A stretch of 64,000 nt of DNA from Parvivirga hydrogeniphila (GTDB lineage: Bacteria; Actinomycetota; Coriobacteriia; Anaerosomatales; Anaerosomataceae): the NCBI RefSeq assembly GCF_023371205.1, contig NZ_JAMCCO010000001.1, forward strand, positions 306,662 to 370,661, given 5' to 3'. The stretch's first letter is position 1; the number at the start of each line of letters is the position of its first letter. The notes beneath the pieces are model-generated. The model searched no databases and was not told the origin of the DNA. It saw only the letters and a program-made list of their open reading frames with translations. The position numbers and the translations under genes are program-made. Shown here piece by piece: positions 1-64,000 of the stretch.

Positions 1-50
1 CCGCGGGTCGATCCGGTGATGACCACGACAGCGCCGGAGAGGCGGCTCAT
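1..50 (-). CDS. SDR-family oxidoreductase, 5' end only
   Basis: Reading leftward from an ATG at 48-50, the first residues are MSRLSGAVVVITGSTRG, after which the window ends. The hydrophobic beta strand followed by TGSxRG is the start of the NAD(P)-binding Rossmann motif (TGxxxGxG) of short-chain dehydrogenases/reductases. The ATG overlaps the stop of the upstream LOG-like gene in an ATGA arrangement, so the two are probably cotranscribed. Substrate cannot be inferred from 17 residues. Confidence 0.6.
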   Translation of the reverse strand, partial: MSRLSGAVVVITGSTR

Positions 51-523
51 CGGCCGATCACCTCGCGGGCGAGCGCGATGGCTTCTTCGGGAGTCGAGGC
101 GTCGAGGATGCGTCCGGCGGCTCTCAGTGCAGGCCCAGGGTCCCAGCCGACCACGATCACGGGCTTCCCGGCCTTGAGCGTGTGCGCCACTTCGGACAGC
201 GTGCCCGCTCCGCCGGGAAGCGCGATGACGGCGTCGCTCGACAACACATTGATGACGTTGCGAGCGTCGCCCATGCCGGTGCGGATCGCGACGTCGAGGT
301 GGCGGCTGGCCGAGGAAGCGTCCGCGTCAGGCAGCACGCCGACAACCAGCCCGCCCGCCTCTTTGGCGCCGGCAGAGCACGCGTCCATCACGCCGGAGGC
401 CCGTCCGCCGGTGAGCAGGACGTAGCCGGCCTGCGCGATGAGGCGCCCCAGGGCCCGCGCCTGCGCCTCGCCCGCTGCATCCAGCGGGTGCCCCGAGCCC
501 ATGACGCCGATGACCGTCCGCAT
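47..523 (-). CDS. LOG/TIGR00725-like nucleotide-binding protein
   Basis: A 158-residue Rossmann-like protein of the LOG (lysine decarboxylase-like) superfamily. It carries the early GG-R loop (GGRASGVMDA, about residues 39-48) and the family hallmark PGGAGTLSE (residues 103-111) that binds the phosphate of a nucleotide. Relatives include nucleotide 5'-monophosphate phosphoribohydrolases (cytokinin-activating LOG) and uncharacterised TIGR00725 proteins; the short length fits the latter. The ATG at 521-523 is chosen over an upstream in-frame start because a GGGGGTGG Shine-Dalgarno lies just before it. The gene overlaps the SDR gene by 4 bp. Specific substrate unknown. Confidence 0.75.
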   Translation of the reverse strand: MRTVIGVMGSGHPLDAAGEAQARALGRLIAQAGYVLLTGGRASGVMDACSAGAKEAGGLVVGVLPDADASSASRHLDVAIRTGMGDARNVINVLSSDAVIALPGGAGTLSEVAHTLKAGKPVIVVGWDPGPALRAAGRILDASTPEEAIALAREVIGR

Positions 524-595
524 CGCACCACCCCCGGTGCGATGGTAGCGCAGGAGCGGCGTGCGGCGCCATCGCACGTGGGCGGCGCCGGAGCG

Positions 596-1318
596 CTACT
601 TCAGCTCGAAGACCACGCTGATGCGTGCGGTCACGTCGAGCTGCCCCGGCTCGATCGGGACCGCCTCGGCTGCAGCGCGGTATCCGAGGTCGTAGTAGAT
701 CGGCGGCGAGGCGACGTCAGCCTCGCTCATGCTGATGACCGCACCGACCTGCTTGCCCGCCGCCTTGGCCATCGCTGTCGCTCGCCGGCGCGCGTCCTCG
801 ACCGCCTTCTCGATCGCGTCGCTCGCGGCCATGGCGTCTTCAGACAGCGTGAAGACCGGGCCGGAGATCTCGGTAGCACCGGCGTCGGTGGCGGCGGCGA
901 TCACATCGCCGAGTTTGCCGATGTCCCGCACCTTCGCGCGGACGGAGATGGACGCCGCGTACCCGGTCACGCGCGGCGGCGTGCCCCTGTCGCCCCCGGT
1001 GTACTCGGGCGATACCGAGACGTTCTGCGTCTGGATGTCTTCCGCAGGTATGCCGGCCTTCTTGAGCGCATCGGCGATCGTGGTGGCGGCTTTCGACGCG
1101 ACCGACAGCGCCTCCTTGGCGTCGGTGCGCCGGGCGGTGAGCCCGAAGCTCATCTCGGCCTGGTCTGGAGATGCGTGCACGGTCCCGGTGCCGCGCGCCG
1201 TGACGGTGTCGACTCGCTGGGCCGCGCTGTCCGTGACCACCTTCGTCTGACAGCCCGCAGCTGCCAGAGCCAGCGCTGCCACGAGCGCCACAAGGGCCAT
1301 TCTCAGTGCGTTCTTCAT
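596..1318 (-). CDS. SIMPL-domain (DUF541) lipoprotein
   Basis: A 240-residue exported lipoprotein. The N-terminus is basic (MKNALRM) followed by a long Ala/Leu/Val stretch and a lipobox LAAAGC with the lipidated Cys at residue 23. The mature part (from about residue 40) has the SIMPL/DUF541 pattern: TARGTGTVHASPDQAEMSFG at the start, repeated alternating strands and helices, and a C-terminal strand DVTARISVVFELK. SIMPL proteins are envelope-associated; their biochemical role is poorly known. The start is the ATG at 1316-1318 preceding the signal peptide; upstream in-frame sequence overlaps the tRNA-Arg gene and is not protein-like. Confidence 0.8.
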   Translation of the reverse strand: MKNALRMALVALVAALALAAAGCQTKVVTDSAAQRVDTVTARGTGTVHASPDQAEMSFGLTARRTDAKEALSVASKAATTIADALKKAGIPAEDIQTQNVSVSPEYTGGDRGTPPRVTGYAASISVRAKVRDIGKLGDVIAAATDAGATEISGPVFTLSEDAMAASDAIEKAVEDARRRATAMAKAAGKQVGAVISMSEADVASPPIYYDLGYRAAAEAVPIEPGQLDVTARISVVFELK

Positions 1319-1360
1319 GGTTGCCCCTCTCTGACGGTATGAGCCTTCCATGCCGTCAGA

Positions 1361-1395
1361 CGAGAAAACGGCCCCGCCGGTTCTTCGGCGGAGCC
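1361..1395 (-). terminator. Rho-independent terminator behind tRNA-Arg
   Basis: On the minus strand a 10-bp stem (GGCUCCGCCG / CGGCGGGGCC, with one G-U pair) closes a 6-nt loop and is followed by GUUUUCUC. It lies directly downstream of tRNA-Arg(ACG) and upstream of the SIMPL lipoprotein gene. Confidence 0.75.
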
Positions 1396-1410
1396 GTTCG
1401 TCGCGAGTGG

Positions 1411-1484
1411 CGCGGCCTGAGGGATTCGAACCCCCGACCTTGTGATTCGTAGTCACACGCTCTATCCGACTGAGCTAAGGCCGC
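1411..1484 (-). tRNA. tRNA-Arg (anticodon ACG)
   Basis: Minus-strand cloverleaf: acceptor GCGGCCT/AGGCCGC, D arm GCTC...GAGC, anticodon stem TGTGA/TCACA with loop CTACGAA (anticodon ACG), T loop TTCGAAT. CCA is not encoded. A34 of this tRNA is the classic substrate of TadA, whose gene lies about 0.4 kb away. Confidence 0.97.
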
Positions 1485-1562
1485 GTGCCCGAAGGCTTAG
1501 GTATCCTGCCACCTGCGACGTCGCTTGTCAAACGCCCGGCGGCACGGGGTGATGTCAACTGG

Positions 1563-1653
1563 CGGAGAGTGAGGGATTCGAACCCTCGAGAGAGCTTATA
1601 GCCCTCTACTCGCTTAGCAGGCGAGCGCCTTCGACCGACTCGGCCAACTCTCC
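1563..1653 (-). tRNA. tRNA-Ser (anticodon GCT)
   Basis: Minus-strand type II tRNA with a long variable arm. Acceptor GGAGAGT/ACTCTCC, anticodon stem CTCGC/GCGAG with loop CTGCTAA (anticodon GCT), T arm GAGGG-TTCGAAT-CCCTC. CCA is not encoded. Reads AGC/AGU serine codons. Confidence 0.97.
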
Positions 1654-1771
1654 GCGAGCGCCCGAAGGCGCGCAAGCGATTATACACACAGGCGCGAGGG
1701 CGCGCACGCGGTCTGGCTCGGCGTGCCGGCGCGCTCATGGCGGGCCACCGGCGGCACTCAGGCGGACGTGG

Positions 1772-1856
1772 CGGAGGGGGTGGGATTCGAACCCACGGAC
1801 CCTTGCGGGTCAACGGTTTTCAAGACCGTCGCAATCAACCGCTCTGCCACCCCTCC
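1772..1856 (-). tRNA. tRNA-Ser (anticodon TGA)
   Basis: Minus-strand type II tRNA: acceptor GGAGGGG/CCCCTCC, anticodon stem ACGGT/ACCGT with loop CTTGAAA (anticodon TGA), long variable arm CCCGCAAGGG, T stem GTGGG/CCCAC. CCA is not encoded. The anticodon is TGA, not the TCA of a selenocysteine tRNA. Confidence 0.97.
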
Positions 1857-1904
1857 GCGTGCGGCGGCTGCCTTGAGCGCACGCAGTAGTGTAGCATCGG
1901 CAGC

Positions 1905-2375
1905 GTGGAAGCGGACGCAGCATACATGGCGCTTGCGCTCGAGGAGGCGAGAGCCGCAGCAGACGAGGGCGAGGTGCCGATCGGCGCCGTGGTCGTGTGC
2001 GACGGCGCTGTCATCGCGCGGGCGCACAACCGGCGCGAGACGGACGAGGACCCCACTGCGCACGCCGAGATGATCGCCATCCGGGAAGCGGCACGGCGCC
2101 TCGGCAGGTGGCGCCTGTCGGACTGCACGGTGTACGTGACGCTGGAGCCATGCCCCATGTGTGCGGGCGCGATGCACCAGTCACGCATCGATAGGCTCGT
2201 CTTCGGGGCTTTCGATCCGAAGGCCGGCGCGGTGGGGACCCTGTACGACCTTTCGAGCGACGAGCGGCTCAACCACCGTTTCTCGGTGACGAGCGGCGTG
2301 CTTTCAGACGAGTGCGCAGCCTTGCTTCGGCAGTTTTTTGAACGTCTTCGGCAAGAACGCGGCGACGAGCGGTAG
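1905..2375 (+). CDS. tadA: tRNA-specific adenosine deaminase TadA
   Basis: A 156-residue zinc deaminase that converts A34 to inosine in tRNA-Arg(ACG). The sequence shows the full cytidine/deoxycytidylate deaminase core: HAE at residues 53-55 (zinc ligand His53, catalytic proton shuttle Glu55) and PCPMC at 82-86 (zinc ligands Cys83 and Cys86), plus the typical N-terminus with MALALEEA and VPIGAVVV. Length matches the family. Translation probably starts at GTG 1905; no Shine-Dalgarno is visible, and a -10-like TAGCAT at 1892-1897 would put the transcription start on or next to this GTG, so the mRNA may be leaderless. The tRNA-Arg(ACG) substrate gene is close by. Confidence 0.95.
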   Translation: MEADAAYMALALEEARAAADEGEVPIGAVVVCDGAVIARAHNRRETDEDPTAHAEMIAIREAARRLGRWRLSDCTVYVTLEPCPMCAGAMHQSRIDRLVFGAFDPKAGAVGTLYDLSSDERLNHRFSVTSGVLSDECAALLRQFFERLRQERGDER

Positions 2376-2421
2376 AATCATCCGCACACGGTGACGATAG
2401 CCACACGCTGAATGGTGCGAA

Positions 2422-2449
2422 GTGCCGATAATCGGTATACCATCGGCAC
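2422..2449. promoter_or_regulatory. Inverted repeat overlapping a possible -10 element
   Basis: Perfect 8-bp arms GTGCCGAT (2422-2429) and ATCGGCAC (2442-2449) flank a 12-nt spacer that contains TATACC (2436-2441). It ends 24 nt before the ATG at 2474. It could be an operator or a leader hairpin for the two small genes that follow. Confidence 0.45.
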
Positions 2450-2473
2450 CACCGACCGAAGGAAGGGGACGAC

Positions 2474-2947
2474 GTGAAGGCTGCGAAGGTGCTCGCCCTT
2501 GCTCTCGCAGGCGTTGCAGTGCCCGCACCTGCCTACGCCGCAGGTCTCGGCGTGGAGCAAGCGATCGCGACCGGCGCGGGCGTCCTGGCCCTCATCGCCG
2601 CGGCCGGCCTGCTCGTGGAGATGCTCTCGCTTCGGAAGCTCGCCTCAGGTGCCGCCATCGCGGACAACATCACCTACGCGGTGCTCGCAACGATGTGCCT
2701 CGCGGCGTCTGTCCTCGCCGGGTGGGTGGCGCGCTTCCTTCCTGCCGGCGTGACGGCCGACCAGGCTCGGCTCGGCTCCGACCTGCTCGTTCTCGCGTCG
2801 TTCGTGCTGTTCGGCATCTACTTCTTCCGCGTGAGGCAGGCGATGTCTCGCTTTCTAGGCCGCCTCGCCGAGCAGGAGCAAGAGCTCGTCGGAGCGCTCG
2901 ATCCAAAGCGGGCCGAGGAGGTCCTGCGGGAGGGCGACGGTGGCTAA
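2474..2947 (+). CDS. Hypothetical membrane protein with signal peptide
   Basis: Unrecognised 157-residue protein. The N-terminus (MKAAKVLALALAGVAVPAPAYA) looks like a Sec signal peptide with an AYA cleavage site. Hydrophobic segments follow at about residues 31-52, 66-88 and 100-116. The C-terminal 40 residues are charged and helical (SRFLGRLAEQEQELVGALDP) and probably cytoplasmic. Translation starts at ATG 2474, preceded by GGAAGGGG. The 3' end overlaps the next small gene by 8 bp, which suggests the two products act together. No catalytic motif is visible. Confidence 0.6.
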   Translation: MKAAKVLALALAGVAVPAPAYAAGLGVEQAIATGAGVLALIAAAGLLVEMLSLRKLASGAAIADNITYAVLATMCLAASVLAGWVARFLPAGVTADQARLGSDLLVLASFVLFGIYFFRVRQAMSRFLGRLAEQEQELVGALDPKRAEEVLREGDGG

Positions 2948-3170
2948 CGTGCTCGCAGAGCGCATCGAGGAAGTCTTGCGACCGGTGGTCGGCACGGTCC
3001 TCGCCTCGGTGTCGGTCGAGCTCGAGTCCAAGCGCATCGGCAAGACGCCGGACACGATCACGCGCCTCGACCTCCCGGACATCGCGGACAACCTCGCGCA
3101 GCAGTTGCGGCTGGTGGTCGGGCCCGAGCTCGCGCAGGCCGCGGCCAAGCGCGTCCGGGAGCTCGCGTAA
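2940..3170 (+). CDS. Small hypothetical protein coupled to the upstream membrane protein
   Basis: Unrecognised 76-residue acidic, helix-rich protein. It starts at GTG 2940, inside the end of the upstream reading frame (8-bp overlap), so translational coupling is likely. The sequence has amphipathic helices at both ends (VLAERIEEVLRPVV and PELAQAAAKRVREL) around a short strand region (ASVSVELESKRIG). No signal peptide, cysteine cluster or known motif is present. Confidence 0.55.
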   Translation: MANVLAERIEEVLRPVVGTVLASVSVELESKRIGKTPDTITRLDLPDIADNLAQQLRLVVGPELAQAAAKRVRELA

Positions 3171-3177
3171 GGCCGCG

Positions 3178-3206
3178 TTGCCCGCCGCGGGCGTCGCCGC
3201 TATACT
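3178..3206 (+). promoter_or_regulatory. Promoter of tRNA-Ser(GGA)
   Basis: -35 TTGCCC (3178-3183) and -10 TATACT (3201-3206) with a 17-bp spacer, about 26 bp upstream of the mature tRNA. The tRNA-Ser(CGA) gene at 6413 has a nearly identical promoter. Confidence 0.8.
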
Positions 3207-3231
3207 CGCGTGTGCGCTTGCGAGCGCGTCC

Positions 3232-3324
3232 GGAGAGCTGACCGAGTGGTTGAAGGTGCACGACTGGAAATCGTGTGTACGGCGTTGAGCCGTACCCAGG
3301 GTTCGAATCCCTGGCTCTCCGCCA
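3232..3324 (+). tRNA. tRNA-Ser (anticodon GGA)
   Basis: Type II tRNA: acceptor GGAGAGC/GCTCTCC, anticodon stem ACGA/TCGT with loop CTGGAAA (anticodon GGA), long variable arm, T loop TTCGAAT. CCA is encoded at 3322-3324, unlike the three minus-strand tRNAs nearby. Confidence 0.97.
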
Positions 3325-3333
3325 GATGACTCC

Positions 3334-3354
3334 CGGCCCTACGAGGGCCGTCTT
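3334..3354 (+). terminator. Short hairpin terminator after tRNA-Ser(GGA)
   Basis: 7-bp stem CGGCCCT/AGGGCCG with triloop ACG, followed by TCTT. It lies between the tRNA and the convergent sensor kinase gene, so it may serve either strand. Confidence 0.5.
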
Positions 3355-4789
3355 ACGGTTGCCGGCCTGCCGTGTCGAGCGGTTGCGCCGGCAACGTCAG
3401 CGTGAAGGTCGAGCCGCGGCCGACCTCGCTCGCCAGTTCGAGCGTGCCGCCCAAGGCTTCTGCGAGCCGCTTCGAGATCGTCAGGCCGAGACCGGCGCCC
3501 GGGATCGCCCGCCGGTCTTCGGGGCCCGTTCCCTGCACGAACTCGAGGAAGATGCGTCGCGCGTCTTCGGGCGAGATGCCTGGACCCGTGTCGCTCACCG
3601 CGAACGCAACGCGGTCGTCCTCTCGTGAGACCGTCACGGTCACCGATCCCGTTTCGGTGAACTTGACGGCGTTCGCAACAAGGTTCGTGAGGATCTCGCG
3701 CGCTCGCAGCGGGTCGGTGCGAAGGGGGACGGGCTCATCGGGCAGCTCCGTTCGCACCGCGAGCCCTTTCGCGTCCGCCTCAGGGCGGAGCGATTCGACG
3801 ACGGAGGTCGCGAGGTCTCGGGCGTCAAGGTCGTCGAACGAGAGGTCGAGCCGGCCGGCTTCGATGCGCGCCAAATCGAGCGTCTGGTTCACGAGTTCGA
3901 GGAGATGTCGTCCGGCGTCCCGGATCATCCCGACCTGCTTGGCCTGCTCTTCTGTGAGCGGACCTGCAAGCCCGCTCGCAAGCAGGTCTGCGAATCCGAT
4001 GACGGAGTTGAGCGGCGTACGCAGCTCGTGGCTCATCGCCCGCAGGAATGCAGACTTGGACTGGCTTGCGGCGTCGATCTCAGCAAGCGCTCGCATCAGC
4101 TCCTCGTTGGTCTGCTCGAGCTCCTCGTTCGCTGCTTGCAGCTCTTCTGTCCGCTCGTCGACCATCCGTTCGAGCGTAGCGTTCAGAGCACGCAGCTCCT
4201 CGATGCGCTGGTGCCGCTCCTCCTCGTCGAGCATGAGCCGTGCGACGAGCATCAGGCCGACGGGATACACGGTGAGCACAGGGATCGCGATGCGGGGCGC
4301 GATCTCCAGACCTCTTCCTGATGGAAGGAACACCACCTGGCATGCGAGCATGCCTGCGTGGATGGCGATGCCGAGCGCGAGCAGCTCCCACCAGAACAGA
4401 TGCCCGGCTTGCCGCCTGTGGTAGAAGAGCGCCACGCCGAGCACCGCAGACTCGACGATGGTGGCGACGCCGGCCCACGTGCCCGCACCGCCAAGATGCA
4501 TGCGGTACGCTGCCGCTATCGACGCTGCCACGGCGGCCGTTCCGGGTCCCCCGAAGAGCCCGGCGATCCCGAGGACGATCGAGCGGCCGTCGTAGATGAT
4601 GCCCTCGGCCGCTCTGAACGGCGTCATCATCCCTAAGACGGCGGTCGCGCCGAACAGCGTGCCGAGAAGCAGCGCGCGTCGTCGGGAACCTGGCTCGAAA
4701 CGACGCGTCACGGCCTGCGTGGCCACCGTGAGCGCCACGAGGATGGCGATGTTCTGGACGAGCGAGAGGACCACGCGCGTCAGCCTCAT
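3353..4789 (-). CDS. Sensor histidine kinase with LytS-type 5TM domain
   Basis: A 478-residue membrane kinase. Residues 1-190 form about six hydrophobic segments and carry the 5TM-LYT signature of LytS/BtsS-type receptors (MMTPF, DGRSIVLGIAGLFGGP). A coiled coil of about 50 residues follows (RIEELRALNATLERMVDERT). The HisKA domain has the H box SHELRTPLNS with His254, and the HATPase domain shows N box TNLVANAVKF and G boxes SDTGPGI and GAGLGLTI. Most 5TM-LYT proteins end in a GGDEF or His_kinase domain, so a classical HisKA partner is less usual. No response regulator is adjacent, so it is an orphan kinase; signal unknown, with small carboxylates known for relatives. Confidence 0.88.
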   Translation of the reverse strand: MRLTRVVLSLVQNIAILVALTVATQAVTRRFEPGSRRRALLLGTLFGATAVLGMMTPFRAAEGIIYDGRSIVLGIAGLFGGPGTAAVAASIAAAYRMHLGGAGTWAGVATIVESAVLGVALFYHRRQAGHLFWWELLALGIAIHAGMLACQVVFLPSGRGLEIAPRIAIPVLTVYPVGLMLVARLMLDEEERHQRIEELRALNATLERMVDERTEELQAANEELEQTNEELMRALAEIDAASQSKSAFLRAMSHELRTPLNSVIGFADLLASGLAGPLTEEQAKQVGMIRDAGRHLLELVNQTLDLARIEAGRLDLSFDDLDARDLATSVVESLRPEADAKGLAVRTELPDEPVPLRTDPLRAREILTNLVANAVKFTETGSVTVTVSREDDRVAFAVSDTGPGISPEDARRIFLEFVQGTGPEDRRAIPGAGLGLTISKRLAEALGGTLELASEVGRGSTFTLTLPAQPLDTAGRQP

Positions 4790-4845
4790 CAGGGAGTCGT
4801 GTTCTTCCTGTCGCTACCAGGTTATCGGCTTTGCGAGCAGACCCT

Positions 4846-6237
4846 TTACCGCTGGTCGATCGGCACGTACTCCCGAATCGGGGACACGGACTTGTACGCG
4901 GGCCGGATGATCTTGCTGTTCGCAAGCTCCTCGATGCGGTGCGCGCACCAGCCGGTGACGCGCGAGACGGCGAACAGCGGCGTGTACAGCTCTACGGGTA
5001 TGCCGAGCATCTCGTACACGAAGCCGGAGTAGAAGTCCACGTTCGCGCAGACGCCCCGAGCAGCGTTGCGCTTGGCAGTGATGATCAGCGGTGCGATCTG
5101 CTCGACCTTCGCGTGCAGGACGAACTCGTCAGTGCGGCCCTTCTCTATCGCTAGGCGTTCTGCGAAGACTTTGAGCACCTCTGCGCGCGGATCCGAGACC
5201 GAGTACACGGGGTGGCCCACGCCGTACACGAGGCCGGCTCTGTCAAACGCCTGCTTCTCCAGGAGGCGGTGCAGGTAGTCCGCGATCGCGTCGTCGTCGT
5301 TCCAGTCCTTCACCTCGCGCTTCATGTCCTCGAACATCTGGACGACCTTTATGTTCGCGCCACCGTGGCGCGGACCTTTGAGCGAGCCGAGCGATGCCGC
5401 GATCGACGAGTACGTGTCAGTGCCGGTGGATGAGACGACATGTGTGGTGAACGACGAGTTGTTGCCGCCACCATGCTCCGCGTGCAGCACGAGCGTCATG
5501 TCAAGCACGAGGGCTTCGAGCTCCGTGAAGCTCGAATCGGGTCGTAGCATGTGCAAGAAGTTCTCAGCAGTCGACAGCTCGGGCAACGGCTGGTGGATGA
5601 CGAGGCTCTTGCCGTGGAACTCGTGGAGATAGGCCTGGTAGGCGTATACGGCGAGCATGGGGAACTTGGCGATGAGGTGCAGGCTCTGTCTCAGCACGTT
5701 GCGCGTCGAGATGTCGTCGGCCTGCTTGTCGAGGGTGTACAGCGCGAGCACGGCGCGCGCGAGCGCGTTCATCGTGTCGCGGCTCGGCATGCTCAGGATC
5801 ACGTTGTGGATGAAGGTCCGCGGCAGCTTGCGGAAGCGCGAAAGGAGGTCCTCGAACTCAGCAAGCTGGTCGCGGCGCGGCAGGTCGCCGAACAGCAAGA
5901 GGTAGGTCGTCTCCTCGAAGCCGTGCTGGCCGCTCTCGACGAAGCCGTTCACAAGGTCGCGGATCTCGATGCCGCGGTAGTAGAGCTTGCCAGGGGCCGG
6001 CACAAGGTGATCATCCTCCGTCGCGGTGCCCACGACGTCGCCGATCTGCGTGAGACCCGCCAGGATGCCGCGGCCGTTGTGGTCACGCAAGCCGCGCTTC
6101 ACGTCGTACTCGGGGTACAGCCGGGGATCGACCTGCGCGTGCGATTCCGCAAGCGCGCTCCACGTATCGAGCAGGTCGTCGGTAATCGCTCCGTTGTTCA
6201 GGGCGTCATCCCTGGGCGTCGCGTTCGTGTCAGACAG
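4846..6237 (-). CDS. Citrate synthase (citrate/2-methylcitrate synthase family)
   Basis: A 463-residue condensing enzyme joining acetyl-CoA and oxaloacetate at the entry of the TCA cycle. Family hallmarks are LHAEHGGGNNSSFT (catalytic His), GSLKGPRHGGAN and VYGVGHPVYSVSDPRA (second His), and NVDFYSGFVYEMLGIP (catalytic Asp). The N-terminal strand DPRLYPEYDVKRGLRDHNGR is typical of these enzymes but lies upstream of the first GTG (6100-6102), so the true start must be earlier. No ATG, GTG or TTG is in frame there. A CTG at 6235-6237 sits 6 nt behind an AAAGGAG ribosome site and gives MSDTNATPRDD; I take it as the start. No other TCA gene is adjacent. Confidence 0.9.
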   Translation of the reverse strand: MSDTNATPRDDALNNGAITDDLLDTWSALAESHAQVDPRLYPEYDVKRGLRDHNGRGILAGLTQIGDVVGTATEDDHLVPAPGKLYYRGIEIRDLVNGFVESGQHGFEETTYLLLFGDLPRRDQLAEFEDLLSRFRKLPRTFIHNVILSMPSRDTMNALARAVLALYTLDKQADDISTRNVLRQSLHLIAKFPMLAVYAYQAYLHEFHGKSLVIHQPLPELSTAENFLHMLRPDSSFTELEALVLDMTLVLHAEHGGGNNSSFTTHVVSSTGTDTYSSIAASLGSLKGPRHGGANIKVVQMFEDMKREVKDWNDDDAIADYLHRLLEKQAFDRAGLVYGVGHPVYSVSDPRAEVLKVFAERLAIEKGRTDEFVLHAKVEQIAPLIITAKRNAARGVCANVDFYSGFVYEMLGIPVELYTPLFAVSRVTGWCAHRIEELANSKIIRPAYKSVSPIREYVPIDQR

Positions 6238-6340
6238 GGGAGTCTCCTTTCGTCGGAGGCGAAAAGTGCGTGCGCCTTCGGTCGGAGAGGCATCAACTCA
6301 GAATAGGATACCCGAAACGAGAGACCGGTCGCAGCAGGCT

Positions 6341-6369
6341 TTGCCGTGCGCGTGCGGGCTGGCTATACT
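6341..6369 (+). promoter_or_regulatory. Promoter of tRNA-Ser(CGA)
   Basis: -35 TTGCCG (6341-6346), 17-bp spacer, -10 TATACT (6364-6369). Same design as the tRNA-Ser(GGA) promoter at 3178. Confidence 0.8.
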
Positions 6370-6412
6370 AGCGCCTGCGTCGTAAGCCGCTCCACGCGGC
6401 AGCCGCCATCGC

Positions 6413-6505
6413 GGAGAGGTGGCAGAGTGGTTGAATGCGGCGGTCTCGAAAACCGTTAGTCCGGTTACCCCGGGCTCGAGGGTTCGAATCCCTCCCTCTC
6501 CGCCA
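6413..6505 (+). tRNA. tRNA-Ser (anticodon CGA)
   Basis: Type II tRNA: acceptor GGAGAGG/CCTCTCC, anticodon stem CGGT/ACCG with loop CTCGAAA (anticodon CGA), long variable arm, T loop TTCGAAT. CCA is encoded at 6503-6505. Confidence 0.97.
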
Positions 6506-6677
6506 GTCAGGCCTCTCGGCCCGCATCGCAGAGATCTGCATCCGCGACGCCTCTGACGATCGCCCTGCATGAACCCCGGGGCTCTCCGCTGAACCGAGCG
6601 AAGGCCGCAGCACGGCCGACGCGCGATGGGTAATGGGTATCTCCCAGGCAAGACCACCCGGCGAAAGGAGCCCGCGA

Positions 6678-7538
6678 ATGGCTGTGCGCGTCGTGACCGA
6701 TTCCGCAAGCGGGATAGGTGCGTCGGATCTCGAACGGCTTTCCATCAGCACCGTTCCGCTGCACGTGATCGTCGGCGATCGCGTTCTCACCGAATCCGAG
6801 CTTCAGGCCCCAGACTTCTTCGAGAGCGTCGCCTCTCTCACGCGTTTGCCGCGCACGTCGCAGCCCTCGCCTGAGAAGTTCGCGGAGACCTTTCGGTCGC
6901 TCATCGCGAAGGGGCACGAGGTGTTGGCCGTGCTCATCTCGGCCGGTCTGAGCGGAACGCTCCGATCGGCAGAGATGGCAGCCGAGGTGGTGCGCTCCGA
7001 ATCGCCGGACGCACGCATCGCGATAGTCGACAGCAAGTCCAACAGCATGGAAGAGGGGTTCGCAGTGCTGGCCGCTGCCGAGGCCGCAGCAAAGGGAGCC
7101 GATCTCGATTCGTGCGCTGATGCCGCCGTCGAGACGACGCGGCGCACGCGGTTCCTGTTCACGCCGCGAACGCTCGAGCACCTGCGCAGGGGCGGGCGCA
7201 TCTCGGGTGCAGCGGGCCTGCTCGCCGTGGCGCTGAAGATCGCCCCGATCCTCACGGCCGAGAACGGCCTCACGAGCGTTGCGGGTGTCGCACGCAGCGG
7301 GAAGGGCGCGTGGCGCAAGATCTCCTCGCTGATGCAGGCAGACGTGGAGAAGTTCGGATTCCGCAGGGCCGCCGTGCAGTACTTCGCAGACAAAGTGGAA
7401 GGCATGCGCTTCATGACCGAGGTCGTGCAGCCTATTCTCGGTCGCGCTGTCCCGCTCGTGCCGATACCGGCGGCCGTCGGCGTTCACGTCGGGCCTGCGG
7501 TGGGGGTCGCGTACGAGACCGAGCAGCCCATGCGGTAG
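6678..7538 (+). CDS. DegV-family fatty-acid-binding protein
   Basis: A 286-residue DegV/FakB-like protein. The N-terminal strand VRVVTDSASGI followed by VPLHVIVGD is the DegV signature; the second conserved block is LAVLISAGLSGTLRSAEMAA, with the Ser that contacts the fatty-acid carboxylate, and a third is RTLEHLRRGGRISGAAG (family RxGGRI). FakB proteins present fatty acids to a kinase (FakA), but no FakA/DhaK-like gene is in the window. Start is ATG 6678, behind AAAGGAG at 7-nt spacing. It appears monocistronic. Confidence 0.88.
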   Translation: MAVRVVTDSASGIGASDLERLSISTVPLHVIVGDRVLTESELQAPDFFESVASLTRLPRTSQPSPEKFAETFRSLIAKGHEVLAVLISAGLSGTLRSAEMAAEVVRSESPDARIAIVDSKSNSMEEGFAVLAAAEAAAKGADLDSCADAAVETTRRTRFLFTPRTLEHLRRGGRISGAAGLLAVALKIAPILTAENGLTSVAGVARSGKGAWRKISSLMQADVEKFGFRRAAVQYFADKVEGMRFMTEVVQPILGRAVPLVPIPAAVGVHVGPAVGVAYETEQPMR

Positions 7539-7595
7539 ACGGCGCTCGCGCCACGCCGCCGGTGCCCTCTCGTGCGATGGCGGCCGTCGGCGCGC

Positions 7596-8873
7596 CTAGT
7601 TCGAGGAACCCGCTGCGTCGTGTGCCGCCGTCCCCAGCTGCGTGCTGCGAAGCAGCGCCCACGTGGCGAGGGCGCCGAGCAGGTACAGCGCTGCGGTGAA
7701 GTAGTACCCGACGGTAAGCGACACAGCGGCGAGCCGGCCGCCAGCGACGCTGCCCGCGAACCACGAGACGCTCCACGCGACGTTGATCCATCCGAGCATC
7801 AGCGGCTTGTCCTGCGAGGGGACGCCGTCGACCGCGACTTGGTTGAACACCGGCCACGCCATGTTCATGAGCGCGGCACGCACCCACATCGCGACGGCGA
7901 TCACCGCGAGCGAGCGGGCGAGCGGGATCGTGAGCATGAACGGCAGCGAGGCGACCTGGGTGATGACGATCGCTCCGATGGGGCCGAAGCGCCGCACGAG
8001 CAGCGGTGTGGCAAGCGTGGAGATCGCCATCACGACGGACGCGGCGCCCTGGATGACGCCGATGGCTGCCACGCTCGCACCAGCGTGCGTGCGCAAGAAC
8101 AGCGGCACGAACGGCATGACGAGCCCTGCGCCGAACGAGATGATGCCTTGCGGAAGCGCCATGCCGAGCAACCGGCGCCACGAGCGGAACGAACGCACCG
8201 TGGCCGCGTAGCGGCGCCACGCCCGCCCGCCCGTGCGGCGGTTCTCGCGGATGCCGATCAGGGGAACCGCTGAGGCCAGCATGACAAGCCCTGCCGCCGC
8301 CACCGACCAGCGCAGAGCCTCGGTCTCCGGGAGCCACACCCCGAGCACCGTCGGCAACAGCCCGCCCGCGACCGCTCCGAGAAAGGAGGCGGTGACGCGC
8401 AGCGCGAAGTCGGCGGTGAACAGCATGGTCAGCCGCGAGCCGGCCGGCGCGTTCTCGGAGAGGAAGGCCGCTCCCACCGAGCGGATCACGCCATCGCCGA
8501 GCCCGTACGCGAGCCCGAGCGCGACGATCGCCGCCGGGCCGACGGGAAGCGCTTGTCCGAGGCGGGACAGCCCGAACGCGACGCTTGCGCCGAGCAGGAG
8601 CCACCGGTAGCCGACGATCTGCACGAGCGGCGGCAGCAGCAGGCAGACGGCGCCGGACGCGAGCGCCAAGGCGCCCTCGACGTCGCCGACGACAGACGAC
8701 GGCAGCCCCCGGGCCCGCACGTACAGCGCGAAGAGCGTACCGAGGAGCCCGATACCGACGTTCTGGAGCGCCACCGCGAGAAGGTAGCGCTTCGCGTTCG
8801 GAGGGGCTTCGCGAAGCGTGCGGGCGTACGCGCGCGCGCCTCTGCCGATCAGCGTGCGAGGTCGTTGCAACAC
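7596..8873 (-). CDS. MFS transporter
   Basis: A 425-residue major facilitator protein with about 12 hydrophobic segments in two halves separated by a basic cytoplasmic loop (RENRRTGGRAWRRYAATVRS). The first half has a GLGDGVIRS turn typical of helix 5, and the second half begins with ALPQGIISFGAGLVMPFVPLFLR. It resembles multidrug/sugar-efflux MFS members, but no substrate motif is recognised. Start: GTG at 8871-8873 with GGAG five bases upstream (AGCAC spacer); an ATG at 8913-8915 and a TTG at 8925-8927 are in frame but lack a ribosome site. Confidence 0.85.
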   Translation of the reverse strand: MLQRPRTLIGRGARAYARTLREAPPNAKRYLLAVALQNVGIGLLGTLFALYVRARGLPSSVVGDVEGALALASGAVCLLLPPLVQIVGYRWLLLGASVAFGLSRLGQALPVGPAAIVALGLAYGLGDGVIRSVGAAFLSENAPAGSRLTMLFTADFALRVTASFLGAVAGGLLPTVLGVWLPETEALRWSVAAAGLVMLASAVPLIGIRENRRTGGRAWRRYAATVRSFRSWRRLLGMALPQGIISFGAGLVMPFVPLFLRTHAGASVAAIGVIQGAASVVMAISTLATPLLVRRFGPIGAIVITQVASLPFMLTIPLARSLAVIAVAMWVRAALMNMAWPVFNQVAVDGVPSQDKPLMLGWINVAWSVSWFAGSVAGGRLAAVSLTVGYYFTAALYLLGALATWALLRSTQLGTAAHDAAGSSN

Positions 8874-8963
8874 GTGCTCTCCAGTCGGTCGTCCGTGCGT
8901 GCGGGGCGGAGGCATCTGGTCACACAAATCGGAGTCATGGGCGCTCCATCCGGCACAGGAACG

Positions 8964-10097
8964 TTATCTGTCGTCCAAGGGGCCGGTCTGCGGCGCGCTT
9001 CTCCATGCCTGCAAGAGTCGCTCGTAGACGAGTTCCGCTGCCTCGATCTCTGCAATAGGGCATGACTCGTCGACGACGTGGGCGCTGTCGGGGTCACCTG
9101 GGCCGAAGAAGAGTGTTTCCGGGGCGCGCAGGCTCGAAGACAGAATCGACGCATCAGTGAAGTAGGTGAGCGGTTGGCGCACGCTTACCGTCCCGATCAC
9201 TTCACGAACGGCCGATACGAGCATCGAGTACAGTGGACCCCCGGGGGCTGTGTAGACGGGCGGAAGAGTATCCATGATTTCGACCGCGACGGCTTTGCCA
9301 GCGATGCGAGCGATCTGATCACGCAACGCTGAAGGTTCTATGCCCGGAACGAAGCGCACGTCGATCTCAGCCTTGGCTACATCAGGCACAAGGTTGATTT
9401 GTGTTCCCCCGATGAAAGTGCCGACATTCACTGTGACGTCGCCCATGTCCGGATGCGTCCCCGGCAAGCCGCAGTCTTCTAGCCTTGTCACGGCTCGAGC
9501 CAACGCGGTTATCGCATTCTGGCCAAGATCCGGGCGCGAGCCGTGCGCTGAGCGTCCATGCGCTGTAGCGCGAATCCAGAGCACTCCTTTGTGGCCGCAT
9601 GCAAGCGATAACCCTGTTGGCTCCGCCACGAGCATCGGGCCTCCCATGGAGAGTCGTTGTGTCTTCGCGACATGCTTGGCCCCAACGCATCCGGTCTCCT
9701 CGCCGGCAGTCAGAATCAGCAGCACGCCCCGTTCCTCATCCCAAGCCGCTGCCGAACGTGCGAGCGCGATCACGAGGGCCGCCACGCCGCTCTTCATGTC
9801 CGCTGTTCCTCTGCCGTACAGAGCGCCGCTCGCTTCTTTGCCAGACCAGGGGTCCATTCTCCAGGTGCGCGGGTCGGCGGGCACGGTGTCGAGATGGCCC
9901 ACGAGGACCAGAGGACTTCGCGTCGTGTCGCCCACGGAAGCCAAGAGATTTGCGCGGCCAGGCGATAGAGGCGAGAGCTGCACACGGGCGCCTGCCCGTT
10001 CAAGCACGTCGCCACATAGCTCAGCAGCAGCTAGCTCTGCCCCGTGGCTGGTGTCTATGCATACCAGTTCTTGGGCCAGCCGGACTGCGTCAATCAT
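8964..10097 (-). CDS. M20-family metallopeptidase/deacylase (ArgE/DapE/ACY1 type)
   Basis: A 377-residue di-zinc hydrolase. Ligands and catalytic residues are visible: VGHLDTVP (His68, catalytic Asp70), GRGTADMKSG (bridging Asp100), AGEETG (catalytic Glu133, ligand Glu134), AEPTG (Glu159) and a C-terminal GDPDSAHVVDE (His). A dimerisation insert carries TAHGRSAHGSRPDLG. The family removes N-acyl, N-succinyl or peptide groups; the exact substrate is unknown. Its ATG overlaps the lacI stop by 8 bp, so it is cotranscribed with the repressor and diverges from the nucleoside/sugar importer operon. This context suggests it processes an imported amidated compound. Confidence 0.87.
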   Translation of the reverse strand: MIDAVRLAQELVCIDTSHGAELAAAELCGDVLERAGARVQLSPLSPGRANLLASVGDTTRSPLVLVGHLDTVPADPRTWRMDPWSGKEASGALYGRGTADMKSGVAALVIALARSAAAWDEERGVLLILTAGEETGCVGAKHVAKTQRLSMGGPMLVAEPTGLSLACGHKGVLWIRATAHGRSAHGSRPDLGQNAITALARAVTRLEDCGLPGTHPDMGDVTVNVGTFIGGTQINLVPDVAKAEIDVRFVPGIEPSALRDQIARIAGKAVAVEIMDTLPPVYTAPGGPLYSMLVSAVREVIGTVSVRQPLTYFTDASILSSSLRAPETLFFGPGDPDSAHVVDESCPIAEIEAAELVYERLLQAWRSAPQTGPLDDR

Positions 10098-11097
10098 GCT
10101 TCACCCGGGTCGATTCTCTGATGACGAGTCGAGGGGCGACGGCGACTCGTTGCGCGGGAATGTGTCTGTCCTCTATGCGGGCGTCCAAGAGACTGAGAGC
10201 CTGATTCGCAATCGTCTCGTGAGGTTGCCGTACGGTTGTGAGCGGAGGATTCGACAAAGCGGCAAAGCGGATATCATCGAATCCCGTAACCATCACCTCG
10301 TCAGGGACGCTAACATCCACGCGGTGGAACTCGCCGAGGAGCCCAACCGCTATCTCATCGTTGCCGCAGATGATCGCATCAGGCAGCCTTCGCTCTTCGA
10401 GGAGGCGCTTCGCGGCTTGCTTGCCCCAATCGGCAGAGAAAGCGCCGAGCAACGGTGGCGGACAGCACGAGACTCCAGTCCGTGCGAGGGCAGACTCGAA
10501 TCCGGACAGGCGGTGCTTTGCTGTCGAGCTGTCCGGTATCGCGCTGACTAACGTGATCCTCTTGGCGCCAAGTGATACGACGTGTTCGACGGCGAGCGAG
10601 ATTCCAAGCTCGTTGTCTATGCCGACCCAATCCAAGGAAACGCCTTCCGCATAGCAGTCAACCTGAACCACTGGGATGCGCAAGGCGGTCTCAGCGAGCG
10701 TTGCCGCGCTCTTCTTCATAGAGACAGGAATGACGATCAGCCCGTCGACTTGGCGCTCAAGAAGAGTCGTCGCCCTCTGCCGCTCGGTGTTTGGGTCGCG
10801 CTGGGCATCGCACAGCAACAAGCTGCGTCCAGTCTGGTTGAGTGCGCGTTCGACAGATTCGACAAGGGACGGGAAGAAGGGATTCTCTATTTCGGGGACG
10901 ATCATGCCCACCGTAGCTGTTCTGCCGTGCCGGAGGGCGCGGGCGAGAGCATTGTGACGGTAGCCCAGATCCTGTGCCGCCTTGCGCACTCTATCTGCCA
11001 ACTCAGGTGACACGCGTTGTGCTCCAGAGAGCACGCGAGAAGCCGTTGCGACCGATACCCCGGCTTGCTTCGCTACGTCCTTTATGGTTGTCGCCAT
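10090..11097 (-). CDS. LacI-family transcriptional repressor
   Basis: A 335-residue regulator. Residues 3-22 are the LacI helix-turn-helix TIKDVAKQAGVSVATASRVL, followed by the hinge helix NALARALRHG. The rest is a periplasmic-binding-protein-like ligand domain (TVGMIVPEIENPFFPSLVE at about 61-79 and the conserved GFDDIRFAALSNPPLTTVRQ near 275-294). It is divergent from the ABC importer operon and cotranscribed with the M20 peptidase. A LacI-type dyad at the predicted start site of the importer operon (11252-11272) is the likely operator, and a half-site lies near 11171. The effector is probably the imported sugar or nucleoside, or a product of it. Confidence 0.92.
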   Translation of the reverse strand: MATTIKDVAKQAGVSVATASRVLSGAQRVSPELADRVRKAAQDLGYRHNALARALRHGRTATVGMIVPEIENPFFPSLVESVERALNQTGRSLLLCDAQRDPNTERQRATTLLERQVDGLIVIPVSMKKSAATLAETALRIPVVQVDCYAEGVSLDWVGIDNELGISLAVEHVVSLGAKRITLVSAIPDSSTAKHRLSGFESALARTGVSCCPPPLLGAFSADWGKQAAKRLLEERRLPDAIICGNDEIAVGLLGEFHRVDVSVPDEVMVTGFDDIRFAALSNPPLTTVRQPHETIANQALSLLDARIEDRHIPAQRVAVAPRLVIRESTRVKHD

Positions 11098-11170
11098 GAC
11101 CGGTCCGTTCCATGTGGCTAGATGCAGACAGTATAAATCAGTCTAGACCACGCATACCCGTGTTCCGAGA

Positions 11171-11180
11171 ACGTTTACAC
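11171..11180. promoter_or_regulatory. Possible second LacI half-site
   Basis: ACGTTTACAC matches the right half of the LacI-family consensus, but the left side (CCGAGA) does not. It lies between the divergent genes, nearer lacI, and may be an auxiliary or autoregulatory site. Confidence 0.3.
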
Positions 11181-11215
11181 GCCAGAGAGTCCCAATTACC
11201 CATATGGATCGACGC

Positions 11216-11272
11216 TTGACGACGTAAGCGGGGCAGCGTAGATTGAAGACTGCGTGTAATCGTTTACCGCGC
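11216..11272 (+). promoter_or_regulatory. Importer-operon promoter with LacI operator at +1
   Basis: -35 TTGACG (11216-11221) and -10 TAGATT (11239-11244) with a 17-bp spacer place transcription start near 11251. Immediately there, GTAATCGTTTAC (11256-11267, 10 of 12 positions symmetric around a central CG) is a LacI-family operator. Repression by promoter occlusion is the natural reading. Confidence 0.75.
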
Positions 11273-11294
11273 AGGACGAGGGAAGGGGTACTCA

Positions 11295-12281
11295 ATGAAC
11301 CACAGGAGAATGCGAGTCTTGGCGGTCGTGGTCGTCCTGGCCATGACCGCGGTCTTGCTTCCGGGCTGCGGAAGCAAGAGTGGTGGCACGGGCGAGGAGA
11401 CGCAGACGGCGGGAGGCGCCAAGCCGATCAAGGTCGGTTTGGTGCAAATCAATCAGCAGGCGATCTTCTTCAACCAGATGAACGAGGGCGCGCAGGAGGC
11501 GGCGAAAGAGGCCGGAGTCGACCTGACAATCTACAACGCCAACGACGATCCTGCCAAACAGAACGAAGCCATCGCCAACTTCGTGACGCAAGGGTTCGAC
11601 GCGGTGATCATCGTTGCCATCGACGTTGAAGGGGTCAAGCCGGCTTTGCGCGATGCTGCTGCCGCAGGGGTCAAGGTGGTCGCCGTCGATGCGGTGGTCG
11701 AAGACGAGTCTGTATCGTGCCAGGTCGGCGTAGACAACAAGGCGGCAGGAGAGAAAATCGGGCAGTTCGTAGTCGACTACATGAAGCAAAACAACATCAC
11801 CGACAAGAAGATCGGCGTCATCGGAGCGCTGAACTCCTACATCCAGAACCTACGTCTCGATGGATTCAAGATGGTCGTGGAGGCGGACGGCGCGACGATC
11901 ACGCAGGTGGTCGACGGCCAGAACCGGCAAGAAGTGGCGATGTCTGCCGCCGAGAACCTGTTCACTGCTCAGCCGAACACCAAGATCTTCTACGCGACGG
12001 GCGAGCCTGCCATGGTCGGCGCGGTGGCCGCGGCTCGGTCCCAGAATCGCACCGGCGATGTGAAGCTGTTCGGTTGGGATCTCACGTCCGAGGTGATCAA
12101 AGGTATAGACGATGGATTTGTGATCGGCGTCGTGCAGCAGGATCCGAAGACTGAAGGCTACGAGGCCGTCATGGCATGCAAGAAACTGGTCGAGGGTCAG
12201 TCCGTGCCATCGTTCATCGACGTGCCCGTCACGATCGTCACCAAGGACAACGTCGATACGTTCCGCCCGATCTTCAAGTAA
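11295..12281 (+). CDS. Sugar/nucleoside ABC substrate-binding lipoprotein (RbsB-like)
   Basis: A 328-residue periplasmic-binding-protein-like lipoprotein. The signal region has an Arg-rich start, a hydrophobic core and a lipobox LLPGC with Cys at about residue 25, then a Ser/Gly/Thr linker. The mature domain is of the ribose/xylose-binding type (Peripla_BP_4): IKVGLVQINQQAIFFNQMNE, a DPAKQNEAIANFVTQGFDAV block, and VGVDNKAAGEKIGQFVVDYM. A Shine-Dalgarno GGAAGGGG precedes the ATG. It is first in a tightly packed operon with ATPase and permease; the nucleoside hydrolase and ribokinase downstream suggest a nucleoside or ribose-containing ligand. Confidence 0.9.
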   Translation: MNHRRMRVLAVVVVLAMTAVLLPGCGSKSGGTGEETQTAGGAKPIKVGLVQINQQAIFFNQMNEGAQEAAKEAGVDLTIYNANDDPAKQNEAIANFVTQGFDAVIIVAIDVEGVKPALRDAAAAGVKVVAVDAVVEDESVSCQVGVDNKAAGEKIGQFVVDYMKQNNITDKKIGVIGALNSYIQNLRLDGFKMVVEADGATITQVVDGQNRQEVAMSAAENLFTAQPNTKIFYATGEPAMVGAVAAARSQNRTGDVKLFGWDLTSEVIKGIDDGFVIGVVQQDPKTEGYEAVMACKKLVEGQSVPSFIDVPVTIVTKDNVDTFRPIFK

Positions 12282-12323
12282 CACGCGAAGCCGGTTTCTG
12301 AGCAACGCGCATGCTGTGGGCAT

Positions 12324-13118
12324 GTGAACAACGAGTCGGAGCGCGATGTGGAGAATGTTACTGATGCGGCAGCGCGTCTGCCGGATCGAGTGCTGCTGAA
12401 GAACATACGTAAGCGGTTCGGTCCCGTGGAAGCGCTCAGGGGCGTCACGCTCCGCGTGGCTCCTGGAGAAGTGGTTGGACTTGCCGGCGACAACGCCGCC
12501 GGCAAGTCCACTCTCATGAAAGTGCTTTCCGGAGCCTGCATTCCTGATGAGGGCGAGATTTGGATCGACGGCTCCTGTAAGGAATTCCTCTCCCCGCGAG
12601 ATGCTCATGCCGTCGGAATCGAGATGGTGTACCAGGATCTTGCTCTGTGCGACGACATCGACATCGCAGGCAACATATTCTTGGGGCGCGAGCCGCGAAG
12701 GCGGGGAGGCGTCATGCTGGACTTCCCGCGCATGCACGCCGAGGCCGCCCGGCTCCTCCGTTCGCTGAACATCCGAATACCATTCACTGACGTGCCCGTG
12801 CGCAACCTCTCCGGGGGCCAGCGCCAGGCGGTGGCGATTGCTCGTGCGGTCGCATTCGATCCGCGAGTCCTGATCCTCGATGAGCCGACTGCTGCGCTTG
12901 CCGTCACCGAGGTTAACACCGTTCTCGAACTCATCAAGAACGTGGCATCGCGCGGCGTGAGCGTCATCCTCATCACCCACAGGCTTCAGGATCTGTTCAG
13001 CGTGTGTGACAGGTTGTGTGTCATGTTCGAAGGCACCATGGTGGCTGAACTCGATGCGAAGGCGGCGTCCTTGGAAGAACTTGTGACAGAGATCGTCGGA
13101 CGAGGGCACCGGCAATGA
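12324..13118 (+). CDS. ABC transporter ATPase, single-domain RbsA/FrcA type
   Basis: A 264-residue nucleotide-binding domain. Visible motifs are Walker A GDNAAGKST (normal GxxGxGKS/T with Ala in place of one Gly), the Q loop YQDL, signature LSGGQRQ, Walker B VLILDEPTAAL and the switch His in LITHRLQ. Classical ribose importers use a ~500-residue two-domain RbsA; here only one domain is encoded, as in FrcA-type importers, so it probably homodimerises. It begins at GTG 12324 and overlaps the permease by 4 bp (ATGA). Confidence 0.9.
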   Translation: MNNESERDVENVTDAAARLPDRVLLKNIRKRFGPVEALRGVTLRVAPGEVVGLAGDNAAGKSTLMKVLSGACIPDEGEIWIDGSCKEFLSPRDAHAVGIEMVYQDLALCDDIDIAGNIFLGREPRRRGGVMLDFPRMHAEAARLLRSLNIRIPFTDVPVRNLSGGQRQAVAIARAVAFDPRVLILDEPTAALAVTEVNTVLELIKNVASRGVSVILITHRLQDLFSVCDRLCVMFEGTMVAELDAKAASLEELVTEIVGRGHRQ

Positions 13119-14140
13119 GTGTCTCGACAACGCACGGCATTGGCGACAGCACTCCGCGGCTCGATAAGAGCGTCCGCGCTCGGCTCTCCGGGTGGCTTCA
13201 GAGGAACGTCCTCACTCTTGCCGTCGGCGGTGTGCTGCTGGTTCTGACCGTGTTCTTCAGTCTGACAGCCGAGGCCTTCTTTACCATGCCCAACATCTTG
13301 AATATCCTCCGCCAGATTGCTCCGACGCTTATCGCGGCGGTCGCGATGACGTTCGTCATAACCACGTCCGGCATCGATCTGTCGGTCGGCTCCATGGTGG
13401 CGCTTTCCGGCTCACTGCTGGCGATCTGGGCGCATGCCGGCATGGATTCCGGCCTTGCTTTGGCCCTGGTGCTGACATTGGGTCTCGTGGTTGGTTTTGT
13501 GAACGGCTGGTTCACCTCATACTTCGAGCTGCCTCCGTTCATCGTGACACTGGCCACACTTGGAATCGTGAGGGGCACCGCACTTCTAGTCACCCAGGGC
13601 TACTCCACTCCCTTGCCAAGAGACTCATGGCTCACCTATCTCGGACAGGGGCGTTTGGGCGGCGTACCTGTGCCCGCCATCATCGCGGTAATCGCGGCAT
13701 TCGCTGGGTGGTTCGTGTTCACCCAGACGCCGTTCGGAAGGTATGTGGTCGGACTGGGCAGCAATTATGAATCGGTGCGCCGCGCCGGCGTGAACACGAG
13801 GCTTGTGAATCTGGTCGTGTATCTCGTGTCCGGCTTCGCGGCAGCTCTTTCCGGTGTCATCGTGACGGCGCGCCTCGCGTCCGGCTCCTCCAATGCTGGC
13901 GTCGGCTTCGAGCTCGAGGTCATCACAGCAGTGGTCTTGGGCGGCACTAGCCTTCGCGGCGGAAGAGGCACCATGCTAGGCACGGTTCTCGGCGCGCTGG
14001 TGCTGGGCGTGATCGCCAACGGACTGGTTTTGCTGCACGTGTCGCCTTTCTATGTGCAGATCGCGCAAGGGTGCATCTTGTTGCTGGCTATCTTCATGAA
14101 CACCCGTCTGTTCGCCAGATTCGGGACGGCGATGAAGTGA
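13115..14140 (+). CDS. ABC transporter permease, RbsC type
   Basis: A 341-residue membrane protein of the branched-chain amino acid/ribose permease family. It has a cytoplasmic N-terminus of about 35 residues, then 8-10 hydrophobic segments. Conserved blocks include ITTSGIDLSVGSMVALSGSL, PFIVTLATLGIVRGTALLV and the coupling region LGSNYESVRRAGVNTRLVNL that contacts the ATPase. The C-terminal FELEVITAVVLGGTSLRGGRG is also typical. Its start overlaps the ATPase stop by 4 bp and its stop overlaps the next ATG by 1 bp, so the import genes and downstream enzymes are one transcript. Confidence 0.92.
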   Translation: MSVSTTHGIGDSTPRLDKSVRARLSGWLQRNVLTLAVGGVLLVLTVFFSLTAEAFFTMPNILNILRQIAPTLIAAVAMTFVITTSGIDLSVGSMVALSGSLLAIWAHAGMDSGLALALVLTLGLVVGFVNGWFTSYFELPPFIVTLATLGIVRGTALLVTQGYSTPLPRDSWLTYLGQGRLGGVPVPAIIAVIAAFAGWFVFTQTPFGRYVVGLGSNYESVRRAGVNTRLVNLVVYLVSGFAAALSGVIVTARLASGSSNAGVGFELEVITAVVLGGTSLRGGRGTMLGTVLGALVLGVIANGLVLLHVSPFYVQIAQGCILLLAIFMNTRLFARFGTAMK

Positions 14141-15186
14141 TGGGCGTTGTACATACCGTTCTGGGGGAGATCGACTCCAAAGAGCTAGGCCCGACGCTCT
14201 TCCACGAGCACCTGCTGCTTCAAAACGATAGTGCTTGGCGCGCACCCAGGAGCAGCGATGCAGAAGGTCAGCGGATTGCCTTCTCCCCCGTGCAGATGTC
14301 GTTTCTCGGCAGGCTGCGTCTCGACCCGTACCTTTCCTTGGACAACGTAAGGCTCGACAGTGTCGAGCTTGCTATCGAGGAGTTGGCCCCGCTGGTTGCA
14401 GCCGGTGGCAGAACGCTTGTGGAGGTCACGCCTGCGGCATCGGGACGGAATCCGCACGGGCTTCGCGAGATAGCGTCTGCCACCGGGCTGAACGTGATCA
14501 TGGGCTGCGGCTTTTATCTTGAACGGACACATCCTCCGGAGCTGAAGAGCATGTCCATCGACGAGATAGCAGACCTCATCGTTCGAGACATCGAGGAGGG
14601 CGTGGACGGTGTGCGCGCCGGAGTGATTGGTGAGATTGGCGTGGGGCCGAGGTTCACTCGGGAAGAGGAGCGTTCGCTGCGCGCGGCAGCGCGAGCCCAG
14701 AGACGTACGGGAGTTCCGCTTTGCGTGCACCTTCCGGGCTGGCTTCGTTACGGGCACAAGGTTCTCGACATCGTCGAGGCGGAGGGCGGGGTTCTCGAAG
14801 CCACCGTGCTATGCCACATGAACCCGAGCCACACCGATCCCTTGTACCAGCGCTCTCTTGCCGATCGTGGTGCGTGGATCGAGTATGACATGCTCGGCAT
14901 GGAATTCTACTACCCAGGAGAAGGTCAGAGTCCGAGTGACGACGAGAACGCGCGGGCCATCGCGAGCCTGGTGTCTGATGGGTACGGAGATAGGCTGTTG
15001 TTGTCTCACGACGTGTTCCTGAAGACGCAGCTTCGCGCGTACGGAGGCTTCGGTTATGCGCATGTGCTCGCCGGCTTCGCCGACCGGCTGACTCGCTGCG
15101 GCGTTTCCAGAAGTCGGCTCCTGGAGATTCTGACATCCAATCCGAGGAAGGTGTTCGATGTCGCATGGGATAGGAGGATGACGTGA
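14140..15186 (+). CDS. Phosphotriesterase-family amidohydrolase
   Basis: A 348-residue TIM-barrel metal-dependent hydrolase of the PTE/lactonase/PHP group. Metal ligands are seen as TLFHEHLLLQ (His22, His24), a Glu in VIGEIGVGPR (about residue 165, in the position of the bridging Lys in bacterial PTE), His in VHLPG (near 197), His in CHMNPSHTD (near 228) and Asp in LLSHDVF (near 290). Such proteins hydrolyse lactones, amides or phosphoesters; the natural substrate here is unknown. The ATG overlaps the permease stop (TGATG), and its own stop overlaps the next gene, so it acts on the imported compound. Confidence 0.85.
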   Translation: MGVVHTVLGEIDSKELGPTLFHEHLLLQNDSAWRAPRSSDAEGQRIAFSPVQMSFLGRLRLDPYLSLDNVRLDSVELAIEELAPLVAAGGRTLVEVTPAASGRNPHGLREIASATGLNVIMGCGFYLERTHPPELKSMSIDEIADLIVRDIEEGVDGVRAGVIGEIGVGPRFTREEERSLRAAARAQRRTGVPLCVHLPGWLRYGHKVLDIVEAEGGVLEATVLCHMNPSHTDPLYQRSLADRGAWIEYDMLGMEFYYPGEGQSPSDDENARAIASLVSDGYGDRLLLSHDVFLKTQLRAYGGFGYAHVLAGFADRLTRCGVSRSRLLEILTSNPRKVFDVAWDRRMT

Positions 15187-15929
15187 CGCGAGTGCTTGTC
15201 GCTGGTGAATCGTGGGTGAGCGAGTCGACGCACTACAAGGGTTTCGATTCGTTCCAGTCAGTCGTGTATGAGACCGGAGTGGGGCCACTCAAGCAGGCGC
15301 TCGAAGCAAACGGGATAGAAGTCGTACACATGCCTGCGCACGAGGTCCCCGAGGACTTCCCGGCATCCGTCGATGCCCTGGGTGCCTTCGATGTGGTCGT
15401 GCTTTCGGACATCGGCGCGAATAGCATCCTCTTGCATCCAGACACTTGGGTACGGGGAAAGCGGACAGTCAATCGGCTGAAAGTGCTAGCCGAGTGGGTC
15501 CGTTCCGGTGGCGGGCTCCTGATGGCCGGCGGCTACATGAGCTTCCAGGGTTTCGAGGGCAAGGCGATGTATCGGCGAACTCCGGTAGAGGACGTCTTGC
15601 CCGCTGTCATAGACCCATGGGACGACCGGGTCGAGGTGCCCGAAGGAACCGATGTCACGGTGGTCGCCCCGGACCATCCGGTTCTGGCCGGTGTAGAAGA
15701 GCCATGGCCCGCACTGCTGGGATACAACAGGTTCGCCTCGAAGGACGATGCTGTACTGCTCGCGCGGGTCGGCGATGATCCACTGCTGGCGCTTCGAGTC
15801 GTAGGTTTGGGCCGAACGGCTGCGTGGGCCTCAGATATCGGCCCACATTGGTGCCCGGATGATTTTGTCGCCTGGCCAGGCTACGCACGTCTCTTCACCC
15901 AGCTCATGCGCTGGCTGAGCGGGAAGTGA
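15183..15929 (+). CDS. DUF1355-type glutamine-amidotransferase-like protein
   Basis: A 248-residue protein with a flavodoxin-like/class I glutamine amidotransferase-like fold. Recognisable blocks are RVLVAGESWV at the N-terminus, DVVVLSDIGANSILLHP and GGGLLMAGGYMSFQGFEG. No nucleophilic Cys appears in the usual GxCxG elbow, so it is probably not an amidotransferase; GGYMSFQG takes that place. The C-terminal DIGPHWCPDDFVAWPGYARL is conserved in this family. Start GTG 15183 overlaps the upstream stop by 4 bp. Function unknown; its position implies a step in the same pathway. Confidence 0.7.
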   Translation: MTRVLVAGESWVSESTHYKGFDSFQSVVYETGVGPLKQALEANGIEVVHMPAHEVPEDFPASVDALGAFDVVVLSDIGANSILLHPDTWVRGKRTVNRLKVLAEWVRSGGGLLMAGGYMSFQGFEGKAMYRRTPVEDVLPAVIDPWDDRVEVPEGTDVTVVAPDHPVLAGVEEPWPALLGYNRFASKDDAVLLARVGDDPLLALRVVGLGRTAAWASDIGPHWCPDDFVAWPGYARLFTQLMRWLSGK

Positions 15930-15935
15930 GCTCCC

Positions 15936-16868
15936 ATGCCGGTGCCAGTCATATTGGATTGCGATCCCGGTCATGATGACGCTCTCGCGATTCTTTTCGC
16001 GGCGGCCTCGTCTGCAGTGGAGTTGCTCGCAATCACCACCTGTGGTGGCAACCAGACCGTGGAAAAGTGCGTGCTGAACGCGCGGCGGGTCTGTTCGGTT
16101 GCGGGCATCACCACGATTCCCATCGCGCGAGGAGCGGAAGGCCCTCTCGTTCGCTCGCTCCACATTGGCGAGTACGTCCACGGAGAGTCGGGCTTGGACG
16201 GTCCGCAGTGGGGAGAGCCGACCGTCCCTGAGGCTGAGGAGAGCGCGCACGACATCATCGTCCGATTGTTGCGGGAGTGGCCCGAGCCCATCACGCTCAT
16301 ACCGACTGGGCCACTCACGAACATCGCGCTTGTGTTGGCGGCGCACCCTGAGCTCAAGCCCAAGATTCGCGAAATCGTCTTGATGGGCGGTTCGACTGAG
16401 CGTGGCAACGACACCCCGTACGCGGAGTTCAATATTCGAGTCGACCCGGAGGCTGCCGATATCGTGTTCCGCTCCGGTGTGCCAGTGACGATGTGCGGAT
16501 TGAACGTGACACACCAAGCGCTCGCGACGCCAGACATCATGGAACGGCTGCGTTCGCTGGGGACCCGCGTGGGCGATCTGTGTGCGGAGCTGCTGGCCTT
16601 CTTCTCTGACAGCTATCGCAGGACGTGGGGGTTCGCATCGCCGCCTGTCCACGATCCTGTGGCGGTCGCTCGTGTCGTCGATCCTTCTGTTGTGGAGGTC
16701 ATCTCGGCGCCTGTGCGAGTGGAGACCCAGGGTCGCTACACCGCTGGCGCCACGTGCGTCGACCTGCACCACCTGACCGGGGAACCAGACAACGCCCGTG
16801 TTGCGATGCGGCTCGATGCACCTCGGTTCTGGCAGCTGCTTATCGAGGCGATCTCCACCTATGCATGA
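15936..16868 (+). CDS. Inosine-uridine-preferring nucleoside hydrolase
   Basis: A 310-residue calcium-dependent N-ribohydrolase that cleaves nucleosides to ribose and base. The metal-binding motif LDCDPGHDDALAI is at residues 7-19 (Asp10, Asp14, Asp15). ITTCGGN is the next family block, then LIPTGPLTNIALVL, EIVLMGG, EFNIRVDPEAADIVF (FNxxxDPEAA) and a C-terminal PPVHDPVAVA with the active-site His and last Asp ligand. It is embedded in the importer operon and overlaps the ribokinase start by 8 bp, which fits import of a nucleoside followed by cleavage and ribose phosphorylation. Confidence 0.94.
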   Translation: MPVPVILDCDPGHDDALAILFAAASSAVELLAITTCGGNQTVEKCVLNARRVCSVAGITTIPIARGAEGPLVRSLHIGEYVHGESGLDGPQWGEPTVPEAEESAHDIIVRLLREWPEPITLIPTGPLTNIALVLAAHPELKPKIREIVLMGGSTERGNDTPYAEFNIRVDPEAADIVFRSGVPVTMCGLNVTHQALATPDIMERLRSLGTRVGDLCAELLAFFSDSYRRTWGFASPPVHDPVAVARVVDPSVVEVISAPVRVETQGRYTAGATCVDLHHLTGEPDNARVAMRLDAPRFWQLLIEAISTYA

Positions 16869-17775
16869 AGTAGCAGTCATCGGCAGCATCAACGTGGATC
16901 GCGCCGTCGAAGTGCCTGTCGCGCCGACGCGAGGAGCAACGCTTCTCGGTGGTCCTGTGCGGATAGGCCCCGGCGGCAAAGGGGCGAACCAGGCGGTGGC
17001 CCTCGCACGTCTCGGGAGAAAGACGGCGATGATCGGCGCGGTCGGAAGGGATTCTGACGGAGCGTGGATGCGGGAAGTGCTGCGATCAGAACGGGTCTCA
17101 GTCGATGATGTTGTCGAGGTAGAAGACCCCACAGGGCAGGCCTTTGTATTCGTTGAACCCAATGGCGAGAGCACAATCGTGGTATCGCCAGGTGCGAACA
17201 TGGCCGTGGGCCCGGACATGCTGAATCGACATTCTCAGGCGATTGCGGGAGCGAAAGCGCTGCTAGTCCAGCAGGAGATTCCTGCTGAGGCCGTCGAAAG
17301 TGCCGCGAGGCTTTGCACAGGGCTGTTTGTTCTCAATCCTGCTCCAGCCCGGCCGATTCCGGCGGAGCTTCTGTCGCGCGTAGACGTGTTGGTGCCCAAC
17401 CGCTATGAGCTTGGGAGCCTCTTCGGATCTCATGAGCCGGGTGGGATGGACGAGATTGCGAAGCTTGCGAGCAGCCTGCCTGTCTCGCGCGGGGTGGTGG
17501 TGACGCTCGGCAAAGAAGGAGCGCTTGTCGTGGAGGGCGGGGCCTACGTCCACGTGCCTGCCATGCCCGTTGAGGCGGTAGATGCTACGGCCGCGGGGGA
17601 CACATTCTGTGCGGCGCTGGTCGACGGTCTGCTTGAGGGGTGGGGACTCGTTGACGCCGCGAGATGGGCGGTCAAGGCAGCGGCCGTCACGACGGAGCGA
17701 AAGGGTGCGATGGCTGCAATACCGAGCCGGGAGGAGGTTGAGCGCCGGTTCGGCGCATGCTCGCCAGCGAAGTGA
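16861..17775 (+). CDS. Ribokinase (PfkB family)
   Basis: A 304-residue sugar kinase producing ribose 5-phosphate from ribose and ATP. It shows the PfkB family motifs: the early VIGSINVDRAVEVP, GPGGKGANQAVALARLG (sugar binding), GRDSDGAWM, and the C-terminal ATP/catalytic motif VDATAAGDTFCAAL, with the catalytic Asp preserved although the usual DTTGAGD reads ATAAGD. The ATG lies within the last codons of the nucleoside hydrolase gene (8-bp overlap). As last gene of the operon it channels the ribose into the pentose phosphate pathway. Confidence 0.92.
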   Translation: MHEVAVIGSINVDRAVEVPVAPTRGATLLGGPVRIGPGGKGANQAVALARLGRKTAMIGAVGRDSDGAWMREVLRSERVSVDDVVEVEDPTGQAFVFVEPNGESTIVVSPGANMAVGPDMLNRHSQAIAGAKALLVQQEIPAEAVESAARLCTGLFVLNPAPARPIPAELLSRVDVLVPNRYELGSLFGSHEPGGMDEIAKLASSLPVSRGVVVTLGKEGALVVEGGAYVHVPAMPVEAVDATAAGDTFCAALVDGLLEGWGLVDAARWAVKAAAVTTERKGAMAAIPSREEVERRFGACSPAK

Positions 17776-17845
17776 GCCCGATTGCCCTTCGGAATCCGGC
17801 GGCACTTCGCCTCGAACCCGACCCCTTCGTCTCCGCGCGTATTCG

Positions 17846-18415
17846 CTACTCTCCCGGCCTGCCGGGGACCTCGTGGCAGTCAGGGCAGCGAGCCTCGTAG
17901 TAGTCGGCGCCTCCGACGAGGATGAGCGGCGAGTCCCACGGAGCGGGCCTCCCGTCGATGATGCGCTGAGTGCGCGTGGCGATGCCATGACACTTCTGGC
18001 AGATCGCGGTGAGCAGCGAGAGCTCGTCCGCGAGCGCCATAAGAGTCGGCATCACGCCGAAGGGCTCTCCGCGGAAGTCCTGGTTGAGGCCCGTGACGTA
18101 CACGAGGCGGCCCTCGGCCAGCAGCCGTCGGACGACCGGAACCAGTCCGTCGCCGAAGAACTGCGCCTCCTCGATCGCCACCACGCGGCAGTCGCTGCCG
18201 TCGATGCCCTCGGGACCGTCGACGACGCGCGCCTCCATCTCGGTGCCGAGCCGCGAACGCGCCTTGCAGCCGTCGCGCGAGTCCACCGAGTGCTTGTAGA
18301 TGACGATGCTCTCGCCGGTGACCGCGTGTCGCGAGAGCAGGCGGATGAGCTCGCCCGTCTTGCCGCTGCTCATGCACCCCGCGATCACGTGGAGACGGCC
18401 TGCGCGTGCGCCCAC
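17846..18415 (-). CDS. tdk: Thymidine kinase (type II)
   Basis: A 189-residue TK1-like enzyme phosphorylating thymidine or deoxyuridine with ATP. The P-loop GCMSSGKT spans residues 13-20, the VVAIEEAQFF block carries the Walker B region and catalytic Glu, the lasso region has GLNQDFRGEPFG, and zinc is bound by CQKC and CPDC pairs. GTG at 18413-18415 is chosen as start: AGGAGG lies 5 nt upstream and the P-loop then falls at the usual place; sequence further upstream in frame is not protein-like. Between this start and the nucleotidase stop (18540) lie 124 bp in which I see no gene. Confidence 0.93.
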   Translation of the reverse strand: MGARAGRLHVIAGCMSSGKTGELIRLLSRHAVTGESIVIYKHSVDSRDGCKARSRLGTEMEARVVDGPEGIDGSDCRVVAIEEAQFFGDGLVPVVRRLLAEGRLVYVTGLNQDFRGEPFGVMPTLMALADELSLLTAICQKCHGIATRTQRIIDGRPAPWDSPLILVGGADYYEARCPDCHEVPGRPGE

Positions 18416-18539
18416 TGCTTCCTCCTTGCCGGAATCGACCGGGAACAGCATAACGCGAACGCGAGACTGCATACGACCGTCCTCCTGGGCGTCGCTCGGA
18501 AGAGAGAGGGCGGCGCGGTGGTCTTGAGCGCGCGGGGAC

Positions 18540-20009
18540 CTACTCGTACACGAGCCGCCCCTCGACACGTCGGCTCACGTGTTGGTTCGCGCGCAGCCAC
18601 TCGTCGATGACCTGGCGGGCGGAGGTCGTCACGACCTTCGACGGGCCAGCGGCTTGAAGCTGCTCAGGCGTGACGCCCAGGTACGGCTCGCAGTTGCTGA
18701 TGTGGTAGCCCTGCAGCCCCACGGTGACGAGGTCGTCGTCGGCGACGGGCATGCCGTGCACGCTCAGCGACACGAGGCGACGCTCCGCATCGCTGTACCG
18801 TGCGCGGACCGCGCCGTTCACCTCATAGCACTCGCCCTCGCCGGACAGCCGGTTCTCGGGACGCATCCAGTGCTCGAGCATCGCGCGCAGTGTCGCGCCT
18901 GTGACAGTGAAGCGGGTGATGCTGTCGTCGTACGGGAAGCACGACATGAGGTCCATGAGCGTGACCGTCGGCCCGAAGCGCTCCACGCGCACGGAGCCTG
19001 CTCCGAGCAGCATGACGTCGATGGCAAGCTGCTCCGCGAGCGCGTCGGCGACAAGGTCGCCAAGCGACGTTTCGATAGAACGCTCGGGGTGCGTGTGCTC
19101 GTGGGCGAGCTTGCAAAGCACGACGCCGTACTTGCGGTCGACGATCGTCTTGAACGAATCGATGAACTCCATCAGCTCGCGGTCGGGTGCGGCGATGTTC
19201 TCATCGATCGGGATGAGCTGCCACCGCCACTCGACGATGCTGTTCGTGTCGTCGTCGACGACGATGTCGAACCGGCCGATCTGGTCGGTTCCGGTTCCCG
19301 CCTGCACGATCAGCACGCCGTTGACGACCGCTGGCTCTGAGAGCACGGTGTGGGAGTGGCCGCCGATGATCATGTCAACGCCCCACGCTGGGTCGAGCGC
19401 TGCCGCGAGCTCCTTGTCCGACTCGAAACCGATGTGCGTGAGCAGGACGGTGAGGTCGATGTCGTCGTTGCGGTAGGCGTTGCAGATCCGGCCCACTTCG
19501 TCCGCGGCCTCCCGGATGTCCACGAACGTCCCGATGAGCTCGTCGAGCTTGATCGCGTCGAGCGCCTTCTCGGTCAGGATCCCCGTGAACAGGATGTCCA
19601 GCCCGGCCTTCTTCATGACGTAGTGCGGTCGCATCATCCGCTTGTTGAAGGGCTTGATGTACAGGTTCGCGTTCACGATGGGGAAGTTGGCGATCTTCTC
19701 CAGGAAGAGCAGGTGCGGAACCCCGTAGTCGACCTCGTGGTTGCCGAGCCCGACGATGTCGGGCGCGAGGTAGTTCATGATCTCGATGGTCGAGACGCCT
19801 TTGAAGTCGGAGTCGATGATGGAGCCCTGCAGCATATCGCCCGAGATCGCGTAGATGACGTTCTCCTCCTCAGCGCGGACCTTGTTGAGATAGCCTGAGA
19901 GCAGCGGCAGCCCGCCGGTGAGAGGACCGCCCCCCGCGGCCTGCTCGGCAAGGAAATCTCCGTGCATGTCGTTGGAGTGCAGGATGGTGAATCTCCGCGT
20001 CCCTCCCAT
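18540..20009 (-). CDS. 5'-nucleotidase/UshA-family metallophosphoesterase
   Basis: A 489-residue two-domain phosphoesterase. The N-terminal calcineurin-like domain shows all metal motifs: ILHSNDMHGD (Asp, His), SGDMLQGS, GLGNHEVDYG (GNHE), LLTHIGF and IGGHSHT. The C-terminal 5'-nucleotidase domain has ETSLGDLVADAL, and LMSCFPYDDSITRFTVTGA. Most UshA relatives are secreted, but no signal peptide is present, so this one is probably cytoplasmic. ATG 20007-20009 follows GGAGGGA at 5-nt spacing. It sits between tdk and the SDH protease on the same strand; a role in nucleotide turnover is likely. Confidence 0.88.
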   Translation of the reverse strand: MGGTRRFTILHSNDMHGDFLAEQAAGGGPLTGGLPLLSGYLNKVRAEEENVIYAISGDMLQGSIIDSDFKGVSTIEIMNYLAPDIVGLGNHEVDYGVPHLLFLEKIANFPIVNANLYIKPFNKRMMRPHYVMKKAGLDILFTGILTEKALDAIKLDELIGTFVDIREAADEVGRICNAYRNDDIDLTVLLTHIGFESDKELAAALDPAWGVDMIIGGHSHTVLSEPAVVNGVLIVQAGTGTDQIGRFDIVVDDDTNSIVEWRWQLIPIDENIAAPDRELMEFIDSFKTIVDRKYGVVLCKLAHEHTHPERSIETSLGDLVADALAEQLAIDVMLLGAGSVRVERFGPTVTLMDLMSCFPYDDSITRFTVTGATLRAMLEHWMRPENRLSGEGECYEVNGAVRARYSDAERRLVSLSVHGMPVADDDLVTVGLQGYHISNCEPYLGVTPEQLQAAGPSKVVTTSARQVIDEWLRANQHVSRRVEGRLVYE

Positions 20010-20031
20010 GGTGTCCCTCCCCGTATCCGCT

Positions 20032-20862
20032 TCAGCCCATGTCAACCGGGCCCTTCGACCGCGGGCTCGGGATGTACTCGACTGACGGCCGCCGCTGGGC
20101 GGTCTGCGGATAGAGCGCCATGATGTCGTACACGAGCTGCGGCAGCTCTGTCGTCACGGGCAGCCCCAGATCGCGCGCTTGGCGAGCGGTGATCGGGTAG
20201 TCGTGCGTGTAGACGCCTGTTGCGAGCGTTTCGGCGAGCTGCTCGGCCGCCGCGCGGTCCATGCGCTCCTCCACGAGCTCGATGACCGTCTCTTTCACCT
20301 GGCGTATCGCTTTGGCTGCCACGTCGGCGAGGATAAGGGTCTCGTCGTCGACCTTGTCGATTGGCTTCTGCTCGAGCACGCGCAGGACAGACGCGGCAGG
20401 CTGCTGGCCAAGCTGCGGGTCGACGGGCCCCAAGACGGCGTTCTCGTCCATGACGATCTCGTCGGCCGCAAGCGCGATGAGCGTGCCGCCTGACATCGCG
20501 TAGTGCGGGACGAAGACCGTGACCTTCGCCGGATGTCGGCACAGCGCCCGAGCGACCTGCTCGGCGGCGAGCACCAGCCCGCCAGGAGTGTGGATCACGA
20601 CGTCGATAGGCACGTCGTCGTCGGTCATCTTGATCGCACGGAGTATCGCTTCGGAATCGTCGATGTCGATGTAGCGGAAGATCGGGAAGCCCAGCAGGCT
20701 CATGGTCTCTTGCCGGTGGATGAGCACGATGACGCGGCTGCCGCGCTCCCGCTCCAGCCGGGCTATGGTGCGCAAGCGCTCCATCTGCAGCATGCGCTGA
20801 CGCAGCACCGGCTGCAGCGACGACAGGATGAAGAAGAGCCACACCAGCGAGAAGAAGTCCAC
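20032..20862 (-). CDS. Serine protease of the SDH (serine dehydrogenase proteinase)/ClpP-like family
   Basis: A 276-residue membrane-anchored protease of the SDH_sah group in the ClpP/crotonase fold. A single N-terminal hydrophobic helix (DFFSLVWLFFILSSL) is followed by a basic helix, then IDVVIHTPGGLVLAAEQVA, the oxyanion Gly-Gly region, and HYAMSGGTLIALAADEIVMD, where Ser124 is the nucleophile. AVLGPVDPQLG is a family block. The protein lacks an ATPase partner in the window. Start GTG 20860-20862 is preceded by AGGGGGTGG; sequence upstream is not protein-like. Membrane-protein quality control is the likely role. Confidence 0.82.
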   Translation of the reverse strand: MDFFSLVWLFFILSSLQPVLRQRMLQMERLRTIARLERERGSRVIVLIHRQETMSLLGFPIFRYIDIDDSEAILRAIKMTDDDVPIDVVIHTPGGLVLAAEQVARALCRHPAKVTVFVPHYAMSGGTLIALAADEIVMDENAVLGPVDPQLGQQPAASVLRVLEQKPIDKVDDETLILADVAAKAIRQVKETVIELVEERMDRAAAEQLAETLATGVYTHDYPITARQARDLGLPVTTELPQLVYDIMALYPQTAQRRPSVEYIPSPRSKGPVDMG

Positions 20863-20963
20863 TGCCCACCCCCTGCTATCACACGCGAAGAGATGCAACA
20901 GCACGCCGTTGCCTGCAGTATTCCAGTGCGCGACCGACGGCGCAACACCACGCGCAAGAGGTC

Positions 20964-20991
20964 TTGCGGATTTCTTAGCATATGCTAAGAT
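20964..20991 (+). promoter_or_regulatory. feoAB promoter with 18-bp palindromic operator
   Basis: TCTTAGCATATGCTAAGA (20973-20990) is a perfect 18-bp palindrome. It covers a -10 hexamer TAAGAT (20986-20991) that pairs with a -35 TTGCGG (20964-20969) at 16-bp spacing. The TTAGC...GCTAA form resembles sites bound by DtxR/MntR-type metalloregulators, which often control feo genes. The predicted start is near 20998. Confidence 0.65.
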
Positions 20992-21044
20992 GCAGCGTGA
21001 ACGACTACGAATACCATGGCGAGCTTCGCGTGGAGGACGACGTG

Positions 21045-21404
21045 ATGAGCGTGCGCAGACAGCAGTACGGATACGGCAGGGGATACGGCAGGGGATACGG
21101 CAGGGGATACGGCAGGGCCGCCGGCTCGGTGTCCCGCGACGGCGAGCCGAGCATCTGCGTGCTGGCAGATGACGAACCCGCCACCGTGGTGCGCATCGAA
21201 GGCGGCCACCACCTGGCGGCGCGCCTGCACAACCTGGGCATCCTGCCGGGCAAGCGCATCAGGAAGCTGGGAACGATGCCCGGGAGCGGTCCGGTGATGA
21301 TCGACTGCGACGGTGTGCGGGTCGCCCTCGGGCGAGGCATGGCCGAGCGTGTCGTCGTGCAACCGCTGCGTGACTCTGGCGGGACGCAGGAGTCCGAGCA
21401 GTGA
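21045..21404 (+). CDS. feoA: FeoA-domain protein with GYGR-repeat N-terminus
   Basis: A 119-residue protein with an SH3-like FeoA domain (about residues 40-105: ATVVRIEGGHHLAARLHNLGILPGKRI). FeoA assists the FeoB ferrous iron transporter. The N-terminal 25 residues are unusual: four GYGR units encoded by a 12-bp tandem repeat (21069-21116). ATG 21045 is preceded by GGAGG at 8-nt spacing. A GTG at 20998 in the same frame lies almost exactly where transcription should begin and could serve a leaderless mRNA (135 residues). The ATG at 20982 lies inside the operator and is excluded. The stop overlaps feoB by 4 bp. Confidence 0.85.
   Translation: MSVRRQQYGYGRGYGRGYGRGYGRAAGSVSRDGEPSICVLADDEPATVVRIEGGHHLAARLHNLGILPGKRIRKLGTMPGSGPVMIDCDGVRVALGRGMAERVVVQPLRDSGGTQESEQ
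21069..21116 (+). repeat. Four tandem copies of a 12-bp unit in feoA
   Basis: GGATACGGCAGG occurs four times without interruption (21069-21080, 21081-21092, 21093-21104, 21105-21116). Each copy adds G-Y-G-R in frame. Copy number may vary between strains without shifting frame. Confidence 0.95.
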
Positions 21405-23182
21405 GCGACGCAGCCTGCTGCTCCACCGGTAGCGAGCTCTCGCTGGAGGGCCGCGGCCCACGCCGCGTGCTCTTGGTCGGCAATCCGAATGTCGGGAAAA
21501 GCGTCGTCTTCTCGCGCCTGACCGGAGTTGGGACGGTCTCGTCGAACTACCCTGGCACCACCGTCAGCTTCCTCGAGGGCCGCATGCGGCTCGGCGGCGA
21601 GCAGGTGCCGGTCATAGACGTCCCAGGATCGTACAGCCTTGAGCCGACATGCCCGGCCGAGGAGGTCGCGTGCCGCGTGCTGAGGGACGGCGGGATCATC
21701 GTGAACGTGGTCGACGCCACCAACCTCGAACGCAACCTCGCGCTCACGTTGCAGCTCCGCGCGATGGGTCTTCCGATGGTCGTCGCGCTCAATCTGTGGG
21801 ACGAGGCTAGGCACCGCGGCGTCCACATCGACCTCGCGCGGCTGTCCGAGATTCTCGGGGTGCCCGTGGTCGCGACCTCGGCGGTCTCGGGCGAGGGTCT
21901 GCCCGATCTCGTGCGCGCGATCGAGCAGGTAGCAGATGCGCCTGCGCCGGAACCGCTCGAATACGAGGACCTCTGGGCCGAAGTCGGTACGATCGTCACC
22001 GAGGTCCAGCAGCTTGAGCATCGGCACCACACCTGGCGCGACGTCGTCGAAGAGATCAGCATCCGTCCCGTCACAGGGATCCCGTTCGGGATCCTCGTCA
22101 TCCTGGCGTCGTTTGCGGCTGTGCGGCTGATCGGCGAGTCCATCATCTCCTACGTCACAGATCCGCTCTTCGAGCGGTTGTGGCGCCCCGTCATCGAGGC
22201 GCTGTCGTCCGCGCTCGGCGGGGGTGGGCTCCTGCACGATCTGCTCGTCGGCTCGTACGTCGTGGTCGATGGCGTGCGGCAGATCGACTTCTCGCTGTCG
22301 CTCGGCGTGCTCAGCACCGGTCTGTACGTGAGCCTCGGGGCAGTGATGCCGTACGTGATCGCGTTCTACGTGGTTCTCGGCGTCCTAGAAGACGTCGGCT
22401 ACCTACCACGTCTCGCCGTGTTGCTCGACGGCGTCATGCACCGGCTGGGGCTGCACGGCTACGCGGTCATCCCGGTCATCTTGGGGTTCGGCTGCAACGT
22501 TCCGGGCATCCTCGCGACGCGCGTGCTCGATACGCCTCGCGAGCGGTTCATCGCAGCCACGCTGATTTCTGTCGGCGTGCCGTGCGCCGCGCTGCAAGCG
22601 ATGATCATGGCACTCCTGGCGCCCTTCGGCATCAAGTACGTCGCGCTCGTCTACGGGGCGCTAGCGGTCGTGTGGTTCGTGCTCGGCACCATACTGCGGC
22701 TGACCAGCAAGGACTTCTTGCCGGAGATGCTGCTTGAGATCCCGCCGTACCGTCTGCCGTCGTGGAGTACCCTTGCGAAGAAGCTGTGGATGCGGCTCAA
22801 GGGCTACCTCTTGGACGCGACGCCCGTCGTGCTCATCGGCGTGGCCGTCATCGGTATCGTGAGCCACACGGGCGTGTTCGAGAGCATCGCGGCTGCGATC
22901 GCTCCAGCGATGCGCACGCTGTTCGGATTGCCGCCGGAGACCGCGCTCGCAATCGTCCTCGGTTTCTTCCGGAAGGACCTCGCGGTCGGCATGCTGGCGC
23001 CATTGTCCCTCCCGCCGCTGGCCCTCGTGAAAGCGTCGGTGATGCTTGCGGTGACGTTCCCATGCGTGGCGTCATACACGGTGCTCCTGCGCGAGCTCGG
23101 CGCGAAGAAGACCGCGCTCGCGACCGGCATCATGGTGGCGACCTCGCTCACCACCGGCGTCGTGATGAACCTGGTCTTCTAG
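21401..23182 (+). CDS. feoB: Ferrous iron transporter FeoB
   Basis: A 593-residue membrane GTPase-linked Fe(II) importer. The G domain has G1 GNPNVGKS (27-34), switch PGTT (51-54), G3 DVPG (73-76) and G4 NLWD (near 127). A helical spacer follows (EVQQLEHRHHTWRDVVEE), and the membrane part carries two nucleoside-recognition-like Gate halves (YVVLGVLEDVGYLPRLAVLLDGVMH and the FGCNVPGILATRVL motif with the conserved Cys). It is shorter than the ~700-residue classical form but retains all core blocks. GTG 21401 overlaps feoA by 4 bp. Its stop codon shares the tetranucleotide CTAG with the convergent DUF72 stop. Confidence 0.95.
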   Translation: MSDAACCSTGSELSLEGRGPRRVLLVGNPNVGKSVVFSRLTGVGTVSSNYPGTTVSFLEGRMRLGGEQVPVIDVPGSYSLEPTCPAEEVACRVLRDGGIIVNVVDATNLERNLALTLQLRAMGLPMVVALNLWDEARHRGVHIDLARLSEILGVPVVATSAVSGEGLPDLVRAIEQVADAPAPEPLEYEDLWAEVGTIVTEVQQLEHRHHTWRDVVEEISIRPVTGIPFGILVILASFAAVRLIGESIISYVTDPLFERLWRPVIEALSSALGGGGLLHDLLVGSYVVVDGVRQIDFSLSLGVLSTGLYVSLGAVMPYVIAFYVVLGVLEDVGYLPRLAVLLDGVMHRLGLHGYAVIPVILGFGCNVPGILATRVLDTPRERFIAATLISVGVPCAALQAMIMALLAPFGIKYVALVYGALAVVWFVLGTILRLTSKDFLPEMLLEIPPYRLPSWSTLAKKLWMRLKGYLLDATPVVLIGVAVIGIVSHTGVFESIAAAIAPAMRTLFGLPPETALAIVLGFFRKDLAVGMLAPLSLPPLALVKASVMLAVTFPCVASYTVLLRELGAKKTALATGIMVATSLTTGVVMNLVF

Positions 23183-23919
23183 CCACCGAGCATCCGCAGC
23201 AGGCGAAGCGCATCACGTGGCGCGTGACCTTCCGCGTCGTTGTTGAAATACACGTAGCAGTCGCGCCCGCTCTCGCGTTCGCGCGCGAGGTAGGTGCCCC
23301 ACGGCTCGAGCGCAGTCTCGTCGTAGGCGCCGCGGTACAACGGAAGCCCGTGGAAGCGCGCGTACACGAAGGAGGCCGTCGCCACGAACCGGGCAGGCAG
23401 CGTCTCGCTGCTCACGTTCACCATGGCGACGTCGTGACGTCGCAGAAGCGAGAACACCTCTTCTGCCAGCCACGACTCGTGGCGGAACTCGATCGCATGA
23501 CGAAGGGGCGTGCAATCCAGCAGCGCGAGGAAGGCCTCGAGGAGTGCATCGTCGCGAACGAGCGATGGCGGCAGCTGCCACAGGACCACCTCGAGCTTGG
23601 GGCCCAGGCGCGCGACGCGCTCGAGGAAGCCGCTGACGGGTTCGGCGACGTCCCGCAGCCGGCGGACGTGCGTGACCAGCCGCGAGCCCTTCACGGCGAA
23701 GACGAAGCCTGGCGGTGTGGCGTCGCGCCACGCGTCGACAGCCCGTTCGCTGGGCGTGCGGTAGAAGGTCGCGTTGACTTCCACCGTCGCGAAGCGCTCG
23801 GCGTAGCTCGCGAGACGCTGGGCGGGCGGAAGGCCGCGCGGGTAGACGACCCCGGTCCAGTGGGGATACGACCAGCCGCTCGTCCCCACGAGCAGGCGGC
23901 CGAGAGGCGTGGAGCTCAT
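23179..23919 (-). CDS. DUF72-family TIM-barrel protein
   Basis: A 246-residue protein of the DUF72 (YecE-like) family. It has the standard N-terminus LLVGTSGWSYPHWTGVVYP, VEVNATFYRTPS (with invariant Asn-Thr-Phe-Tyr), FVFAVKGSRLVTHVRRLRD, and a HAIEFRHESWL block. The function of DUF72 is unknown; the fold suggests a phosphosugar- or nucleic-acid-related role and some members accompany DNA-repair genes. Here it overlaps the endonuclease V gene by 4 bp (ATGA), which agrees with that. GGAGGGA precedes the start. Confidence 0.85.
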   Translation of the reverse strand: MSSTPLGRLLVGTSGWSYPHWTGVVYPRGLPPAQRLASYAERFATVEVNATFYRTPSERAVDAWRDATPPGFVFAVKGSRLVTHVRRLRDVAEPVSGFLERVARLGPKLEVVLWQLPPSLVRDDALLEAFLALLDCTPLRHAIEFRHESWLAEEVFSLLRRHDVAMVNVSSETLPARFVATASFVYARFHGLPLYRGAYDETALEPWGTYLARERESGRDCYVYFNNDAEGHAPRDALRLLRMLGG

Positions 23920-24692
23920 CGCGGTCGTCCCTCCTCGAGCGCTCGCAGCGCGGCTGCTGCCTCCGTGACCCCGCGGGCGGCGTTCCGGGCGAGCACAGAG
24001 GCGGTGTGTGCGAGCGCCAGCGGCTCTGGCACACGCCGGCGGCCCGTCGACCATTCGAGCGCGAGCGCGATCGCGCTGTCGAGGTCGGTGAGGTGCCCCG
24101 GGGAGACGTAGACCTGCTTCGAGCGGGACTTCAACCGCACCGCCGCACCGTGCGCGCCCCACTCCTTCGTCAGCACCAGCGCCTCGCCGCGCTCCGGTCC
24201 CGGCGAGCGATCGATCGCGTGGAACGGCGTCTTTGCGACGCCGACGGTCGGCACGCCTGCGAGCACGCCGAGGTGCGAAGCGAGGCCGAGCCCGCGCTCG
24301 TGCACGACGCCGTGCCCGTCCACGAACACGACACCGGGGGCAGACCGGAGCGCTCGAAGCGCTGCCAGGAGCAACCTCCCCTCGCGGAACGCGAGGTAGC
24401 CGGGTGCGTACGGCGAGTCCGGCTCGCCTTCGACGATGGCGACGTCAAGGACGCGGAGGCCGCGGTCCATGGCGACGGCCGCCGCCCACATCGCCGATCC
24501 GTCGAGAGCGTAGGCGGCGTCGAGCCCGGCCGCCACGAGAGGCGAGCCTGGGCCTGACGCCGGAAGGGGCGCTTGGACGACGAGCGTAGCGAGCCGGCGC
24601 TGGATGTCCGCGGCCTGGCGCCGGCTCACGCGCCACGGATGCTCGCGCGGCGCGTCGGCGCCGAGCGGTGGCGGTGTCGCCCGTGCGTTCAC
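23916..24692 (-). CDS. nfi: Endonuclease V (deoxyinosine 3' endonuclease)
   Basis: A 258-residue repair nuclease that cuts 3' of deoxyinosine. Catalytic acidic residues are visible: GLDAAY (Asp58), PYAPGYLAFRE (94-104, Glu104) and VDGHGVVHERGLGLASHLGV (Asp125 plus the conserved His). The GVAKTPF block follows. It removes hypoxanthine arising from adenine deamination. The GTG at 24690-24692 is preceded by GAGGTG and lies 9 bp downstream of the deacetylase stop. It forms a small operon with DUF72. Confidence 0.93.
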   Translation of the reverse strand: MNARATPPPLGADAPREHPWRVSRRQAADIQRRLATLVVQAPLPASGPGSPLVAAGLDAAYALDGSAMWAAAVAMDRGLRVLDVAIVEGEPDSPYAPGYLAFREGRLLLAALRALRSAPGVVFVDGHGVVHERGLGLASHLGVLAGVPTVGVAKTPFHAIDRSPGPERGEALVLTKEWGAHGAAVRLKSRSKQVYVSPGHLTDLDSAIALALEWSTGRRRVPEPLALAHTASVLARNAARGVTEAAAALRALEEGRPR

Positions 24693-24701
24693 CGCAGCAC
24701 C

Positions 24702-25622
24702 TCACTTCCCGAGCATCCCGAACCCGTAGCCTTGGTCTCTCAGCCCGGCGATGGCCTCGTCGAGCGCGTCTGCATCGCTCGACGAGACCGCGTGCAGCAG
24801 GTAGATGGCACCGGGGTGGCTCCCGTCGAGGATGCGTCGTACCGTTACGTCGACGGGCGGCTGGTCGTCGACCACCCAGTCGCGGTGCGCGAAGCTCCAG
24901 AAGACGGACTCGTAGCCGAGCGCGGCCGTACGGTAGAGCGAAAGCGCGCTGTACTCGCCTTTCGGTGGCCGGAAGACGCGCGCGAGGCGCGCGCCGCCGG
25001 TCACCTCGGCGAACGCGTCTTCCACGCGCGTCATCTCACGCGCGAACGCGGCCGGATCGTTCGCGAGCGACGGCATCGAAGGGTGCGTGGCGCTGTGGTT
25101 GCCGACCGCGTGCCCCTCGCGCACCATGCGGCGCACGAGGTCGGGGTTGGCGCGCACGTAGCTCTCAGTGACGAAGAAGGTCGCCTTCACGTGGTTGCGC
25201 GCGAGCGCGTCGAGGATGTGCGACGTCTGCCCGTTCTCGTAGCCGGCATCGAAGGTGAGGTACACACGCCGCGGGTCCGGACCGACGTAGCGGCCGCGGT
25301 AGCGATCGAGCAACGCCGAGGCCGCTGCCGGCACCGCGGGCACCTGATGCTTCGCGTTCGGCGTGTAGTACCAGCTTCTGAGGCTGTTGTCTGCAGGCGC
25401 TGGACCGATCTCTGTGACAGACCCGTCCGGTTCCGGTGAGGGAGTGCGCTGTCGCGTGACGCCGCCGATCCCGGGCTGCTCGCTCGTGACGACCGCCGCG
25501 GGCTCCCCGGTCGCGTCCGGCAGCGGCTCGATGGGGGCGCGCCACGGCGCAGGCGAGCATGCCGCCGCGAGCAGCAACGCGATAAGGGTAAGCGCACCAA
25601 GAACGGTCCGGCCATGCTGCAC
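24702..25622 (-). CDS. Polysaccharide deacetylase lipoprotein, PdaA type
   Basis: A 306-residue exported NodB-domain enzyme. The signal region HGRTVLGALTLIALLLAAAC ends in a lipobox, then a Pro/Gly/Thr-rich linker of about 80 residues, then the NodB domain: VYLTFDAGYENG (Asp ligand; the GYENG form is typical of PdaA-like enzymes acting on peptidoglycan), NHSATHPSM (His-x3-His ligands) and FRPPKGEYS. It probably removes acetyl groups from cell-wall muramic acid. The GTG at 25620-25622 has GGAGG 5 nt upstream, better than the ATG at 25632-25634. It is divergent from the CcsA-like gene. Confidence 0.85.
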   Translation of the reverse strand: MQHGRTVLGALTLIALLLAAACSPAPWRAPIEPLPDATGEPAAVVTSEQPGIGGVTRQRTPSPEPDGSVTEIGPAPADNSLRSWYYTPNAKHQVPAVPAAASALLDRYRGRYVGPDPRRVYLTFDAGYENGQTSHILDALARNHVKATFFVTESYVRANPDLVRRMVREGHAVGNHSATHPSMPSLANDPAAFAREMTRVEDAFAEVTGGARLARVFRPPKGEYSALSLYRTAALGYESVFWSFAHRDWVVDDQPPVDVTVRRILDGSHPGAIYLLHAVSSSDADALDEAIAGLRDQGYGFGMLGK

Positions 25623-25689
25623 GGCTACCTCCATCGGCTCGCTGGATACCATCGTACCCGCCACGAGAACGGATCTCCTCGCCGACCCG

Positions 25690-25695
25690 TATACT
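25690..25695 (+). promoter_or_regulatory. -10 element for a leaderless transcript
   Basis: TATACT lies six bases upstream of the ATG at 25702, which puts the expected transcription start on or next to the start codon. No clear -35 is present and there is no ribosome site. Confidence 0.5.
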
Positions 25696-25701
25696 GTGCC
25701 C

Positions 25702-26670
25702 ATGCCGACACCTGCGTCGATATCCCTGAGGATCTCCACGCTCACCGGCGCGCTCGCTTCGCTCGGGCGGCCGCTTGCTGTTCTTATCGGTGCGTGCGTC
25801 GTGCTCGTCGCGCTGACGATCGTCGTCCCAGCGCTCCGAAGCCGGCTTCGCGAGGCGGCCGCCGCGCTGCTTGCTGCGTTGACGCTCGGCGAGGCGGCGC
25901 TCGGCTGGTTCCACGTGCGCCTGGGCCAGACGTGCGTCGTGGTGGAGCCGCAGTCCGGGAAGGTGCTCGGCGGCTTCGCGCTGCCGTTGTGGATCGAGTC
26001 CGAGAAGCTCTACGCGCTTGCGCTCCTTATGGCGATCATCGCGGTGGTGGCGAGGAGGCACGGAGACGAGCTGCGCCCGCTGCTCGCTGGGGCCGCTGCC
26101 GCGCTGGCTGCCGGGGCGCTCGCGATCGGCCGTCCGTTCACGGCGCCGCTGCCGGACTTCCTCGCGCAGTACCAGGGCTACCTCGCCGCGTGGGGCTCAG
26201 GTGACGCGCGGGCCGCTGCGCAGGCGTTCGCTGCCATCGAAGGCTCGCGGCAGTACTTCTACAACGCGTGGTACATGTGGGTGCATCCGCCGCTGCTGTT
26301 CTTAAGCTACGGCGCCTTCGCCGTATCGTTCGCCGCGACCGTGCTCATGGTCGCGCACCGGCGCTCCTCGTATGAGCAGACCGCGTACCGCTGGGCGCGT
26401 CTTGGCTACCTCCCGCTGACAGCAGGCATGGTCGTTGGCATGCCCTGGGCGATCATCGCCTGGAAGGGCGAGGCATGGTGGTGGTCGGGCAAGGTCAACA
26501 TGTCGCTCATGATGTGGGCGCTGTACACGGCCTACCTCCACGGACGGCTGTACCTGCGGCGACCTGGCATGTGGAAGATCGTAGCGGTGCTCTCTGCCGT
26601 GGCGTTCGTGGCGCTCGTGCTCACGTACCTCACGACGTACCTCGTGCCAGGCGTCCACTCGGTGGCGTGA
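25702..26670 (+). CDS. CcsA/CcmF-like cytochrome c biogenesis membrane protein
   Basis: A 322-residue polytopic protein with about 8 hydrophobic segments. A WWWSGKVNMSLMMW block near residue 260 resembles the Trp-rich heme-handling (WWD) motif of cytochrome c assembly proteins, and histidines sit beside it (WVHPPLLFLSYGAFAV and AYLHGRLYL). The periplasmic loop has FLAQYQGYLAAWGSG. It lacks the Pro-Lys-Glu of the strict CcsA WWD motif, so a divergent role in handling heme or another cofactor is possible. The transcript looks leaderless. It is followed 13 bp later by a second small membrane gene. Confidence 0.6.
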   Translation: MPTPASISLRISTLTGALASLGRPLAVLIGACVVLVALTIVVPALRSRLREAAAALLAALTLGEAALGWFHVRLGQTCVVVEPQSGKVLGGFALPLWIESEKLYALALLMAIIAVVARRHGDELRPLLAGAAAALAAGALAIGRPFTAPLPDFLAQYQGYLAAWGSGDARAAAQAFAAIEGSRQYFYNAWYMWVHPPLLFLSYGAFAVSFAATVLMVAHRRSSYEQTAYRWARLGYLPLTAGMVVGMPWAIIAWKGEAWWWSGKVNMSLMMWALYTAYLHGRLYLRRPGMWKIVAVLSAVAFVALVLTYLTTYLVPGVHSVA

Positions 26671-26683
26671 GAGAGGAAGCACG

Positions 26684-27301
26684 ATGCTGAAGCGGCAGCG
26701 CGTATCGTGGGACTTCGCGTTGACGGTCGCCACCGTCGCGCTGCTCGGCGCGCTCGGCGTGCAGTCGCTCGTCGGAACGCTGTACGCGTGGTGGGCGTAT
26801 CGGACGCAGCCAGGGTGGGAGGCGAGCGGCTATCCGGTGTTCGTCTCGGCGATGAACGCCGTAGCAGCGCCGCTTGCGATCGCGCTTGTCGTCGTCATGG
26901 GCCTGTGCGTCCCGAAGCGGCTGTTCACCCGTAGCGCCCTTATCGCTGTCTCGCTTGGCGGGCTGGGGCTTGGTGCGGCTGCGTGGGCGCTCACGGGCTC
27001 GCTGCGCACCGGGCTTGCAGCGTATCTCGCCGTGTCGGCGCTCCTGCAGGTCGCGGTGGTGCTGCTCACGGTGACCGGCGCAGGAGGGCTTCGTTACCTC
27101 ACGGAGAGCGGGACTGCGAAGGCCGGCTCGGGGTTGCTGCACCTCGGCTTCATCGTGTTCGCCTTGACGGTGGTGGCGCTGCAGTCATCGCCGCTGATGC
27201 TGCCGGCGTTCCTCGCTTCGGCGCTCCTGCTCACCGGCGGCTCGGCGCTGTCGTTCTATGCGCGGCGTGCGCCTTCCGAGGCGTCAGGCAGCTCCACGTA
27301 A
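26684..27301 (+). CDS. Hypothetical membrane protein partnered with the CcsA-like protein
   Basis: Unrecognised 205-residue integral membrane protein with 5-6 hydrophobic segments and a short soluble tail (YARRAPSEASGSST). A GAGGLRYLTESGTAKAGSGLLHLGFIVFALTVV block near residue 125 is the only distinctive part and has a resemblance to CcmF-type regions (residual similarity only). A GAGAGGAAG ribosome site precedes the ATG. Genes 25702 and 26684 are probably an operon. Its last 46 bp overlap the convergent thioesterase gene. Confidence 0.6.
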   Translation: MLKRQRVSWDFALTVATVALLGALGVQSLVGTLYAWWAYRTQPGWEASGYPVFVSAMNAVAAPLAIALVVVMGLCVPKRLFTRSALIAVSLGGLGLGAAAWALTGSLRTGLAAYLAVSALLQVAVVLLTVTGAGGLRYLTESGTAKAGSGLLHLGFIVFALTVVALQSSPLMLPAFLASALLLTGGSALSFYARRAPSEASGSST

Positions 27302-27786
27302 GCGGGTGCCGGGCGCGGGTCGGGGAACCACTCGGCGTGCACGTCGCCTTTGGCGATGCGCTCGATCGGCAGCCGCACGTACCGGCCGGAGGCCTGCACT
27401 GCGACGTCGCCGTTCTCGAGCACGATCTCGCTGGACCCCTCGAAGATGCGGCCACGGTCGACGTCGATCCGCGCCACGAGGATCGCGGGCCTGCCGATCG
27501 GCACCGGCTTGCGGTATCGGACCGACAGGTCGACCGTCACGCCCCAGGCTTCGGCGTTGCGAATGGAGACCGCTCGGCCGATGGCCTCGTCCAGAAGCGC
27601 GCTCGCGACGCCTCCATGCAGGCGACCGGGGTAGCTTTGATGTTCGCGCGTGGGCGTGAAGAGCACGACGACCTCGTCGGCCTCGGTCTCGAGGAACTGC
27701 GCGTGCAGCCCGGCAGGGTTCTCGAGCCCGCAGCAGAAGCACGACGCGCTCACGTTCTGTGCGTGGCGGACGGCGTGCCGGATCAC
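27256..27786 (-). CDS. PaaI/hotdog-fold acyl-CoA thioesterase
   Basis: A 176-residue hotdog-fold protein. The N-terminal CFCCGLENPAGLH is the cysteine-containing signature of a PaaI-like subgroup, followed by the catalytic loop YPGRLHGGVASALLDEAIG (HGG plus the helix-borne acid). Strand repeats ILVARIDVDRGRIFEGSSEI complete the fold. It would hydrolyse an acyl-CoA; the substrate is unknown. GTG 27784-27786 is preceded by GAGGAT. Its 3' end overlaps the convergent membrane gene by 46 bp. Confidence 0.83.
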   Translation of the reverse strand: MIRHAVRHAQNVSASCFCCGLENPAGLHAQFLETEADEVVVLFTPTREHQSYPGRLHGGVASALLDEAIGRAVSIRNAEAWGVTVDLSVRYRKPVPIGRPAILVARIDVDRGRIFEGSSEIVLENGDVAVQASGRYVRLPIERIAKGDVHAEWFPDPRPAPAYVELPDASEGARRA

Positions 27787-27812
27787 GGGCGATCCTCGAC
27801 CGATCGACGCCG

Positions 27813-28769
27813 CTAGCCGCGGCCGATGCCGCGTCGTTCGACGGCAACGAAGCTGCCAGGCTGCTGCTTGGCGTACTCGAGCAGGTCATGTCCCTCGTCC
27901 ATCAGCTCGATGACCGAGGTGGGGAATCGCTCGACGACAGGCACGACCGCTGCGGAGAGCGCAAGCGGCCCGAAGCGCTTCTTCTCGCCAGTACGGTCGG
28001 TGATGACGAAGCCGCCGCTCTCGCGGTCCTCGTCCTCGTAGAAGTCCAAGACGCTGCTGTCGAAGGCAGCGACGGCGTTGCGCGCGACCTCCTCGGCCTT
28101 CTCCGGGTCGCACGTCACCACGAAATCGTCCCCGCCGAGGTGGCCGACGAAGGCGTCCCCGCACTCCGCGAAGTTCACGGCCTCCAGCACGACCTCGGCG
28201 ACGTGGCGGATCAAGAGATCGCCGCGCGCGTGCCCGTAGCGGACGTTGAACGCGCGGAAGTCGTCGATGTCGAAGAAGATGACAGCGAACGGTTTGCGGC
28301 GCGCAAGCAGGAATCCTAGCCGCTCTTCGGTGAGCGCGTTCGACGGCAGCCCCGTGAGCGCGTTCGCGAAGCGCTCGCGCCGCATCCGGCGGACCACCAT
28401 CTCGATGCGCGCGTCCAGAACCAACGGGTCGATGGGTTTGGCGATGAAGTCGTCGGCGCCCGATTCGATCGACATGACCTCGAAGCCGGAGCGGCCGAGG
28501 CCGGTCGCCATGATCACGGGCACGTACCGTGTGCGCGGATCGGCCTTGACGCGCTTGCACACCTCGAAGCCGTCGATGTCGGGGAGGTTGATGTCGAGCA
28601 CGATGATGTCCGGGATGGTCTCGGCGAGCGCCTGCAGCGCCCCCACGCCGTCGTTCGCGGTGAGCACGGTGTAGCCGCGCTCTTCGAGGGTCATCTGCGT
28701 CATCTGGCGCAGCGTCTGGGAGTCCTCCACGATCAGCACGGTGCCTTTGTGCGCTGCGGTGCGCTTCAC
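27813..28769 (-). CDS. Response regulator with degenerate GGDEF domain (PleD-like)
   Basis: A 318-residue protein. The receiver domain (1-125) has the acidic pocket ED (15-16), phosphoacceptor Asp59, the Thr/Ala at 88-89 and Lys111. A 10-residue linker is followed by a GGDEF-fold domain (about 135-310) with FFDIDDFRAFN and HLGGDDFVV. The active-site half reads GGDDF (212-216), with Asp replacing the catalytic Glu, and no RxxD inhibitory site is visible. It could be a weak cyclase or a c-di-GMP-independent regulator. GTG 28767-28769 is used. The 159 bp to the divergent MoaD-like gene hold promoters only. Confidence 0.83.
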   Translation of the reverse strand: MKRTAAHKGTVLIVEDSQTLRQMTQMTLEERGYTVLTANDGVGALQALAETIPDIIVLDINLPDIDGFEVCKRVKADPRTRYVPVIMATGLGRSGFEVMSIESGADDFIAKPIDPLVLDARIEMVVRRMRRERFANALTGLPSNALTEERLGFLLARRKPFAVIFFDIDDFRAFNVRYGHARGDLLIRHVAEVVLEAVNFAECGDAFVGHLGGDDFVVTCDPEKAEEVARNAVAAFDSSVLDFYEDEDRESGGFVITDRTGEKKRFGPLALSAAVVPVVERFPTSVIELMDEGHDLLEYAKQQPGSFVAVERRGIGRG

Positions 28770-28928
28770 GTTCTCACCCGTCCCGTTCCCGCGCAGCCGC
28801 GATGTCCCCCTTCAGCCATTCGCGACGAGCGTCCACCTCTTGCCACAGTAGCATTCTTCCCGCTCGTGGCAATCCCTGCACCTGGTGGTCTGTGCGGGTA
28901 TGATAGCCGTGGCGACGGAAGGAGCGGC

Positions 28929-29237
28929 ATGGACGGATCCCAAGTCGTGCGGGCGCGGCTGTTCGGCGCGCTCCGCACGTGGGCGCTCGAGCGAGGCAAG
29001 CCGGCGACCCTCGAGGTCGCAGTCCCGTCAGGCGGCATGATGGCGCGCGACATGGCTCGGCAGGCCGGCCTTCCGCTGGACCTCATCGAAGGCGTGTTCG
29101 TCGACGGCAGGGTCTACGGCGCTGATCGCGTGATCTTCCCGGGCCAACGGGTCGCCTTCGTGCCGAAGGGGACGCCGGGCCCGCACCGGGTGTTCCTCGG
29201 GCTGTACGACGCGGGCAAGCGGGAGAGCTGGACGTGA
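28929..29237 (+). CDS. MoaD/ThiS-like ubiquitin-fold protein
   Basis: A 102-residue beta-grasp protein. VRARLFGALRTWALERG and the VPSGGMMARDMARQAGLPLDLIEGVFVDGRVYGADRVIFPGQRVAFVP pattern match MoaD/ThiS-like proteins (strand, helix, long loop, two strands). Sulfur carriers end in Gly-Gly, but here the domain continues past VPKGTPGP into a tail DAGKRESWT with no terminal GG, so it cannot be adenylated without processing. A -10 TATGAT (28899-28904) precedes, and AAGGAG (28919-28924) is followed by ATG 28929. It overlaps the amidohydrolase by 4 bp, so they probably function together. Confidence 0.65.
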   Translation: MDGSQVVRARLFGALRTWALERGKPATLEVAVPSGGMMARDMARQAGLPLDLIEGVFVDGRVYGADRVIFPGQRVAFVPKGTPGPHRVFLGLYDAGKRESWT

Positions 29238-30073
29238 CGGAGCGCGATCGCGTGCGTGTGCCGGCGGATCGGCTGCCTGCGTACCGCGTCATCGACTTCC
29301 ACACGCACGTCTTCCCGGAAGACGTGGCGGGTCGGGCGCTCGCGGGCATGATCGACCGGACGCACATGCGAGCGTACTACGACGGCACTCTCGCAGGGCT
29401 GCTTGCTGAGATGGACCGTGCCGGCGTCGGCGTGTCGGTGCTGGCTCCGGTGGCCACGAAGCCATCCCAAGTACGGTCGATCAACGACTGGACGGCGTCG
29501 CGCACCTCGTGGCGGATTCGGGCGCTCGGCGCCATCCACCCAGGGCTCGAGAATGCCGTGGAGGAGCTGGAGCGCCTTGCCGCTCTCGGGCTCGTGGGCA
29601 TCAAGCTGCATCCCGAGTTCCAGTCGTTCCACCCGGAAGACGAGCGCATGCGCAGCGTGTACGACGCGTGCGGGCGGCTCGGGCTCATCGTGCTCTTCCA
29701 CGCCGGAGAGGATCCTAACTTCGAGACCGTTTCCGGCGAGCCGCAGACCTTCGCCAGGCTCGCCGAGCGCCATCCCGAAACCACCTTCGTGCTCGCGCAC
29801 ATGGGCGGCTACCGGATGTGGGACGAGGCCGTGCGGATCCTCGCTGGCGCGCCCGTGTACCTGGACACCTCGCACGCGACCGAGTTCTTCAAGCCGGCGG
29901 AGTTCCGCGACCTCGTCAAGGCGTACGGCGCCGATCGGGTGCTGTTCGCGAGCGATGGACCGTGGACCGACGCGGCGGCCGCGCTTCAGGCGGTGCGGTC
30001 CTGCGGGCTCGATCCGCAAGACGTCGAACGCATCGTGTGGAGCAACGCCGCGTCGCTGCTCGGTATGGACTGA
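29234..30073 (+). CDS. Amidohydrolase-family TIM-barrel protein (COG2159 type)
   Basis: A 279-residue metal-dependent hydrolase/decarboxylase-like TIM barrel. VIDFHTHVFPED (His23, His25) are metal ligands, GIKLHPEFQ is a conserved block, VLFHAGED carries a His, FVLAHMGGYRM another, and LFASDGPW the final Asp. This is the ACMS-decarboxylase/COG2159 pattern; the actual substrate is not predictable. GTG 29234 overlaps the MoaD-like gene stop (GTGA). A role in modifying a sulfur- or cofactor-related compound would be guesswork. Confidence 0.83.
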   Translation: MTERDRVRVPADRLPAYRVIDFHTHVFPEDVAGRALAGMIDRTHMRAYYDGTLAGLLAEMDRAGVGVSVLAPVATKPSQVRSINDWTASRTSWRIRALGAIHPGLENAVEELERLAALGLVGIKLHPEFQSFHPEDERMRSVYDACGRLGLIVLFHAGEDPNFETVSGEPQTFARLAERHPETTFVLAHMGGYRMWDEAVRILAGAPVYLDTSHATEFFKPAEFRDLVKAYGADRVLFASDGPWTDAAAALQAVRSCGLDPQDVERIVWSNAASLLGMD

Positions 30074-30105
30074 AGAAAAAGCGTGCAATCTTCCAAGAAG
30101 TCGCG

Positions 30106-30180
30106 TATAGTGCGATGCGGGCCGGATGGAAGGCCCACGGATTCGCGGCGTGACACCCGCGTGTCGCGGGAAGCGTCACG
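30106..30180 (+). promoter_or_regulatory. cspA promoter -10 and structured leader
   Basis: A -10 TATAGT (30106-30111) is followed by a leader of about 100 nt. The leader can form a nested hairpin: outer stem CGTGAC (30149-30154) with GTCACG (30175-30180), inner stem CCCGCG (30156-30161) with CGCGGG (30165-30170) closing a UGU loop. Cold-shock genes often use such leaders for temperature control. Confidence 0.5.
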
Positions 30181-30220
30181 TCGCTTTGTTTTGCCCTGCG
30201 GGGCGGAAGGAATGGTTTGC

Positions 30221-30424
30221 ATGGCACAGGGAACGGTCAAGTGGTTCAACCCGGACAAGGGCTACGGCTTCATCTCGCATGAGGGCGGGGACGACGTGTT
30301 CGTCCACTTCAGCGCGATCCAGGGCGACGGCTTCAAGAGCCTCGACGAGGGTCAGGCTGTGGAGTTCGAGATCGCTGACGGCCAGAACGGCAAGAAGCAG
30401 GCGGCGAACGTCCGCAAGCTCTAA
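30221..30424 (+). CDS. Cold shock protein CspA family
   Basis: A 67-residue single-stranded nucleic acid chaperone. The OB-fold RNP1 KGYGFISHE and RNP2 VFVHFSAI motifs are intact, with surface aromatic residues (Trp8, Phe9, Phe18, Phe29, His30, Phe31). Length is standard for CspA. ATG 30221 (GGAAGG ends 10 nt upstream) is chosen over ATG 30212, which is only 1 nt from that site. A long structured leader precedes it and a strong terminator follows, so it is monocistronic. Confidence 0.95.
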
Positions 30425-30445
30425 ACAGAAACCGCGCAAGCGTGC

Positions 30446-30484
30446 GGAGGGGCGGTCCATCTGGGGCCGCCCCTCCGTTTTTCT
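30446..30484 (+). terminator. Strong Rho-independent terminator of cspA
   Basis: 10-bp perfect stem GGAGGGGCGG/CCGCCCCTCC (30446-30455, 30467-30476), 11-nt loop, followed by GTTTTTCT. Confidence 0.92.
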
Positions 30485-30533
30485 GTCAGAGGCTCGGGAT
30501 ATGATGGAGAAGGACGGCCAGGAAGGAGGCGCG

Positions 30534-31448
30534 GTGCCGCTCACGGTGGCAGTCATCGGAGGCGCGAACACGGACATCTTCGGGCTGGCCGGCGCGCCGG
30601 TGATCCCCGGCGACTCCGCGCCAGGGACCGTGCGGATCAGTCCGGGAGGCGTGGGACGCAACGTCGCCGAGAACCTCGCCCGCCTCGGTTGCGACGTGCG
30701 GCTCGTCACGGCGGTCGGCGAAGGCGTGGAGTCGGAGGCGCTCGTGGCGGAGTGCCGTCGCCTCGGCATCGACGTCCGCGTCGCGCCCGCGCCGGGTCTG
30801 CCGTGCCCACGGTACGTCTGCATCGTGGACGAGGCAGGGCTTCCGGTCGGTGGCGTGTCGGACATGCGCGCGATCGAGCGCCTGGTGCCGGAGGCGGTCG
30901 AGCAGTTCAGGGCAGCCATCGAAGGGGCGGACGCGATCGTGCTCGACGCGAATCTTCCCGAGGCGACGATCGCCTGGTCGTGCGAGCAGTGGCGCGACAG
31001 GCCGGTGATGGCAGACGCGGTGTCCGTCACCAAGGCGTCGCGCATCGGCCGGTGTCTCGCCGGCATGCACACGCTCAAGGCGAATGCAGACGAAGCCGCG
31101 GCCATCACCGGCACGGCATCGAAAGACCTTGCGCGAGCAGCAGAAGAGCTGCAGTCCCGTGGGGTGCATCGCGCGATCCTGACCGAAGGCGCCAACGGCG
31201 GGTTGCTGGCCGAAGGCGGATCGAGGGTGCCCTTCAAGGCGATCCCTGTCCGAGCGGCGAACGCGACAGGCGCAGGCGATGCGTTCATGGCAGGCGTCGT
31301 GTACGGCACCGTGGCTGGCTTCGACCCTCCGCGGATGCTTGCGTTCGCAGCGGCGATGGCAGCATTCGCGCTCGAGAGCGAGCGGACTGTGAGCGAGGCC
31401 ATCAGCCTCGAGTCGGTTATGCGGCGTGCTGAGGAGGCGCTCGCGTGA
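30534..31448 (+). CDS. psuK: Pseudouridine kinase (PfkB family)
   Basis: A 304-residue PfkB sugar kinase. VAVIGGANTDIFGLAGAPVI at the N-terminus, SPGGVGRNVAENLARLG (substrate binding), the TLKANADEAAAI block and the catalytic ATGAGDAFMAGVV motif are all intact. Its location directly before and overlapping psuG by 4 bp assigns it to pseudouridine phosphorylation, giving pseudouridine 5'-phosphate. The start is GTG 30534 behind AAGGAGG; upstream in-frame sequence is the cspA terminator region. Together with psuG it lets the cell recover uracil and ribose 5-phosphate from RNA turnover. Confidence 0.9.
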   Translation: MPLTVAVIGGANTDIFGLAGAPVIPGDSAPGTVRISPGGVGRNVAENLARLGCDVRLVTAVGEGVESEALVAECRRLGIDVRVAPAPGLPCPRYVCIVDEAGLPVGGVSDMRAIERLVPEAVEQFRAAIEGADAIVLDANLPEATIAWSCEQWRDRPVMADAVSVTKASRIGRCLAGMHTLKANADEAAAITGTASKDLARAAEELQSRGVHRAILTEGANGGLLAEGGSRVPFKAIPVRAANATGAGDAFMAGVVYGTVAGFDPPRMLAFAAAMAAFALESERTVSEAISLESVMRRAEEALA

Positions 31449-32356
31449 GCGAGATCATGCAGGTGGCTCCGGAGGTCCTTGAGGCGCTCGAGAAGCGCCT
31501 GCCGGTTGTCGCCCTGGAGTCGACGATCATCTCGCACGGATTCCCCTACCCGGCGAACCTCGAGTGCGCGCTCACGGCCGAGCGCGTCGCGCGCGAGGAA
31601 GGTGCCGTGCCTGCGACCATCGCGATCGTCGGCGGCGTCGTCAGGGTGGGGCTTTCGCGAAGCGACATCGAGCGGCTCGCGGCCGCGAAAGACGTCGCGA
31701 AGGCGAGCACGCGCGACATCGGCACGCTCGTCGCGCTCGGGCGCACAGGGGCGACGACGGTGGCCGCGACCATGGCGATCGCCCGGCGGGCCGGCATCCG
31801 CATCTTCGCGACAGGGGGGATCGGCGGCGTGCACCGAGGCGGCCAGTCGACGATGGACGTCTCGGCGGATCTCGAGGAGCTGGCGCGCACGCGCGTCGCG
31901 GTGGTGTGCGCAGGCGCGAAGTCGGTGCTCGACATCGGACGGACGCTGGAGTACCTCGAGACGCGCGGAGTGCCTGTTCTCGGCTACCAGACCGACGATT
32001 TCCCGGCCTTCTACACGCGGACCAGCGGTTTTCCGGTCGACGCGCGGCTTCAGGACCCGGGCGAAGCAGCCCGCGTGCTGCGCGTGCGCGACGAGCTCGA
32101 CATGCCGGGAGGCGAGGTGATCGCGAACCCGATCGCCCCGCACGACGAGATCCCGCCCGCGGAGGTCGAAGCGGCAGTGGAGGCGGCGCTTCGCGATGCC
32201 GACCGTCAGCGCATATCCGGCAAGGCGGTCACACCGTTCTTGCTCGCTCGGATCCACGAGATGTCCGGAGGGCGGAGCGAGCAGGCGAACAAGGCGCTCG
32301 TGTACAGCAACGTGCGCCTGGCTGCGCGGATCGCGCATGCCTACCAGATGCGGTAG
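31445..32356 (+). CDS. psuG: Pseudouridine-5'-phosphate glycosidase
   Basis: A 303-residue C-C glycosidase splitting pseudouridine 5'-phosphate to uracil and ribose 5-phosphate. Family signatures are VALESTIISHGFPYPANLE, the AKASTRDIGTLVALGRTGATTVAATM block, FATGGIGGVHRG and QTDDFPAFYTR (Mn site region). Length matches PsuG. GTG 31445 overlaps psuK. The last 16 bp overlap the convergent ABC ATPase gene. Confidence 0.95.
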   Translation: MSEIMQVAPEVLEALEKRLPVVALESTIISHGFPYPANLECALTAERVAREEGAVPATIAIVGGVVRVGLSRSDIERLAAAKDVAKASTRDIGTLVALGRTGATTVAATMAIARRAGIRIFATGGIGGVHRGGQSTMDVSADLEELARTRVAVVCAGAKSVLDIGRTLEYLETRGVPVLGYQTDDFPAFYTRTSGFPVDARLQDPGEAARVLRVRDELDMPGGEVIANPIAPHDEIPPAEVEAAVEAALRDADRQRISGKAVTPFLLARIHEMSGGRSEQANKALVYSNVRLAARIAHAYQMR

Positions 32357-33126
32357 GCGCCGTTGCGCTCCTCCACCTCGAGCGGGCAGCCGAACAGGTC
32401 CGAGAGCCGAGCGCTCGTCAGGACGTCCCACTTCGGTCCGTCCGCCGCGACGCGGCCGCCCTTCATGAGCACGACGCGATCGATCTCGGGGACGATGTCT
32501 TCCACGTGGTGCGTGACGATCACGAGCGCGCGGTCCGCCCGAGCCAGCCGGCTCAGCACCTGCCGGAAGTGCCAGGCCGCGCCTGGGTCGAGCCCGTGGC
32601 AGGGCTCGTCGAGGACGAGCGCCGCCGGGTCGCTCACCAGCGCGCGGGCGATGAGCGTGCGCCGCGCCTCGCCGGTCGACAGGGTGTCGATCGTCCGGCG
32701 AGCGAGGTGGTCGACACCCATCTCCCGCATCGCGTGGATCGCAGCCTGCCGCATCTCGGCTGTGACGTCGTGTCCGCGGTACAGCCCGATGGAGCCGAAG
32801 AATCCCGATAGCACGACGTCTTCCACCCGCACCGCGCGGTCGTAGTCCGATTGCAGCACGTCGGACACGATGCCGAGCAGCGCCCGGACCTCGAACAGCG
32901 GCAGGCGCGGGTCGCCGTCGACGAGCACCGCCGATGTGGGCGTATGCACGGGGAGGACGTCGCGGGTGAGCAAGCGGACGAGCGTCGACTTGCCTGCACC
33001 GTTGGGGCCGAGTACGGCGATGCGCTCGCCTGTTGTGAGCGAGAAGCGCTCTACAGCAAGCAGCGGCCGGCCGTCCCGGACCACCGTCGCGTCGCGTATC
33101 TCGATGAGCGGTGCAGTCACGGGCAC
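32341..33126 (-). CDS. ABC transporter ATP-binding protein (stand-alone)
   Basis: A 261-residue nucleotide-binding domain with Walker A GPNGAGKST (about 41-49), the signature LSTGEARR (Thr for one Gly), Walker B ALVLDEPCHGLD and H loop VTHH. The layout, including an extended region LQSDYDRAVRVEDVVLSGFFGSIGLY, resembles ModF/energising ATPases rather than classic importers. No permease is adjacent, so partner and substrate are unknown. Start: GTG 33124-33126 lies 5 nt behind a minus-strand -10 TAGCGT with no ribosome site, so a leaderless start is likely; GTG 33118-33120 is the alternative. Confidence 0.82.
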   Translation of the reverse strand: MPVTAPLIEIRDATVVRDGRPLLAVERFSLTTGERIAVLGPNGAGKSTLVRLLTRDVLPVHTPTSAVLVDGDPRLPLFEVRALLGIVSDVLQSDYDRAVRVEDVVLSGFFGSIGLYRGHDVTAEMRQAAIHAMREMGVDHLARRTIDTLSTGEARRTLIARALVSDPAALVLDEPCHGLDPGAAWHFRQVLSRLARADRALVIVTHHVEDIVPEIDRVVLMKGGRVAADGPKWDVLTSARLSDLFGCPLEVEERNGAYRIW

Positions 33127-33130
33127 ATGG

Positions 33131-33137
33131 TACGCTA
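33131..33137. promoter_or_regulatory. Overlapping divergent -10 elements
   Basis: TACGCTA holds a plus-strand -10 (TACGCT, 33131-33136) and a minus-strand -10 (TAGCGT, 33137-33132). The HAD gene and the ABC ATPase gene would start transcription from the same 7 bp, so only one polymerase can occupy it at a time. Confidence 0.4.
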
Positions 33138-33166
33138 CGCGCACAGACGCGGACAGGGAGGGCGGC

Positions 33167-33637
33167 ATGATCCGTATCGACATCCCGGGCAGGGGGCTCG
33201 CGACCATCCAGCACCTTGTGCTCGACGTCAATGGCACCATCGCATGCGATGGTGCGCTTCTCGAGGGCGTTGCGGAGCGGCTCGAGCGCCTACGCGAGCT
33301 CGTCACTGTCACGGCCATCACCGCCGACACGCACGGAACGGCCGCTGCGCTCCGCGACAGGACAGGGATCGAGATCCACGTCATCGAGCGCGGCAACGAG
33401 GCGCGCCAGAAGCTGGAGGTCGTGCGCGCGTTGGGTGCGGACGCTGTCGTGGCGGTCGGCAACGGAGCGAACGACGACGAGATGCTCGACGCTGCAGTCG
33501 TGGGCATCTGCGTGATCGGGCGCGAGGGGGCCGCCGTCGCGGCGCTCCGCTCGGCCGACGTGGCAGTGACAGACGTCCGAGACGCGCTCGACCTCGTGCT
33601 CGATCCGCGTCGTCTGGTCGCGACGCTCAGGCGGTAG
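33167..33637 (+). CDS. HAD-fold protein of the COG4087 (soluble P-type ATPase-like) group
   Basis: A 156-residue HAD-like domain without cap. The nucleophile motif is VLDVNGTIACDG, where the usual second Asp (DxD) is Asn; this DxNGT form characterises the soluble COG4087 group, which resembles the P-domain of P-type ATPases. GNGANDDEML supplies the acidic Mg site. A GNEARQKLEVVRALG block supplies the Lys. Function is unknown; autophosphorylation at the first Asp is plausible. ATG 33167 is preceded by GGGAGG. It is followed after 14 bp by a convergent alpha/beta hydrolase. Confidence 0.8.
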   Translation: MIRIDIPGRGLATIQHLVLDVNGTIACDGALLEGVAERLERLRELVTVTAITADTHGTAAALRDRTGIEIHVIERGNEARQKLEVVRALGADAVVAVGNGANDDEMLDAAVVGICVIGREGAAVAALRSADVAVTDVRDALDLVLDPRRLVATLRR

Positions 33638-33651
33638 GTCCTAGAGGGCGG

Positions 33652-34416
33652 CTACGGGGTCTTCTCGTCACGCGGCACGTCGCCGAGCGCCCGTCGCACC
33701 GCATCCACGGCGATCGCCTCCTGCACCTCGGGAGGGATCGCGGCTTGTGAGTCACCGCGCTGCCGCCCGTAGGAGCCCCATTGCGCATGGTTCGCGCCCT
33801 CCACAGTCGCCACGAGGCTGCTACGCGGCAGTCGGGAGCGAGCTGCCTCGAACGCGCCGGTGTCAAGAACGGTGTCGCGGTTGCCGGCAAGGGCGACCAC
33901 GGCAATGCGGGTCTGGGACAGGTCGGTGGAGGAAGGCGGGTACGCCGCGAGAAGCACGAGCGCTGCATACCGGCCGGGCCTCTGGGCGACGTGCGCTGCT
34001 GCCATCGCTCCTCCGAGCGAGTGGCCGACAATCGCCCAGCGCTGGATCTTCGGGTGTGCTTCTATCGCGCAATCGGCCGCGTTGGGCGCGAGGACGGCGA
34101 GGTTCGCGGGCATCTTCACGATGATCGCGCGGTAGCCGGCCTGCGCAAGGCCCCGCGCGAGCGGCGCGTACGAGCGAGGATCGACGCGGCCTCCGGGGTA
34201 GATGACGACGCCGGTGGCGGGCTCAGAGCTCGAAGGCCAGAACTCCCAGCCCCAGTCCGTGTGGGCGACGGAGATGCCGTCTCCGGGCGCGAGGGCTTCG
34301 ACCGCGCGGGCATCCGGGCCGAGCGGGGTGGCGAGCCACAGCCCGACGGCCAGAGCGGTCACGGCCACAACGGCCGCGAATGCGATACCGAGACGGCCAA
34401 GACGGATGCGCAGCAC
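33652..34416 (-). CDS. Membrane-anchored alpha/beta hydrolase
   Basis: A 254-residue hydrolase with an N-terminal transmembrane anchor (LGIAFAAVVAVTALAVGLWLA) and an extracytoplasmic alpha/beta domain. The nucleophile elbow is VGHSLGGAM (Ser), the oxyanion strand is VVIYPGGRVDP, and EGANHAQWGSY supplies the His; an acid in AGNRDTVLD completes the triad. It resembles uncharacterised Abhydrolase_5 proteins. The GTG at 34414-34416 lies 4 nt behind AAGGGAGG and is preferred over upstream in-frame starts. Substrate not known. Confidence 0.8.
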   Translation of the reverse strand: MLRIRLGRLGIAFAAVVAVTALAVGLWLATPLGPDARAVEALAPGDGISVAHTDWGWEFWPSSSEPATGVVIYPGGRVDPRSYAPLARGLAQAGYRAIIVKMPANLAVLAPNAADCAIEAHPKIQRWAIVGHSLGGAMAAAHVAQRPGRYAALVLLAAYPPSSTDLSQTRIAVVALAGNRDTVLDTGAFEAARSRLPRSSLVATVEGANHAQWGSYGRQRGDSQAAIPPEVQEAIAVDAVRRALGDVPRDEKTP

Positions 34417-34517
34417 GGGCCCTCCCTTCACCGCAACGAGTATACCGCTCGTCAGGCACCCAGCGACGAACGACACAAAAGGTGGTACCCTGTATCCGCC
34501 GATGCAGCGAGGGAATC

Positions 34518-34886
34518 ATGAAGCGCAAGGTCTTGCTCGTCGAGGACAATCCGCAGAACCGGTACCTCCTTACCTTCCTTCTTGAGAAGAGCGGATACGA
34601 GGTCGTCTCCGCCGAAGACGGGGAGGCGGCCGTCGAGGCCGTGCCGGTCCACAGTCCTGACGTCATCCTGATGGACGTGCAGCTGCCGAAGATCGACGGC
34701 TACGAGGCGACGCGCCGTATCAAGTCGGACGAGCGGTTCGCGTCGATTCCTGTGCTCGCGCTCACGGCGCACTCGATGAAGGGCGACCGCGCACGGGCGT
34801 TGGAGGCCGGCTGCGACGACTACATCACCAAGCCGGTCGACATCGATGTGCTGCTCCGCCGCATCGGCGAAGTCATCGGCCAGTAG
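34518..34886 (+). CDS. Single-domain response regulator (CheY/DivK-like)
   Basis: A 122-residue receiver domain only. LLVEDNPQNRYLL gives the Glu9/Asp10 pocket, phosphoacceptor Asp53 is in VILMDVQLPKIDG, switch Thr is in LALTAHSMKGD and Lys in YITKPVD. There is no output domain; such proteins work by protein-protein contact or phosphorelay. The NPQNR form is common in DivK-like regulators. No kinase is adjacent, but the orphan kinase at 3353 and others in the window could serve it. Confidence 0.92.
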   Translation: MKRKVLLVEDNPQNRYLLTFLLEKSGYEVVSAEDGEAAVEAVPVHSPDVILMDVQLPKIDGYEATRRIKSDERFASIPVLALTAHSMKGDRARALEAGCDDYITKPVDIDVLLRRIGEVIGQ

Positions 34887-34914
34887 GCTCGCTCGGAGAT
34901 GTCGTAGCCCGCGG

Positions 34915-34920
34915 TATACT
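34915..34920 (+). promoter_or_regulatory. -10 element of the SRP RNA gene
   Basis: TATACT is 15 nt upstream of the predicted 5' end of the SRP RNA. No convincing -35 is seen. Confidence 0.55.
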
Positions 34921-34935
34921 GCGGAGTGCAGCGCT

Positions 34936-35040
34936 CCCTCACGTCGCGTCCCGGGCGGCGGCACGTCGTGAACCTGGTCAGGTCCGGGAGGAAGCAGCCA
35001 TAAGCGGCCTCTGCCGGGTGTCCGGGACGCGTCGTGAGGG
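34936..35040 (+). ncRNA. ffs: Signal recognition particle RNA (4.5S type)
   Basis: The universally conserved domain IV core is present: GTGAACCTGGTCAGGTCCGG followed by AGGAAGCAGCCATAAGCGG. The ends pair (CCCTCACG at 34936-34943 with CGTGAGGG at 35033-35040), giving a hairpin of about 105 nt, the short bacterial form. It lies just upstream of dnaX, a common neighbour. Confidence 0.96.
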
Positions 35041-35110
35041 CATGCGCTGCGCATCGAGAAGCGCAAACGCTGCAGGCATCGCTGCGGCGAGGAGCGGAAG
35101 GGCGTCTCGC

Positions 35111-36994
35111 GTGGCACACCAGTCCTGGTACCGCAAGTACCGGCCGCAGACGTTCGACGACGTCGTCGGCCAGGCACACATCGAGCGGACCCTCCGCAAC
35201 GCTGTCGAAGAGGGCGCTGTGGCGCACGCGTACCTCTTCACCGGGCCCCGCGGTACCGGCAAGACGACGACGGCCCGGCTGCTCGCTAAGGCGCTCAACT
35301 GCCAGGCCGGTCCCACGGGCGAGCCGGACGACACCTGCGAGGACTGCCGCCAGATCGCCGAGGGCAGCCACCCGGACGTTTACGAGCTCGACGCCGCCTC
35401 CCGCACGGGCGTCGACGCCGTCAGGGAGGAGATCATCGGCCGCGTGAGCTACGCGCCGACGAGGGGCCGGTACAAGGTCTACATCATCGATGAGGCGCAC
35501 ATGCTGTCTGCAGCAGCGTTCAACGCGCTGCTGAAAACGCTCGAAGAACCCCCGCCCAACACGGTGTTCGTGCTGTGCACCACCCATCCGCAGAAGGTGC
35601 CGGAGACCATCCATTCGCGGTGTCAGCGCTTCGAGTTCCGGCGGCTGTCGGTCGAGGAGATCGCCGAGAGGCTGAAGCACATCGCCGGGGCCGAAGGCGT
35701 CGAGGTGGAAGACGCGGCGCTCTCGCTCATCGCCAGGCACGCCGCAGGCGGCATGCGCGACGCGATCACGACGCTCGAGCAGCTCGCGTCGTTCGCGTCA
35801 GGCCCGGTGACCCTTGAAGACGCAGAGGGGCTTCTGGGGGAGGTCGGCTCTGAAGAGCTCTTCGAGGTCGTCGACCTGCTTGCCGCGGGAGACCTCGGCG
35901 AGCTGTTCGGCTTCGTCGCGGGACTCTCGGAGCGCGGCGCAGACCTCGCTGAGTTCGCGCTCGCGCTCGCGCGGCACGCACGGGACCTGCTCGTGGCGCT
36001 CGTGCTCGACGACCCAGGTCTCGCGCTCGACGTTCCGGCAGACGATCTGCGCCGTCTGCGGCGCCAGGCGCGCGAGCTCGGCCAGGCGCGGGTGGTCCGC
36101 ATGCTCGACGTGCTCGACGAGCTCATGAGCGCGATGCGCAACGCTGCCGACGTCCGTCTTGCGCTGGAGGTGGCGCTCACGCGCTTGGCGAGGCCGGAGT
36201 CCGACCTCACGCTCGAAGCGCTCGCCGAGCGCATCGAAGCGGTGGAAGACGCGTTGCGCTCCGGCGCTCCGGCGCCGGCCCCCGTTCCTGCGCGCAAGGC
36301 CAGGCCGGAGGCGAGCAGCGCGAAAGCGAAGCCCGAGAAGCCCGCTGCATCGCCACGCCCGGAACCACTGAGCCGGACGACGCAGCACGCAACCCCGGAG
36401 GCGGCGGCAGGGGCAGGTGCGCTCGACCCGCGCACGGTGAAGCGCTCGTGGCCGGCGATCATCGCGGAGGTCCGCAAGAAGAAGCCGGCGCGATCGCACC
36501 TATTCGACTCGACGGAGCCGGAAGTCGTCGGAGACGCCATCGTCGTCGAGTTCCCGCGCGACCGCGCGTTCTCGATGGACATGGCGCGCGAGCCCGAGAC
36601 GCTGGCGCTTCTCAAGGCCGCGATCGAGCGCGTGCTCGGCACCGTAGCGCCGATCGAGTTCCGGCTCGGGCGCGAGGGCGCCTCGTCGCCTGCGGAGCGC
36701 GTGGACGAGCCGGTCGCGCGCGCCGAAGCGGCAGCTGCGAGCGCGGACGAGCCGGTCGCGCGCGCCGAAGAACCGGGCCAAAGCGCCCTTTCCGAAGACC
36801 GCGGCGCCGTCGAAGGCGTGGAGAAGGCCCCGGTGCCTGCAGCCGACCCTGCGACGACGACAGAGCGGGCGCCGAGCGCGGCATCTGGAGCTGTTGGAGC
36901 GGACGACATCGAGGCCCGCCTGATGGCGGAGCTCGGGGCGACTGTCGTGGAAGAACGAACGATCGGCGATGCGGACGACGGTTCGCAGAGCTAG
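35111..36994 (+). CDS. dnaX: DNA polymerase III subunit gamma/tau
   Basis: A 627-residue clamp-loader ATPase. The AAA+ part has Walker A GPRGTGKT (45-52), a zinc knuckle with four Cys (CQAG...CEDC), Walker [11 protein letters not shown] and sensor 1 TTHPQK. Domain III runs to about residue 365, followed by an acidic/Pro-Ala linker and a C-terminal region containing [20 protein letters not shown], the conserved tau segment. The linker includes a direct repeat encoding DEPVARAE twice (near 36704 and 36747). No A-rich slippery site is visible, so a separate gamma form is not predicted. The start is GTG 35111, as upstream codons overlap the SRP RNA. Confidence 0.96.
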
Positions 36995-37006
36995 AAGGAG
37001 ACGCTG

Positions 37007-37321
37007 ATGAGACCGGACATGGGAAGCCTCATGAAGCAGGCCCAGCGCATGCAGGCAGAACTGGCGCGCGTGCAGGAGGAGATCGCGAACGAGCGCATCG
37101 AGGTATCGGTCGGCGGCGGTGCGGTGAAGGCCGTGATGACCGGCGCGCTCGTCTTGGAGTCGCTCGACATCGATCCGGGCGCCATGGATCCCGACGACGT
37201 GGGCATGCTGGAGGACCTCGTCGTCGCTGCGGTCAACGAAGCGCTGAGGCAAGCGCAAGAGGCGGCCGCCAAGCGCATGGAGGCCGTCACCGGCGGGCTG
37301 AAGATCCCGGGGCTGCGGTAG
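37007..37321 (+). CDS. YbaB/EbfC nucleoid-associated protein
   Basis: A 104-residue DNA-binding protein. The N-terminal helix [20 protein letters not shown] and the [12 protein letters not shown] beta hairpin are family hallmarks, followed by a helix [19 protein letters not shown] and a glycine-rich tail. It lies between dnaX and recR with 12-bp and 2-bp gaps, the universal arrangement. It probably binds DNA as a homodimer. Confidence 0.95.
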
Positions 37322-37323
37322 CG

Positions 37324-37929
37324 ATGTCTTTGTATGCGCCAGCGATCGCGCGCCTCATCGAGGAGTTCCAGCGTCTTCCGGGCATCGGTCCGAAGTCCGC
37401 GCAGCGGCTCGCGTTCTTCATCTTGCGCTCCGACGAGGAGCGGGCGCAGCGGCTCGCTGACGCGATCGTCGAGGTCAAGCGGACGGTGAAGCTCTGCTCG
37501 CAGTGCTTCAACCTCGCCGAAGGCGACCTCTGCGAGATCTGCGCGTCTGAGAAGCGCGACCGAAGCGTGCTGTGCGTCGTCGAGGAGCCACGCGACGTTG
37601 TGGCGATCGAGCGCTCGGGAGGCTTCTGCGGGCTGTACCACGTCTTGCACGGTGCCATCTCGCCCATGGATGGCATCGGACCGGAGCAGCTGAAGATGCG
37701 AGAGCTCGTCGAGCGTGTGGGGTCTGGCGCCGTCAAAGAAGTGATCGTTGCGACGAACCCGAACGTGGAGGGCGAGACGACGGCGCTGTACATCGCCCGG
37801 CTGCTGCGTCCGCTCGGCGTGCGTGTCACCCGCATCGCGTCGGGGCTGCCGGTCGGCGGCGACCTCGAGTATGCGGACGAGGTCACGCTCAGCCGGGCCC
37901 TTGAAGGCCGGCGAGACATCGGGGAATGA
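37324..37929 (+). CDS. recR: Recombination mediator RecR
   Basis: A 201-residue RecFOR component. The N-terminal helix-hairpin-helix [14 protein letters not shown], a zinc finger of four Cys ([16 protein letters not shown]), a Toprim domain ([17 protein letters not shown]) and the C-terminal [18 protein letters not shown], with the Walker B-like region and [16 protein letters not shown], are complete. ATG 37324 starts 3 bp after the ybaB stop. Confidence 0.97.
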
Positions 37930-37972
37930 CAGTTTTTGTTTACCGTTCACCGAAAGATGACGCCGCTGAGCT

Positions 37973-38011
37973 GCGGGAAACACCCGCTCGGAGGGTGCCC
38001 GCCCGTATCCT
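37973..38011 (+). promoter_or_regulatory. Hairpin and -10 element upstream of porG
   Basis: GCGGG (37973-37977) pairs with CCCGC (37998-38002) and CACCC (37981-37985) with GGGTG (37993-37997), with an AAA bulge and a 7-nt loop. A -10 TATCCT (38006-38011) follows. The dyad could be an operator of the por operon. The rest of the 158-bp gap after recR shows nothing else. Confidence 0.35.
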
Positions 38012-38087
38012 GGACTGACCCGGTCGCCTTCCCCCGAGCCGTTCGTCGCGAAGACCGGGCGTTGCCGCTGACGAGGAAGGGGATGCC

Positions 38088-38666
38088 ATGCAGCAGCTGA
38101 CGGAGATCCGTTGGCATGCGCGTGCCGGACAGGGCGCCGTGACGGCAGCCAAGCTTGTCGCTGAGACAGCGCTCGAGCTGGACCAGTACATGCAGGCCAT
38201 GCCGGAGTACGGTCCTGAACGGATGGGCGCGCCGATCAAGGCGTTCACGCGCATCTCTCCCGAGCCCATCGAGATCCACTGCAACATCGACCATCCGAAC
38301 GTCGTCATCGTCCTCGACGAGACGCTCCTCGCGATCGTCGACGTGACGGAGGGGCTTCAAGACGGCGGGATCATCATCGTGAACACCTGCAAGACGCCTG
38401 ACGCCCTCCGAACCGAACTGAAGCTCGAGGGCAGAGACGTGAGAGTCGCGTCCGTCGACGCGTCCGGCATCTCGCTCGAGACGCTGAAGCGCGACATCCC
38501 CAACACGCCGATGGTCGGCGCGTTGGCGAAAGCCACGGGCCTGTTCTCGCTCGACGACGTCATCGCGCACCTCACCAAGACGTTCGGCAAGAAGTTCTCT
38601 CAGGACGTGATCGACGCGAACATCGCCTCGGTCAAGCGCGCATACGAGGAGGTGAGCGTCGGATGA
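38088..38666 (+). CDS. porG: 2-oxoacid:ferredoxin oxidoreductase, gamma subunit
   Basis: A 192-residue subunit of the four-subunit enzyme that decarboxylates a 2-oxoacid to acyl-CoA and reduces ferredoxin. Signatures are EIRWHARAGQGAVTAAKL, YGPERMGAPIKAFTRIS and NVVIVLDETLLAI. The start is ATG 38088 with GAGGAAGGGG upstream. Gene order G-D-A-B matches pyruvate or 2-ketoisovalerate oxidoreductases, but the substrate cannot be fixed from sequence. The stop overlaps porD. Confidence 0.92.
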   Translation: MQQLTEIRWHARAGQGAVTAAKLVAETALELDQYMQAMPEYGPERMGAPIKAFTRISPEPIEIHCNIDHPNVVIVLDETLLAIVDVTEGLQDGGIIIVNTCKTPDALRTELKLEGRDVRVASVDASGISLETLKRDIPNTPMVGALAKATGLFSLDDVIAHLTKTFGKKFSQDVIDANIASVKRAYEEVSVG

Positions 38667-38983
38667 AGTGGGACGTCTCGCGCATCAACGAGTGGACGAG
38701 CGAAGAGTTCCCGCTCGGGGCGGTCATTCCCGAGGCCGGCAACTCCGATGACTACGTCACTGGCGGGTGGCGCAGCCAGCGGCCGGAGCGTGACGACGCG
38801 AAGTGCACGCAGTGCCTGCTGTGCTGGATCGTCTGCCCCGATTCGGCGATCCGCGTCGAGAACGAGAAGGTGACGACCTTCGACCTCGCGCACTGCAAGG
38901 GCTGCGGGGTGTGCGCGAACGAGTGCCCGGTCGGCGCCATCACGATGGTGCCCGAGGGCTGCGATCTTCCGGAGGTGAAGTGA
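38663..38983 (+). CDS. porD: 2-oxoacid:ferredoxin oxidoreductase, delta (ferredoxin) subunit
   Basis: A 106-residue protein with two [4Fe-4S] motifs, CTQCLLCWIVCP and CKGCGVCANECP, which pass electrons from the catalytic subunit to ferredoxin. The N-terminus GAVIPEAGNSDDYVTGGWRS is typical of PorD/VorD. ATG 38663 overlaps porG by 4 bp, and porA begins after 1 bp. Confidence 0.94.
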   Translation: MKWDVSRINEWTSEEFPLGAVIPEAGNSDDYVTGGWRSQRPERDDAKCTQCLLCWIVCPDSAIRVENEKVTTFDLAHCKGCGVCANECPVGAITMVPEGCDLPEVK

Positions 38984-38984
38984 C

Positions 38985-40172
38985 GTGGCGGAGCAGAAGG
39001 TCGTAGCCGCGACCGGCAACACCGTGGTCGCCGAGGCGATGCGGCAGTGCAGGCCCGACGTCGTCGCCGCGTACCCCATCACGCCGCAGACGACGATCGT
39101 CGAGGAGTTCGCCGCGTTCGTCGCCAAAGGCCGCGTCCACACCGAGTACGTCACGGTCGAGTCCGAGCACTCGGCCATGAGCGCCTGCATCGGTGCGTCT
39201 GCGGCCGGCGCGCGCGTGATGACCGCGACGTCTTCGCAGGGCCTCGCTCTCATGTGGGAGGAGCTCCACATCGCCAGCGGCATGCGGCTCCCGATCGTGA
39301 TGGCCAACGCGAATCGCGCGCTCTCTGCGCCGATCAACATCCACTGCGATCACTCGGACGTCATGGGCGCCCGGGACGCGGGCTGGATCATGCTCTTTGC
39401 CGAGACGGCCCAGGAGGCGTACGACAACACCATCATGGCGGTGCGGATCGCTGAGGACCCGGACGTGCTGCTCCCCGTGATGAGCTGCCTCGACGGCTTC
39501 ATCACGACGCACTCGATCGACAGGATCTCGCTCCTCGATGACGAGACGGTGGCTGCGTTCGTCGGCGAGCGGAAGGCCGACTGGGCGCTGCTCGACGTCG
39601 AGCGTCCCGTGACGCATGGCGCCTTCGCGGGCCTCGGCGGGCCGTACCCTGCGTTCAAGAAGGCGGAGCGCGACGCCATCGAACGCTCTCGCGCGGTGAT
39701 CGCCCGGGTCGGCGAAGAGTACGCAAGAATCTCAGGCCGCCCCTTTGGCATGCTCGAGACATGGGGCATGGAAGACGCCGAGGTCGCGATCGTCGTCATC
39801 GGCTCGACGGCCGGCAACGTGCGTCACGTCGCCCGCTCGCTGCGCGAGGCCGGCTCGAAGGTCGGCGTGGTGAAGGTGCGGTGCTTCCGCCCGTTCCCGT
39901 ACGCCGAGCTCGCCAAGACGCTGTCCGGCGTCAAGGCCGTCGCCGTCATGGACCGCGCAGAGTCGTTCGGCGCAGAAGGCGGCCCGCTGTTCTTGGAGAC
40001 GCGCTCTGCTCTGTATGACGCTGCCGAGCGTCCGGCCGTTGTCGGGTACGTGTACGGGCTAGGCGGCAGCGACGTGAAGCTCGATCTGGTCGAGTCCGTG
40101 TACGGCGACCTCGCAGACATCGCCAGCGGATCGCCCGTTCCAGCAGGCCCCGTCTACCTCGGCGCACGATAG
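38985..40172 (+). CDS. porA: 2-oxoacid:ferredoxin oxidoreductase, alpha subunit
   Basis: A 395-residue subunit with the pyrimidine-binding Pyr domain. YPITPQTTIVEEFA (cofactor/substrate), TVESEHSAMSACIGASAAG with the conserved Glu that activates thiamine pyrophosphate, and TSSQGLALMWEELHIASGMRLPIV are hallmarks, and the C-terminal transketolase-like domain has GMEDAEVAIVVIGSTAGN. GTG 38985 is the start. Together with porB it forms the active centre. Confidence 0.95.
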   Translation: MAEQKVVAATGNTVVAEAMRQCRPDVVAAYPITPQTTIVEEFAAFVAKGRVHTEYVTVESEHSAMSACIGASAAGARVMTATSSQGLALMWEELHIASGMRLPIVMANANRALSAPINIHCDHSDVMGARDAGWIMLFAETAQEAYDNTIMAVRIAEDPDVLLPVMSCLDGFITTHSIDRISLLDDETVAAFVGERKADWALLDVERPVTHGAFAGLGGPYPAFKKAERDAIERSRAVIARVGEEYARISGRPFGMLETWGMEDAEVAIVVIGSTAGNVRHVARSLREAGSKVGVVKVRCFRPFPYAELAKTLSGVKAVAVMDRAESFGAEGGPLFLETRSALYDAAERPAVVGYVYGLGGSDVKLDLVESVYGDLADIASGSPVPAGPVYLGAR

Positions 40173-40181
40173 GAGGCGCAG

Positions 40182-41114
40182 ATGGCGACACTGAAGGAGC
40201 TCACCCATCGCGAGGACAGGCTCGCTGGCGGACACAGGCTGTGTCCGGGCTGCGGCGCCTCCATCGCCGTTCGGCAGGTGCTGCTCGGCGCAGGGGAGGA
40301 CCCGGTCGTGGCGGGGTGCGCCACGGGGTGCCTCGAAGTCTCGACGACGATCTACCCCTACACGTCGTGGCGGACCCCGTTCATCCACAACGCGTTCGAG
40401 AACGCGGCAGCGACCATCTCGGGCGTGGAGGCGGCGTTCCAGGGGCTCAAGCGCGCAGGGAAGATCCCTGCTGACAAGCGCGTGAAGTTCGTCGCGTTCG
40501 GCGGGGACGGCGGCACGTACGACATCGGCCTGCAGTCGCTTTCCGGAGCGATGGAGCGCGGGCACGACATGGTGTACGTGTGCTACGACAACGGCGCGTA
40601 CATGAACACCGGCATCCAGCGCTCTTCTGCCACGCCAAAGGGCGCATGGGCGACGACGGCGCAGGTCGGGCCGGCGCAGCAGGGCAAGCAGCAGCGGCGC
40701 AAAGACCTGACGCAGATCATGGCGGCGCACGGCATCCCGTACGTTGCGCAGGCATCGGTCAGCCACTGGAAGGACCTGACGGAGAAAGCAGCCAAGGCCT
40801 TTGCCGTCGAGGGGCCCGCGTTCATCAACGTGTTCGCGCCTTGTCCGCGCGGATGGCGGATCCCCCACGACAAGACTATCGAGATCGCGAAACTCGCGGT
40901 CCAAACGGGCTTCTGGCCGTTGTACGAGGTCGAGGACGGTGTCTGGCGGCAGACCGTGAAGGTCGTCAACCGCAAGCCGATCGAGGAGTTCTTGCGCCCG
41001 CAGGGCAGGTTCAAGCACCTGTTCGCGCCTGGGAACGAGCACCTGCTGGCCGAGATCCAGGCGGACGTCGACCGCGCGTGGGAGCAGCTCCAGAAGCGCT
41101 TCGCAAAGGACTGA
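40182..41114 (+). CDS. porB: 2-oxoacid:ferredoxin oxidoreductase, beta subunit
   Basis: A 310-residue TPP-binding subunit. The N-terminal CPGCGASIAVRQVL and CATGCLEVS Cys residues bind a [4Fe-4S] cluster with a third Cys (VCYDNG region), and the TPP motif GDGGTYDIGLQSLSGAMERG runs to DNGAYMNTGIQRSSATP. Length is standard. It ends the operon; an inverted repeat 40 bp downstream may terminate transcription. Confidence 0.95.
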   Translation: MATLKELTHREDRLAGGHRLCPGCGASIAVRQVLLGAGEDPVVAGCATGCLEVSTTIYPYTSWRTPFIHNAFENAAATISGVEAAFQGLKRAGKIPADKRVKFVAFGGDGGTYDIGLQSLSGAMERGHDMVYVCYDNGAYMNTGIQRSSATPKGAWATTAQVGPAQQGKQQRRKDLTQIMAAHGIPYVAQASVSHWKDLTEKAAKAFAVEGPAFINVFAPCPRGWRIPHDKTIEIAKLAVQTGFWPLYEVEDGVWRQTVKVVNRKPIEEFLRPQGRFKHLFAPGNEHLLAEIQADVDRAWEQLQKRFAKD

Positions 41115-41153
41115 GAACCCTCGGCGTCCGCCGCCGTCCATGTCGCGCACTGC

Positions 41154-41184
41154 AAGGCCCCGGTCGCTCACGCGTCGGGGCCTT
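41154..41184 (+). terminator. Possible U-poor terminator after porB
   Basis: 9-bp perfect stem AAGGCCCCG (41154-41162) / CGGGGCCTT (41176-41184), 13-nt loop, with only CG-rich sequence after it. U-poor hairpin terminators are seen in high-GC actinobacteria, but this is not certain. Confidence 0.45.
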
Positions 41185-41228
41185 CGCGGTGCTAGAATCA
41201 GCACCGTCGGCTGCCCTATCGATTGGAG

Positions 41229-41639
41229 ATGGATGTCGCGCATCGGCCGATCGTCGTTCTCGACCGCGGCGAGGACGAATCCGCGAAGATCGTCTTCAGA
41301 AGGCACGTGCTCGGCGCCTCGCTGGAGGTCACGACGAGCGCAGGCGTCCTGTCGTTGGAGCCCGACATGATCGACGCGGTGGCGTCCACCCCGGGGGCTA
41401 TCGGCTACTGCTCCCTCGGCGCTGCGGTCGCCGAGGGGGCGCGAATACAGGTGCTCGATCTCGATGGCGTGAAGCCCACCGTCGAGAACGTGTCGACCGG
41501 CAGATACCCGATGGTCCGCCCGCTCGGCGTCGTGGCTCGGCCGGATGCTCCGGCGGCCGTGACGCGCTTCATCCAGTGGGCAGCGGGACCTGAGGGACGG
41601 GCCGTGATGGAACGTCACGGCTACGCGGCGGTGCGCTGA
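41229..41639 (+). CDS. Stand-alone PstS-like binding-protein half-domain
   Basis: A 136-residue protein that matches only the C-terminal lobe of phosphate-type (PstS-like) substrate-binding proteins: KIVFRRHVLGASLEVT, STPGAIGYCSLGAAVAEGA, LDLDGVKPTVENVSTGRYPM, and FIQWAAGPEGRAVMERHGYA. No N-terminal lobe or signal peptide is present, and the preceding 108 bp hold no related sequence, so it is probably cytoplasmic or a relic. A TTG 6 nt earlier is an alternative start. A -10 TAGAAT (41193-41198) is near. It is followed after 9 bp by the GAF/HD-GYP sensor. Confidence 0.6.
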   Translation: MDVAHRPIVVLDRGEDESAKIVFRRHVLGASLEVTTSAGVLSLEPDMIDAVASTPGAIGYCSLGAAVAEGARIQVLDLDGVKPTVENVSTGRYPMVRPLGVVARPDAPAAVTRFIQWAAGPEGRAVMERHGYAAVR

Positions 41640-41648
41640 GGTTCCACG

Positions 41649-44213
41649 ATGCCCACGAAGCGGAGCTCCCGACGTCGCCTGCACAACGAGATCGTCTATC
41701 CGCTTCTCGGGGCGTTGCTCACCGTCGGCGTCGTTGCAGTGATCCTCGGCGTGACGGTCGTCGGGAGCATCAGCGAGACCTGGGTCGACGAACAGGCCGC
41801 AAGCATCGCGGTAGAAGCGACGGGTTTCCTCACACAGCACGCCGTCGATTTGAGCAGGATGGCGGGTCTCGCTGCACGGGACCAGGTTCTGGAGTCTGCG
41901 GCCGAGTCCGGAGATGCGGGACGGGTCGCGGCGCGGCTCGCCGTGCTGCGAAGCGTGCTCGGCGGCGATGCGATGATCGTCTTGGGCGAGGAGGGGCGGA
42001 CGATCGCCGCCGTCGGGGACGTGCATGCCCCTCTGGGCTCTCGACTGCTTCCAGAGGACGCTGTCGCGTACGCGCGCATCGACATGGCCTACGCGACGTT
42101 CGTGAAGATCGGCGACACCGCCTACCTCTGCTGCCTGAGCCCGGTCCGCACGCGCGACTACCGTACGGTGACTCTCGTGATGTGCCAAGCGCTCGATGAC
42201 GCGATGCTCTCGGCCCTGCTGCCCGCGCGCGGCGGCGGCGTGGCGGTCTTCGGGCCTGAAGGGGCCGTGCCGGCGGTTCGGGTGTCGCCGCAGAGCAAGG
42301 ACGCCAAGGAGCTCCGCCAGGCCCTGAGGTCGGTGACCGTGCGCGGCACTGCAACGGAGGCGCCCGCGTGGAGCATCGTGCTCTCCGCGAGCCGCTATCG
42401 CGCGAGTGCCGTGCGATTCCGGCTTCCAGGAGACCCGCGCCAAGCGGCGGTATGGGTGATCGGGGTGGCGCCGACCACGATCGTCGAGAGGGTCCGCACC
42501 TCCACGACGCTTCTGATCGTGCTCTGGACAGTGGTGGCGATCGGCTCGCTGTTCGGGCTCGGGTGGTATCTGGCGAACAGGGTCGGGACGCCGATCGCCC
42601 GGCTCTCGGAGGCCGTCGAGCGCGTCGCCTCCGGCGATTACGACGTCGACTTCCGTGCTGATGGCGACAACGAGATCGCGGTGCTTTCCGAGAACCTTGC
42701 GAAGATGACCGGGTCCTTGCGCGACCGCACCGACGGCCTGACGCGCAAAGTGCTCGAACTCGCGACGCTCTACGAGATGAGCAGGGTCCTCGGAGCGACG
42801 CTCGAGCTGGACGTGCTGCTCGACGCGGTGCTCGACTCCACGCTGCGCATATTCGGCGCCGACGTGGGGTTCGTGGCTCTTCTCGACAAAGACACGCGCG
42901 AGCTCGACGTGCGGGCGTGGCGAGGCATTCATGCGAACGAGATCCATCCGTCAGGCGGCGGCTCGATGGCTGAATGGGTCGTCAAGGAAGGCAGGCCGCT
43001 GCTGTACAACCCTCCTGCCGACGATGCGGACCGCGGGCCACGGCCAGAGCCGGCCACCGGCGCCCTCGCTGCCGTGTGCGTGCCCCTTCACACGGCAGAA
43101 GGTGTGATCGGCGCGCTGTATGTCGGGAGCTCCGATCCGGGCGCCCGGTTCACCAGCGAAGACGTGCGGCTGCTTTCGACCATCGCGAACCATGCGACCA
43201 TCGCGATCGGCAACATCGATCTGTACGCATCGTTGCAGGAAGCGTACCTCTCGACGGTCCGCGCCCTGGCCGCTGCGATCGATGCGAAAGACCCCTACAC
43301 GCGCGGCCATTCGGAGCGGGTGGCGACGTACGCGCTCATGATCGCAGAGCGCATGGGACTTGCGTCCGAGCAGAAAGACGCGCTCGAGATGGCGTCGTAC
43401 CTGCACGACATCGGCAAGATCGGCATCTCGGAAGACATCCTTCTCAAACCAGGCAAGCTCTCGGACGAAGAAATGGGCCAGATGCGGCACCATCCGCTGA
43501 TCGGCGCGAACATCCTCAAGCCCGTGTCGTTCCCGTGGCCGATCCTCCCGGTGGTCAGGCATCACCACGAGCACTACGACGGCGGCGGCTACCCCGCGGG
43601 GCTGCGCGGCGAGGAGATCCCGCTCCTTGCTCGCATCCTGACCGTAGCGGACTCGTACGAGGCGATGACCTCGGACCGGCCATACCGGCGCGGCCGCTCC
43701 ACAGAGGAGGCCATCGCGGAGCTCAAGCGCTGCTCCGGCTCGCAGTTCGACCCGAAGATCGTCGAAGCGTTCGTGGAGGTGCTCGAGCTCGCTCAGCTGG
43801 AGCAGCAGCTTCCCGTCGAAGGAGCCGCTGTGCCTGCGGCAGAAGGAGAAGCGCTGCCCGAGCAAGAAGGCGCCGCACTGACGGCGCTGTGCGAGGGCGT
43901 GCTCACGGCCTTCCGCCGGCTGGGCGGCCCTCGGCTGTCCGCCAACGTCGAGCGCGAAGCGAACGCGCGCATGGCCGAGCAGGGCCTCCCGTATTCATTG
44001 CGCTCCGGTCGGCTCGTGGGAGCGGTCGAAGCTGGCGCCGACGCTGATGACTTGTCGCGCGCAGCAGAGACCGTCATCGCGGCCATCAAAGACGCCACCG
44101 GCGAGGGCCTGGCAGCGCAGTTCGTCGGCGAGGCGCTGCAGCAGCTGCCTCCGCGCATGCGCATCGTGGCCCAGGGCATCGCCGAACGCGTTCTCGGCCA
44201 GCCGAGCGCGTGA
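41649..44213 (+). CDS. Membrane GAF/HD-GYP cyclic-di-GMP phosphodiesterase
   Basis: An 854-residue receptor. TM1 is at about 17-40, followed by an extracytoplasmic cache-like domain of about 240 residues, TM2 at about 281-311, HAMP (about 312-365), a GAF domain (about 375-540: LGATLELDVLLDAVLDSTLRIF), and an HD-GYP domain. Catalysis is supported by YLHDIGKIGI (His586), HHPLIGANIL, HHHEHYDGGGYPAGLRGEEI (GYP near 645) and LTVADSYEAMTSDRPYR. HD-GYP enzymes degrade c-di-GMP. A C-terminal helical extension of about 150 residues is unexplained. It lies 9 bp after the half PBP protein. Confidence 0.93.
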   Translation: MPTKRSSRRRLHNEIVYPLLGALLTVGVVAVILGVTVVGSISETWVDEQAASIAVEATGFLTQHAVDLSRMAGLAARDQVLESAAESGDAGRVAARLAVLRSVLGGDAMIVLGEEGRTIAAVGDVHAPLGSRLLPEDAVAYARIDMAYATFVKIGDTAYLCCLSPVRTRDYRTVTLVMCQALDDAMLSALLPARGGGVAVFGPEGAVPAVRVSPQSKDAKELRQALRSVTVRGTATEAPAWSIVLSASRYRASAVRFRLPGDPRQAAVWVIGVAPTTIVERVRTSTTLLIVLWTVVAIGSLFGLGWYLANRVGTPIARLSEAVERVASGDYDVDFRADGDNEIAVLSENLAKMTGSLRDRTDGLTRKVLELATLYEMSRVLGATLELDVLLDAVLDSTLRIFGADVGFVALLDKDTRELDVRAWRGIHANEIHPSGGGSMAEWVVKEGRPLLYNPPADDADRGPRPEPATGALAAVCVPLHTAEGVIGALYVGSSDPGARFTSEDVRLLSTIANHATIAIGNIDLYASLQEAYLSTVRALAAAIDAKDPYTRGHSERVATYALMIAERMGLASEQKDALEMASYLHDIGKIGISEDILLKPGKLSDEEMGQMRHHPLIGANILKPVSFPWPILPVVRHHHEHYDGGGYPAGLRGEEIPLLARILTVADSYEAMTSDRPYRRGRSTEEAIAELKRCSGSQFDPKIVEAFVEVLELAQLEQQLPVEGAAVPAAEGEALPEQEGAALTALCEGVLTAFRRLGGPRLSANVEREANARMAEQGLPYSLRSGRLVGAVEAGADADDLSRAAETVIAAIKDATGEGLAAQFVGEALQQLPPRMRIVAQGIAERVLGQPSA

Positions 44214-44278
44214 GGAACGGTGCTGGTACACTATCCCGCAACCTCACGTCAGCCAGATGCGCGTCCCGGGAGAGTGTG

Positions 44279-45538
44279 ATGGCTCTCGTCGTCCAGAAGT
44301 ATGGAGGCACGTCAGTCGGCACGCCGGAGCGGATCCGCGCGGTGGCACGCAGGATCATCGCGCGCAAGCGCGCCGGCGACGATGTCGTGGCGGTCGTCTC
44401 TGCCATGGGGCACGTCACCGACGAGCTCGTCGAGCTCGCGCACAGCGTGTCGGCAGAGCCGCCTGAGCGCGAGATGGACATGCTGCTCGCAACCGGCGAG
44501 CAGGTGTCGATCGCGCTGCTGGCCATGGCGATCCACGCCGAGGGGCACGATGCGGTGTCGTTCACGGGGCAGCAGGTCGGCATCGTCACCGACCCGGTGC
44601 ACGGGAAGGCCAAGATCCAGAAGGTGCAGGCCGACCGCGTTCGCGAGGCGCTTGCCGACGGCAAGATCGTCATCGTCGCCGGCTTCCAGGGAGTGACCGA
44701 AGACGGGCAGATCACGACGCTGGGGCGCGGGGGTTCCGATACGACGGCAGTGGCCGTCGCCGCAGGCATCGGGGCGGACGTGTGCGAGATCTACACCGAC
44801 GTGGACGGCGTGTTCACCGCGGATCCCCGCATCGTTCCTGAGGCCCGCAAGATCGACGTCATCTCCTACGAAGAGATGCTGGAGCTTGCGGCGAGCGGTG
44901 CGGGCGTCCTGCAGCTGCGCAGCGTCGAGTTCGCGCGCAACCACGGAGTCGTCATACACTGCCGGTCGTCGTTCAATGACGAGCCGGGCACCATCGTCAA
45001 GGAGGCCGATGAGACCATGGAGCAAGCCATCATCTCGGGCGTGGCGCACGACACCTCTGAGGCGAAGGTCACCATCCGCGATGTCCCGGACCGCCCTGGC
45101 GTTGCCGCAACCGTGTTCACCAAGATGGCCGAAGCGCACGTCAATGTCGACATGATCATCCAGAACGTCTCCGAGCAGGGGCTCACCGACATCTCATTCA
45201 CCGTGCCGAAGACGGACCTGGTCCGTGCGCGGCGGGCCGTCGGAGAGGTCGTGCAGGAGCTCGGCGCCCGCACGTGGGCTCTCGACGAGTCGATCGCGAA
45301 GGTGTCGCTGGTGGGCGCCGGCATGAAGACGCATCCTGGCGTCGCAGCGAAGATGTTCAGCGTGCTCGCCGATGCCGGCGTGAACATCGACATGATCTCG
45401 ACCTCGTCGATCCGCATCTCCTGCGTCATCGAGGCGGACAAGGTCGAGCAGGCGGTCCGGGCTCTGCACAGCGGGTTCGGTCTGGACGCCGAGATGATCA
45501 CTACGGAAGTGTCGCCCGGTTGCGGTGAGGAGTCATAA
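44279..45538 (+). CDS. lysC: Aspartokinase
   Basis: A 419-residue kinase phosphorylating aspartate, the first step of lysine, threonine and methionine synthesis. The N-terminal motif VQKYGGTSVG, the EMDMLLATGEQVSIALLA block, GRGGSDTTAVAVAAG and TDVDGVFTADPR are typical, and two ACT domains form the C-terminal regulatory half (DVPDRPGVAATVF and GAGMKTHPGVAAKMFSVLA), the form usually inhibited by lysine and/or threonine. GGGAGAG precedes ATG 44279. The following gene, asd, starts two bases later. Confidence 0.96.
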   Translation: MALVVQKYGGTSVGTPERIRAVARRIIARKRAGDDVVAVVSAMGHVTDELVELAHSVSAEPPEREMDMLLATGEQVSIALLAMAIHAEGHDAVSFTGQQVGIVTDPVHGKAKIQKVQADRVREALADGKIVIVAGFQGVTEDGQITTLGRGGSDTTAVAVAAGIGADVCEIYTDVDGVFTADPRIVPEARKIDVISYEEMLELAASGAGVLQLRSVEFARNHGVVIHCRSSFNDEPGTIVKEADETMEQAIISGVAHDTSEAKVTIRDVPDRPGVAATVFTKMAEAHVNVDMIIQNVSEQGLTDISFTVPKTDLVRARRAVGEVVQELGARTWALDESIAKVSLVGAGMKTHPGVAAKMFSVLADAGVNIDMISTSSIRISCVIEADKVEQAVRALHSGFGLDAEMITTEVSPGCGEES

Positions 45539-45539
45539 G

Positions 45540-46565
45540 GTGGCGTGGACGAAGCAGATGCCCGCACGTCCGGTTGTCGCGGTCGCCGGAGCGACGGGCG
45601 CCGTGGGAGCCGAGATGCTCGCGGTGCTCGAGCAGCGCGATTTCCCGCTCTCCGGCATCCGCGCCCTCGCATCGGCGCGTTCGGCAGGCAAGCGCGTACG
45701 GTTCAGAGGAGAGGACGTCGTCGTCGAGGAGCTCACCGAAGGTTCCTTCGACGGGGTGGACATCGCGCTGTTCTCGGCAGGCGCCTCGGTGAGCAAGCAG
45801 TATCGTGAGGCAGTCACCTCCGCTGGCGCGGTGATGATCGACAACTCGTCCGCGTTCCGGATGGAGCCAGGCGTCCCGCTCGTGGTCCCTGAGGTGAACC
45901 CGGACGATGCGCTTTCGCACCAGGGCGTGATCGCGAACCCGAACTGCTCGACGATCCAGATGGTGGTGGCGCTCGCGCCGCTCGAGCGGCTTGCGCCGAT
46001 CAAGAGGGTCGTGGTCGCGACGTACCAGGCCGCAAGCGGTGCCGGCCAGGCGGCGATGGACGAGCTGTATGCGCAGACAGCGGACTTCCTCGCAGGCAGG
46101 CCGGTCGAGCCCAAGCGGTTCGCTCACCGCATCGCTTTCAACTGCATCCCGCACATCGACGTCTTCTTGGAGGACGGCTCCACGAAAGAGGAGTGGAAGA
46201 TGGTCGTGGAGACGCAGAAGATCATGCACCGGCCCGACCTCGTTGTCGCGGCGACGTGCGTGCGAGTCCCTGTGCTGCGGTGCCACTCCGAGGCCGTCGC
46301 TGTCGAGTTCGGCGCCCCGGTCGACCTCGCTGACGTGCGTGAAGCGCTCGCAGGAGCGCCGGGCGTGACGGTCCTCGACGAGGTCGCCAAGAACCGCTAT
46401 CCCATGCCAGCGATGCTCGAAGGGACCGATGACGTCTACGTCGGCCGCATCCGGCGCGATCCGAGCGTCGAAAGCGGCATTCAGATGTGGGTGGTGGCGG
46501 ACCAGCTGCGCAAGGGCGCCGCGCTGAACGCGGTGCAGATAGCCGAGATGCTCCTTCCGCGCTAG
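45540..46565 (+). CDS. asd: Aspartate-semialdehyde dehydrogenase
   Basis: A 341-residue dehydrogenase reducing aspartyl phosphate with NADPH. GATGAVG (residues 17-23) is the nucleotide motif, NPNCSTIQMV carries the catalytic Cys (near 135), and HRIAFNCIPHID is a family block, with SGAGQAAMDELY (substrate Arg/Gln region). GTG 45540 follows GAGGAG at 7-8 nt, within the end of lysC. It forms the lysC-asd operon. Confidence 0.96.
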   Translation: MAWTKQMPARPVVAVAGATGAVGAEMLAVLEQRDFPLSGIRALASARSAGKRVRFRGEDVVVEELTEGSFDGVDIALFSAGASVSKQYREAVTSAGAVMIDNSSAFRMEPGVPLVVPEVNPDDALSHQGVIANPNCSTIQMVVALAPLERLAPIKRVVVATYQAASGAGQAAMDELYAQTADFLAGRPVEPKRFAHRIAFNCIPHIDVFLEDGSTKEEWKMVVETQKIMHRPDLVVAATCVRVPVLRCHSEAVAVEFGAPVDLADVREALAGAPGVTVLDEVAKNRYPMPAMLEGTDDVYVGRIRRDPSVESGIQMWVVADQLRKGAALNAVQIAEMLLPR

Positions 46566-46601
46566 TATTAACGGGTGGCCGATCATCGCGAGGAGGGCGT
46601 C

Positions 46602-47279
46602 ATGGCCGAATCCACCATCCTGATCGTCGAGGACGACCAGACCATCGCGCGGTTCGTGCAGCTCGAGCTGGAGCACGCCGGATACCAAGTGCTGCGGGCG
46701 GGCGATGGCTCGACGGCGATGGACCTTCTGGCCGAGAACGACGTGGACCTCGTGATCCTCGACCTCATGCTGCCGGGCGTGGACGGCTTGGACGTGGCGC
46801 GCTTCATCCGCAAGAAGGGCATGGACGTGCCGATTCTCATGCTGACTGCGCGCTCTGAGACGCACGACGTCGTCATGGGGTTCGAGGCCGGCGCAGACGA
46901 CTACCTGCGCAAGCCGTTCGAGATACCGGAGCTCCTGTCCCGCGTCCGGGCGTTACTGAAACGGACGAAGGCAAAAGCAGGGGTCCGCTACGAGGCGTCC
47001 GGCGTGTCGATCGACCTCGAGAAGCGTGAAGCGACGCGCAACGGGCAGCCGCTGAACCTGACGAGCAAAGAGTTCGACCTGCTCGCATACCTCGTCGCGA
47101 ACGCTGGCAGGGTCGTGTCCCGCGACGAGATATTCGAAGCGGTATGGGGCGGCCAACCGGCCTCCGAGAGCAACGTCATCGAAGTGTTCGTCTGCCATCT
47201 GCGCACGAAGATCGGCGACAAGGAAGCGAAGATCATCCAGACCATCCGCGGGGTGGGCTACTTCTTCGCCCGGGGATAG
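46602..47279 (+). CDS. OmpR-type response regulator
   Basis: A 225-residue regulator. The receiver (1-118) has ED at 10-11, phosphoacceptor Asp54 and Lys in YLRKPFE; the output winged helix has NLTSKEFDLLAYLVANAGRVVSR and RGVGYFF. GAGGAGG precedes ATG 46602; GTG 46575 is a weaker alternative. The next gene, its cognate kinase, begins with ATG 47280 immediately after the TAG. Confidence 0.95.
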   Translation: MAESTILIVEDDQTIARFVQLELEHAGYQVLRAGDGSTAMDLLAENDVDLVILDLMLPGVDGLDVARFIRKKGMDVPILMLTARSETHDVVMGFEAGADDYLRKPFEIPELLSRVRALLKRTKAKAGVRYEASGVSIDLEKREATRNGQPLNLTSKEFDLLAYLVANAGRVVSRDEIFEAVWGGQPASESNVIEVFVCHLRTKIGDKEAKIIQTIRGVGYFFARG

Positions 47280-48761
47280 ATGCGCCTGAAGTCCATACGC
47301 GCGAGAGTCCTGTACCTTGCTGCCGTCTTCGCGGCGCTTCTCGTCGGAAGCGTCACGCTCGCGACGTACTTCGTCGTGTCACAGAGCATGGACGCATCGG
47401 CCCGGGAGACGTGCTCGCACATCGCGTCGTTCGCAGCGGCAGCGGCGCAGCGGCTGGAGGGCTCCTCCGATGCAGGAGCCGGTGCCGCTGGCACGGAGGC
47501 CGGAGCGCTGCAGCGAGCGCTTGAGCCGGTGACCGCGCTCTTCGACGGGACCCAGGTGACGCTGTGGGCCGCGCCGGGTGCAGGCGGAGGCTTCCGGGAG
47601 GCGTGGTCGAACGCCCCGGGCGCGCGTTTGCGCTCACCGGCGGACGCAGACCGTGCGCTTGCAAGCGGCAAGACGGTCCAGGTCAAGGTCGGAGGTGGTC
47701 GGTTCCTGGCAGGATTCTTGAGCCGGGCCGATCTCGGTCTTTGGATCGCGTACGTGCCAGTGCAAGCATCCGACGGCGGCAGAGCGATCATCGAGATCGT
47801 GCACGACCCCGTGTGCCAGGAGAGCGTGCTTGACGGTGCCCGCGCCCCGATGGTGGCCGTCGGGCTCCTGGCGACCGCGATCGCTATCCTGATGATGCAA
47901 ATCGTGATGGGCTGGGTGCTCTCGCTCGTCGACCAGGTCCGTCGCGCCGCGGACTCGATCGACGCCGGCCAGCTCGACGTCCGGCTTCCAGAGGAAGGCG
48001 AGCATGAGATCGCCGAGCTCGCGAAGTCGCTCAATGCGCTCATCGATCGCCTGAGGAAGCGGGCGGAGGCGCAGACGCGGTTCGTGGCGGATGCGTCGCA
48101 CGAACTGGCGACGCCGGTCGCGGGCATCAGGGGCTACGTGAACATCCTGCGCGCGTGGGGAGCGGAGGATCCTGAGATGCGCGACGAGGCGATCGCGGCG
48201 ATCGACCGCGAATCGCGGCGCATGGCGAAACTGTGCTCGGACCTCCTGTCGATGATCAGGAGCGAGGAGATCTTGGAGTTCAAGCACGTCCGCTACGACA
48301 TCAACGCCGTGGCCCGCGAGGTGCTTGCGAACGCAGCCACACGCTACATCGACAAGCATCTCGAGTTCTTGGGACCAGAAGAGGGGCCTCTCGCGCTGTG
48401 GGGCGACCCAGACCGCATCGAGGAGGCGCTCGGCATCCTGGTGGACAACGCGTGCAAGTACACGCCGGCCGGCGGCCGCGTACAGGTCAGCACGCGCCGC
48501 CACAAGGACCGCATCATCGTCGAGGTGAGCGACACCGGCATCGGGATACCTGAAGAGGACCTCCCGAACATCTTCGAGCGCTTCTACCGGAGCGACGCCT
48601 CCCGCTCGAAGGAGACGGGAGGGTTCGGTCTCGGGCTTTCCATCGCGAAGCACATCGTCGACGCGAGCGGCGGCATGATCTGGGCCCGCAGCAAGCTCGG
48701 GTCGGGCACGACGTTCATCATCTCGCTTCCGCGCAACAAGCAGAAAGGCGCCAACGAATGA
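47280..48761 (+). CDS. Sensor histidine kinase partner of the OmpR-type regulator
   Basis: A 493-residue kinase. TM1 (about 10-34), an extracytoplasmic sensor of about 160 residues (with acidic repeats), TM2 (about 198-222), HAMP (LVDQVRRAADSIDAGQLDVRLP), HisKA with SHELATPVAG (His274), and HATPase with NACKYT (N), SDTGIGIP (G1), FERFYRSDAS (F) and GFGLGLSI (G2). It starts at the base following the regulator stop and its last 4 bp overlap queT, so all three share a transcript. Confidence 0.95.
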   Translation: MRLKSIRARVLYLAAVFAALLVGSVTLATYFVVSQSMDASARETCSHIASFAAAAAQRLEGSSDAGAGAAGTEAGALQRALEPVTALFDGTQVTLWAAPGAGGGFREAWSNAPGARLRSPADADRALASGKTVQVKVGGGRFLAGFLSRADLGLWIAYVPVQASDGGRAIIEIVHDPVCQESVLDGARAPMVAVGLLATAIAILMMQIVMGWVLSLVDQVRRAADSIDAGQLDVRLPEEGEHEIAELAKSLNALIDRLRKRAEAQTRFVADASHELATPVAGIRGYVNILRAWGAEDPEMRDEAIAAIDRESRRMAKLCSDLLSMIRSEEILEFKHVRYDINAVAREVLANAATRYIDKHLEFLGPEEGPLALWGDPDRIEEALGILVDNACKYTPAGGRVQVSTRRHKDRIIVEVSDTGIGIPEEDLPNIFERFYRSDASRSKETGGFGLGLSIAKHIVDASGGMIWARSKLGSGTTFIISLPRNKQKGANE

Positions 48762-49372
48762 CAGGGTCTTCCAAGGAACAGCGACAGGAGTCGCCGGGAA
48801 GCGGTGTCGGCTCGCCGACGCATCGGCGTTCGCGCTACATCGCGCAGGCCGGACTGATTGCTGCGCTCTACGCGGCGGCCACGCTGCCGATGATCCAGAA
48901 CCCGCTCGCCTACGGACCCGTGCAGGTACGGTTGTCCGAGGCGCTCACGGTGCTCGCGCTGTTCACGCCCGCGGCCGTTCCCGGGCTCGCCATCGGGTGC
49001 GCCGTCGCCAACGGCGCGATGGTGGCCCAGTTCGGGCCGACCGCTCTGCTGGACGTGGTCTTCGGCTCGCTCGCCACCTTGCTCGGCGCCGCGTGGACGT
49101 ACCGTCTCCGCAGACGGCCCGCCGTAGCGCTCCTCGGTCCCGTCGTCGCCAATGCAGTCATCGTGGCGGCGTACCTCCCCATCGTCTTGGCGGCAACGGG
49201 GCTGTACGACACCCCGTTGCTCGGAGTGCACGTGAGCGACTCGTGGCTGTGGATGTACCTGTTCGGCGTCGTCACGATCGCGGCCGGCGAGTTCGTCGCC
49301 GTCTATCTCGTGGGCGGCCTGCTCGCCGTGGCGTTGCGGCTCTCAGGGGCTGCGCGTATCGTCGGCGAGTAG
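48758..49372 (+). CDS. QueT-like S-component transporter (queuosine precursor)
   Basis: A 204-residue ECF S-component-like membrane protein. The N-terminal segment IAQAGLIAALYAAATLP and the QueT family block LAYGPVQVRLSEALTVLALFTPAAVPGLAIGC are visible, with 5-6 hydrophobic segments. QueT takes up a precursor of queuosine (preQ0/preQ1). No preQ1 riboswitch can be present immediately upstream since the start lies within the kinase gene. ATG 48758 overlaps by 4 bp. Confidence 0.82.
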   Translation: MTGSSKEQRQESPGSGVGSPTHRRSRYIAQAGLIAALYAAATLPMIQNPLAYGPVQVRLSEALTVLALFTPAAVPGLAIGCAVANGAMVAQFGPTALLDVVFGSLATLLGAAWTYRLRRRPAVALLGPVVANAVIVAAYLPIVLAATGLYDTPLLGVHVSDSWLWMYLFGVVTIAAGEFVAVYLVGGLLAVALRLSGAARIVGE

Positions 49373-49397
49373 GGGCGGACGGCAAGGGGGGCGTTCG

Positions 49398-51215
49398 GTG
49401 GGCGAGGAGAGCACAGCAGGACGGACAGGGCAACGCGCGGAGGCGCGCGGCCCGCTCATCTTCCATGAGAAGTCGTCGTGCACCGAGTGCTGGGGGTGCG
49501 TCAGAGTCTGTCCGGTGAAGGCGATCCGTGTCCTCGATGGGCGTTCGGAGGTCATCCAGGAGAAGTGCATCGCCTGCGGGCTGTGCGTCGGCGAGTGCGG
49601 CGCTAAGGCGCACCAGGTCCGTGACGACACGCCTGGCGTGTGGGAGCTCCTGCGCTCCCGCAGAACGGTGGTCGCGCTGCTCGCATCCGAGTTCATCGCA
49701 GCGCTGCATCCGATGACGCCGCTTGCGGTAGAGCGCGCGCTCGCTGGCCTCGGATTCGCCTCGGTCGAGACGACCGCGCTCGGCGAGGAGATCGTCGCTC
49801 TCGAGTACGAGCGCGCGGCCGCACGCGAGGCGTCGCTGTTCACCATCCGGTCGACGTGTCCTGTGGTCGTCGACTTCGTCCGCAAGTACCATCCGGCCCT
49901 GGCTCCTGCGCTTGCCCCGATCGTGCCGCCGTACGTCGCGCAGGCGAGGCTCATCAGGTCGATGTACGGCACAGACGTGGCGATCGTGTACGTGGGCCCC
50001 TGCTACGCTCGCAAGGACGAGGCATTCGATCCGGAGCTTGGCGGACCGGTGGATGCGGCGATCGACTTCTTGGAGCTCAAGGAGATGATCGCGTCCAAGG
50101 AGCGCACGGGCGGCCACCGGGCGGTCCACGCGAACGCGCCTGCGCGGCCGAGGATCCTCAAGCAGGTCTCGCTCACCGACGGGTTCCCCCGCGAGGTGCT
50201 CGCGAGCCGCTCGCCTACCGACGGGCTGGTCCACGTGGTCCGCGGGATCCCCGACCTGGATCGGTTGCTGAAGGCCATCGAGGCCGGCGAGACGGCGCCT
50301 GCGGTGATCGACGCGCTCAACTGCGAGGGCTGCATCGATGGCCCGGCGGTCAATCCGGGCATGTCGTTGTACGCGAAACGCAACGTGGACCGGGCGTCGC
50401 GTTCCGCCGCGGGCATCGCGGCGGTGAGCACGCGCACGATCGTCGAGGTGCTTCCGAGCATCGATCTTGTGCGGTCGTTCCGTCCGGCTCCGGTGCGCGT
50501 GCCGCGACCGAGCGAGGAGGTCATCGACGCGCTCCTTGCGGAGGGCGGCTTCTTGTCGAGGGCCGAGGTCCTTGACTGTGGGGCGTGCGGACACTCGACG
50601 TGCGTCGAGCACGCCGAGGCGATCTTCCGGGGCGAATCCACCTGGGAGATGTGCTTCCCGCTCCAGCGACGCCGCTTGCAGGAGGCGAGCACCGCGCTGC
50701 AAGCGCTCGTCACGATCGACGAGCTCACGGGGGTCTGGAACGGCCGGGCCTTGGACGAACGGCTCGAGCTGGAACTGGCGCGCTTCGCGCGCTATGGGAC
50801 CCCGCTCTCGCTCGTCGTGCTCGACGTCGACGGCTTCGGAGCCGTGAACGACCTCGTGGGAGAGGCGGGAGCGGACGACGTGCTCAAGCGCATCGCAGAA
50901 GCGCTCGCTTCCAGCGTTCGCACCACGGACATGGTGGCCCGCGTCGGCGGCGATCAGTTCGCGGTCCTGCTGCCGGGCGTTGGGAAGACCGCGGCGTTCG
51001 CGGTGGCCGAGAAGCTGCGATCGCTCGTGCGCGAGCTCAGCATCCAGGTCGGCGGCGGGTATACAGGTGATGTGCGGGTCACGCTCTCTGCGGGAGTCGC
51101 TTCGGCGCATACGGGCACGCTCGAAGGCGACGACCTTGTCGAAGCGGCGGAATCGGCGCTCGCCGAGGCCGCCAGACAGGGCCCCGATCAGGTCAGGATA
51201 GCGGCGTCAGGATAG
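49398..51215 (+). CDS. Ferredoxin/[FeFe]-hydrogenase-like/FeS/GGDEF fusion sensor
   Basis: A 605-residue soluble fusion. Two [4Fe-4S] motifs (C28, C31, C34, C38 and C57, C60, C63, C67), then a hydrogenase large-subunit-like domain carrying the H-cluster Cys in all three signature positions: STCP (Cys154), GPCYARKDE (Cys202) and LNCEGC (Cys309, Cys312). Next is a CxxCGxxxC...C FeS motif (Cys394, 397, 402, 419), then a GGDEF domain (about 440-600) whose active-site reads GGDQF (517-521), with an intact RxxD inhibitory site (508-511). It lacks catalytic-type L1/L3 extras and is probably a sensory hydrogenase. The cyclase may be inactive because the fourth residue is Gln. No HydEFG maturases are in the window. 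Confidence 0.85.
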   Translation: MGEESTAGRTGQRAEARGPLIFHEKSSCTECWGCVRVCPVKAIRVLDGRSEVIQEKCIACGLCVGECGAKAHQVRDDTPGVWELLRSRRTVVALLASEFIAALHPMTPLAVERALAGLGFASVETTALGEEIVALEYERAAAREASLFTIRSTCPVVVDFVRKYHPALAPALAPIVPPYVAQARLIRSMYGTDVAIVYVGPCYARKDEAFDPELGGPVDAAIDFLELKEMIASKERTGGHRAVHANAPARPRILKQVSLTDGFPREVLASRSPTDGLVHVVRGIPDLDRLLKAIEAGETAPAVIDALNCEGCIDGPAVNPGMSLYAKRNVDRASRSAAGIAAVSTRTIVEVLPSIDLVRSFRPAPVRVPRPSEEVIDALLAEGGFLSRAEVLDCGACGHSTCVEHAEAIFRGESTWEMCFPLQRRRLQEASTALQALVTIDELTGVWNGRALDERLELELARFARYGTPLSLVVLDVDGFGAVNDLVGEAGADDVLKRIAEALASSVRTTDMVARVGGDQFAVLLPGVGKTAAFAVAEKLRSLVRELSIQVGGGYTGDVRVTLSAGVASAHTGTLEGDDLVEAAESALAEAARQGPDQVRIAASG

Positions 51216-51224
51216 GAGGGCTGC

Positions 51225-52235
51225 ATGCGGCAGGCCGACCTCTGGGAGAGCATCGAGGGCGGCGCTGTGCACTGCCTGCTCTGTCCGCACTCGTGTCGCA
51301 TCCCTGAGGGCTCGTCCGGTATCTGCGGCGCGCGCCGCAACGTCGGCGGGCGGCTTTTCGCAGCGACGTACGGCGAGGTCTCGTCGCTCGCCGTCGACCC
51401 GATCGAGAAGAAGCCGGTGTTCCACTACAGGCCGGGGACCCGAGCGCTCTCGCTCGGCAGCGTCGGGTGCAGCATGCGCTGTCTGCACTGCCAGAACTGG
51501 AGCATCAGCAGGGCGCGCCTTGAAGACGGCGGGGTGCGACGCCTTACGCCCGAGGAGGTCGTGACCATCGCGCGAGCCGAATCGTGCGAAGGGGTGGCTT
51601 TCACGTACAACGAGCCGGTCATCTGGGCGGAGTTCGTGAAGGACACCGCCGTACTGGCGCGCGAAGCCGGGCTGTACACCGTCATGGTGACCAATGGGTA
51701 CGTCACCGAGGCCGGGCTCGACTACCTCGGCCCCGTGATCGACGTCTGGCGCGTGGACGTCAAAGCGTTCGACGACGCGACCTATCGGCGGCTGTGCAAG
51801 GTTCGCTCGATGCAGCCGGTGCTCGATGCCGCCGTGAGGGCCAAGGAGCGGTGGGGGATGCACGTGGAAGCAGTCACCAACGTCATCCCTTCGATCAACG
51901 ACTCCGACGCGACGGCCCGCGGCATCGCTCGTTGGATACATGACGCGCTCGGCCCGAAGACGCCGTGGCACGTGACGAGGTTCTTCCCATACCTGGAGCT
52001 CTCGCACCTTCCCCCGACGCCCCTCGAGACGCTGCGACGTTTCCGCGAGATCGGCCTCGAAGAAGGGCTCGCGTTCGTGTACCTCGGGAACGTGGCCGAG
52101 CCTGGTGGCGAGGACACCGTGTGTCCACGCTGCGGTACTATCGCCATCGCGCGGGACGGCTACCGCATCGTGCAGCACCGGACGCGCGACGGCGCGTGCG
52201 CATCGTGCGGTGAGCCGCTCGGCCTGGTCGAGTGA
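51225..52235 (+). CDS. AmmeMemoRadiSam-type radical SAM enzyme (AmrS-like)
   Basis: A 336-residue radical SAM protein. The N-terminal zinc/Cys part (CLLCPHSCRIPEGSSGICGARR) is typical of AmrS, followed by the radical SAM motif CSMRCLHCQNW (C-x3-C-x2-C) and the VAFTYNEPVIWAEF block. A C-terminal zinc ribbon CPRCG...CASCG ends it. AmrS usually lies near Memo and AMMECR1, which are not in this window. It sits 9 bp after the hydrogenase-like fusion and 14 bp before the UGA-containing DsbA-like gene. Function of the family is unknown. Confidence 0.88.
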   Translation: MRQADLWESIEGGAVHCLLCPHSCRIPEGSSGICGARRNVGGRLFAATYGEVSSLAVDPIEKKPVFHYRPGTRALSLGSVGCSMRCLHCQNWSISRARLEDGGVRRLTPEEVVTIARAESCEGVAFTYNEPVIWAEFVKDTAVLAREAGLYTVMVTNGYVTEAGLDYLGPVIDVWRVDVKAFDDATYRRLCKVRSMQPVLDAAVRAKERWGMHVEAVTNVIPSINDSDATARGIARWIHDALGPKTPWHVTRFFPYLELSHLPPTPLETLRRFREIGLEEGLAFVYLGNVAEPGGEDTVCPRCGTIAIARDGYRIVQHRTRDGACASCGEPLGLVE

Positions 52236-52249
52236 AAAGGAGGATCGCC

Positions 52250-52897
52250 GTGGAGGTAGCGTCCGAACAGGTCGTACCCCGCATCCTCGTCTTCTACGAC
52301 TACGCTTGACCGTTCTGCTTCGTGGACCAGTTCCGGTTCCTCGCGCTTCGTGACGAGATGCACGTCGATCTCATGGGCGTTCCGTTCGAGCTCAGGCCCG
52401 ACATGCCAAACGAGGGGTTGTCCGCCTCGCGGGACGGTCTGTCGCACTCCCCGCGCGTGGAGAAGCGGCTCATCGAGCTTGCCGCGAAAGAGGGCGAGCG
52501 GATGGTGCTTCCCGACCTGGTGCCCAAGACCCACAACGCGATGGTGCTTGCGGAGCTAGGCCGCGACCGTGGCGAGGACGTCTTCTGGCCGCTTCACCTG
52601 GACATCTTCCGCGAGTACTTCGTCGCGGGCCGCGACATCGGAAACCGCGCCGTGCTCATTCCTGTCGGTCTTCGGCACGGGATACCGGAGTCTGAGATGG
52701 TCGAGGCCTGGGACTCAGGCCGCTACGACGAGCGTCTGCACGAGTTCCGGCACCTTGCGCTGCACCTCGGCATCAAAGAGACGCCGTCGGCGCTCATCTG
52801 CAACGAGCTGCTCATCGGGTCTCGGCCGTACGAGATCCTGCGCGCGGCCGTGCAACGCTGCCTCGTGCGGCCTTCGACCATCGACCACGCGGAGTAG
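52250..52897 (+). CDS. DsbA-like thioredoxin with in-frame UGA (probable selenoprotein)
   Basis: A 215-codon frame for a DsbA/FrnE-type oxidoreductase. AAAGGAGG precedes GTG 52250. Codon 20 (52307-52309) is TGA exactly at the first Cys of the CxxC motif: VFYDYA-U20-PFC23. The rest is intact to 52897, with KETPSALICNELLIGSRP (DsbA/FrnE block). Without recoding the gene makes only 19 residues and a downstream GTG (52322) would lose the active site. A hairpin can be drawn after TGA (GACCG/CGGTT and CTG/CAG around a 10-nt loop). No tRNA-Sec or SelB is in the window. Alternative: a nonsense mutation. Confidence 0.72.
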
Positions 52898-52976
52898 ATT
52901 GCGAGCGGTCCGCTCCGTCGAGCGGTATCATTGTGGGCGCCTGTACGCGCTGTGCCTGGAGATGGAAGGTGTCCCA

Positions 52977-54221
52977 TTGGAGCCGTGCGTCATCATCCCC
53001 ACGTTCTGGACCCGCAAGCGGTCGCGTCCGGCAGGCGAGGGTCCGTTCCAGTACGACCACCCCACGCCTATCGACGAGGACGGAACGCTGCCTGAGTGCT
53101 TGCGGTCGCTGGAGTCTGTCGAGGGGCTTGAGCGCGTGGTGCTCATCGTTGCGGCCACGCACGAGTCTGTCGAGTACGCGGCTGAAGATCGGGTCCGTGA
53201 GATACTCGCCGACTTCCCCGGGCTCGACGCCCTCGTGGTCGGTCCGGCCGAGATGGGCTCGCTGCACCGGCGCATGGAGCAGCTCGAGTTCGCCGACGTC
53301 CTCGATGCAGTGACGCTGGGAAGCTACGGCGCGGTACGGAACGTCGGGCTCATGGTGGCTGCAACGCTCGGGTGCGACCTCGTCGTGTTCGTCGACGACG
53401 ACCAGGTGATCACGGACCCGAGCTTCCTTGCGCGCGCGCAGGAGGGGATCGGCGAGCAGACCGGCAAGGGCAAGCGAGTGCTCGCCAAGAGCGGCTACTA
53501 CACCGACGAGGAAGGGCGCTACCAGTTCGTCACGGATGCGCCGTGGTACGACATGCTGTGGCGACAGGACGAGGCGTTCACCGAGGCGCTCGGCGCGGTG
53601 GCCCGTCCTCCGCGCATCACGCCGAGCACGGTGGCCATGGGCGGCTGCCTGGCCATCCACAAGGACCTGTACGCCAGCGTGCCGTTCGATCCGTGGGTCG
53701 CCCGGGGCGAAGACGTCGACTACGTCATCAACGTGCGGATGCACGGCGGCGACGTGTTCTTGGACGGGGAGTGGTCGGTCATCCACCAGCCGCCGAAGCT
53801 GCCGAGCGAGGCCGCAGCGTTCCGGCAAGATGTCTTCCGCTTCGTGTACGAGCATCGCAAGCTGGAGTTCTCGAAGTCGCAAGTTGACCTCAGACAGGTG
53901 GCGCCGGAATCGCTGATGCCGTACCCAGGGCCGTTCGTCGAAGGCTCGGTGGTGTGGCGGGCGCGCGCGACCGCTCTCATGCGGGCGCTCGCGGGCAAGG
54001 AGCCTGGAGAGTACCTGCGCATCGCGCGCCGAGGCGTGAAGCAGGCGAACGAGTACGCGCGCGACAACTGCGAACGGTACTTCGCCTTCCAGCGGCGGTG
54101 GCCGATGCTCATGGACCGGCTGTGGGAGGACGTCGCGCTCAAGACGCTGTTCACCGGAGAGCGGCGCATCGACAGGAGCGCGATCACGGGCCGGTTCCCG
54201 GTGGTGCCGCCGGAGCGATGA
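52977..54221 (+). CDS. Glycosyltransferase (GT2-like)
   Basis: A 414-residue family 2-like nucleotide-sugar transferase. The N-terminus (CVIIPTFWTR) is an A-type strand, LVVFVDDDQVITDP carries the DxD motif at about 145, and GGCLAIHKDLYASVPFDPW plus ARGEDVDYVINVRMHG is the acceptor side (ED). Long C-terminal helical part (VEGSVVWRARATALMRALAG). TTG 52977 is preferred: GGAAGG lies 7 nt upstream; ATG 52962 has GGAG directly abutting. The gene overlaps the TauE-like gene by 4 bp. Role unknown. Confidence 0.72.
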   Translation: MEPCVIIPTFWTRKRSRPAGEGPFQYDHPTPIDEDGTLPECLRSLESVEGLERVVLIVAATHESVEYAAEDRVREILADFPGLDALVVGPAEMGSLHRRMEQLEFADVLDAVTLGSYGAVRNVGLMVAATLGCDLVVFVDDDQVITDPSFLARAQEGIGEQTGKGKRVLAKSGYYTDEEGRYQFVTDAPWYDMLWRQDEAFTEALGAVARPPRITPSTVAMGGCLAIHKDLYASVPFDPWVARGEDVDYVINVRMHGGDVFLDGEWSVIHQPPKLPSEAAAFRQDVFRFVYEHRKLEFSKSQVDLRQVAPESLMPYPGPFVEGSVVWRARATALMRALAGKEPGEYLRIARRGVKQANEYARDNCERYFAFQRRWPMLMDRLWEDVALKTLFTGERRIDRSAITGRFPVVPPER

Positions 54222-54991
54222 GCCTGGCTGCCACTGTCCAGGCGTTCGTGATCGGGGCGGTCTCCGGCGTCCTCTCGGGCGCGTTCGGCATCGGGGGCGG
54301 CATCGTCACCACGCCTGCGATCCGCCTCATCCTGAAGGCGCCGGCGCTCGTGGCGGTCGGCACGCCGCTGCCCGTGATCGTGCCTGGGGCGCTCACCGGT
54401 GCGTGGACGTACGCCCGCAGCGGGCTTGCTGACGTACGCGCCGCAGTGACGATCGGGGCGGTCGGTTCGGCCGCGTCGATCGCCGGGGCGTTCGCGAGCA
54501 AAGCGGCGGGAGGATCCGCCGTGATGGTCGCAACGGCCGCGCTCCTCGTGTACGTGGCGCTTGACACCGCAGTATGGGCGGCCAGGGCAGGCCGCGCCGA
54601 CAGCGCCCGGCCAGCGGCTCGACCGACGGGCGGGAGGCTGGCGGCAGTCGGTCTCGCGGCCGGTCTGTACTCGGGCTTCCTCGGACTCGGGGGCGGATTC
54701 GTGATCGTGCCGTTGCTCGCGCGGTGGCTCGGCTTCGACATGAAGAGGGCCGTCGGCACGAGCCTGCTCGCGGTCGCGATCCTTGCAGTGCCGGGGAGCG
54801 TGACGCACTACCTTCTCGGCCACGTGGACCTTGCGATCGCGGCAGGGCTCGTGCTCGGCGTCGTCCCGGGCGCCGCGCTCGGGTCGCGGCTCACGGTGCT
54901 TGCGCGGGAGGCCGTCGTGCGCTACGCGTTCGCAGCCATGCTGGTGTGCGTGGCGGTGTGGCTTGCGGTGGGGGAGCTGACGGCGGTATGA
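54218..54991 (+). CDS. TauE/SafE-family membrane transporter
   Basis: A 257-residue membrane protein with two homologous halves: GVLSGAFGIGGGIVTTPAI (about 14-32) and GLYSGFLGLGGGFVIVPLL (about 148-166), the repeat signature of TauE/SafE anion exporters. About 8 hydrophobic segments. Substrate (sulfite/sulfonate or other organic acid) is not known. ATG 54218 overlaps the upstream stop, and its stop overlaps the GNAT start. Confidence 0.87.
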   Translation: MSLAATVQAFVIGAVSGVLSGAFGIGGGIVTTPAIRLILKAPALVAVGTPLPVIVPGALTGAWTYARSGLADVRAAVTIGAVGSAASIAGAFASKAAGGSAVMVATAALLVYVALDTAVWAARAGRADSARPAARPTGGRLAAVGLAAGLYSGFLGLGGGFVIVPLLARWLGFDMKRAVGTSLLAVAILAVPGSVTHYLLGHVDLAIAAGLVLGVVPGAALGSRLTVLAREAVVRYAFAAMLVCVAVWLAVGELTAV

Positions 54992-55857
54992 GCTCCCGTT
55001 CCCATGCGCTCCGCATGGCGGAGGAGCGCGACCTGGCACGAGTCTTCGCACTCGCTCGCCAGGACGGCGTGTTCGCCTCGATGGAGGAGCTGCGTGATGC
55101 CTGGGCGCGTGCGCCGTGGACGGTGCAGGTGAGCGACGCTGGCGACGTCGCGCTGCTCGACCGCTGGCGCGAACACCTGCCGCTCGTGGCGGTGAACGCG
55201 CTGTGGAGCCCGGAGCGGAGCGTGCCTTCCCACATGACGGCCCTTCGTGCCGTCGCTCGCGCCCACGGATTCGACGACGTCCTCAGCCCGTTCGTTCCCG
55301 AAGAGCTCCTGGACCCGTACGTGCGTGCAGGCATGCGCGTGGTGCATACCGGGGTCACGATGGCGCTGCGGCAGCACGCCTTCATCGCGTCCGCCCCCGT
55401 GCGCGGCGTCGAGCTGGAGCTCGCCGATGAGAGCGTGCTCGAGCAGCTGCTCGCGCTCGACATCGAATGCTTCAGCGACTTTTGGCGGTACGACGTCCGA
55501 CTCATGCGGGAGTACCTCGGAAGCGACCGCACCGTGATCGCGCGGCACGAGGGCGCCATCGTAGGGTACGCTATGTGCCGGATCGACCGAGGGCACGGCG
55601 TCATCGGGCGATTGGCGGTCGCACCCGCTCACCGCGGGCACGGCATCGGCGGCCTGCTTCTCGGAGATGCGCTGGGCTACCTCGAACGGCAGGGGACACA
55701 GCGGACGGTGCTGTACACGCAAGCAGACAACGAGCAAGCGCAGCGGCTGTACGCCCGGTTCGGGTTCGAGCAGACCGGGTCGCGCAAGCACCTGCTTGCG
55801 TTCGGTGAGGTCGACACGGAGAAGAGCGTGGTGCCGTGGAGTCACGTCGTGCGCTGA
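54988..55857 (+). CDS. GNAT-family acetyltransferase
   Basis: A 289-residue acetyltransferase with an N-terminal degenerate half and a C-terminal GNAT core. The acetyl-CoA-binding motif A is RLAVAPAHRGHGIGGLLLGDAL (about 210-230), followed by LYTQADNEQAQRLYARFGFEQTGSR, motif B. It overlaps the LytS-like kinase gene by 22 bp. Substrate not inferred. Confidence 0.85.
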   Translation: MSSRSHALRMAEERDLARVFALARQDGVFASMEELRDAWARAPWTVQVSDAGDVALLDRWREHLPLVAVNALWSPERSVPSHMTALRAVARAHGFDDVLSPFVPEELLDPYVRAGMRVVHTGVTMALRQHAFIASAPVRGVELELADESVLEQLLALDIECFSDFWRYDVRLMREYLGSDRTVIARHEGAIVGYAMCRIDRGHGVIGRLAVAPAHRGHGIGGLLLGDALGYLERQGTQRTVLYTQADNEQAQRLYARFGFEQTGSRKHLLAFGEVDTEKSVVPWSHVVR

Positions 55858-57116
55858 TCATCGATGCGGCGCTCTTCCTCGCGACGAGCGCGATCGGGGT
55901 CGTTGCGGTCGCATCGGTGCTCGGCGGTTCGCCGCGTCTGGTGCCTATCGTCGCGGTGGCCGGGCTCGTCGTGATCGCGGCGGGCTCCGTGGTCGCGCGC
56001 GTGCTGACGCGGCCCGACCACATCCGCGCGATGCAGTCCCACCAGATCCTCGAGATCGCGTCTCGGACGCTGGCGTACATGCGGCGGGGCCTCGATCCCG
56101 AGACGGCGCAGGCCGTGTGCCGGTTGGCGCTCGAACAGAGCGATGCTGCTGCAGTCGCCATCACCGACCGAGAGACGGTCTTGGGCTTCGCAGGCCTCGG
56201 AGAGGACCACCACCATCCCGGCGGACCCATCATGACGAAGGCGACGCGTGAGGCGATCGAGTCAGACGAGCACCGTATCCTCGCGACGCGCGAGGACATC
56301 GGGTGCCCGGTGAAAGGTTGCTACCTCCGTGCGGCGATCGTCGTGCCTCTGCACGTCCGTGGCGAGGTCGTGGGCACGCTGAAGTTCTACTACACCACGC
56401 CGCGGCTGCTGAACGAGACCCAGGTGACGATGGTCGAAGGGCTCGCGCACCTCTTGTCGACACAGCTCGAGCTCTCGGAGCTGGAGCGCCAGACCGAGCT
56501 CGCGTGCCGCATGGAGCTCAAGGCGTTGCAGGCGCAGATCAGCCCGCACTTCCTGTTCAACACCATCAATACCATCGCGGCGCTCATCCGCACCGATCCG
56601 GCTCAGGCGCGTGAGCTGCTGCGCGAGTTCGCCCGATTCTACCGACGGACATTGGAGGAGAACGAGGACCTCGTGCCGCTCGAGCGGGAGCTGGAGTACG
56701 CTCGGAGCTACATGCGCTTCGAGCAGGCCCGTTTCGGCGATAGGATCCGCATGGTCGAGGAGATCGATGAGGAGCTGGAGGGCGTCATGGTCCCGGCCTT
56801 CATCATCCAGCCGCTCGTCGAGAACTGCGTGCAGCACGCGCTTCTGCCCGACCGGCCGCTCACCATCCGGCTGAGGGTCGGGCGAGACGAAGACGGGCTT
56901 GCCATCACCGTGCAAGACGACGGCGCGGGCATCCCGGCCGATGAGCTTCCGCGCGTGCTCGAAACCGGTGTCGGCCGAGGTCTTGGCATCGCGCTGAAGA
57001 ACGTGCACGATAGGGTGCGCGGTCATTTCGGGCCGGGCAGCGGGCTGACGATCGAAAGCCGCGAGGGCGTCGGCACGACCGTCACCGCGCGTCTCGTGCC
57101 GAGGAGCGGAGGGTAG
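55836..57116 (+). CDS. LytS-type (PF06580) sensor kinase with GAF domain
   Basis: A 426-residue kinase. Two N-terminal membrane segments, a GAF-like domain (about 80-205) with conserved Cys (DIGCPVKGCYLRAAIVVPL), and a His_kinase domain: ELKALQAQISPHFLFNTINT with His238, PAFIIQPLVENCVQHAL and HATPase DDGAGIPADEL, GRGLGIAL. This family phosphorylates LytTR-type regulators; one follows 2 bp later. Start GTG 55836, within the preceding GNAT gene. Confidence 0.9.
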   Translation: MESRRALIIDAALFLATSAIGVVAVASVLGGSPRLVPIVAVAGLVVIAAGSVVARVLTRPDHIRAMQSHQILEIASRTLAYMRRGLDPETAQAVCRLALEQSDAAAVAITDRETVLGFAGLGEDHHHPGGPIMTKATREAIESDEHRILATREDIGCPVKGCYLRAAIVVPLHVRGEVVGTLKFYYTTPRLLNETQVTMVEGLAHLLSTQLELSELERQTELACRMELKALQAQISPHFLFNTINTIAALIRTDPAQARELLREFARFYRRTLEENEDLVPLERELEYARSYMRFEQARFGDRIRMVEEIDEELEGVMVPAFIIQPLVENCVQHALLPDRPLTIRLRVGRDEDGLAITVQDDGAGIPADELPRVLETGVGRGLGIALKNVHDRVRGHFGPGSGLTIESREGVGTTVTARLVPRSGG

Positions 57117-57118
57117 GC

Positions 57119-57832
57119 ATGGGTCTCATCAAGGCGCTCGTTGTCGACGATGAGGCGCCAGCGCGTTCTGAGCTCCGGTATCTGCTCGAGGAAGCAGGCG
57201 GCGTCGAAGTGATCGGCGAGGCGTCGAATGCGCAAGAGGCCTTCCAGCTGATCAGGGCGATTCCCTACGACGTCGTCTTCCTCGATATCGACATGCCCGG
57301 CATGTCCGGCATGCAGCTCGCCGAGGCGCTCGGCCAGGCAGAGCATCCGCCAGCGGTGATCTTCGTGACGGCCCATAGCGAGCACGCGGTCAAGGCCTTC
57401 GAGGTCGCCGCGACGGACTACCTCGTCAAGCCCGTCGAGCTGAAGCGGCTCCAGGCTGCCATCGCCCGGCTCCGTCCTACCGAAGAGGCGCCCGTGCGCG
57501 TGGAGCGCGTCCCTGTGGAAAAAGCAGGCCGGAAGCTGCTCATCCAGGTGCAGGACATCTACTACGTGATGGCCAAGGACGACTACTCATACATCTTCAC
57601 TGCGAGCGAGCGGTTCTTGTCGACGATGTCTCTCGCGCAGCTGGAGTCGCGTCTCGAGTCACAAGGTTTCTTCCGCGTGCACCGGCGGTTCCTCGTGAAT
57701 CTCGCGCAGGTGGGCGAGGTCGTGCCGATGTACGGCGGAACCATGCTGCTCACTCTCAAGGACACCGCGGCGACCCAGGTGCCCGCGTCACGCCGGCGGG
57801 TGCCTGCGCTGAAGAAAGCGCTCGGGCTGTAA
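57119..57832 (+). CDS. LytTR-type response regulator
   Basis: A 237-residue regulator. Receiver with DDE at 10-12, phosphoacceptor Asp56 (VVFLDIDMPGMSG) and Lys in YLVKPVE, then a LytTR DNA-binding domain (about 135-237) with QDIYYVMAKDDYSYIF and FFRVHRRFLVNLAQV. It is the partner of the GAF-containing kinase. The next gene starts 2 bp after the stop. Confidence 0.95.
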   Translation: MGLIKALVVDDEAPARSELRYLLEEAGGVEVIGEASNAQEAFQLIRAIPYDVVFLDIDMPGMSGMQLAEALGQAEHPPAVIFVTAHSEHAVKAFEVAATDYLVKPVELKRLQAAIARLRPTEEAPVRVERVPVEKAGRKLLIQVQDIYYVMAKDDYSYIFTASERFLSTMSLAQLESRLESQGFFRVHRRFLVNLAQVGEVVPMYGGTMLLTLKDTAATQVPASRRRVPALKKALGL

Positions 57833-57834
57833 GG

Positions 57835-58287
57835 ATGCTCGTCGGTCTGATCTCAGACACACACGGCACGCTCCCTGCGGCGGTTGCGCGCGCCTTCACA
57901 GGATGCGAGCGCATCCTGCATGCGGGAGACGTCGGATCGCCCGAGGTGCTCCACGAGCTGGAGGCCATCGCGCCGACGACGGCGGTCGCTGGCAACACGG
58001 ACGGCTGGGCGCTCGCGGGCGTCCTCGACCACGTCGTCCGCGTGACGCTCGCCGAGACAGCAGTGCTTGTCGCGCACAGGATCGAGGACGCCCTTCGCGC
58101 TCATCGCGCAAAGCCGGCCTCCGTGATCGTCGTCGGCCACACGCACGTGCCGTTCGTCGATCGCCGCGAGGGAGCGCTCGTCGTGAACCCCGGGTCAGCG
58201 TCGCGGCCGCGTTCTGAGTCAGGTGCAACCGTCGGCCTGCTGACGATCGCCGGTCACCGGCCGAGCGCGCGGATCGTTACGCTGTAG
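57835..58287 (+). CDS. YfcE/MJ0936-like metallophosphoesterase
   Basis: A 150-residue phosphodiesterase. Metal motifs are GLISDTHG (Asp, His), HAGDVGS, VAGNTDGW (GNxD) and VVGHTHVPF, followed by NPGSASRPR. Family members hydrolyse phosphodiesters with broad specificity. ATG 57835 follows the LytTR stop by 2 bp, so it is part of this operon. It is shorter than most, lacking the loop between GNTD and GHTH. Confidence 0.88.
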   Translation: MLVGLISDTHGTLPAAVARAFTGCERILHAGDVGSPEVLHELEAIAPTTAVAGNTDGWALAGVLDHVVRVTLAETAVLVAHRIEDALRAHRAKPASVIVVGHTHVPFVDRREGALVVNPGSASRPRSESGATVGLLTIAGHRPSARIVTL

Positions 58288-58473
58288 CGGCCGCGTCCTG
58301 CTCAGCCTCCCGTCCGGTCGGCGGCGTGTCTTGCCGGGCGAGCGGAGGCGCCTGCTGCGGGCGTACGGTCGGCGGCCGTTCACCCGCTGCTTCCGCCCTT
58401 CCGCCGACGCTGTCTCGCCGTACGCCTCCCACGAGAGTCCCCGCCTGCGGTCGCGCGCTACCGTTCGCCTCAG

Positions 58474-58494
58474 GATCGCGCATCGTGCGCGATC
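58474..58494. promoter_or_regulatory. Perfect dyad just upstream of the uspA ribosome site
   Basis: GATCGCGCA (58474-58482) and TGCGCGATC (58486-58494) pair with a TCG loop, ending 2 bp before the AAGGAGGAGG. It could block the ribosome site when paired or be an operator. The rest of the 227-bp gap (58288-58514) shows no gene. Confidence 0.4.
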
Positions 58495-58514
58495 GGAAGG
58501 AGGAGGTGAACCGG

Positions 58515-59009
58515 ATGAAGGTCTGCATCAAGGGGTCCGCTGAGGACATCAAGCTCGGCGACATCCAGGAGGTCTGCCACGAGATCGACAAGATCCTGCT
58601 GCCGACCGACGGTTCGGAGCCTGCAGTCGCAGCCACCGAGTACGCCGTCATCCTCGCGAAGACCTTCGGCGCGAAGGTCAAGGCGATCTTCGTGGACACC
58701 GGCCTCGAGGCGCTCGAGTACCCCGAGGAGGTCATGGACGAGGAGGTCTTCGAGGGCGTCCATCCGTCGGTGAAGGGACTCGTCGTCGCGAAGGCGATGT
58801 GCGAGCGCAACGGAGTCGAGTGCGAGGTCGAGATCGTCAAGGGCGGCGTCGCGAAGCGCATCGTCGCGACGGCCATCGAATGGGGGGCCGACATGATCGT
58901 CTGCGGCGACACCGGGCGCACCGGTCTCAAGCGCATCGCGCTGGGTAGCGTTGCAGAGACGGTCGTGAAGGGATCCCCGATCCCCGTGCTCGTCGTCAAG
59001 GCCGAATAG
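58515..59009 (+). CDS. Universal stress protein (UspA family)
   Basis: A 164-residue Usp domain. The N-terminal strand KILLPTDGSEPAV is preceded by 25 extra residues (MKVCIKGSAEDIKLGDIQEV). The ATP-binding motif GDTGRTGLKRIALGSVAETV (G-x2-G-x9-G-S/T) is intact. The start ATG 58515 follows AGGAGGTGAACCGG. It is upstream of the DUF485/symporter pair and may be cotranscribed with them. Confidence 0.9.
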   Translation: MKVCIKGSAEDIKLGDIQEVCHEIDKILLPTDGSEPAVAATEYAVILAKTFGAKVKAIFVDTGLEALEYPEEVMDEEVFEGVHPSVKGLVVAKAMCERNGVECEVEIVKGGVAKRIVATAIEWGADMIVCGDTGRTGLKRIALGSVAETVVKGSPIPVLVVKAE

Positions 59010-59037
59010 GGCTGCAACAGAGAAGGAGGTGCACACG

Positions 59038-59412
59038 ATGACGGACACAACGGCGCACGCTGCCGGGAAGGCCCCGGCCGTCGCTCACGTCAGGCATGGC
59101 GAACACGTCGACACGATCGAGAGCGTGGACGCGGTCTTCCGCGAGCAGCGCAAGCTCTCGTTCACGTACGGCGCGATCTTCTTCGCCGTGACGCTCGCGA
59201 TACCGGCCGCATCGGTGTGGTGGGAGGACTGGTACGCGAAGCCAATCTGGGGCGGATTCACGGCGAACTACCTGTTCGTCTCGCTCTTCTACTACGTCTT
59301 CCTGTGGGTGATGGCCTGGACGTATTCGAAGCAGGCCGACAAGCTCGACGAGAAGCTGGCGCGCATGGCAGAAGAGATCGCCGCGCGGTCTCTGGGCGAG
59401 AAGGAGGCGTAG
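59038..59412 (+). CDS. DUF485/small accessory protein of acetate symporter
   Basis: A 124-residue membrane protein. It has two hydrophobic segments (FTYGAIFFAVTLAIPAASVWW and ANYLFVSLFYYVFLWVMAWTY) and a C-terminal coiled helix DKLDEKLARMAEEIAARSL. This arrangement is typical of DUF485-type subunits encoded upstream of ActP/YjcG symporters. AAGGAGGT lies 7 nt before ATG 59038. The symporter follows 3 bp later. Confidence 0.85.
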   Translation: MTDTTAHAAGKAPAVAHVRHGEHVDTIESVDAVFREQRKLSFTYGAIFFAVTLAIPAASVWWEDWYAKPIWGGFTANYLFVSLFYYVFLWVMAWTYSKQADKLDEKLARMAEEIAARSLGEKEA

Positions 59413-59415
59413 GGG

Positions 59416-61251
59416 ATGAACACGCTCGCAATCGTCCTGGTCGTCGTCCTCATCCTGTTCACGATCGCGCTCTCGATCTTCTCGAGACGCTTCACGCGCA
59501 CGACGGCCGACTTCTACCTCGCTGGCCGCAAGGTCGGGTCGTTTTCGAACGCCTCGGCGATCTCAGGCGACTACCTGTCCGCAGCATCGTTCCTGGGCGT
59601 GGCAGGTGCCGTCTATGCCTCCGGTCTCGACGGCGTCTGGTACGCTGCCGGGTTCGCAGGGGGATTCATGGTGGTCGTGCTCTTCATCGCTTCTGCGCTC
59701 CGTCGCTTCGGCGAGTACACGGTGGCCGACTTTGCGTACGGTCGGTTCGGAAGCGACCGCATCCGCCTGATCACGGTGCTCGCGGTGCTCTTGACGTCGC
59801 TCTTCTACATGGCGCCGCAGATGTTCGGCGCTGGCACGACCTGGCAGGTGCTCGTGGGTAAGGGCATCTTGGGTATGGATCCGTACACGTCAGGCGTCGT
59901 GGTGGTCGCGGCGATCATGGCTCTCTATGTCGGCTTGGGCGGCATGAAGGGCACGACGCTCAACCAGATCTTCCAGTTCTGGTGGCTCTTCTTCGCGATG
60001 TTCATGGTCGTCGCGTTCGCGTTCGGCCATGGATTCAGCTATCCGAAGGCGCTCGCGGACGCTTCGAAGGAGCCGATCGTCGACACGAAGGCGCTCACTG
60101 TCGCGGAACTCACCACACCGAACCCTGCTACTGGAAAGACTCCGCTTGAAGCGGCGAAGACAGTGATGACGCCGGAGGAGTACGCCAAAGTCGAGGAGTT
60201 CGTCGCGTCGAAAAAGGAGGGCAAGATCCCCGTTGCGCTGCCCTCGAAGAACAAGCTGCACGAGCTGAGGGCGATGCTCTTCCGCGAACCTGGCCATCGC
60301 TACAACGCGTTCGACCAGTTCTCGATGGTGCTGGCATTGGTGTTGGGCACTGCCGGCCTGCCGCACATCTTGAACCGCTACTACACCAACCCGTCGGGGT
60401 CTGCTGCTCGCCGCTCCACGTTCTGGGTCCTCGTGTTCATCGGCCTGTTCTACATCATGGCGCCGATCGCCGGTCTCGCAGGGCTCGGCTACATCAAGGA
60501 GCACCTTGCCAACGGTGGCACGATCGCGGCAGCGAACGTGCACGGCCATCTCGTCAAGCCAGACCAGGTGATGCCGACGCTCGCGAACCTGCTGGGCGGC
60601 CAGGCGCTGCTCGGTGTCGTGTCGGCAGGCGCGTTCGCGGCCATGTTCTCCACCATCGGCGGGCTGCTGATCGCCTCAGCGTCAGCCGTTGGCCACGACG
60701 TGTACGAGAAGTACATCAACCCGAACGCGAGCGAGGCCAAGCGCGTGCTCGTCGGTCGTATCGCGGTCCTCGTGTTCTCAGGCCTTGCGCTCACGATCGG
60801 CTTGGCGATCCCGAAGTTCGGTCTGGATCAGGCGTATCCGGCCCTCATCGCGATGATGGTGACGTGGGCGTTCTCTGTGGGCGCGTCGGCGTTCGTGCCG
60901 ATGCTGCTGACGGGCATCTGGTGGAAGGGCACGACCGAGCGCGGCGCCACGGCAGGCATCTTCGTGGGCCTGGGCAGCTCCATCGCATTCATCTTCTTGA
61001 ACATCTTGCAAACGCTTGGGAAAATCCCTAAGGAAGGGGCGATCGGATTCCTCGGTTCACTGACGTTCCCGGTGCTGTTCACCTTCCCGCTTGCGCTTTT
61101 GACGATCATCGTCGTGAGCAAACTGGATGGGCAGTTGCCGAAGAACGTGGACGAGATCTGGATGCGCATCCATGGCACGGCGCACGAGCGGCACGAACGC
61201 GACCTCGGGCTCGACAAGGTCGGCGGGCTGCTCGGCACCAAGAGCCACTAG
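59416..61251 (+). CDS. Sodium:solute symporter, ActP-like (acetate)
   Basis: A 611-residue SSS-family transporter with about 13 hydrophobic segments. Family marks are TTADFYLAGRKVGSFSNASAISGDYLSAASFLGV, FGRFGSDRIRL, GTAGLPHILNRYYTNPSG and GGLLIASASAVGHDVY. ActP-like proteins carry acetate and other short monocarboxylates. It contains an additional charged loop of about 60 residues (DTKALTVAELTTPNPATGK onward). ATG 59416 follows the small subunit by 3 bp. Confidence 0.9.
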   Translation: MNTLAIVLVVVLILFTIALSIFSRRFTRTTADFYLAGRKVGSFSNASAISGDYLSAASFLGVAGAVYASGLDGVWYAAGFAGGFMVVVLFIASALRRFGEYTVADFAYGRFGSDRIRLITVLAVLLTSLFYMAPQMFGAGTTWQVLVGKGILGMDPYTSGVVVVAAIMALYVGLGGMKGTTLNQIFQFWWLFFAMFMVVAFAFGHGFSYPKALADASKEPIVDTKALTVAELTTPNPATGKTPLEAAKTVMTPEEYAKVEEFVASKKEGKIPVALPSKNKLHELRAMLFREPGHRYNAFDQFSMVLALVLGTAGLPHILNRYYTNPSGSAARRSTFWVLVFIGLFYIMAPIAGLAGLGYIKEHLANGGTIAAANVHGHLVKPDQVMPTLANLLGGQALLGVVSAGAFAAMFSTIGGLLIASASAVGHDVYEKYINPNASEAKRVLVGRIAVLVFSGLALTIGLAIPKFGLDQAYPALIAMMVTWAFSVGASAFVPMLLTGIWWKGTTERGATAGIFVGLGSSIAFIFLNILQTLGKIPKEGAIGFLGSLTFPVLFTFPLALLTIIVVSKLDGQLPKNVDEIWMRIHGTAHERHERDLGLDKVGGLLGTKSH

Positions 61252-61298
61252 CGAGCGGACGCGCGGGCCTCACCCCCAGGAGACCCGCTTCAGTCCAG

Positions 61299-61338
61299 GC
61301 GCCGGCTCCTCGATGAGCATCGAGGGGCCGGCGCTCTT
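61299..61338. terminator. Long hairpin terminator between convergent genes
   Basis: GCGCCGGC (61299-61306)/GCCGGCGC (61327-61334), then CCTCGAT/ATCGAGG with a GAGC loop; 15 paired bases. It ends in TCTT and lies between actP and pgi. It could serve both strands. Confidence 0.8.
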
Positions 61339-62986
61339 ACGCTCTGGCTGCAGCGATGATGTCGTCGGCAAGAGACGCAAGCGCATCTGAGGCACCTGAC
61401 GGCAGGTCGAGCCGCATGACCCGCCGCCCGTGACGCGCGAGCGTGGCGAGGTCCCCCTCGGCCTGGGCGCGGTGGAGGGCCGCCAAGGTGAAGCGCTGAC
61501 CAGGGACGATGAAGTCGGTGCGATCGCGCGTGGTCACGATGAGGAACACGCCTGAGTTCGGCCCGCCCTTGTGCAGCTGGCCCGTGGAGTGCAGGTAGCG
61601 AGGGCCGATCTCCACGCACACGGGGAGTCCCGTCGCGTCGCCGAGCGCCGAGGCCGCGCGCTCCAGCGGCTCGAGGTAGGCGGGGTCGTCAGGCACGTAG
61701 GCGAGGATCGCAAGGTAGTCGCCCGGTCGCGATGCGGCCAGCCAGTGCCGGACGACGTCGGGTCGCGACGGCAGCGCCGCTTCGGGAGGCGCGAGCGCTC
61801 CGGCGAAGGTCACCCACGTCCCATCGAGGTCGCAGCACGCCCTGGGCGCGGACGCTTGTCCCGAGAGGATGTCGTTGGTCGCCGCCTTCGCTTCAGCGAC
61901 GTTCGGCTCGTCGAACGGGTTGACGCCGATAAGGAAGCCGGCGAGCGCGGTCGCGAACTCCCAGCGGACGAACTCCGCCCCGAGATCGAGGCCGTCTTCG
62001 AGCACGAGCTCGATGACGTCGTGCGAGGCCCTGGCGCGCTCCGCCCAATCAGCGAGCGATCCATCGGCGGCCAGGCGCACGACCGTAAGCACCCGGTCAG
62101 GTCCGTACGAGACCGGGTCGCGGAGGGCCGTCTCGATCACGGGCACGACGCCTCGGCCCTCCTTGCCGAGCGACTCGGCGATCAGCTGCTCGACCCACAG
62201 GCCGAACGGGCGGAGCGCGGGCGAGGTCAGAAGGGTGAGCTTGTCGCGCCCCTGTGCGTTGCCGTCGGCGATCCCCGCGGCGAGCCGCGCCGCCGGGTTC
62301 TCGTCGGGCCGGTTCTTGCAGGCGGACTCCATCACGGCCGCTCGTGCGACGAGAGCCTCGACGTCGATGCCGGTGAGCGCAGCCGGTGCGAGCCCGAAGA
62401 GCGACAGAGCCGAGTACCGTCCACCCACGGTGGGCGGCGCCGAGAGCGTGAGGCGCATGACCTCCTTCTGGCGCAGCTTCTCGAGCGGCGAGCCCGGGTC
62501 GGTGATGACGATGCACCTGCGGCCGGCCGCCGGCCGTCCGAGGGCGTCGTCGAGCCAGGCCCGCACGATCGCGTACAGCGACAGCGGCTCGACGGTCGTG
62601 CCCGACTTGCTCGCGATGATGACGAAGACACCGGCAGGGTCGAGCGTCTGCAGGAGCTTCGAGAGCGCGATAGGCGAGGTCGTGTCGAGCACGTGCAACC
62701 GCGGGTAGCCCGGCGCAGTGCCGATCACGCGCGACATCACCAGCGGCGCGAGCGAGGACCCGCCCATGCCCAACAGCAGCAGGTCAGTCGCGCCTTCGTC
62801 TCGCACGGCGTCCGCCAGGTTCCGCAAGAGCGGGAACCGCGCGGACGCCTTGCTCGCGAGGTCCAACCACCCCAGGCGCTGGCCGACGGCGATGCGGGTG
62901 TCGACGTCGTCGGTGAACAAGCTCGCATCGCGGGCGAGCAGCCGCTCGATGGCGTTCGCCTCGACGAGGCGTTCGATCGAGCCCAT
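61337..62986 (-). CDS. pgi: Glucose-6-phosphate isomerase
   Basis: A 549-residue PGI/SIS-type enzyme linking glucose 6-phosphate and fructose 6-phosphate. LLLLGMGGSSLAPLV and IIASKSGTTVEPLS are the SIS phosphate-binding loops, GGRYSALSLFGLAPAALTG (GGRxS) is the third, and HSTGQLHKGGPNSGVFL carries the conserved Lys/Gln region of the C-terminus. Length resembles the PGI part of fused transaldolase-PGI proteins. ATG 62984-62986 follows AAGGAGG; GTG 62987-62989 is 3 nt earlier. Confidence 0.93.
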   Translation of the reverse strand: MGSIERLVEANAIERLLARDASLFTDDVDTRIAVGQRLGWLDLASKASARFPLLRNLADAVRDEGATDLLLLGMGGSSLAPLVMSRVIGTAPGYPRLHVLDTTSPIALSKLLQTLDPAGVFVIIASKSGTTVEPLSLYAIVRAWLDDALGRPAAGRRCIVITDPGSPLEKLRQKEVMRLTLSAPPTVGGRYSALSLFGLAPAALTGIDVEALVARAAVMESACKNRPDENPAARLAAGIADGNAQGRDKLTLLTSPALRPFGLWVEQLIAESLGKEGRGVVPVIETALRDPVSYGPDRVLTVVRLAADGSLADWAERARASHDVIELVLEDGLDLGAEFVRWEFATALAGFLIGVNPFDEPNVAEAKAATNDILSGQASAPRACCDLDGTWVTFAGALAPPEAALPSRPDVVRHWLAASRPGDYLAILAYVPDDPAYLEPLERAASALGDATGLPVCVEIGPRYLHSTGQLHKGGPNSGVFLIVTTRDRTDFIVPGQRFTLAALHRAQAEGDLATLARHGRRVMRLDLPSGASDALASLADDIIAAARA

Positions 62987-63001
62987 CACGCCTCCTTGTC
63001 T

Positions 63002-63946
63002 TCAGGTGCTCTCGACGACGGCCTCCGGCGCCTCGATCGCCGGCTGCGGCTCCATCCGTGCCACAGCCACGCCGCTTGAGACGACCAAGGCCGCGCCGAG
63101 CGCCGTCCATGCTGTTATCGGCTCGCCGAGGAACGCTGCTGAGAACGCGACGGCGCTCACCGGCTCGGCGTAGGTGAGCATCGCAGCGTGGTCGGCACGC
63201 ACGAGCCGAAGTCCAGACAAGAAGAGCATTCCCGTAAGACCGGTGTCTACCACGCCCAAGGCAGCGACGCCGAGCCAGTCGGTGGGGGTGGCGGGACCCT
63301 TCAGCGTGAGCACGGCGGGCAGGAGCACCGCTGCCGCCCCCGCGTACTCGCCGAGCATGTACACGCCCGTCGGGATGCCGGCAAGAAGCCGCTTCGCGTT
63401 CAGCACGAGGCCGGCGTAGGTGAAGGCGGACGCGAGCGCCATCGCGGCGCCGATGATCTCGCGGCTGCTGCGGATCCCGAGGTCGCGTGGCCCGACGATG
63501 GCGACGACGCCAGCGAGCGCGAGCGCCATCGGGAGCACGAGCCGCCGATCGAAGCGCTCGGAACCGAGGACGGGCGTGAGGACCGCGACCAACACCGGGC
63601 CGAGGTACGCGAGCAGCACGGCGACGGCGACCGTCGTCAACTGCAGCGCTCCCAGGTAGAGCCCCCAGTTGAGCGCGAGCAGGCAGCCCATCGCGAGCAA
63701 CGCCGCATACCGCCTCGGCGTCAGCGCGAAGAGCGCCTTGGCTTGCCCGGTGAGCGTGAGAGCGACCGCCGCCACCGATGCGGCGAAGACGACGCGCCAA
63801 AAGACGATGACGGCCGGGTGCGCGTCGACCATGCGGACGAAGATCGGGATGGTGCCCCACGTGGTGGCGGCCAGTGCGACGCGAGCAAGCCCGCCGAGGG
63901 TCTCCCGGCGCGTAGCTGTGCCAGCGAGGCGGTCCGGTGTGTCCAT
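63002..63946 (-). CDS. EamA/DMT-family transporter
   Basis: A 314-residue 10-TM drug/metabolite transporter with two EamA repeats. The N-terminal TTWGTIPIFVRMV and the second repeat ASAFTYAGLVLNAKRLL and LTYAEPVSAVAFSAAFLGEPIT are typical. The first half has LALNWGLYLGALQLTTVAVAVLLAYLGPVLVA. Substrate unknown. ATG 63944-63946 overlaps the upstream gene's stop by 1 bp. The next gene downstream, pgi, begins 15 bp beyond its stop. Confidence 0.87.
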   Translation of the reverse strand: MDTPDRLAGTATRRETLGGLARVALAATTWGTIPIFVRMVDAHPAVIVFWRVVFAASVAAVALTLTGQAKALFALTPRRYAALLAMGCLLALNWGLYLGALQLTTVAVAVLLAYLGPVLVAVLTPVLGSERFDRRLVLPMALALAGVVAIVGPRDLGIRSSREIIGAAMALASAFTYAGLVLNAKRLLAGIPTGVYMLGEYAGAAAVLLPAVLTLKGPATPTDWLGVAALGVVDTGLTGMLFLSGLRLVRADHAAMLTYAEPVSAVAFSAAFLGEPITAWTALGAALVVSSGVAVARMEPQPAIEAPEAVVEST

Positions 63947-64000
63947 CAGCAGATGCGCGGAAGCTGTTCCCCGACGAGCATGTCCATGACGCGCGTGGCG
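63946..64000 (-). CDS. 3' end of an unidentified gene
   Basis: The frame ends ATRVMDMLVGEQLPRIC-stop, with the stop TGA overlapping the EamA start. Only 17 residues are visible, so no family call is made. It is in the same orientation and likely cotranscribed with the EamA gene. Confidence 0.5.
   Translation of the reverse strand, partial: ATRVMDMLVGEQLPRIC

Follow-up and report, generated by a model that had tools for sequence, protein, structure and literature searches.

The locus and its gene

The window, that is the whole stretch of 64,000 nucleotides of Parvivirga hydrogeniphila DNA that was analyzed, contains on its forward strand an open reading frame at 49398..51215 that starts with GTG, has no internal stop and encodes a protein of 605 amino acids; a ribosome-site-like sequence, AAGGGGGG, lies six bases 5' of the start. 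The gene is supported by Pfam matches, predicted fold and orthologues. A Pfam scan identified a Fer4_10 match (residues 22-67, 4e-8), an [FeFe]-hydrogenase-like H-domain (Fe_hyd_lg_C, PF02906, residues 90-316, 5e-30, full profile covered; 49665..50345, +), an FeS domain (PF04060, residues 392-421, 3e-7; 50571..50660, +) and a GGDEF domain (PF00990, residues 439-596, 1e-34; 50712..51185, +), and no PAS domain in the 605 residues. This confirms the combination of ferredoxin, H-cluster, FeS and GGDEF domains in one chain that a preliminary description of the sequence had proposed. An overlapping minus-strand frame (49272-51110, 612 aa) was rejected as a product of the high GC content, as all conserved domains lie on the plus strand.

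The protein has 16 conserved cysteines. Eight of them, rather than the ten counted in the preliminary description, form the two N-terminal [4Fe-4S] ferredoxin motifs (C28,31,34,38 and C57,60,63,67; 49461..49607, +), four belong to the H-domain (C154, C202, C309, C312) and four to the C-terminal Fe-S domain, where they are arranged as Cx2Cx4Cx16C (C394,397,402,419). In an AlphaFold2 model (26 orthologues; mean pLDDT 85.6, pTM 0.70) a linker helix, residues 420-437 (50655..50708, +), leads from this domain directly to GGDEF. Structural modeling, which had been suggested as a check, supports both folds: the best-matching hydrogenases for residues 13-364 are CbA5H with Z 34.3 and CpI with Z 32.9, while residues 435-603 resemble GGDEF structures (3ign, Z 27.7, rmsd 1.7).

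Upstream, with 25 nt from stop to start, lies a gene for a QueT-family transporter (PF06177; 48758..49372, +), which is found 5' of the sensor gene in 61/62 loci and is itself overlapped by 4 nt by a HAMP histidine kinase gene (47280..48761, +; family search and synteny). Aspartokinase and Asd genes (44276..46565, +; named from sequence) are further members of this conserved neighborhood. Downstream, after a gap of 9 nt, follows the radical SAM gene of the AmmeMemoRadiSam system (AmrS; TIGR04337, 318 bits over cut-off; 51225..52235, +), present 3' of the sensor gene in 58 of the 62 loci.

Of the 69 genomes searched from the order Anaerosomatales, 63 carry an orthologue, as one near full-length match in 60 and in pieces or cut in three (G047, G083, G119). 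In G047 it is split over several frames, reflecting either a pseudogene or assembly errors. Each of the 16 cysteines is kept in 60-62 of the 62 rows of the orthologue alignment (those of the ferredoxin motifs in 60-61 of 61), and dN/dS within the genus is 0.04-0.32 across all domains, and 0.13-0.32 in the GGDEF domain, indicating purifying selection. With orthologues spread across most of the order, near-invariant cysteines and purifying selection, a pseudogene or relic is ruled out.

Cubane and diiron-site residues of the H-domain

All four cysteine ligands of the H-cluster cubane are present, as had been described, and they are invariant in the orthologues. C154 of the L1 motif (RSTCPV; 49857..49859, +) and C202 of L2 (GPCYARKDE; 50001..50003, +) are both kept in 62/62 sequences. 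The L3 pair C309-x-x-C312 (50322..50333, +; kept in 61/61 and 62/62) is one residue short of the CxxxC of hydrogenases, which reads CPGGC in 20 group A-type controls of the class Coriobacteriia. At the positions that surround the diiron site in hydrogenases, the alignment of orthologues shows a different picture: C299 corresponds to threonine (T153) in 60/62, M353 to serine, glycine or alanine, M497 to leucine, and K358 to arginine (R205) in 62/62, so that the L2 lysine beside the diiron site is missing. In hydrogenases, K358 keeps one of the cyanide ligands of the diiron subcluster in place. Its loss and the shortened spacing of C309/C312 had both been passed over in the preliminary description. 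For CpI, the exchange M497L has been reported to leave the enzyme without a properly integrated [2Fe] subcluster (PMC10055695). The CxxC spacing alone does not exclude an H-cluster, since relatives with the same spacing and histidine kinase or sigma-54 outputs keep K358 and occur mostly in genomes with HydG (see below). Most likely, however, the H-domain of the window protein has no H2-activating diiron site and has lost the ability to handle hydrogen.

Maturases and other hydrogenases in the host and its class

The host genome (1,840,996 bases in 9 contigs) was searched for HydG and HydF, by a method in which only the top candidates from an initial screen are scored, and gave zero matches for HydG and nothing over the cut-off for HydF. 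The same holds for the order, with 0/69 Anaerosomatales genomes over the cut-off for either maturase, whereas HydF is present in other members of the class Coriobacteriia. The window gene is the only PF02906 gene of the host, so there is no companion group A [FeFe] hydrogenase either. The type strain, Es71-Z0120T, is a thermophilic Fe(III) reducer that oxidizes H2, and the hydrogenases described for it are all of the [NiFe] type (PMC9686372), and all three maturases, HydEFG, have been reported to be essential (PMC6212873). Both genomic checks that had been proposed for an H2 sensor, for maturases (here HydG and HydF) and for further [FeFe] hydrogenases, thus came out negative.

We nevertheless take the absence of maturases as supporting and not as decisive, since several Coriobacteriia keep a canonical HydA with neither HydF nor HydG detected, which weakens the argument that absence of HydEFG proves absence of an H-cluster; against an H-cluster the residue changes carry more weight. 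HydA-type PF02906 genes (∼290-305 bits) were seen in nine near-complete Coriobacteriia genomes, with canonical TSCCP, MPCxAKK and CPGGC motifs in those read (e.g., L019 of genome G142), and these genomes gave no HydF over the cut-off and no HydG match. This may reflect alternative maturation, missed maturases or a use unrelated to H2.

Relatives with a CxxC H-domain

Relatives were gathered by a phylum-wide search and a search of Bacillota, and a tree was calculated from 74 H-domains. The CxxC spacing has a single origin in 96% of the bootstrap trees, and the idea that it is unique to the family of the window was rejected, as it is shared with Bacillota sensors that have sigma-54 or kinase outputs. 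Within the CxxC group, 30 sequences from Actinomycetota form one clade (support 100/100), in which GGDEF motifs are readable and the domain is confirmed by Pfam in those scanned. The sister group, in Bacillota, has sigma-54 activator and histidine kinase outputs; it shares the Fer4/H-domain/FeS sensor with the window protein, but differs from it in its output, in keeping K358 and in occurring mostly in genomes with HydG. By our count, only 3/85 members of the GGDEF clade have lysine at the K358 position, whereas every non-GGDEF CxxC relative inspected has it. HydG was detected in none of the 86 genomes with a GGDEF-clade protein, 63 of them from the order and 23 from elsewhere (the latter searched with E up to 1e-60), and in 21/26 genomes with the non-GGDEF CxxC type. 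Loss of the lysine and absence of HydG therefore coincide in the GGDEF clade.

Asd-, TauE- and LytS/LytR-like genes, as read from the sequence, are also neighbors of the locus in further branches of Actinomycetota, which points to vertical inheritance. Judged from these comparisons, the set of two ferredoxin motifs, H-domain, FeS and GGDEF marks an ancient clade across several lineages of Actinomycetota. The preliminary description had singled out the exact domain set together with its degenerate active site: the set is indeed present, but it is common to this whole clade, and the degenerate GGDEF domain arose later and in the family of the window only. Among the Bacillota sigma-54 activators, two (L172 and L174) were assigned the Fer4/H-domain/FeS architecture by Pfam, with CxxC in L3 and K358 kept, and twelve more of the same sensor type were recognized by sequence. 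Fe_hyd_lg_C sensor domains in sigma-54 activators of Clostridiales have been listed before (PMC6615313).

The GGDEF output domain

The active-site loop reads G517-G-D-Q-F521 in the translated sequence (50946..50960, +), with the fourth-position glutamate (E4) replaced by glutamine, while the I-site R508-T-T-D511 (50919..50930, +) is intact and its RxxD invariant in 61/61 orthologues; both features had been noted correctly. In the Anaerosomataceae, the family of the window (n = 26), E4 is Q in 16, R in nine and T in one sequence, and glutamate in none; none of the 26 has the lysine of the FK motif, and 23/26 have also lost the first glycine of the signature, although the window copy keeps it. 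R508 and D511 are kept in all 26, and the metal-binding aspartates are likewise retained in the family. In orthologues outside the family, on the other hand, E4 is kept in 35/35 and GGDEF together with the FK lysine in 33/35. In a tree calculated from the sensor part without GGDEF, loss of the cyclase signature is one event at the base of the family (support 100/100). The window protein retains D476 and D519, which bind metal, and N484 and D493, which contact guanine.

In VCA0965, changing E4 to A abolishes activity (PMC3974145). With E4 and the FK lysine both lost, the window protein is thus probably no cyclase. The conserved RxxD points to probable binding of c-di-GMP by its GGDEF domain, and GTP binding would also be possible; the earlier proposal of c-di-GMP binding and not synthesis fits this pattern. 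Independently of this, the active site has changed once more in two orthologues (L072, L074), which have AGGEF with loss of the metal-binding aspartate and no AmrS gene next door.

Comparison with known systems

The closest known counterparts are the putatively sensory group C/D [FeFe]-hydrogenases (TmHydS, M2f; TamHydS, M2e; HydDB C1-C3), which share with the window protein the two N-terminal [4Fe-4S] motifs, the H-domain and the same C-terminal Cx2Cx4Cx16C motif (PMC8163306), and in which C299, M353 and M497 are likewise replaced (PMC8163306, PMC13104023). The window protein differs from group C in having no PAS domain, and from group C/D in its directly fused GGDEF domain, in having lost K358, in its CxxC L3 and in its genome, which has no detected HydF or HydG and no companion [FeFe] hydrogenase gene (group C/D proteins often, but not always, have a group A hydrogenase nearby). 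HydDB of 2016 lists histidine kinase-, chemotaxis- and phosphatase-linked types in [FeFe] group C and no cyclase-linked one (PMC5037454). The cyclase-linked [FeFe] H-domain is absent from that classification, whose only cyclase-linked type is [NiFe] group 2c (PMC5037454), a putative H2 sensor that likewise joins a hydrogenase-type sensor to c-di-GMP, but belongs to an unrelated enzyme class. In the literature searched, which was mostly open access, we found no description of a GGDEF-linked [FeFe]-hydrogenase-like protein.

Two further comparisons concern what has been lost. The eukaryotic Nar1/CIAO3/IOP1 proteins have an H-domain that keeps the cubane site without [2Fe] in hosts that lack the maturases (for Nar1, PMC12621388). 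The resemblance does not go beyond the loss of the cofactor: they are proposed Fe-S trafficking factors with no signaling fusion, and the window protein is not a member of that family. PopA, CdgA and SgmT have degenerate GGDEF domains that act, or are proposed to act, via bound c-di-GMP (PMC3974145), but their sensor parts are unlike that of the window protein, whose c-di-GMP binding is a prediction.

Proposed mechanism and alternatives

The computed domains, fold, conservation, purifying selection and single loss of the cyclase signature, together with the failure to detect HydG or HydF, are best accounted for, with a probability of about 0.6, by a HydEFG-independent sensor of Fe-S redox or cluster state that was ancestrally a diguanylate cyclase and in this organism is a probable receptor of c-di-GMP (or GTP). 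It would be a cytosolic Fe-S signaling protein that shares its scaffold with the putatively sensory [FeFe]-hydrogenases of group C/D, most likely with four [4Fe-4S] clusters: two of ferredoxin type, one in the old H-cluster position held by C154, C202, C309 and C312, and one at the C-terminal Cx2Cx4Cx16C motif. The input could be the redox state or integrity of the clusters, as altered by low-potential electron supply or by oxidant damage, and a change there would alter the C-terminal Fe-S domain and helix 420-437, and with them GGDEF. Most members of the clade have a canonical GGDEF site, which should then make c-di-GMP with feedback through the I-site, while in the Anaerosomataceae the domain is most likely a binding site for c-di-GMP (at RxxD) or for GTP that hands the combined signal on to a partner. 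Even TamHydS, the model protein, gives no proof of redox signaling via the C-terminal cluster, which in this protein is not reduced under H2 (PMC13104023). Of the two signals considered in the preliminary description, H2 or redox, the latter fits the evidence.

More tentatively, and with somewhat less than even confidence, we suggest that the GGDEF-linked H-domains as a whole are an ancient, vertically inherited sensor class of Actinomycetota in which the cavity has been reused, without HydEFG, for a cofactor or ligand other than H2, making them a bacterial counterpart to Nar1, one family having turned from cyclase to receptor.

Among the alternatives, the one that survives best, unlikely as we consider it, is that the H-domain cavity holds another cofactor, for example a [2Fe-2S] cluster as proposed for yeast Nar1 or an open-site [4Fe-4S] cluster, and senses a small molecule such as CO, NO or sulfide. 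The residues that are invariant near the cluster motifs (R151, S152, R205, K206, D305, D314, G315, P316) exceed what four cysteine ligands need, and Nar1 sets a precedent (PMC12621388), but direct evidence for an extra cofactor is absent. It is rather improbable that the protein is a redox-controlled diguanylate cyclase that still makes c-di-GMP in spite of GGDQF: the retained metal and guanine contacts speak for it and some first-position variants are active (PMC3974145), yet the family has uniformly lost E4 and the FK lysine and mostly the first glycine (the window copy excepted), and it is E4 whose exchange inactivated VCA0965. A true H2 sensor, with an H-cluster built by a HydEFG-independent route and H2 binding that alters GGDEF output, appears very doubtful, and we rejected it as the most likely reading because of the undetected HydG and HydF and the lost diiron-site residues. 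The fold and the four cubane cysteines are kept, the host oxidizes H2 with [NiFe] hydrogenases and canonical HydA occurs without HydF and HydG elsewhere in the class; but K358, C299, M353 and M497 are all replaced, L3 is shortened, the M497L exchange in CpI and the reported need for all three maturases speak against a complete cofactor, and the lysine was lost in the very clade in which HydG went undetected. Equally hard to credit is a purely structural H-domain, or one that senses nothing and gives a ferredoxin partner, or else the neighboring radical SAM enzyme, a surface to dock on, as the adjoining AmrS gene might suggest, given that every cluster cysteine is conserved and the H-domain is fused to a signaling output throughout the clade.

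If the protein is an Fe-S redox or cluster-state sensor, the clade keeps H-domains under strong selection as signaling input in cells that are probably unable to make the diiron cofactor, which suggests that the hydrogenase fold has been decoupled from hydrogen and an old H2-enzyme fold reused for redox sensing. Annotation based on domains would label such proteins H2 sensors. The locus is also a clear-cut case, in an organism available in culture, of a cyclase signature that was lost once while the I-site was retained, and through close orthologues both the signal of a group C/D-like sensor and the change from cyclase to receptor become testable.

Two features of the neighborhood may bear on the wider system. 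In many Anaerosomatales outside the family of the window (17 loci) an HD-GYP-like protein of ∼700 aa is encoded just upstream of QueT, a place where the Anaerosomataceae do not have it, and together with the hydrogenase-GGDEF gene it possibly forms a cyclase/phosphodiesterase pair. The AmmeMemoRadiSam radical SAM gene, in turn, is linked to the sensor gene across the order, and this link may be a clue to the role of that system.

Follow-up and report, generated by a model that had tools for sequence, protein, structure and literature searches.

A probable selenoprotein gene of the DsbA/FrnE type, with a candidate SECIS hairpin, in Parvivirga hydrogeniphila

Why does a gene for a DsbA-like oxidoreductase carry a stop codon in the place of its first active-site cysteine? 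We have addressed this question for a gene in a stretch of 64,000 nucleotides from Parvivirga hydrogeniphila (the window), using the remainder of its genome (1.84 Mb, estimated completeness 99.99%) and related genes from the same order and beyond. A first-pass annotation had proposed a probable selenoprotein, a proposal that our analysis supports and corrects solely in the placement of the SECIS hairpin. We consider it very probable that this is a selenoprotein gene in which selenocysteine (Sec) is inserted at UGA 52307 by way of a hairpin at 52324-52340, and that its product is a DsbA/FrnE-like oxidoreductase.

Reading frame, gene neighborhood and codon 20

The features that define the 5' part of the locus are as follows.

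51225..52235, + strand: upstream neighbor AmrS, the radical SAM enzyme of the AmmeMemoRadiSam system (TIGR04337, 318.5 bits)
52236..52243, + strand: Shine-Dalgarno region, AAAGGAGG (sequence and spacing to GTG 52250)
52250..52897, + strand: probable selenoprotein gene, DsbA/FrnE-like thioredoxin-fold oxidoreductase with Sec20 (translation, PF01323, orthologues, AlphaFold2, Foldseek)
52307..52309, + strand: putative UGA codon for Sec20, in the place of the first Cys of C-P-F-C (translation, codon counts in the order)
52316..52318, + strand: codon of Cys23, the presumed resolving Cys of U-P-F-C (translation; invariant in alignment A1 of the order)

The start at GTG 52250 had been credited with a strong ribosome-binding site, and the Shine-Dalgarno sequence indeed lies 6 nt 5' of it. 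Translation from this codon gives VEVASEQVVPRILVFYDYA-*-PFCFVDQ..., and the one internal in-frame stop, TGA 52307-52309, is followed by 195 sense codons up to TAG 52895-52897, just as the first reading of the frame had it. The gene is complete and encodes 215 residues if UGA is read as Sec. With UGA read through, the product matches the Pfam family DSBA (PF01323) nearly end to end (residues 12-201, 60.4 bits, E 2.6e-16, cut-off 25.6), bearing out the earlier description of a full-length domain, and no other DSBA-family match was found in its genome. The cysteine of homologues replaces the UGA residue exactly, which confirms the assignment of UGA to the first active-site Cys of CPFC. A regular-expression scan of the window for further frames of the UxxC, CxxU or CU type returned a long list, typical of chance at high GC, in which the frame at 52307 was the only one judged by eye to resemble a known redox motif.

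Matches to the gene are present in 36 of 61 genomes, its own included, as 34 near full-length genes and 2 fragments. Within the order, 33 relatives have orthologues in conserved gene order, the nearest named relative being Coriobacteriaceae bacterium EMTCatB1 (85% identity) and the remainder mainly Coriobacteriia and Anaerosomatales MAGs. The gene lies directly 3' of AmrS in the 27 loci of the order with longer flanks (L045-L071), 14 nt separating the two genes in the window, and a glycosyltransferase-like gene is next downstream in every one of these loci whose 3' flank is covered. These constant neighbors indicate that we are dealing with orthologues in place rather than scattered paralogues. 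The gene went undetected in the other 25 of the 61 relatives (G004, G005, G006, G011, G013 and other genomes of the same family), most of which have selA. Further upstream, homologues of a 605-aa fusion (49398-51215, + strand) precede AmrS throughout the order; in the fusion, a GGDEF diguanylate cyclase (120 bits) is joined to domains resembling ferredoxin and [FeFe]-hydrogenase (TIGR04105, at 126 bits below its cut-off), and the protein may sense hydrogen or redox state and produce c-di-GMP.

Two search routes together yielded 38 distinct sequences of the order that cover codon 20. This codon is TGA in 21 of them and TGC or TGT in the other 17, so that the alignment of homologues proposed earlier does find Cys in the place of Sec; TAA and TAG are absent from all matches within the order, codon 20 included. 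The UGA-bearing sequences span many genera, families and independent assemblies, and since all the sequences share kinship these counts do not represent independent events. The occurrence of TGA at the identical codon in 20 further distinct sequences means that the in-frame stop is not there by chance. The part of the gene 3' of UGA has a dS of 1.23 and a dN of 0.088 relative to the EMTCatB1 genome, which points to a selected coding sequence, and on this comparison the segment is under purifying selection. Absent Sec machinery, TGC or TGT on resequencing, and drift of UGA to other stops had been named as findings that would tell against a selenoprotein; none of the three was encountered, and codon 20 reads TGA again in independent genomes and assemblies. 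Outside the order, a distant DsbA-like match from the phylum search (G076) contains a TAA, and other DsbA-like genes of Actinobacteriota have UGA at the equivalent site, in a U-P-[YWF]-C motif (L078, L080-L082, L084, L087-L090, L092, L093 and L095).

Selenocysteine machinery and the meaning of UGA

The window itself is without Sec machinery, as had been remarked, and the relevant genes are clustered on the same contig about 64 kb past its end (C1:434766-441124). A search of the genome for selA, selB, selD and tRNA-Sec(UCA) finds all four: selA in one copy (613 bits), one selB (379 bits) and one selD (372 bits) above their cut-offs, and tRNA-Sec, its anticodon TCA (74.9 bits; also by ARAGORN). 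The selD gene has an in-frame TGA of its own in the motif TKSG-U-AAK, which we take to be the usual Sec site of SelD. It is thus itself a selenoprotein gene (L013 1501-2418, equivalent to C1:434766-435683), and the 45 nt past its UGA fold very stably, at -23.9 kcal/mol. Three carriers of the UGA gene (G012, G045 and G053) have no full selA or selB in their draft assemblies. In G012, selD is complete and contains the in-frame TGA, and part of selB lies where a contig breaks off, so the absence is likely due to missing contigs; G053 has short fragments, and for it and G045 assembly gaps are a likely but unproven cause.

With these components, SelA would make Sec-tRNA(UCA) from selenophosphate supplied by SelD, and SelB carrying this tRNA would bind the hairpin at 52324-52340 and bring selenocysteine to UGA 52307. 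The comparative evidence strongly suggests that Sec is actually inserted at codon 20.

Other meanings of the UGA have to be weighed against this one. A lone stop in an otherwise open frame, at a codon where homologues with Cys have TGC or TGT, could have arisen by a recent nonsense mutation or by misreading of TGC/TGT, the gene then being a pseudogene or the stop a sequencing error. Set against this, the codon is TGA in 21 distinct sequences, which come from independent assemblies and from many genera and families, the sequence past it is under purifying selection, and a hairpin (described below) is linked to the UGA genes; the comparative data already refute this explanation, and we give it next to no credence. 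UGA might instead be a true stop, with a shorter protein of 191 residues starting at GTG 52322. That ORF is listed mechanically and would probably be picked by automatic annotation; standard annotation would cut the gene short. Such a protein would, however, be without beta-strand 1 and the entire UxxC active site, both of which are conserved; moreover, the part ahead of UGA is conserved and has a strong ribosome-binding site 5' of it, and codon 20 shows no drift to TAA or TAG in the order. We regard the shorter protein as very improbable. Finally, read-through is needed both in this gene and in selD, as it would be if UGA had been reassigned genome-wide, for example to Trp or Gly. Yet the neighboring AmrS gene stops at UGA, and does so where its family profile ends, which implies that the genome still uses UGA as a stop; the homologue residue at the site is Cys and never Trp or Gly, and the Sec machinery is complete. 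Reassignment can therefore be given hardly any weight, and Sec insertion is the reading we retain.

The candidate SECIS hairpin

Comparison of the UGA genes brings out one hairpin downstream of codon 20.

52324..52340, + strand: probable bacterial SECIS hairpin (RNAalifold, third-position entropies, pair counts, UGA versus Cys genes)

The pairs predicted by RNAalifold, numbered from the U of UGA as 1, are 18-34, 19-33, 20-32, 21-30 and 22-29, with U31 bulged and a loop at 23-28. In the window this corresponds to a stem of 5 bp between GGACC (52324-52328) and GG-u-UCC (52335-52340), with U52337 bulged, which closes the 6-nt loop AGUUCC (52329-52334). Published limits for bacterial SECIS elements (bSECIS) are a loop of 3-9 nt with a G among its first two positions, a spacing of 16-37 nt and an energy of -7.5 kcal/mol or lower (PMC13188914), and we further asked for an upper stem of 4 bp or more. 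The geometry of the hairpin falls within these bounds (loop of 6 nt with G second, spacing of 19 nt, 5 bp with one bulge); the bare hairpin is weak, folding at -4.7 kcal/mol, and a 42-nt stretch folds at -8.3 kcal/mol. For the window alone, neither folding of the single sequence nor synonymous recoding around the hairpin gave a significant result (P 0.11 to 0.43), with 11% of synonymous recodings scoring as well as the hairpin (P 0.11), and the case for this hairpin therefore rests on comparison.

At codons +6 to +9, the third position does not vary among the 21 UGA genes, whereas it does among the Cys genes. The full stem together with a G24-U25 loop is found in 20 of the 21 UGA genes and in none of the 17 Cys genes; the Fisher value for this difference, 6e-10, is exaggerated in that it treats related sequences as independent. 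Pair 18-34 has undergone a two-sided change, being G18-C34 in the genus of the window and C18-G34 in others. Pair 20-32 does the same once 12 distant Sec DsbA-like genes of other Actinobacteriota are included (A-U 17, G-C 8), and the covariation score of this combined set was reached by 0 of 500 shuffles. Most of the distant Sec DsbA-like genes also have the potential for a strong hairpin at the equivalent position, its loop containing GG or GU. These comparisons make the hairpin at 52324-52340 the probable bacterial SECIS of the gene.

The signal had first been drawn elsewhere, as a hairpin pairing 52308-52312 with 52334-52338 and 52315-52317 with 52328-52330. This structure can indeed be drawn, with an energy in the window similar to that of the other (-5.3 versus -4.7 kcal/mol), and its inner pairs are compatible with 21 of 21 UGA sequences, so Sec might be inserted under its direction. 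It does not stand up as a SECIS: its 10-nt loop has no early G and its spacing is about 8 nt, both outside the published bSECIS limits, there is no two-sided change among the 21 UGA sequences, and pair 6-28 is broken in 11 of them. The strong hairpin that most distant genes can form is, moreover, at the position of 52324-52340. We judge it improbable that the hairpin first drawn is the signal, and favor the one at 52324-52340.

Immediately 5' of the UGA, codon 19 (52304-52306) is GCT in 16 of 21 UGA genes versus 2 of 17 Cys genes, GCT being the rarest Ala codon among the window genes counted. This bias is possibly a 5' context effect on UGA read-through.

The exchange between Sec and Cys has left its own record. 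When the active-site residue is masked before the protein tree is built, the Sec/Cys label requires 7 changes (bootstrap 6-8), and branches with strong support force at least 2 of these. selA persists in most genomes with the Cys form, and since it is nearly universal in the order no link between the Cys form and loss of the Sec machinery was shown. Two Cys orthologues (L036 and L071) retain the SECIS loop GACCAGTTCAGGTTC with the outer pair broken and the full stem gone; these loops are likely to be relics of a recent change from Sec to Cys. A gene fixed in place, with Sec or Cys at position 20 and selA mostly kept, constitutes a clean natural series that is useful for asking when Sec repays its cost.

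Fold, second cysteine pair and relation to known systems

An AlphaFold2 model computed from the window protein and 25 relatives, with U read as C, has a pLDDT of 89.5 and a pTM of 0.87. The predicted layout, with a strand at 11-16, a helix from 21 and a helical block at 68-172, is that of a thioredoxin fold with a helical insertion and a CxxC-type site where the first helix begins. T178-P179 is invariant in alignment A1 and presumably forms the cis-Pro loop. The best PDB matches in Foldseek are Deinococcus FrnE (TMq 0.78-0.81) and Streptomyces coelicolor SCO1869 (0.80); a match to the designed repeat protein 6xr1 is spurious and reflects repeated helices. No signal peptide is evident in the gene product, which makes a cytosolic site probable, and we take the protein to work there, probably as a thiol/disulfide oxidoreductase. 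In the active site, Sec20-Pro-Phe-Cys23, Sec20 would be the nucleophile and Cys23 the resolving residue, a catalytic direction that we infer. Two further cysteines are conserved.

52799..52801, + strand: codon of Cys184, just past the presumed cis-Pro loop, TPSALIC (alignments)
52859..52861, + strand: codon of Cys204, at the end of the last long helix (alignments, AlphaFold2)

Both are invariant in the order (alignment A1) and missing from 10 Sec DsbA-like proteins of other Actinobacteriota, and we found no description of the pair in the literature searched.

The best natural protein by sequence profile (59.8 bits), and the best PDB fold match (TMq 0.81), is Deinococcus radiodurans FrnE (DR_0659; PDB 5cnw, 5co3, 5cp1, 5xwh). 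FrnE is predicted to be a cytoplasmic oxidoreductase of the DsbA family, with a CP(W/F)C site and a functionally important second Cys pair; its disruption renders D. radiodurans sensitive to cadmium and diamide, and regeneration of the active site has been proposed as the role of its C-terminal Cys pair (PMC8945050). By analogy, Cys184 and Cys204 may help to regenerate the Sec20-Cys23 site, in a role like that of the second FrnE pair. A more specific version, in which a Sec20-Cys23 selenenylsulfide is regenerated by a lineage-specific Cys184/Cys204 relay in a FrnE-like selenoenzyme partnering the amrS product, we consider unlikely. The window protein and FrnE share about 22% identity, and the active site of FrnE uses Cys. 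Many members of the FrnE subfamily combine CXXC with a C-terminal CXXXXC; the second pair of FrnE is a CX4C at 239-244, whereas the window protein has its UxxC, no C-terminal CX4C, and C184 and C204 spaced 20 residues apart. We have therefore not filed the gene product as FrnE, although it may act like FrnE.

SCO1869 (PDB 3gl5) has a DsbA-like fold of like type (TMq 0.80), a Cys active site and 23% identity to the window protein. The NF041057 family (Rcas_1661 thioredoxin-like (seleno)lipoprotein) shows weak C-terminal similarity and was rejected, its 24 bits being far below the 190-bit cut-off; its members are lipoproteins, in contrast to the window protein with no evident signal peptide.

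The titles and abstracts searched, with incomplete coverage, contained no relevant paper on selenoproteins of Coriobacteriia or Anaerosomatales, and the gene provides this little-studied order of Coriobacteriia with a securely supported selenoprotein whose probable SECIS is located. DsbA-like selenoproteins as such are well established: 4 sequences were listed in 2006 (PMC1794560) and 45 in 41 organisms in 2016 (PMC5029168), they occur in marine metagenomes as 'DsbA 1' (PMC2398784), and a 2026 review includes 'DsbA-like protein form 1' (PMC13188914). The present gene is a further member of this already listed family (PF01323, UxxC). It shares with the known members the PF01323 domain, Sec as the first residue of UxxC, Cys homologues and a bSECIS just 3' of UGA; to these the Coriobacteriia clade described here, Anaerosomatales MAGs included, adds the invariant cysteine pair C184/C204.
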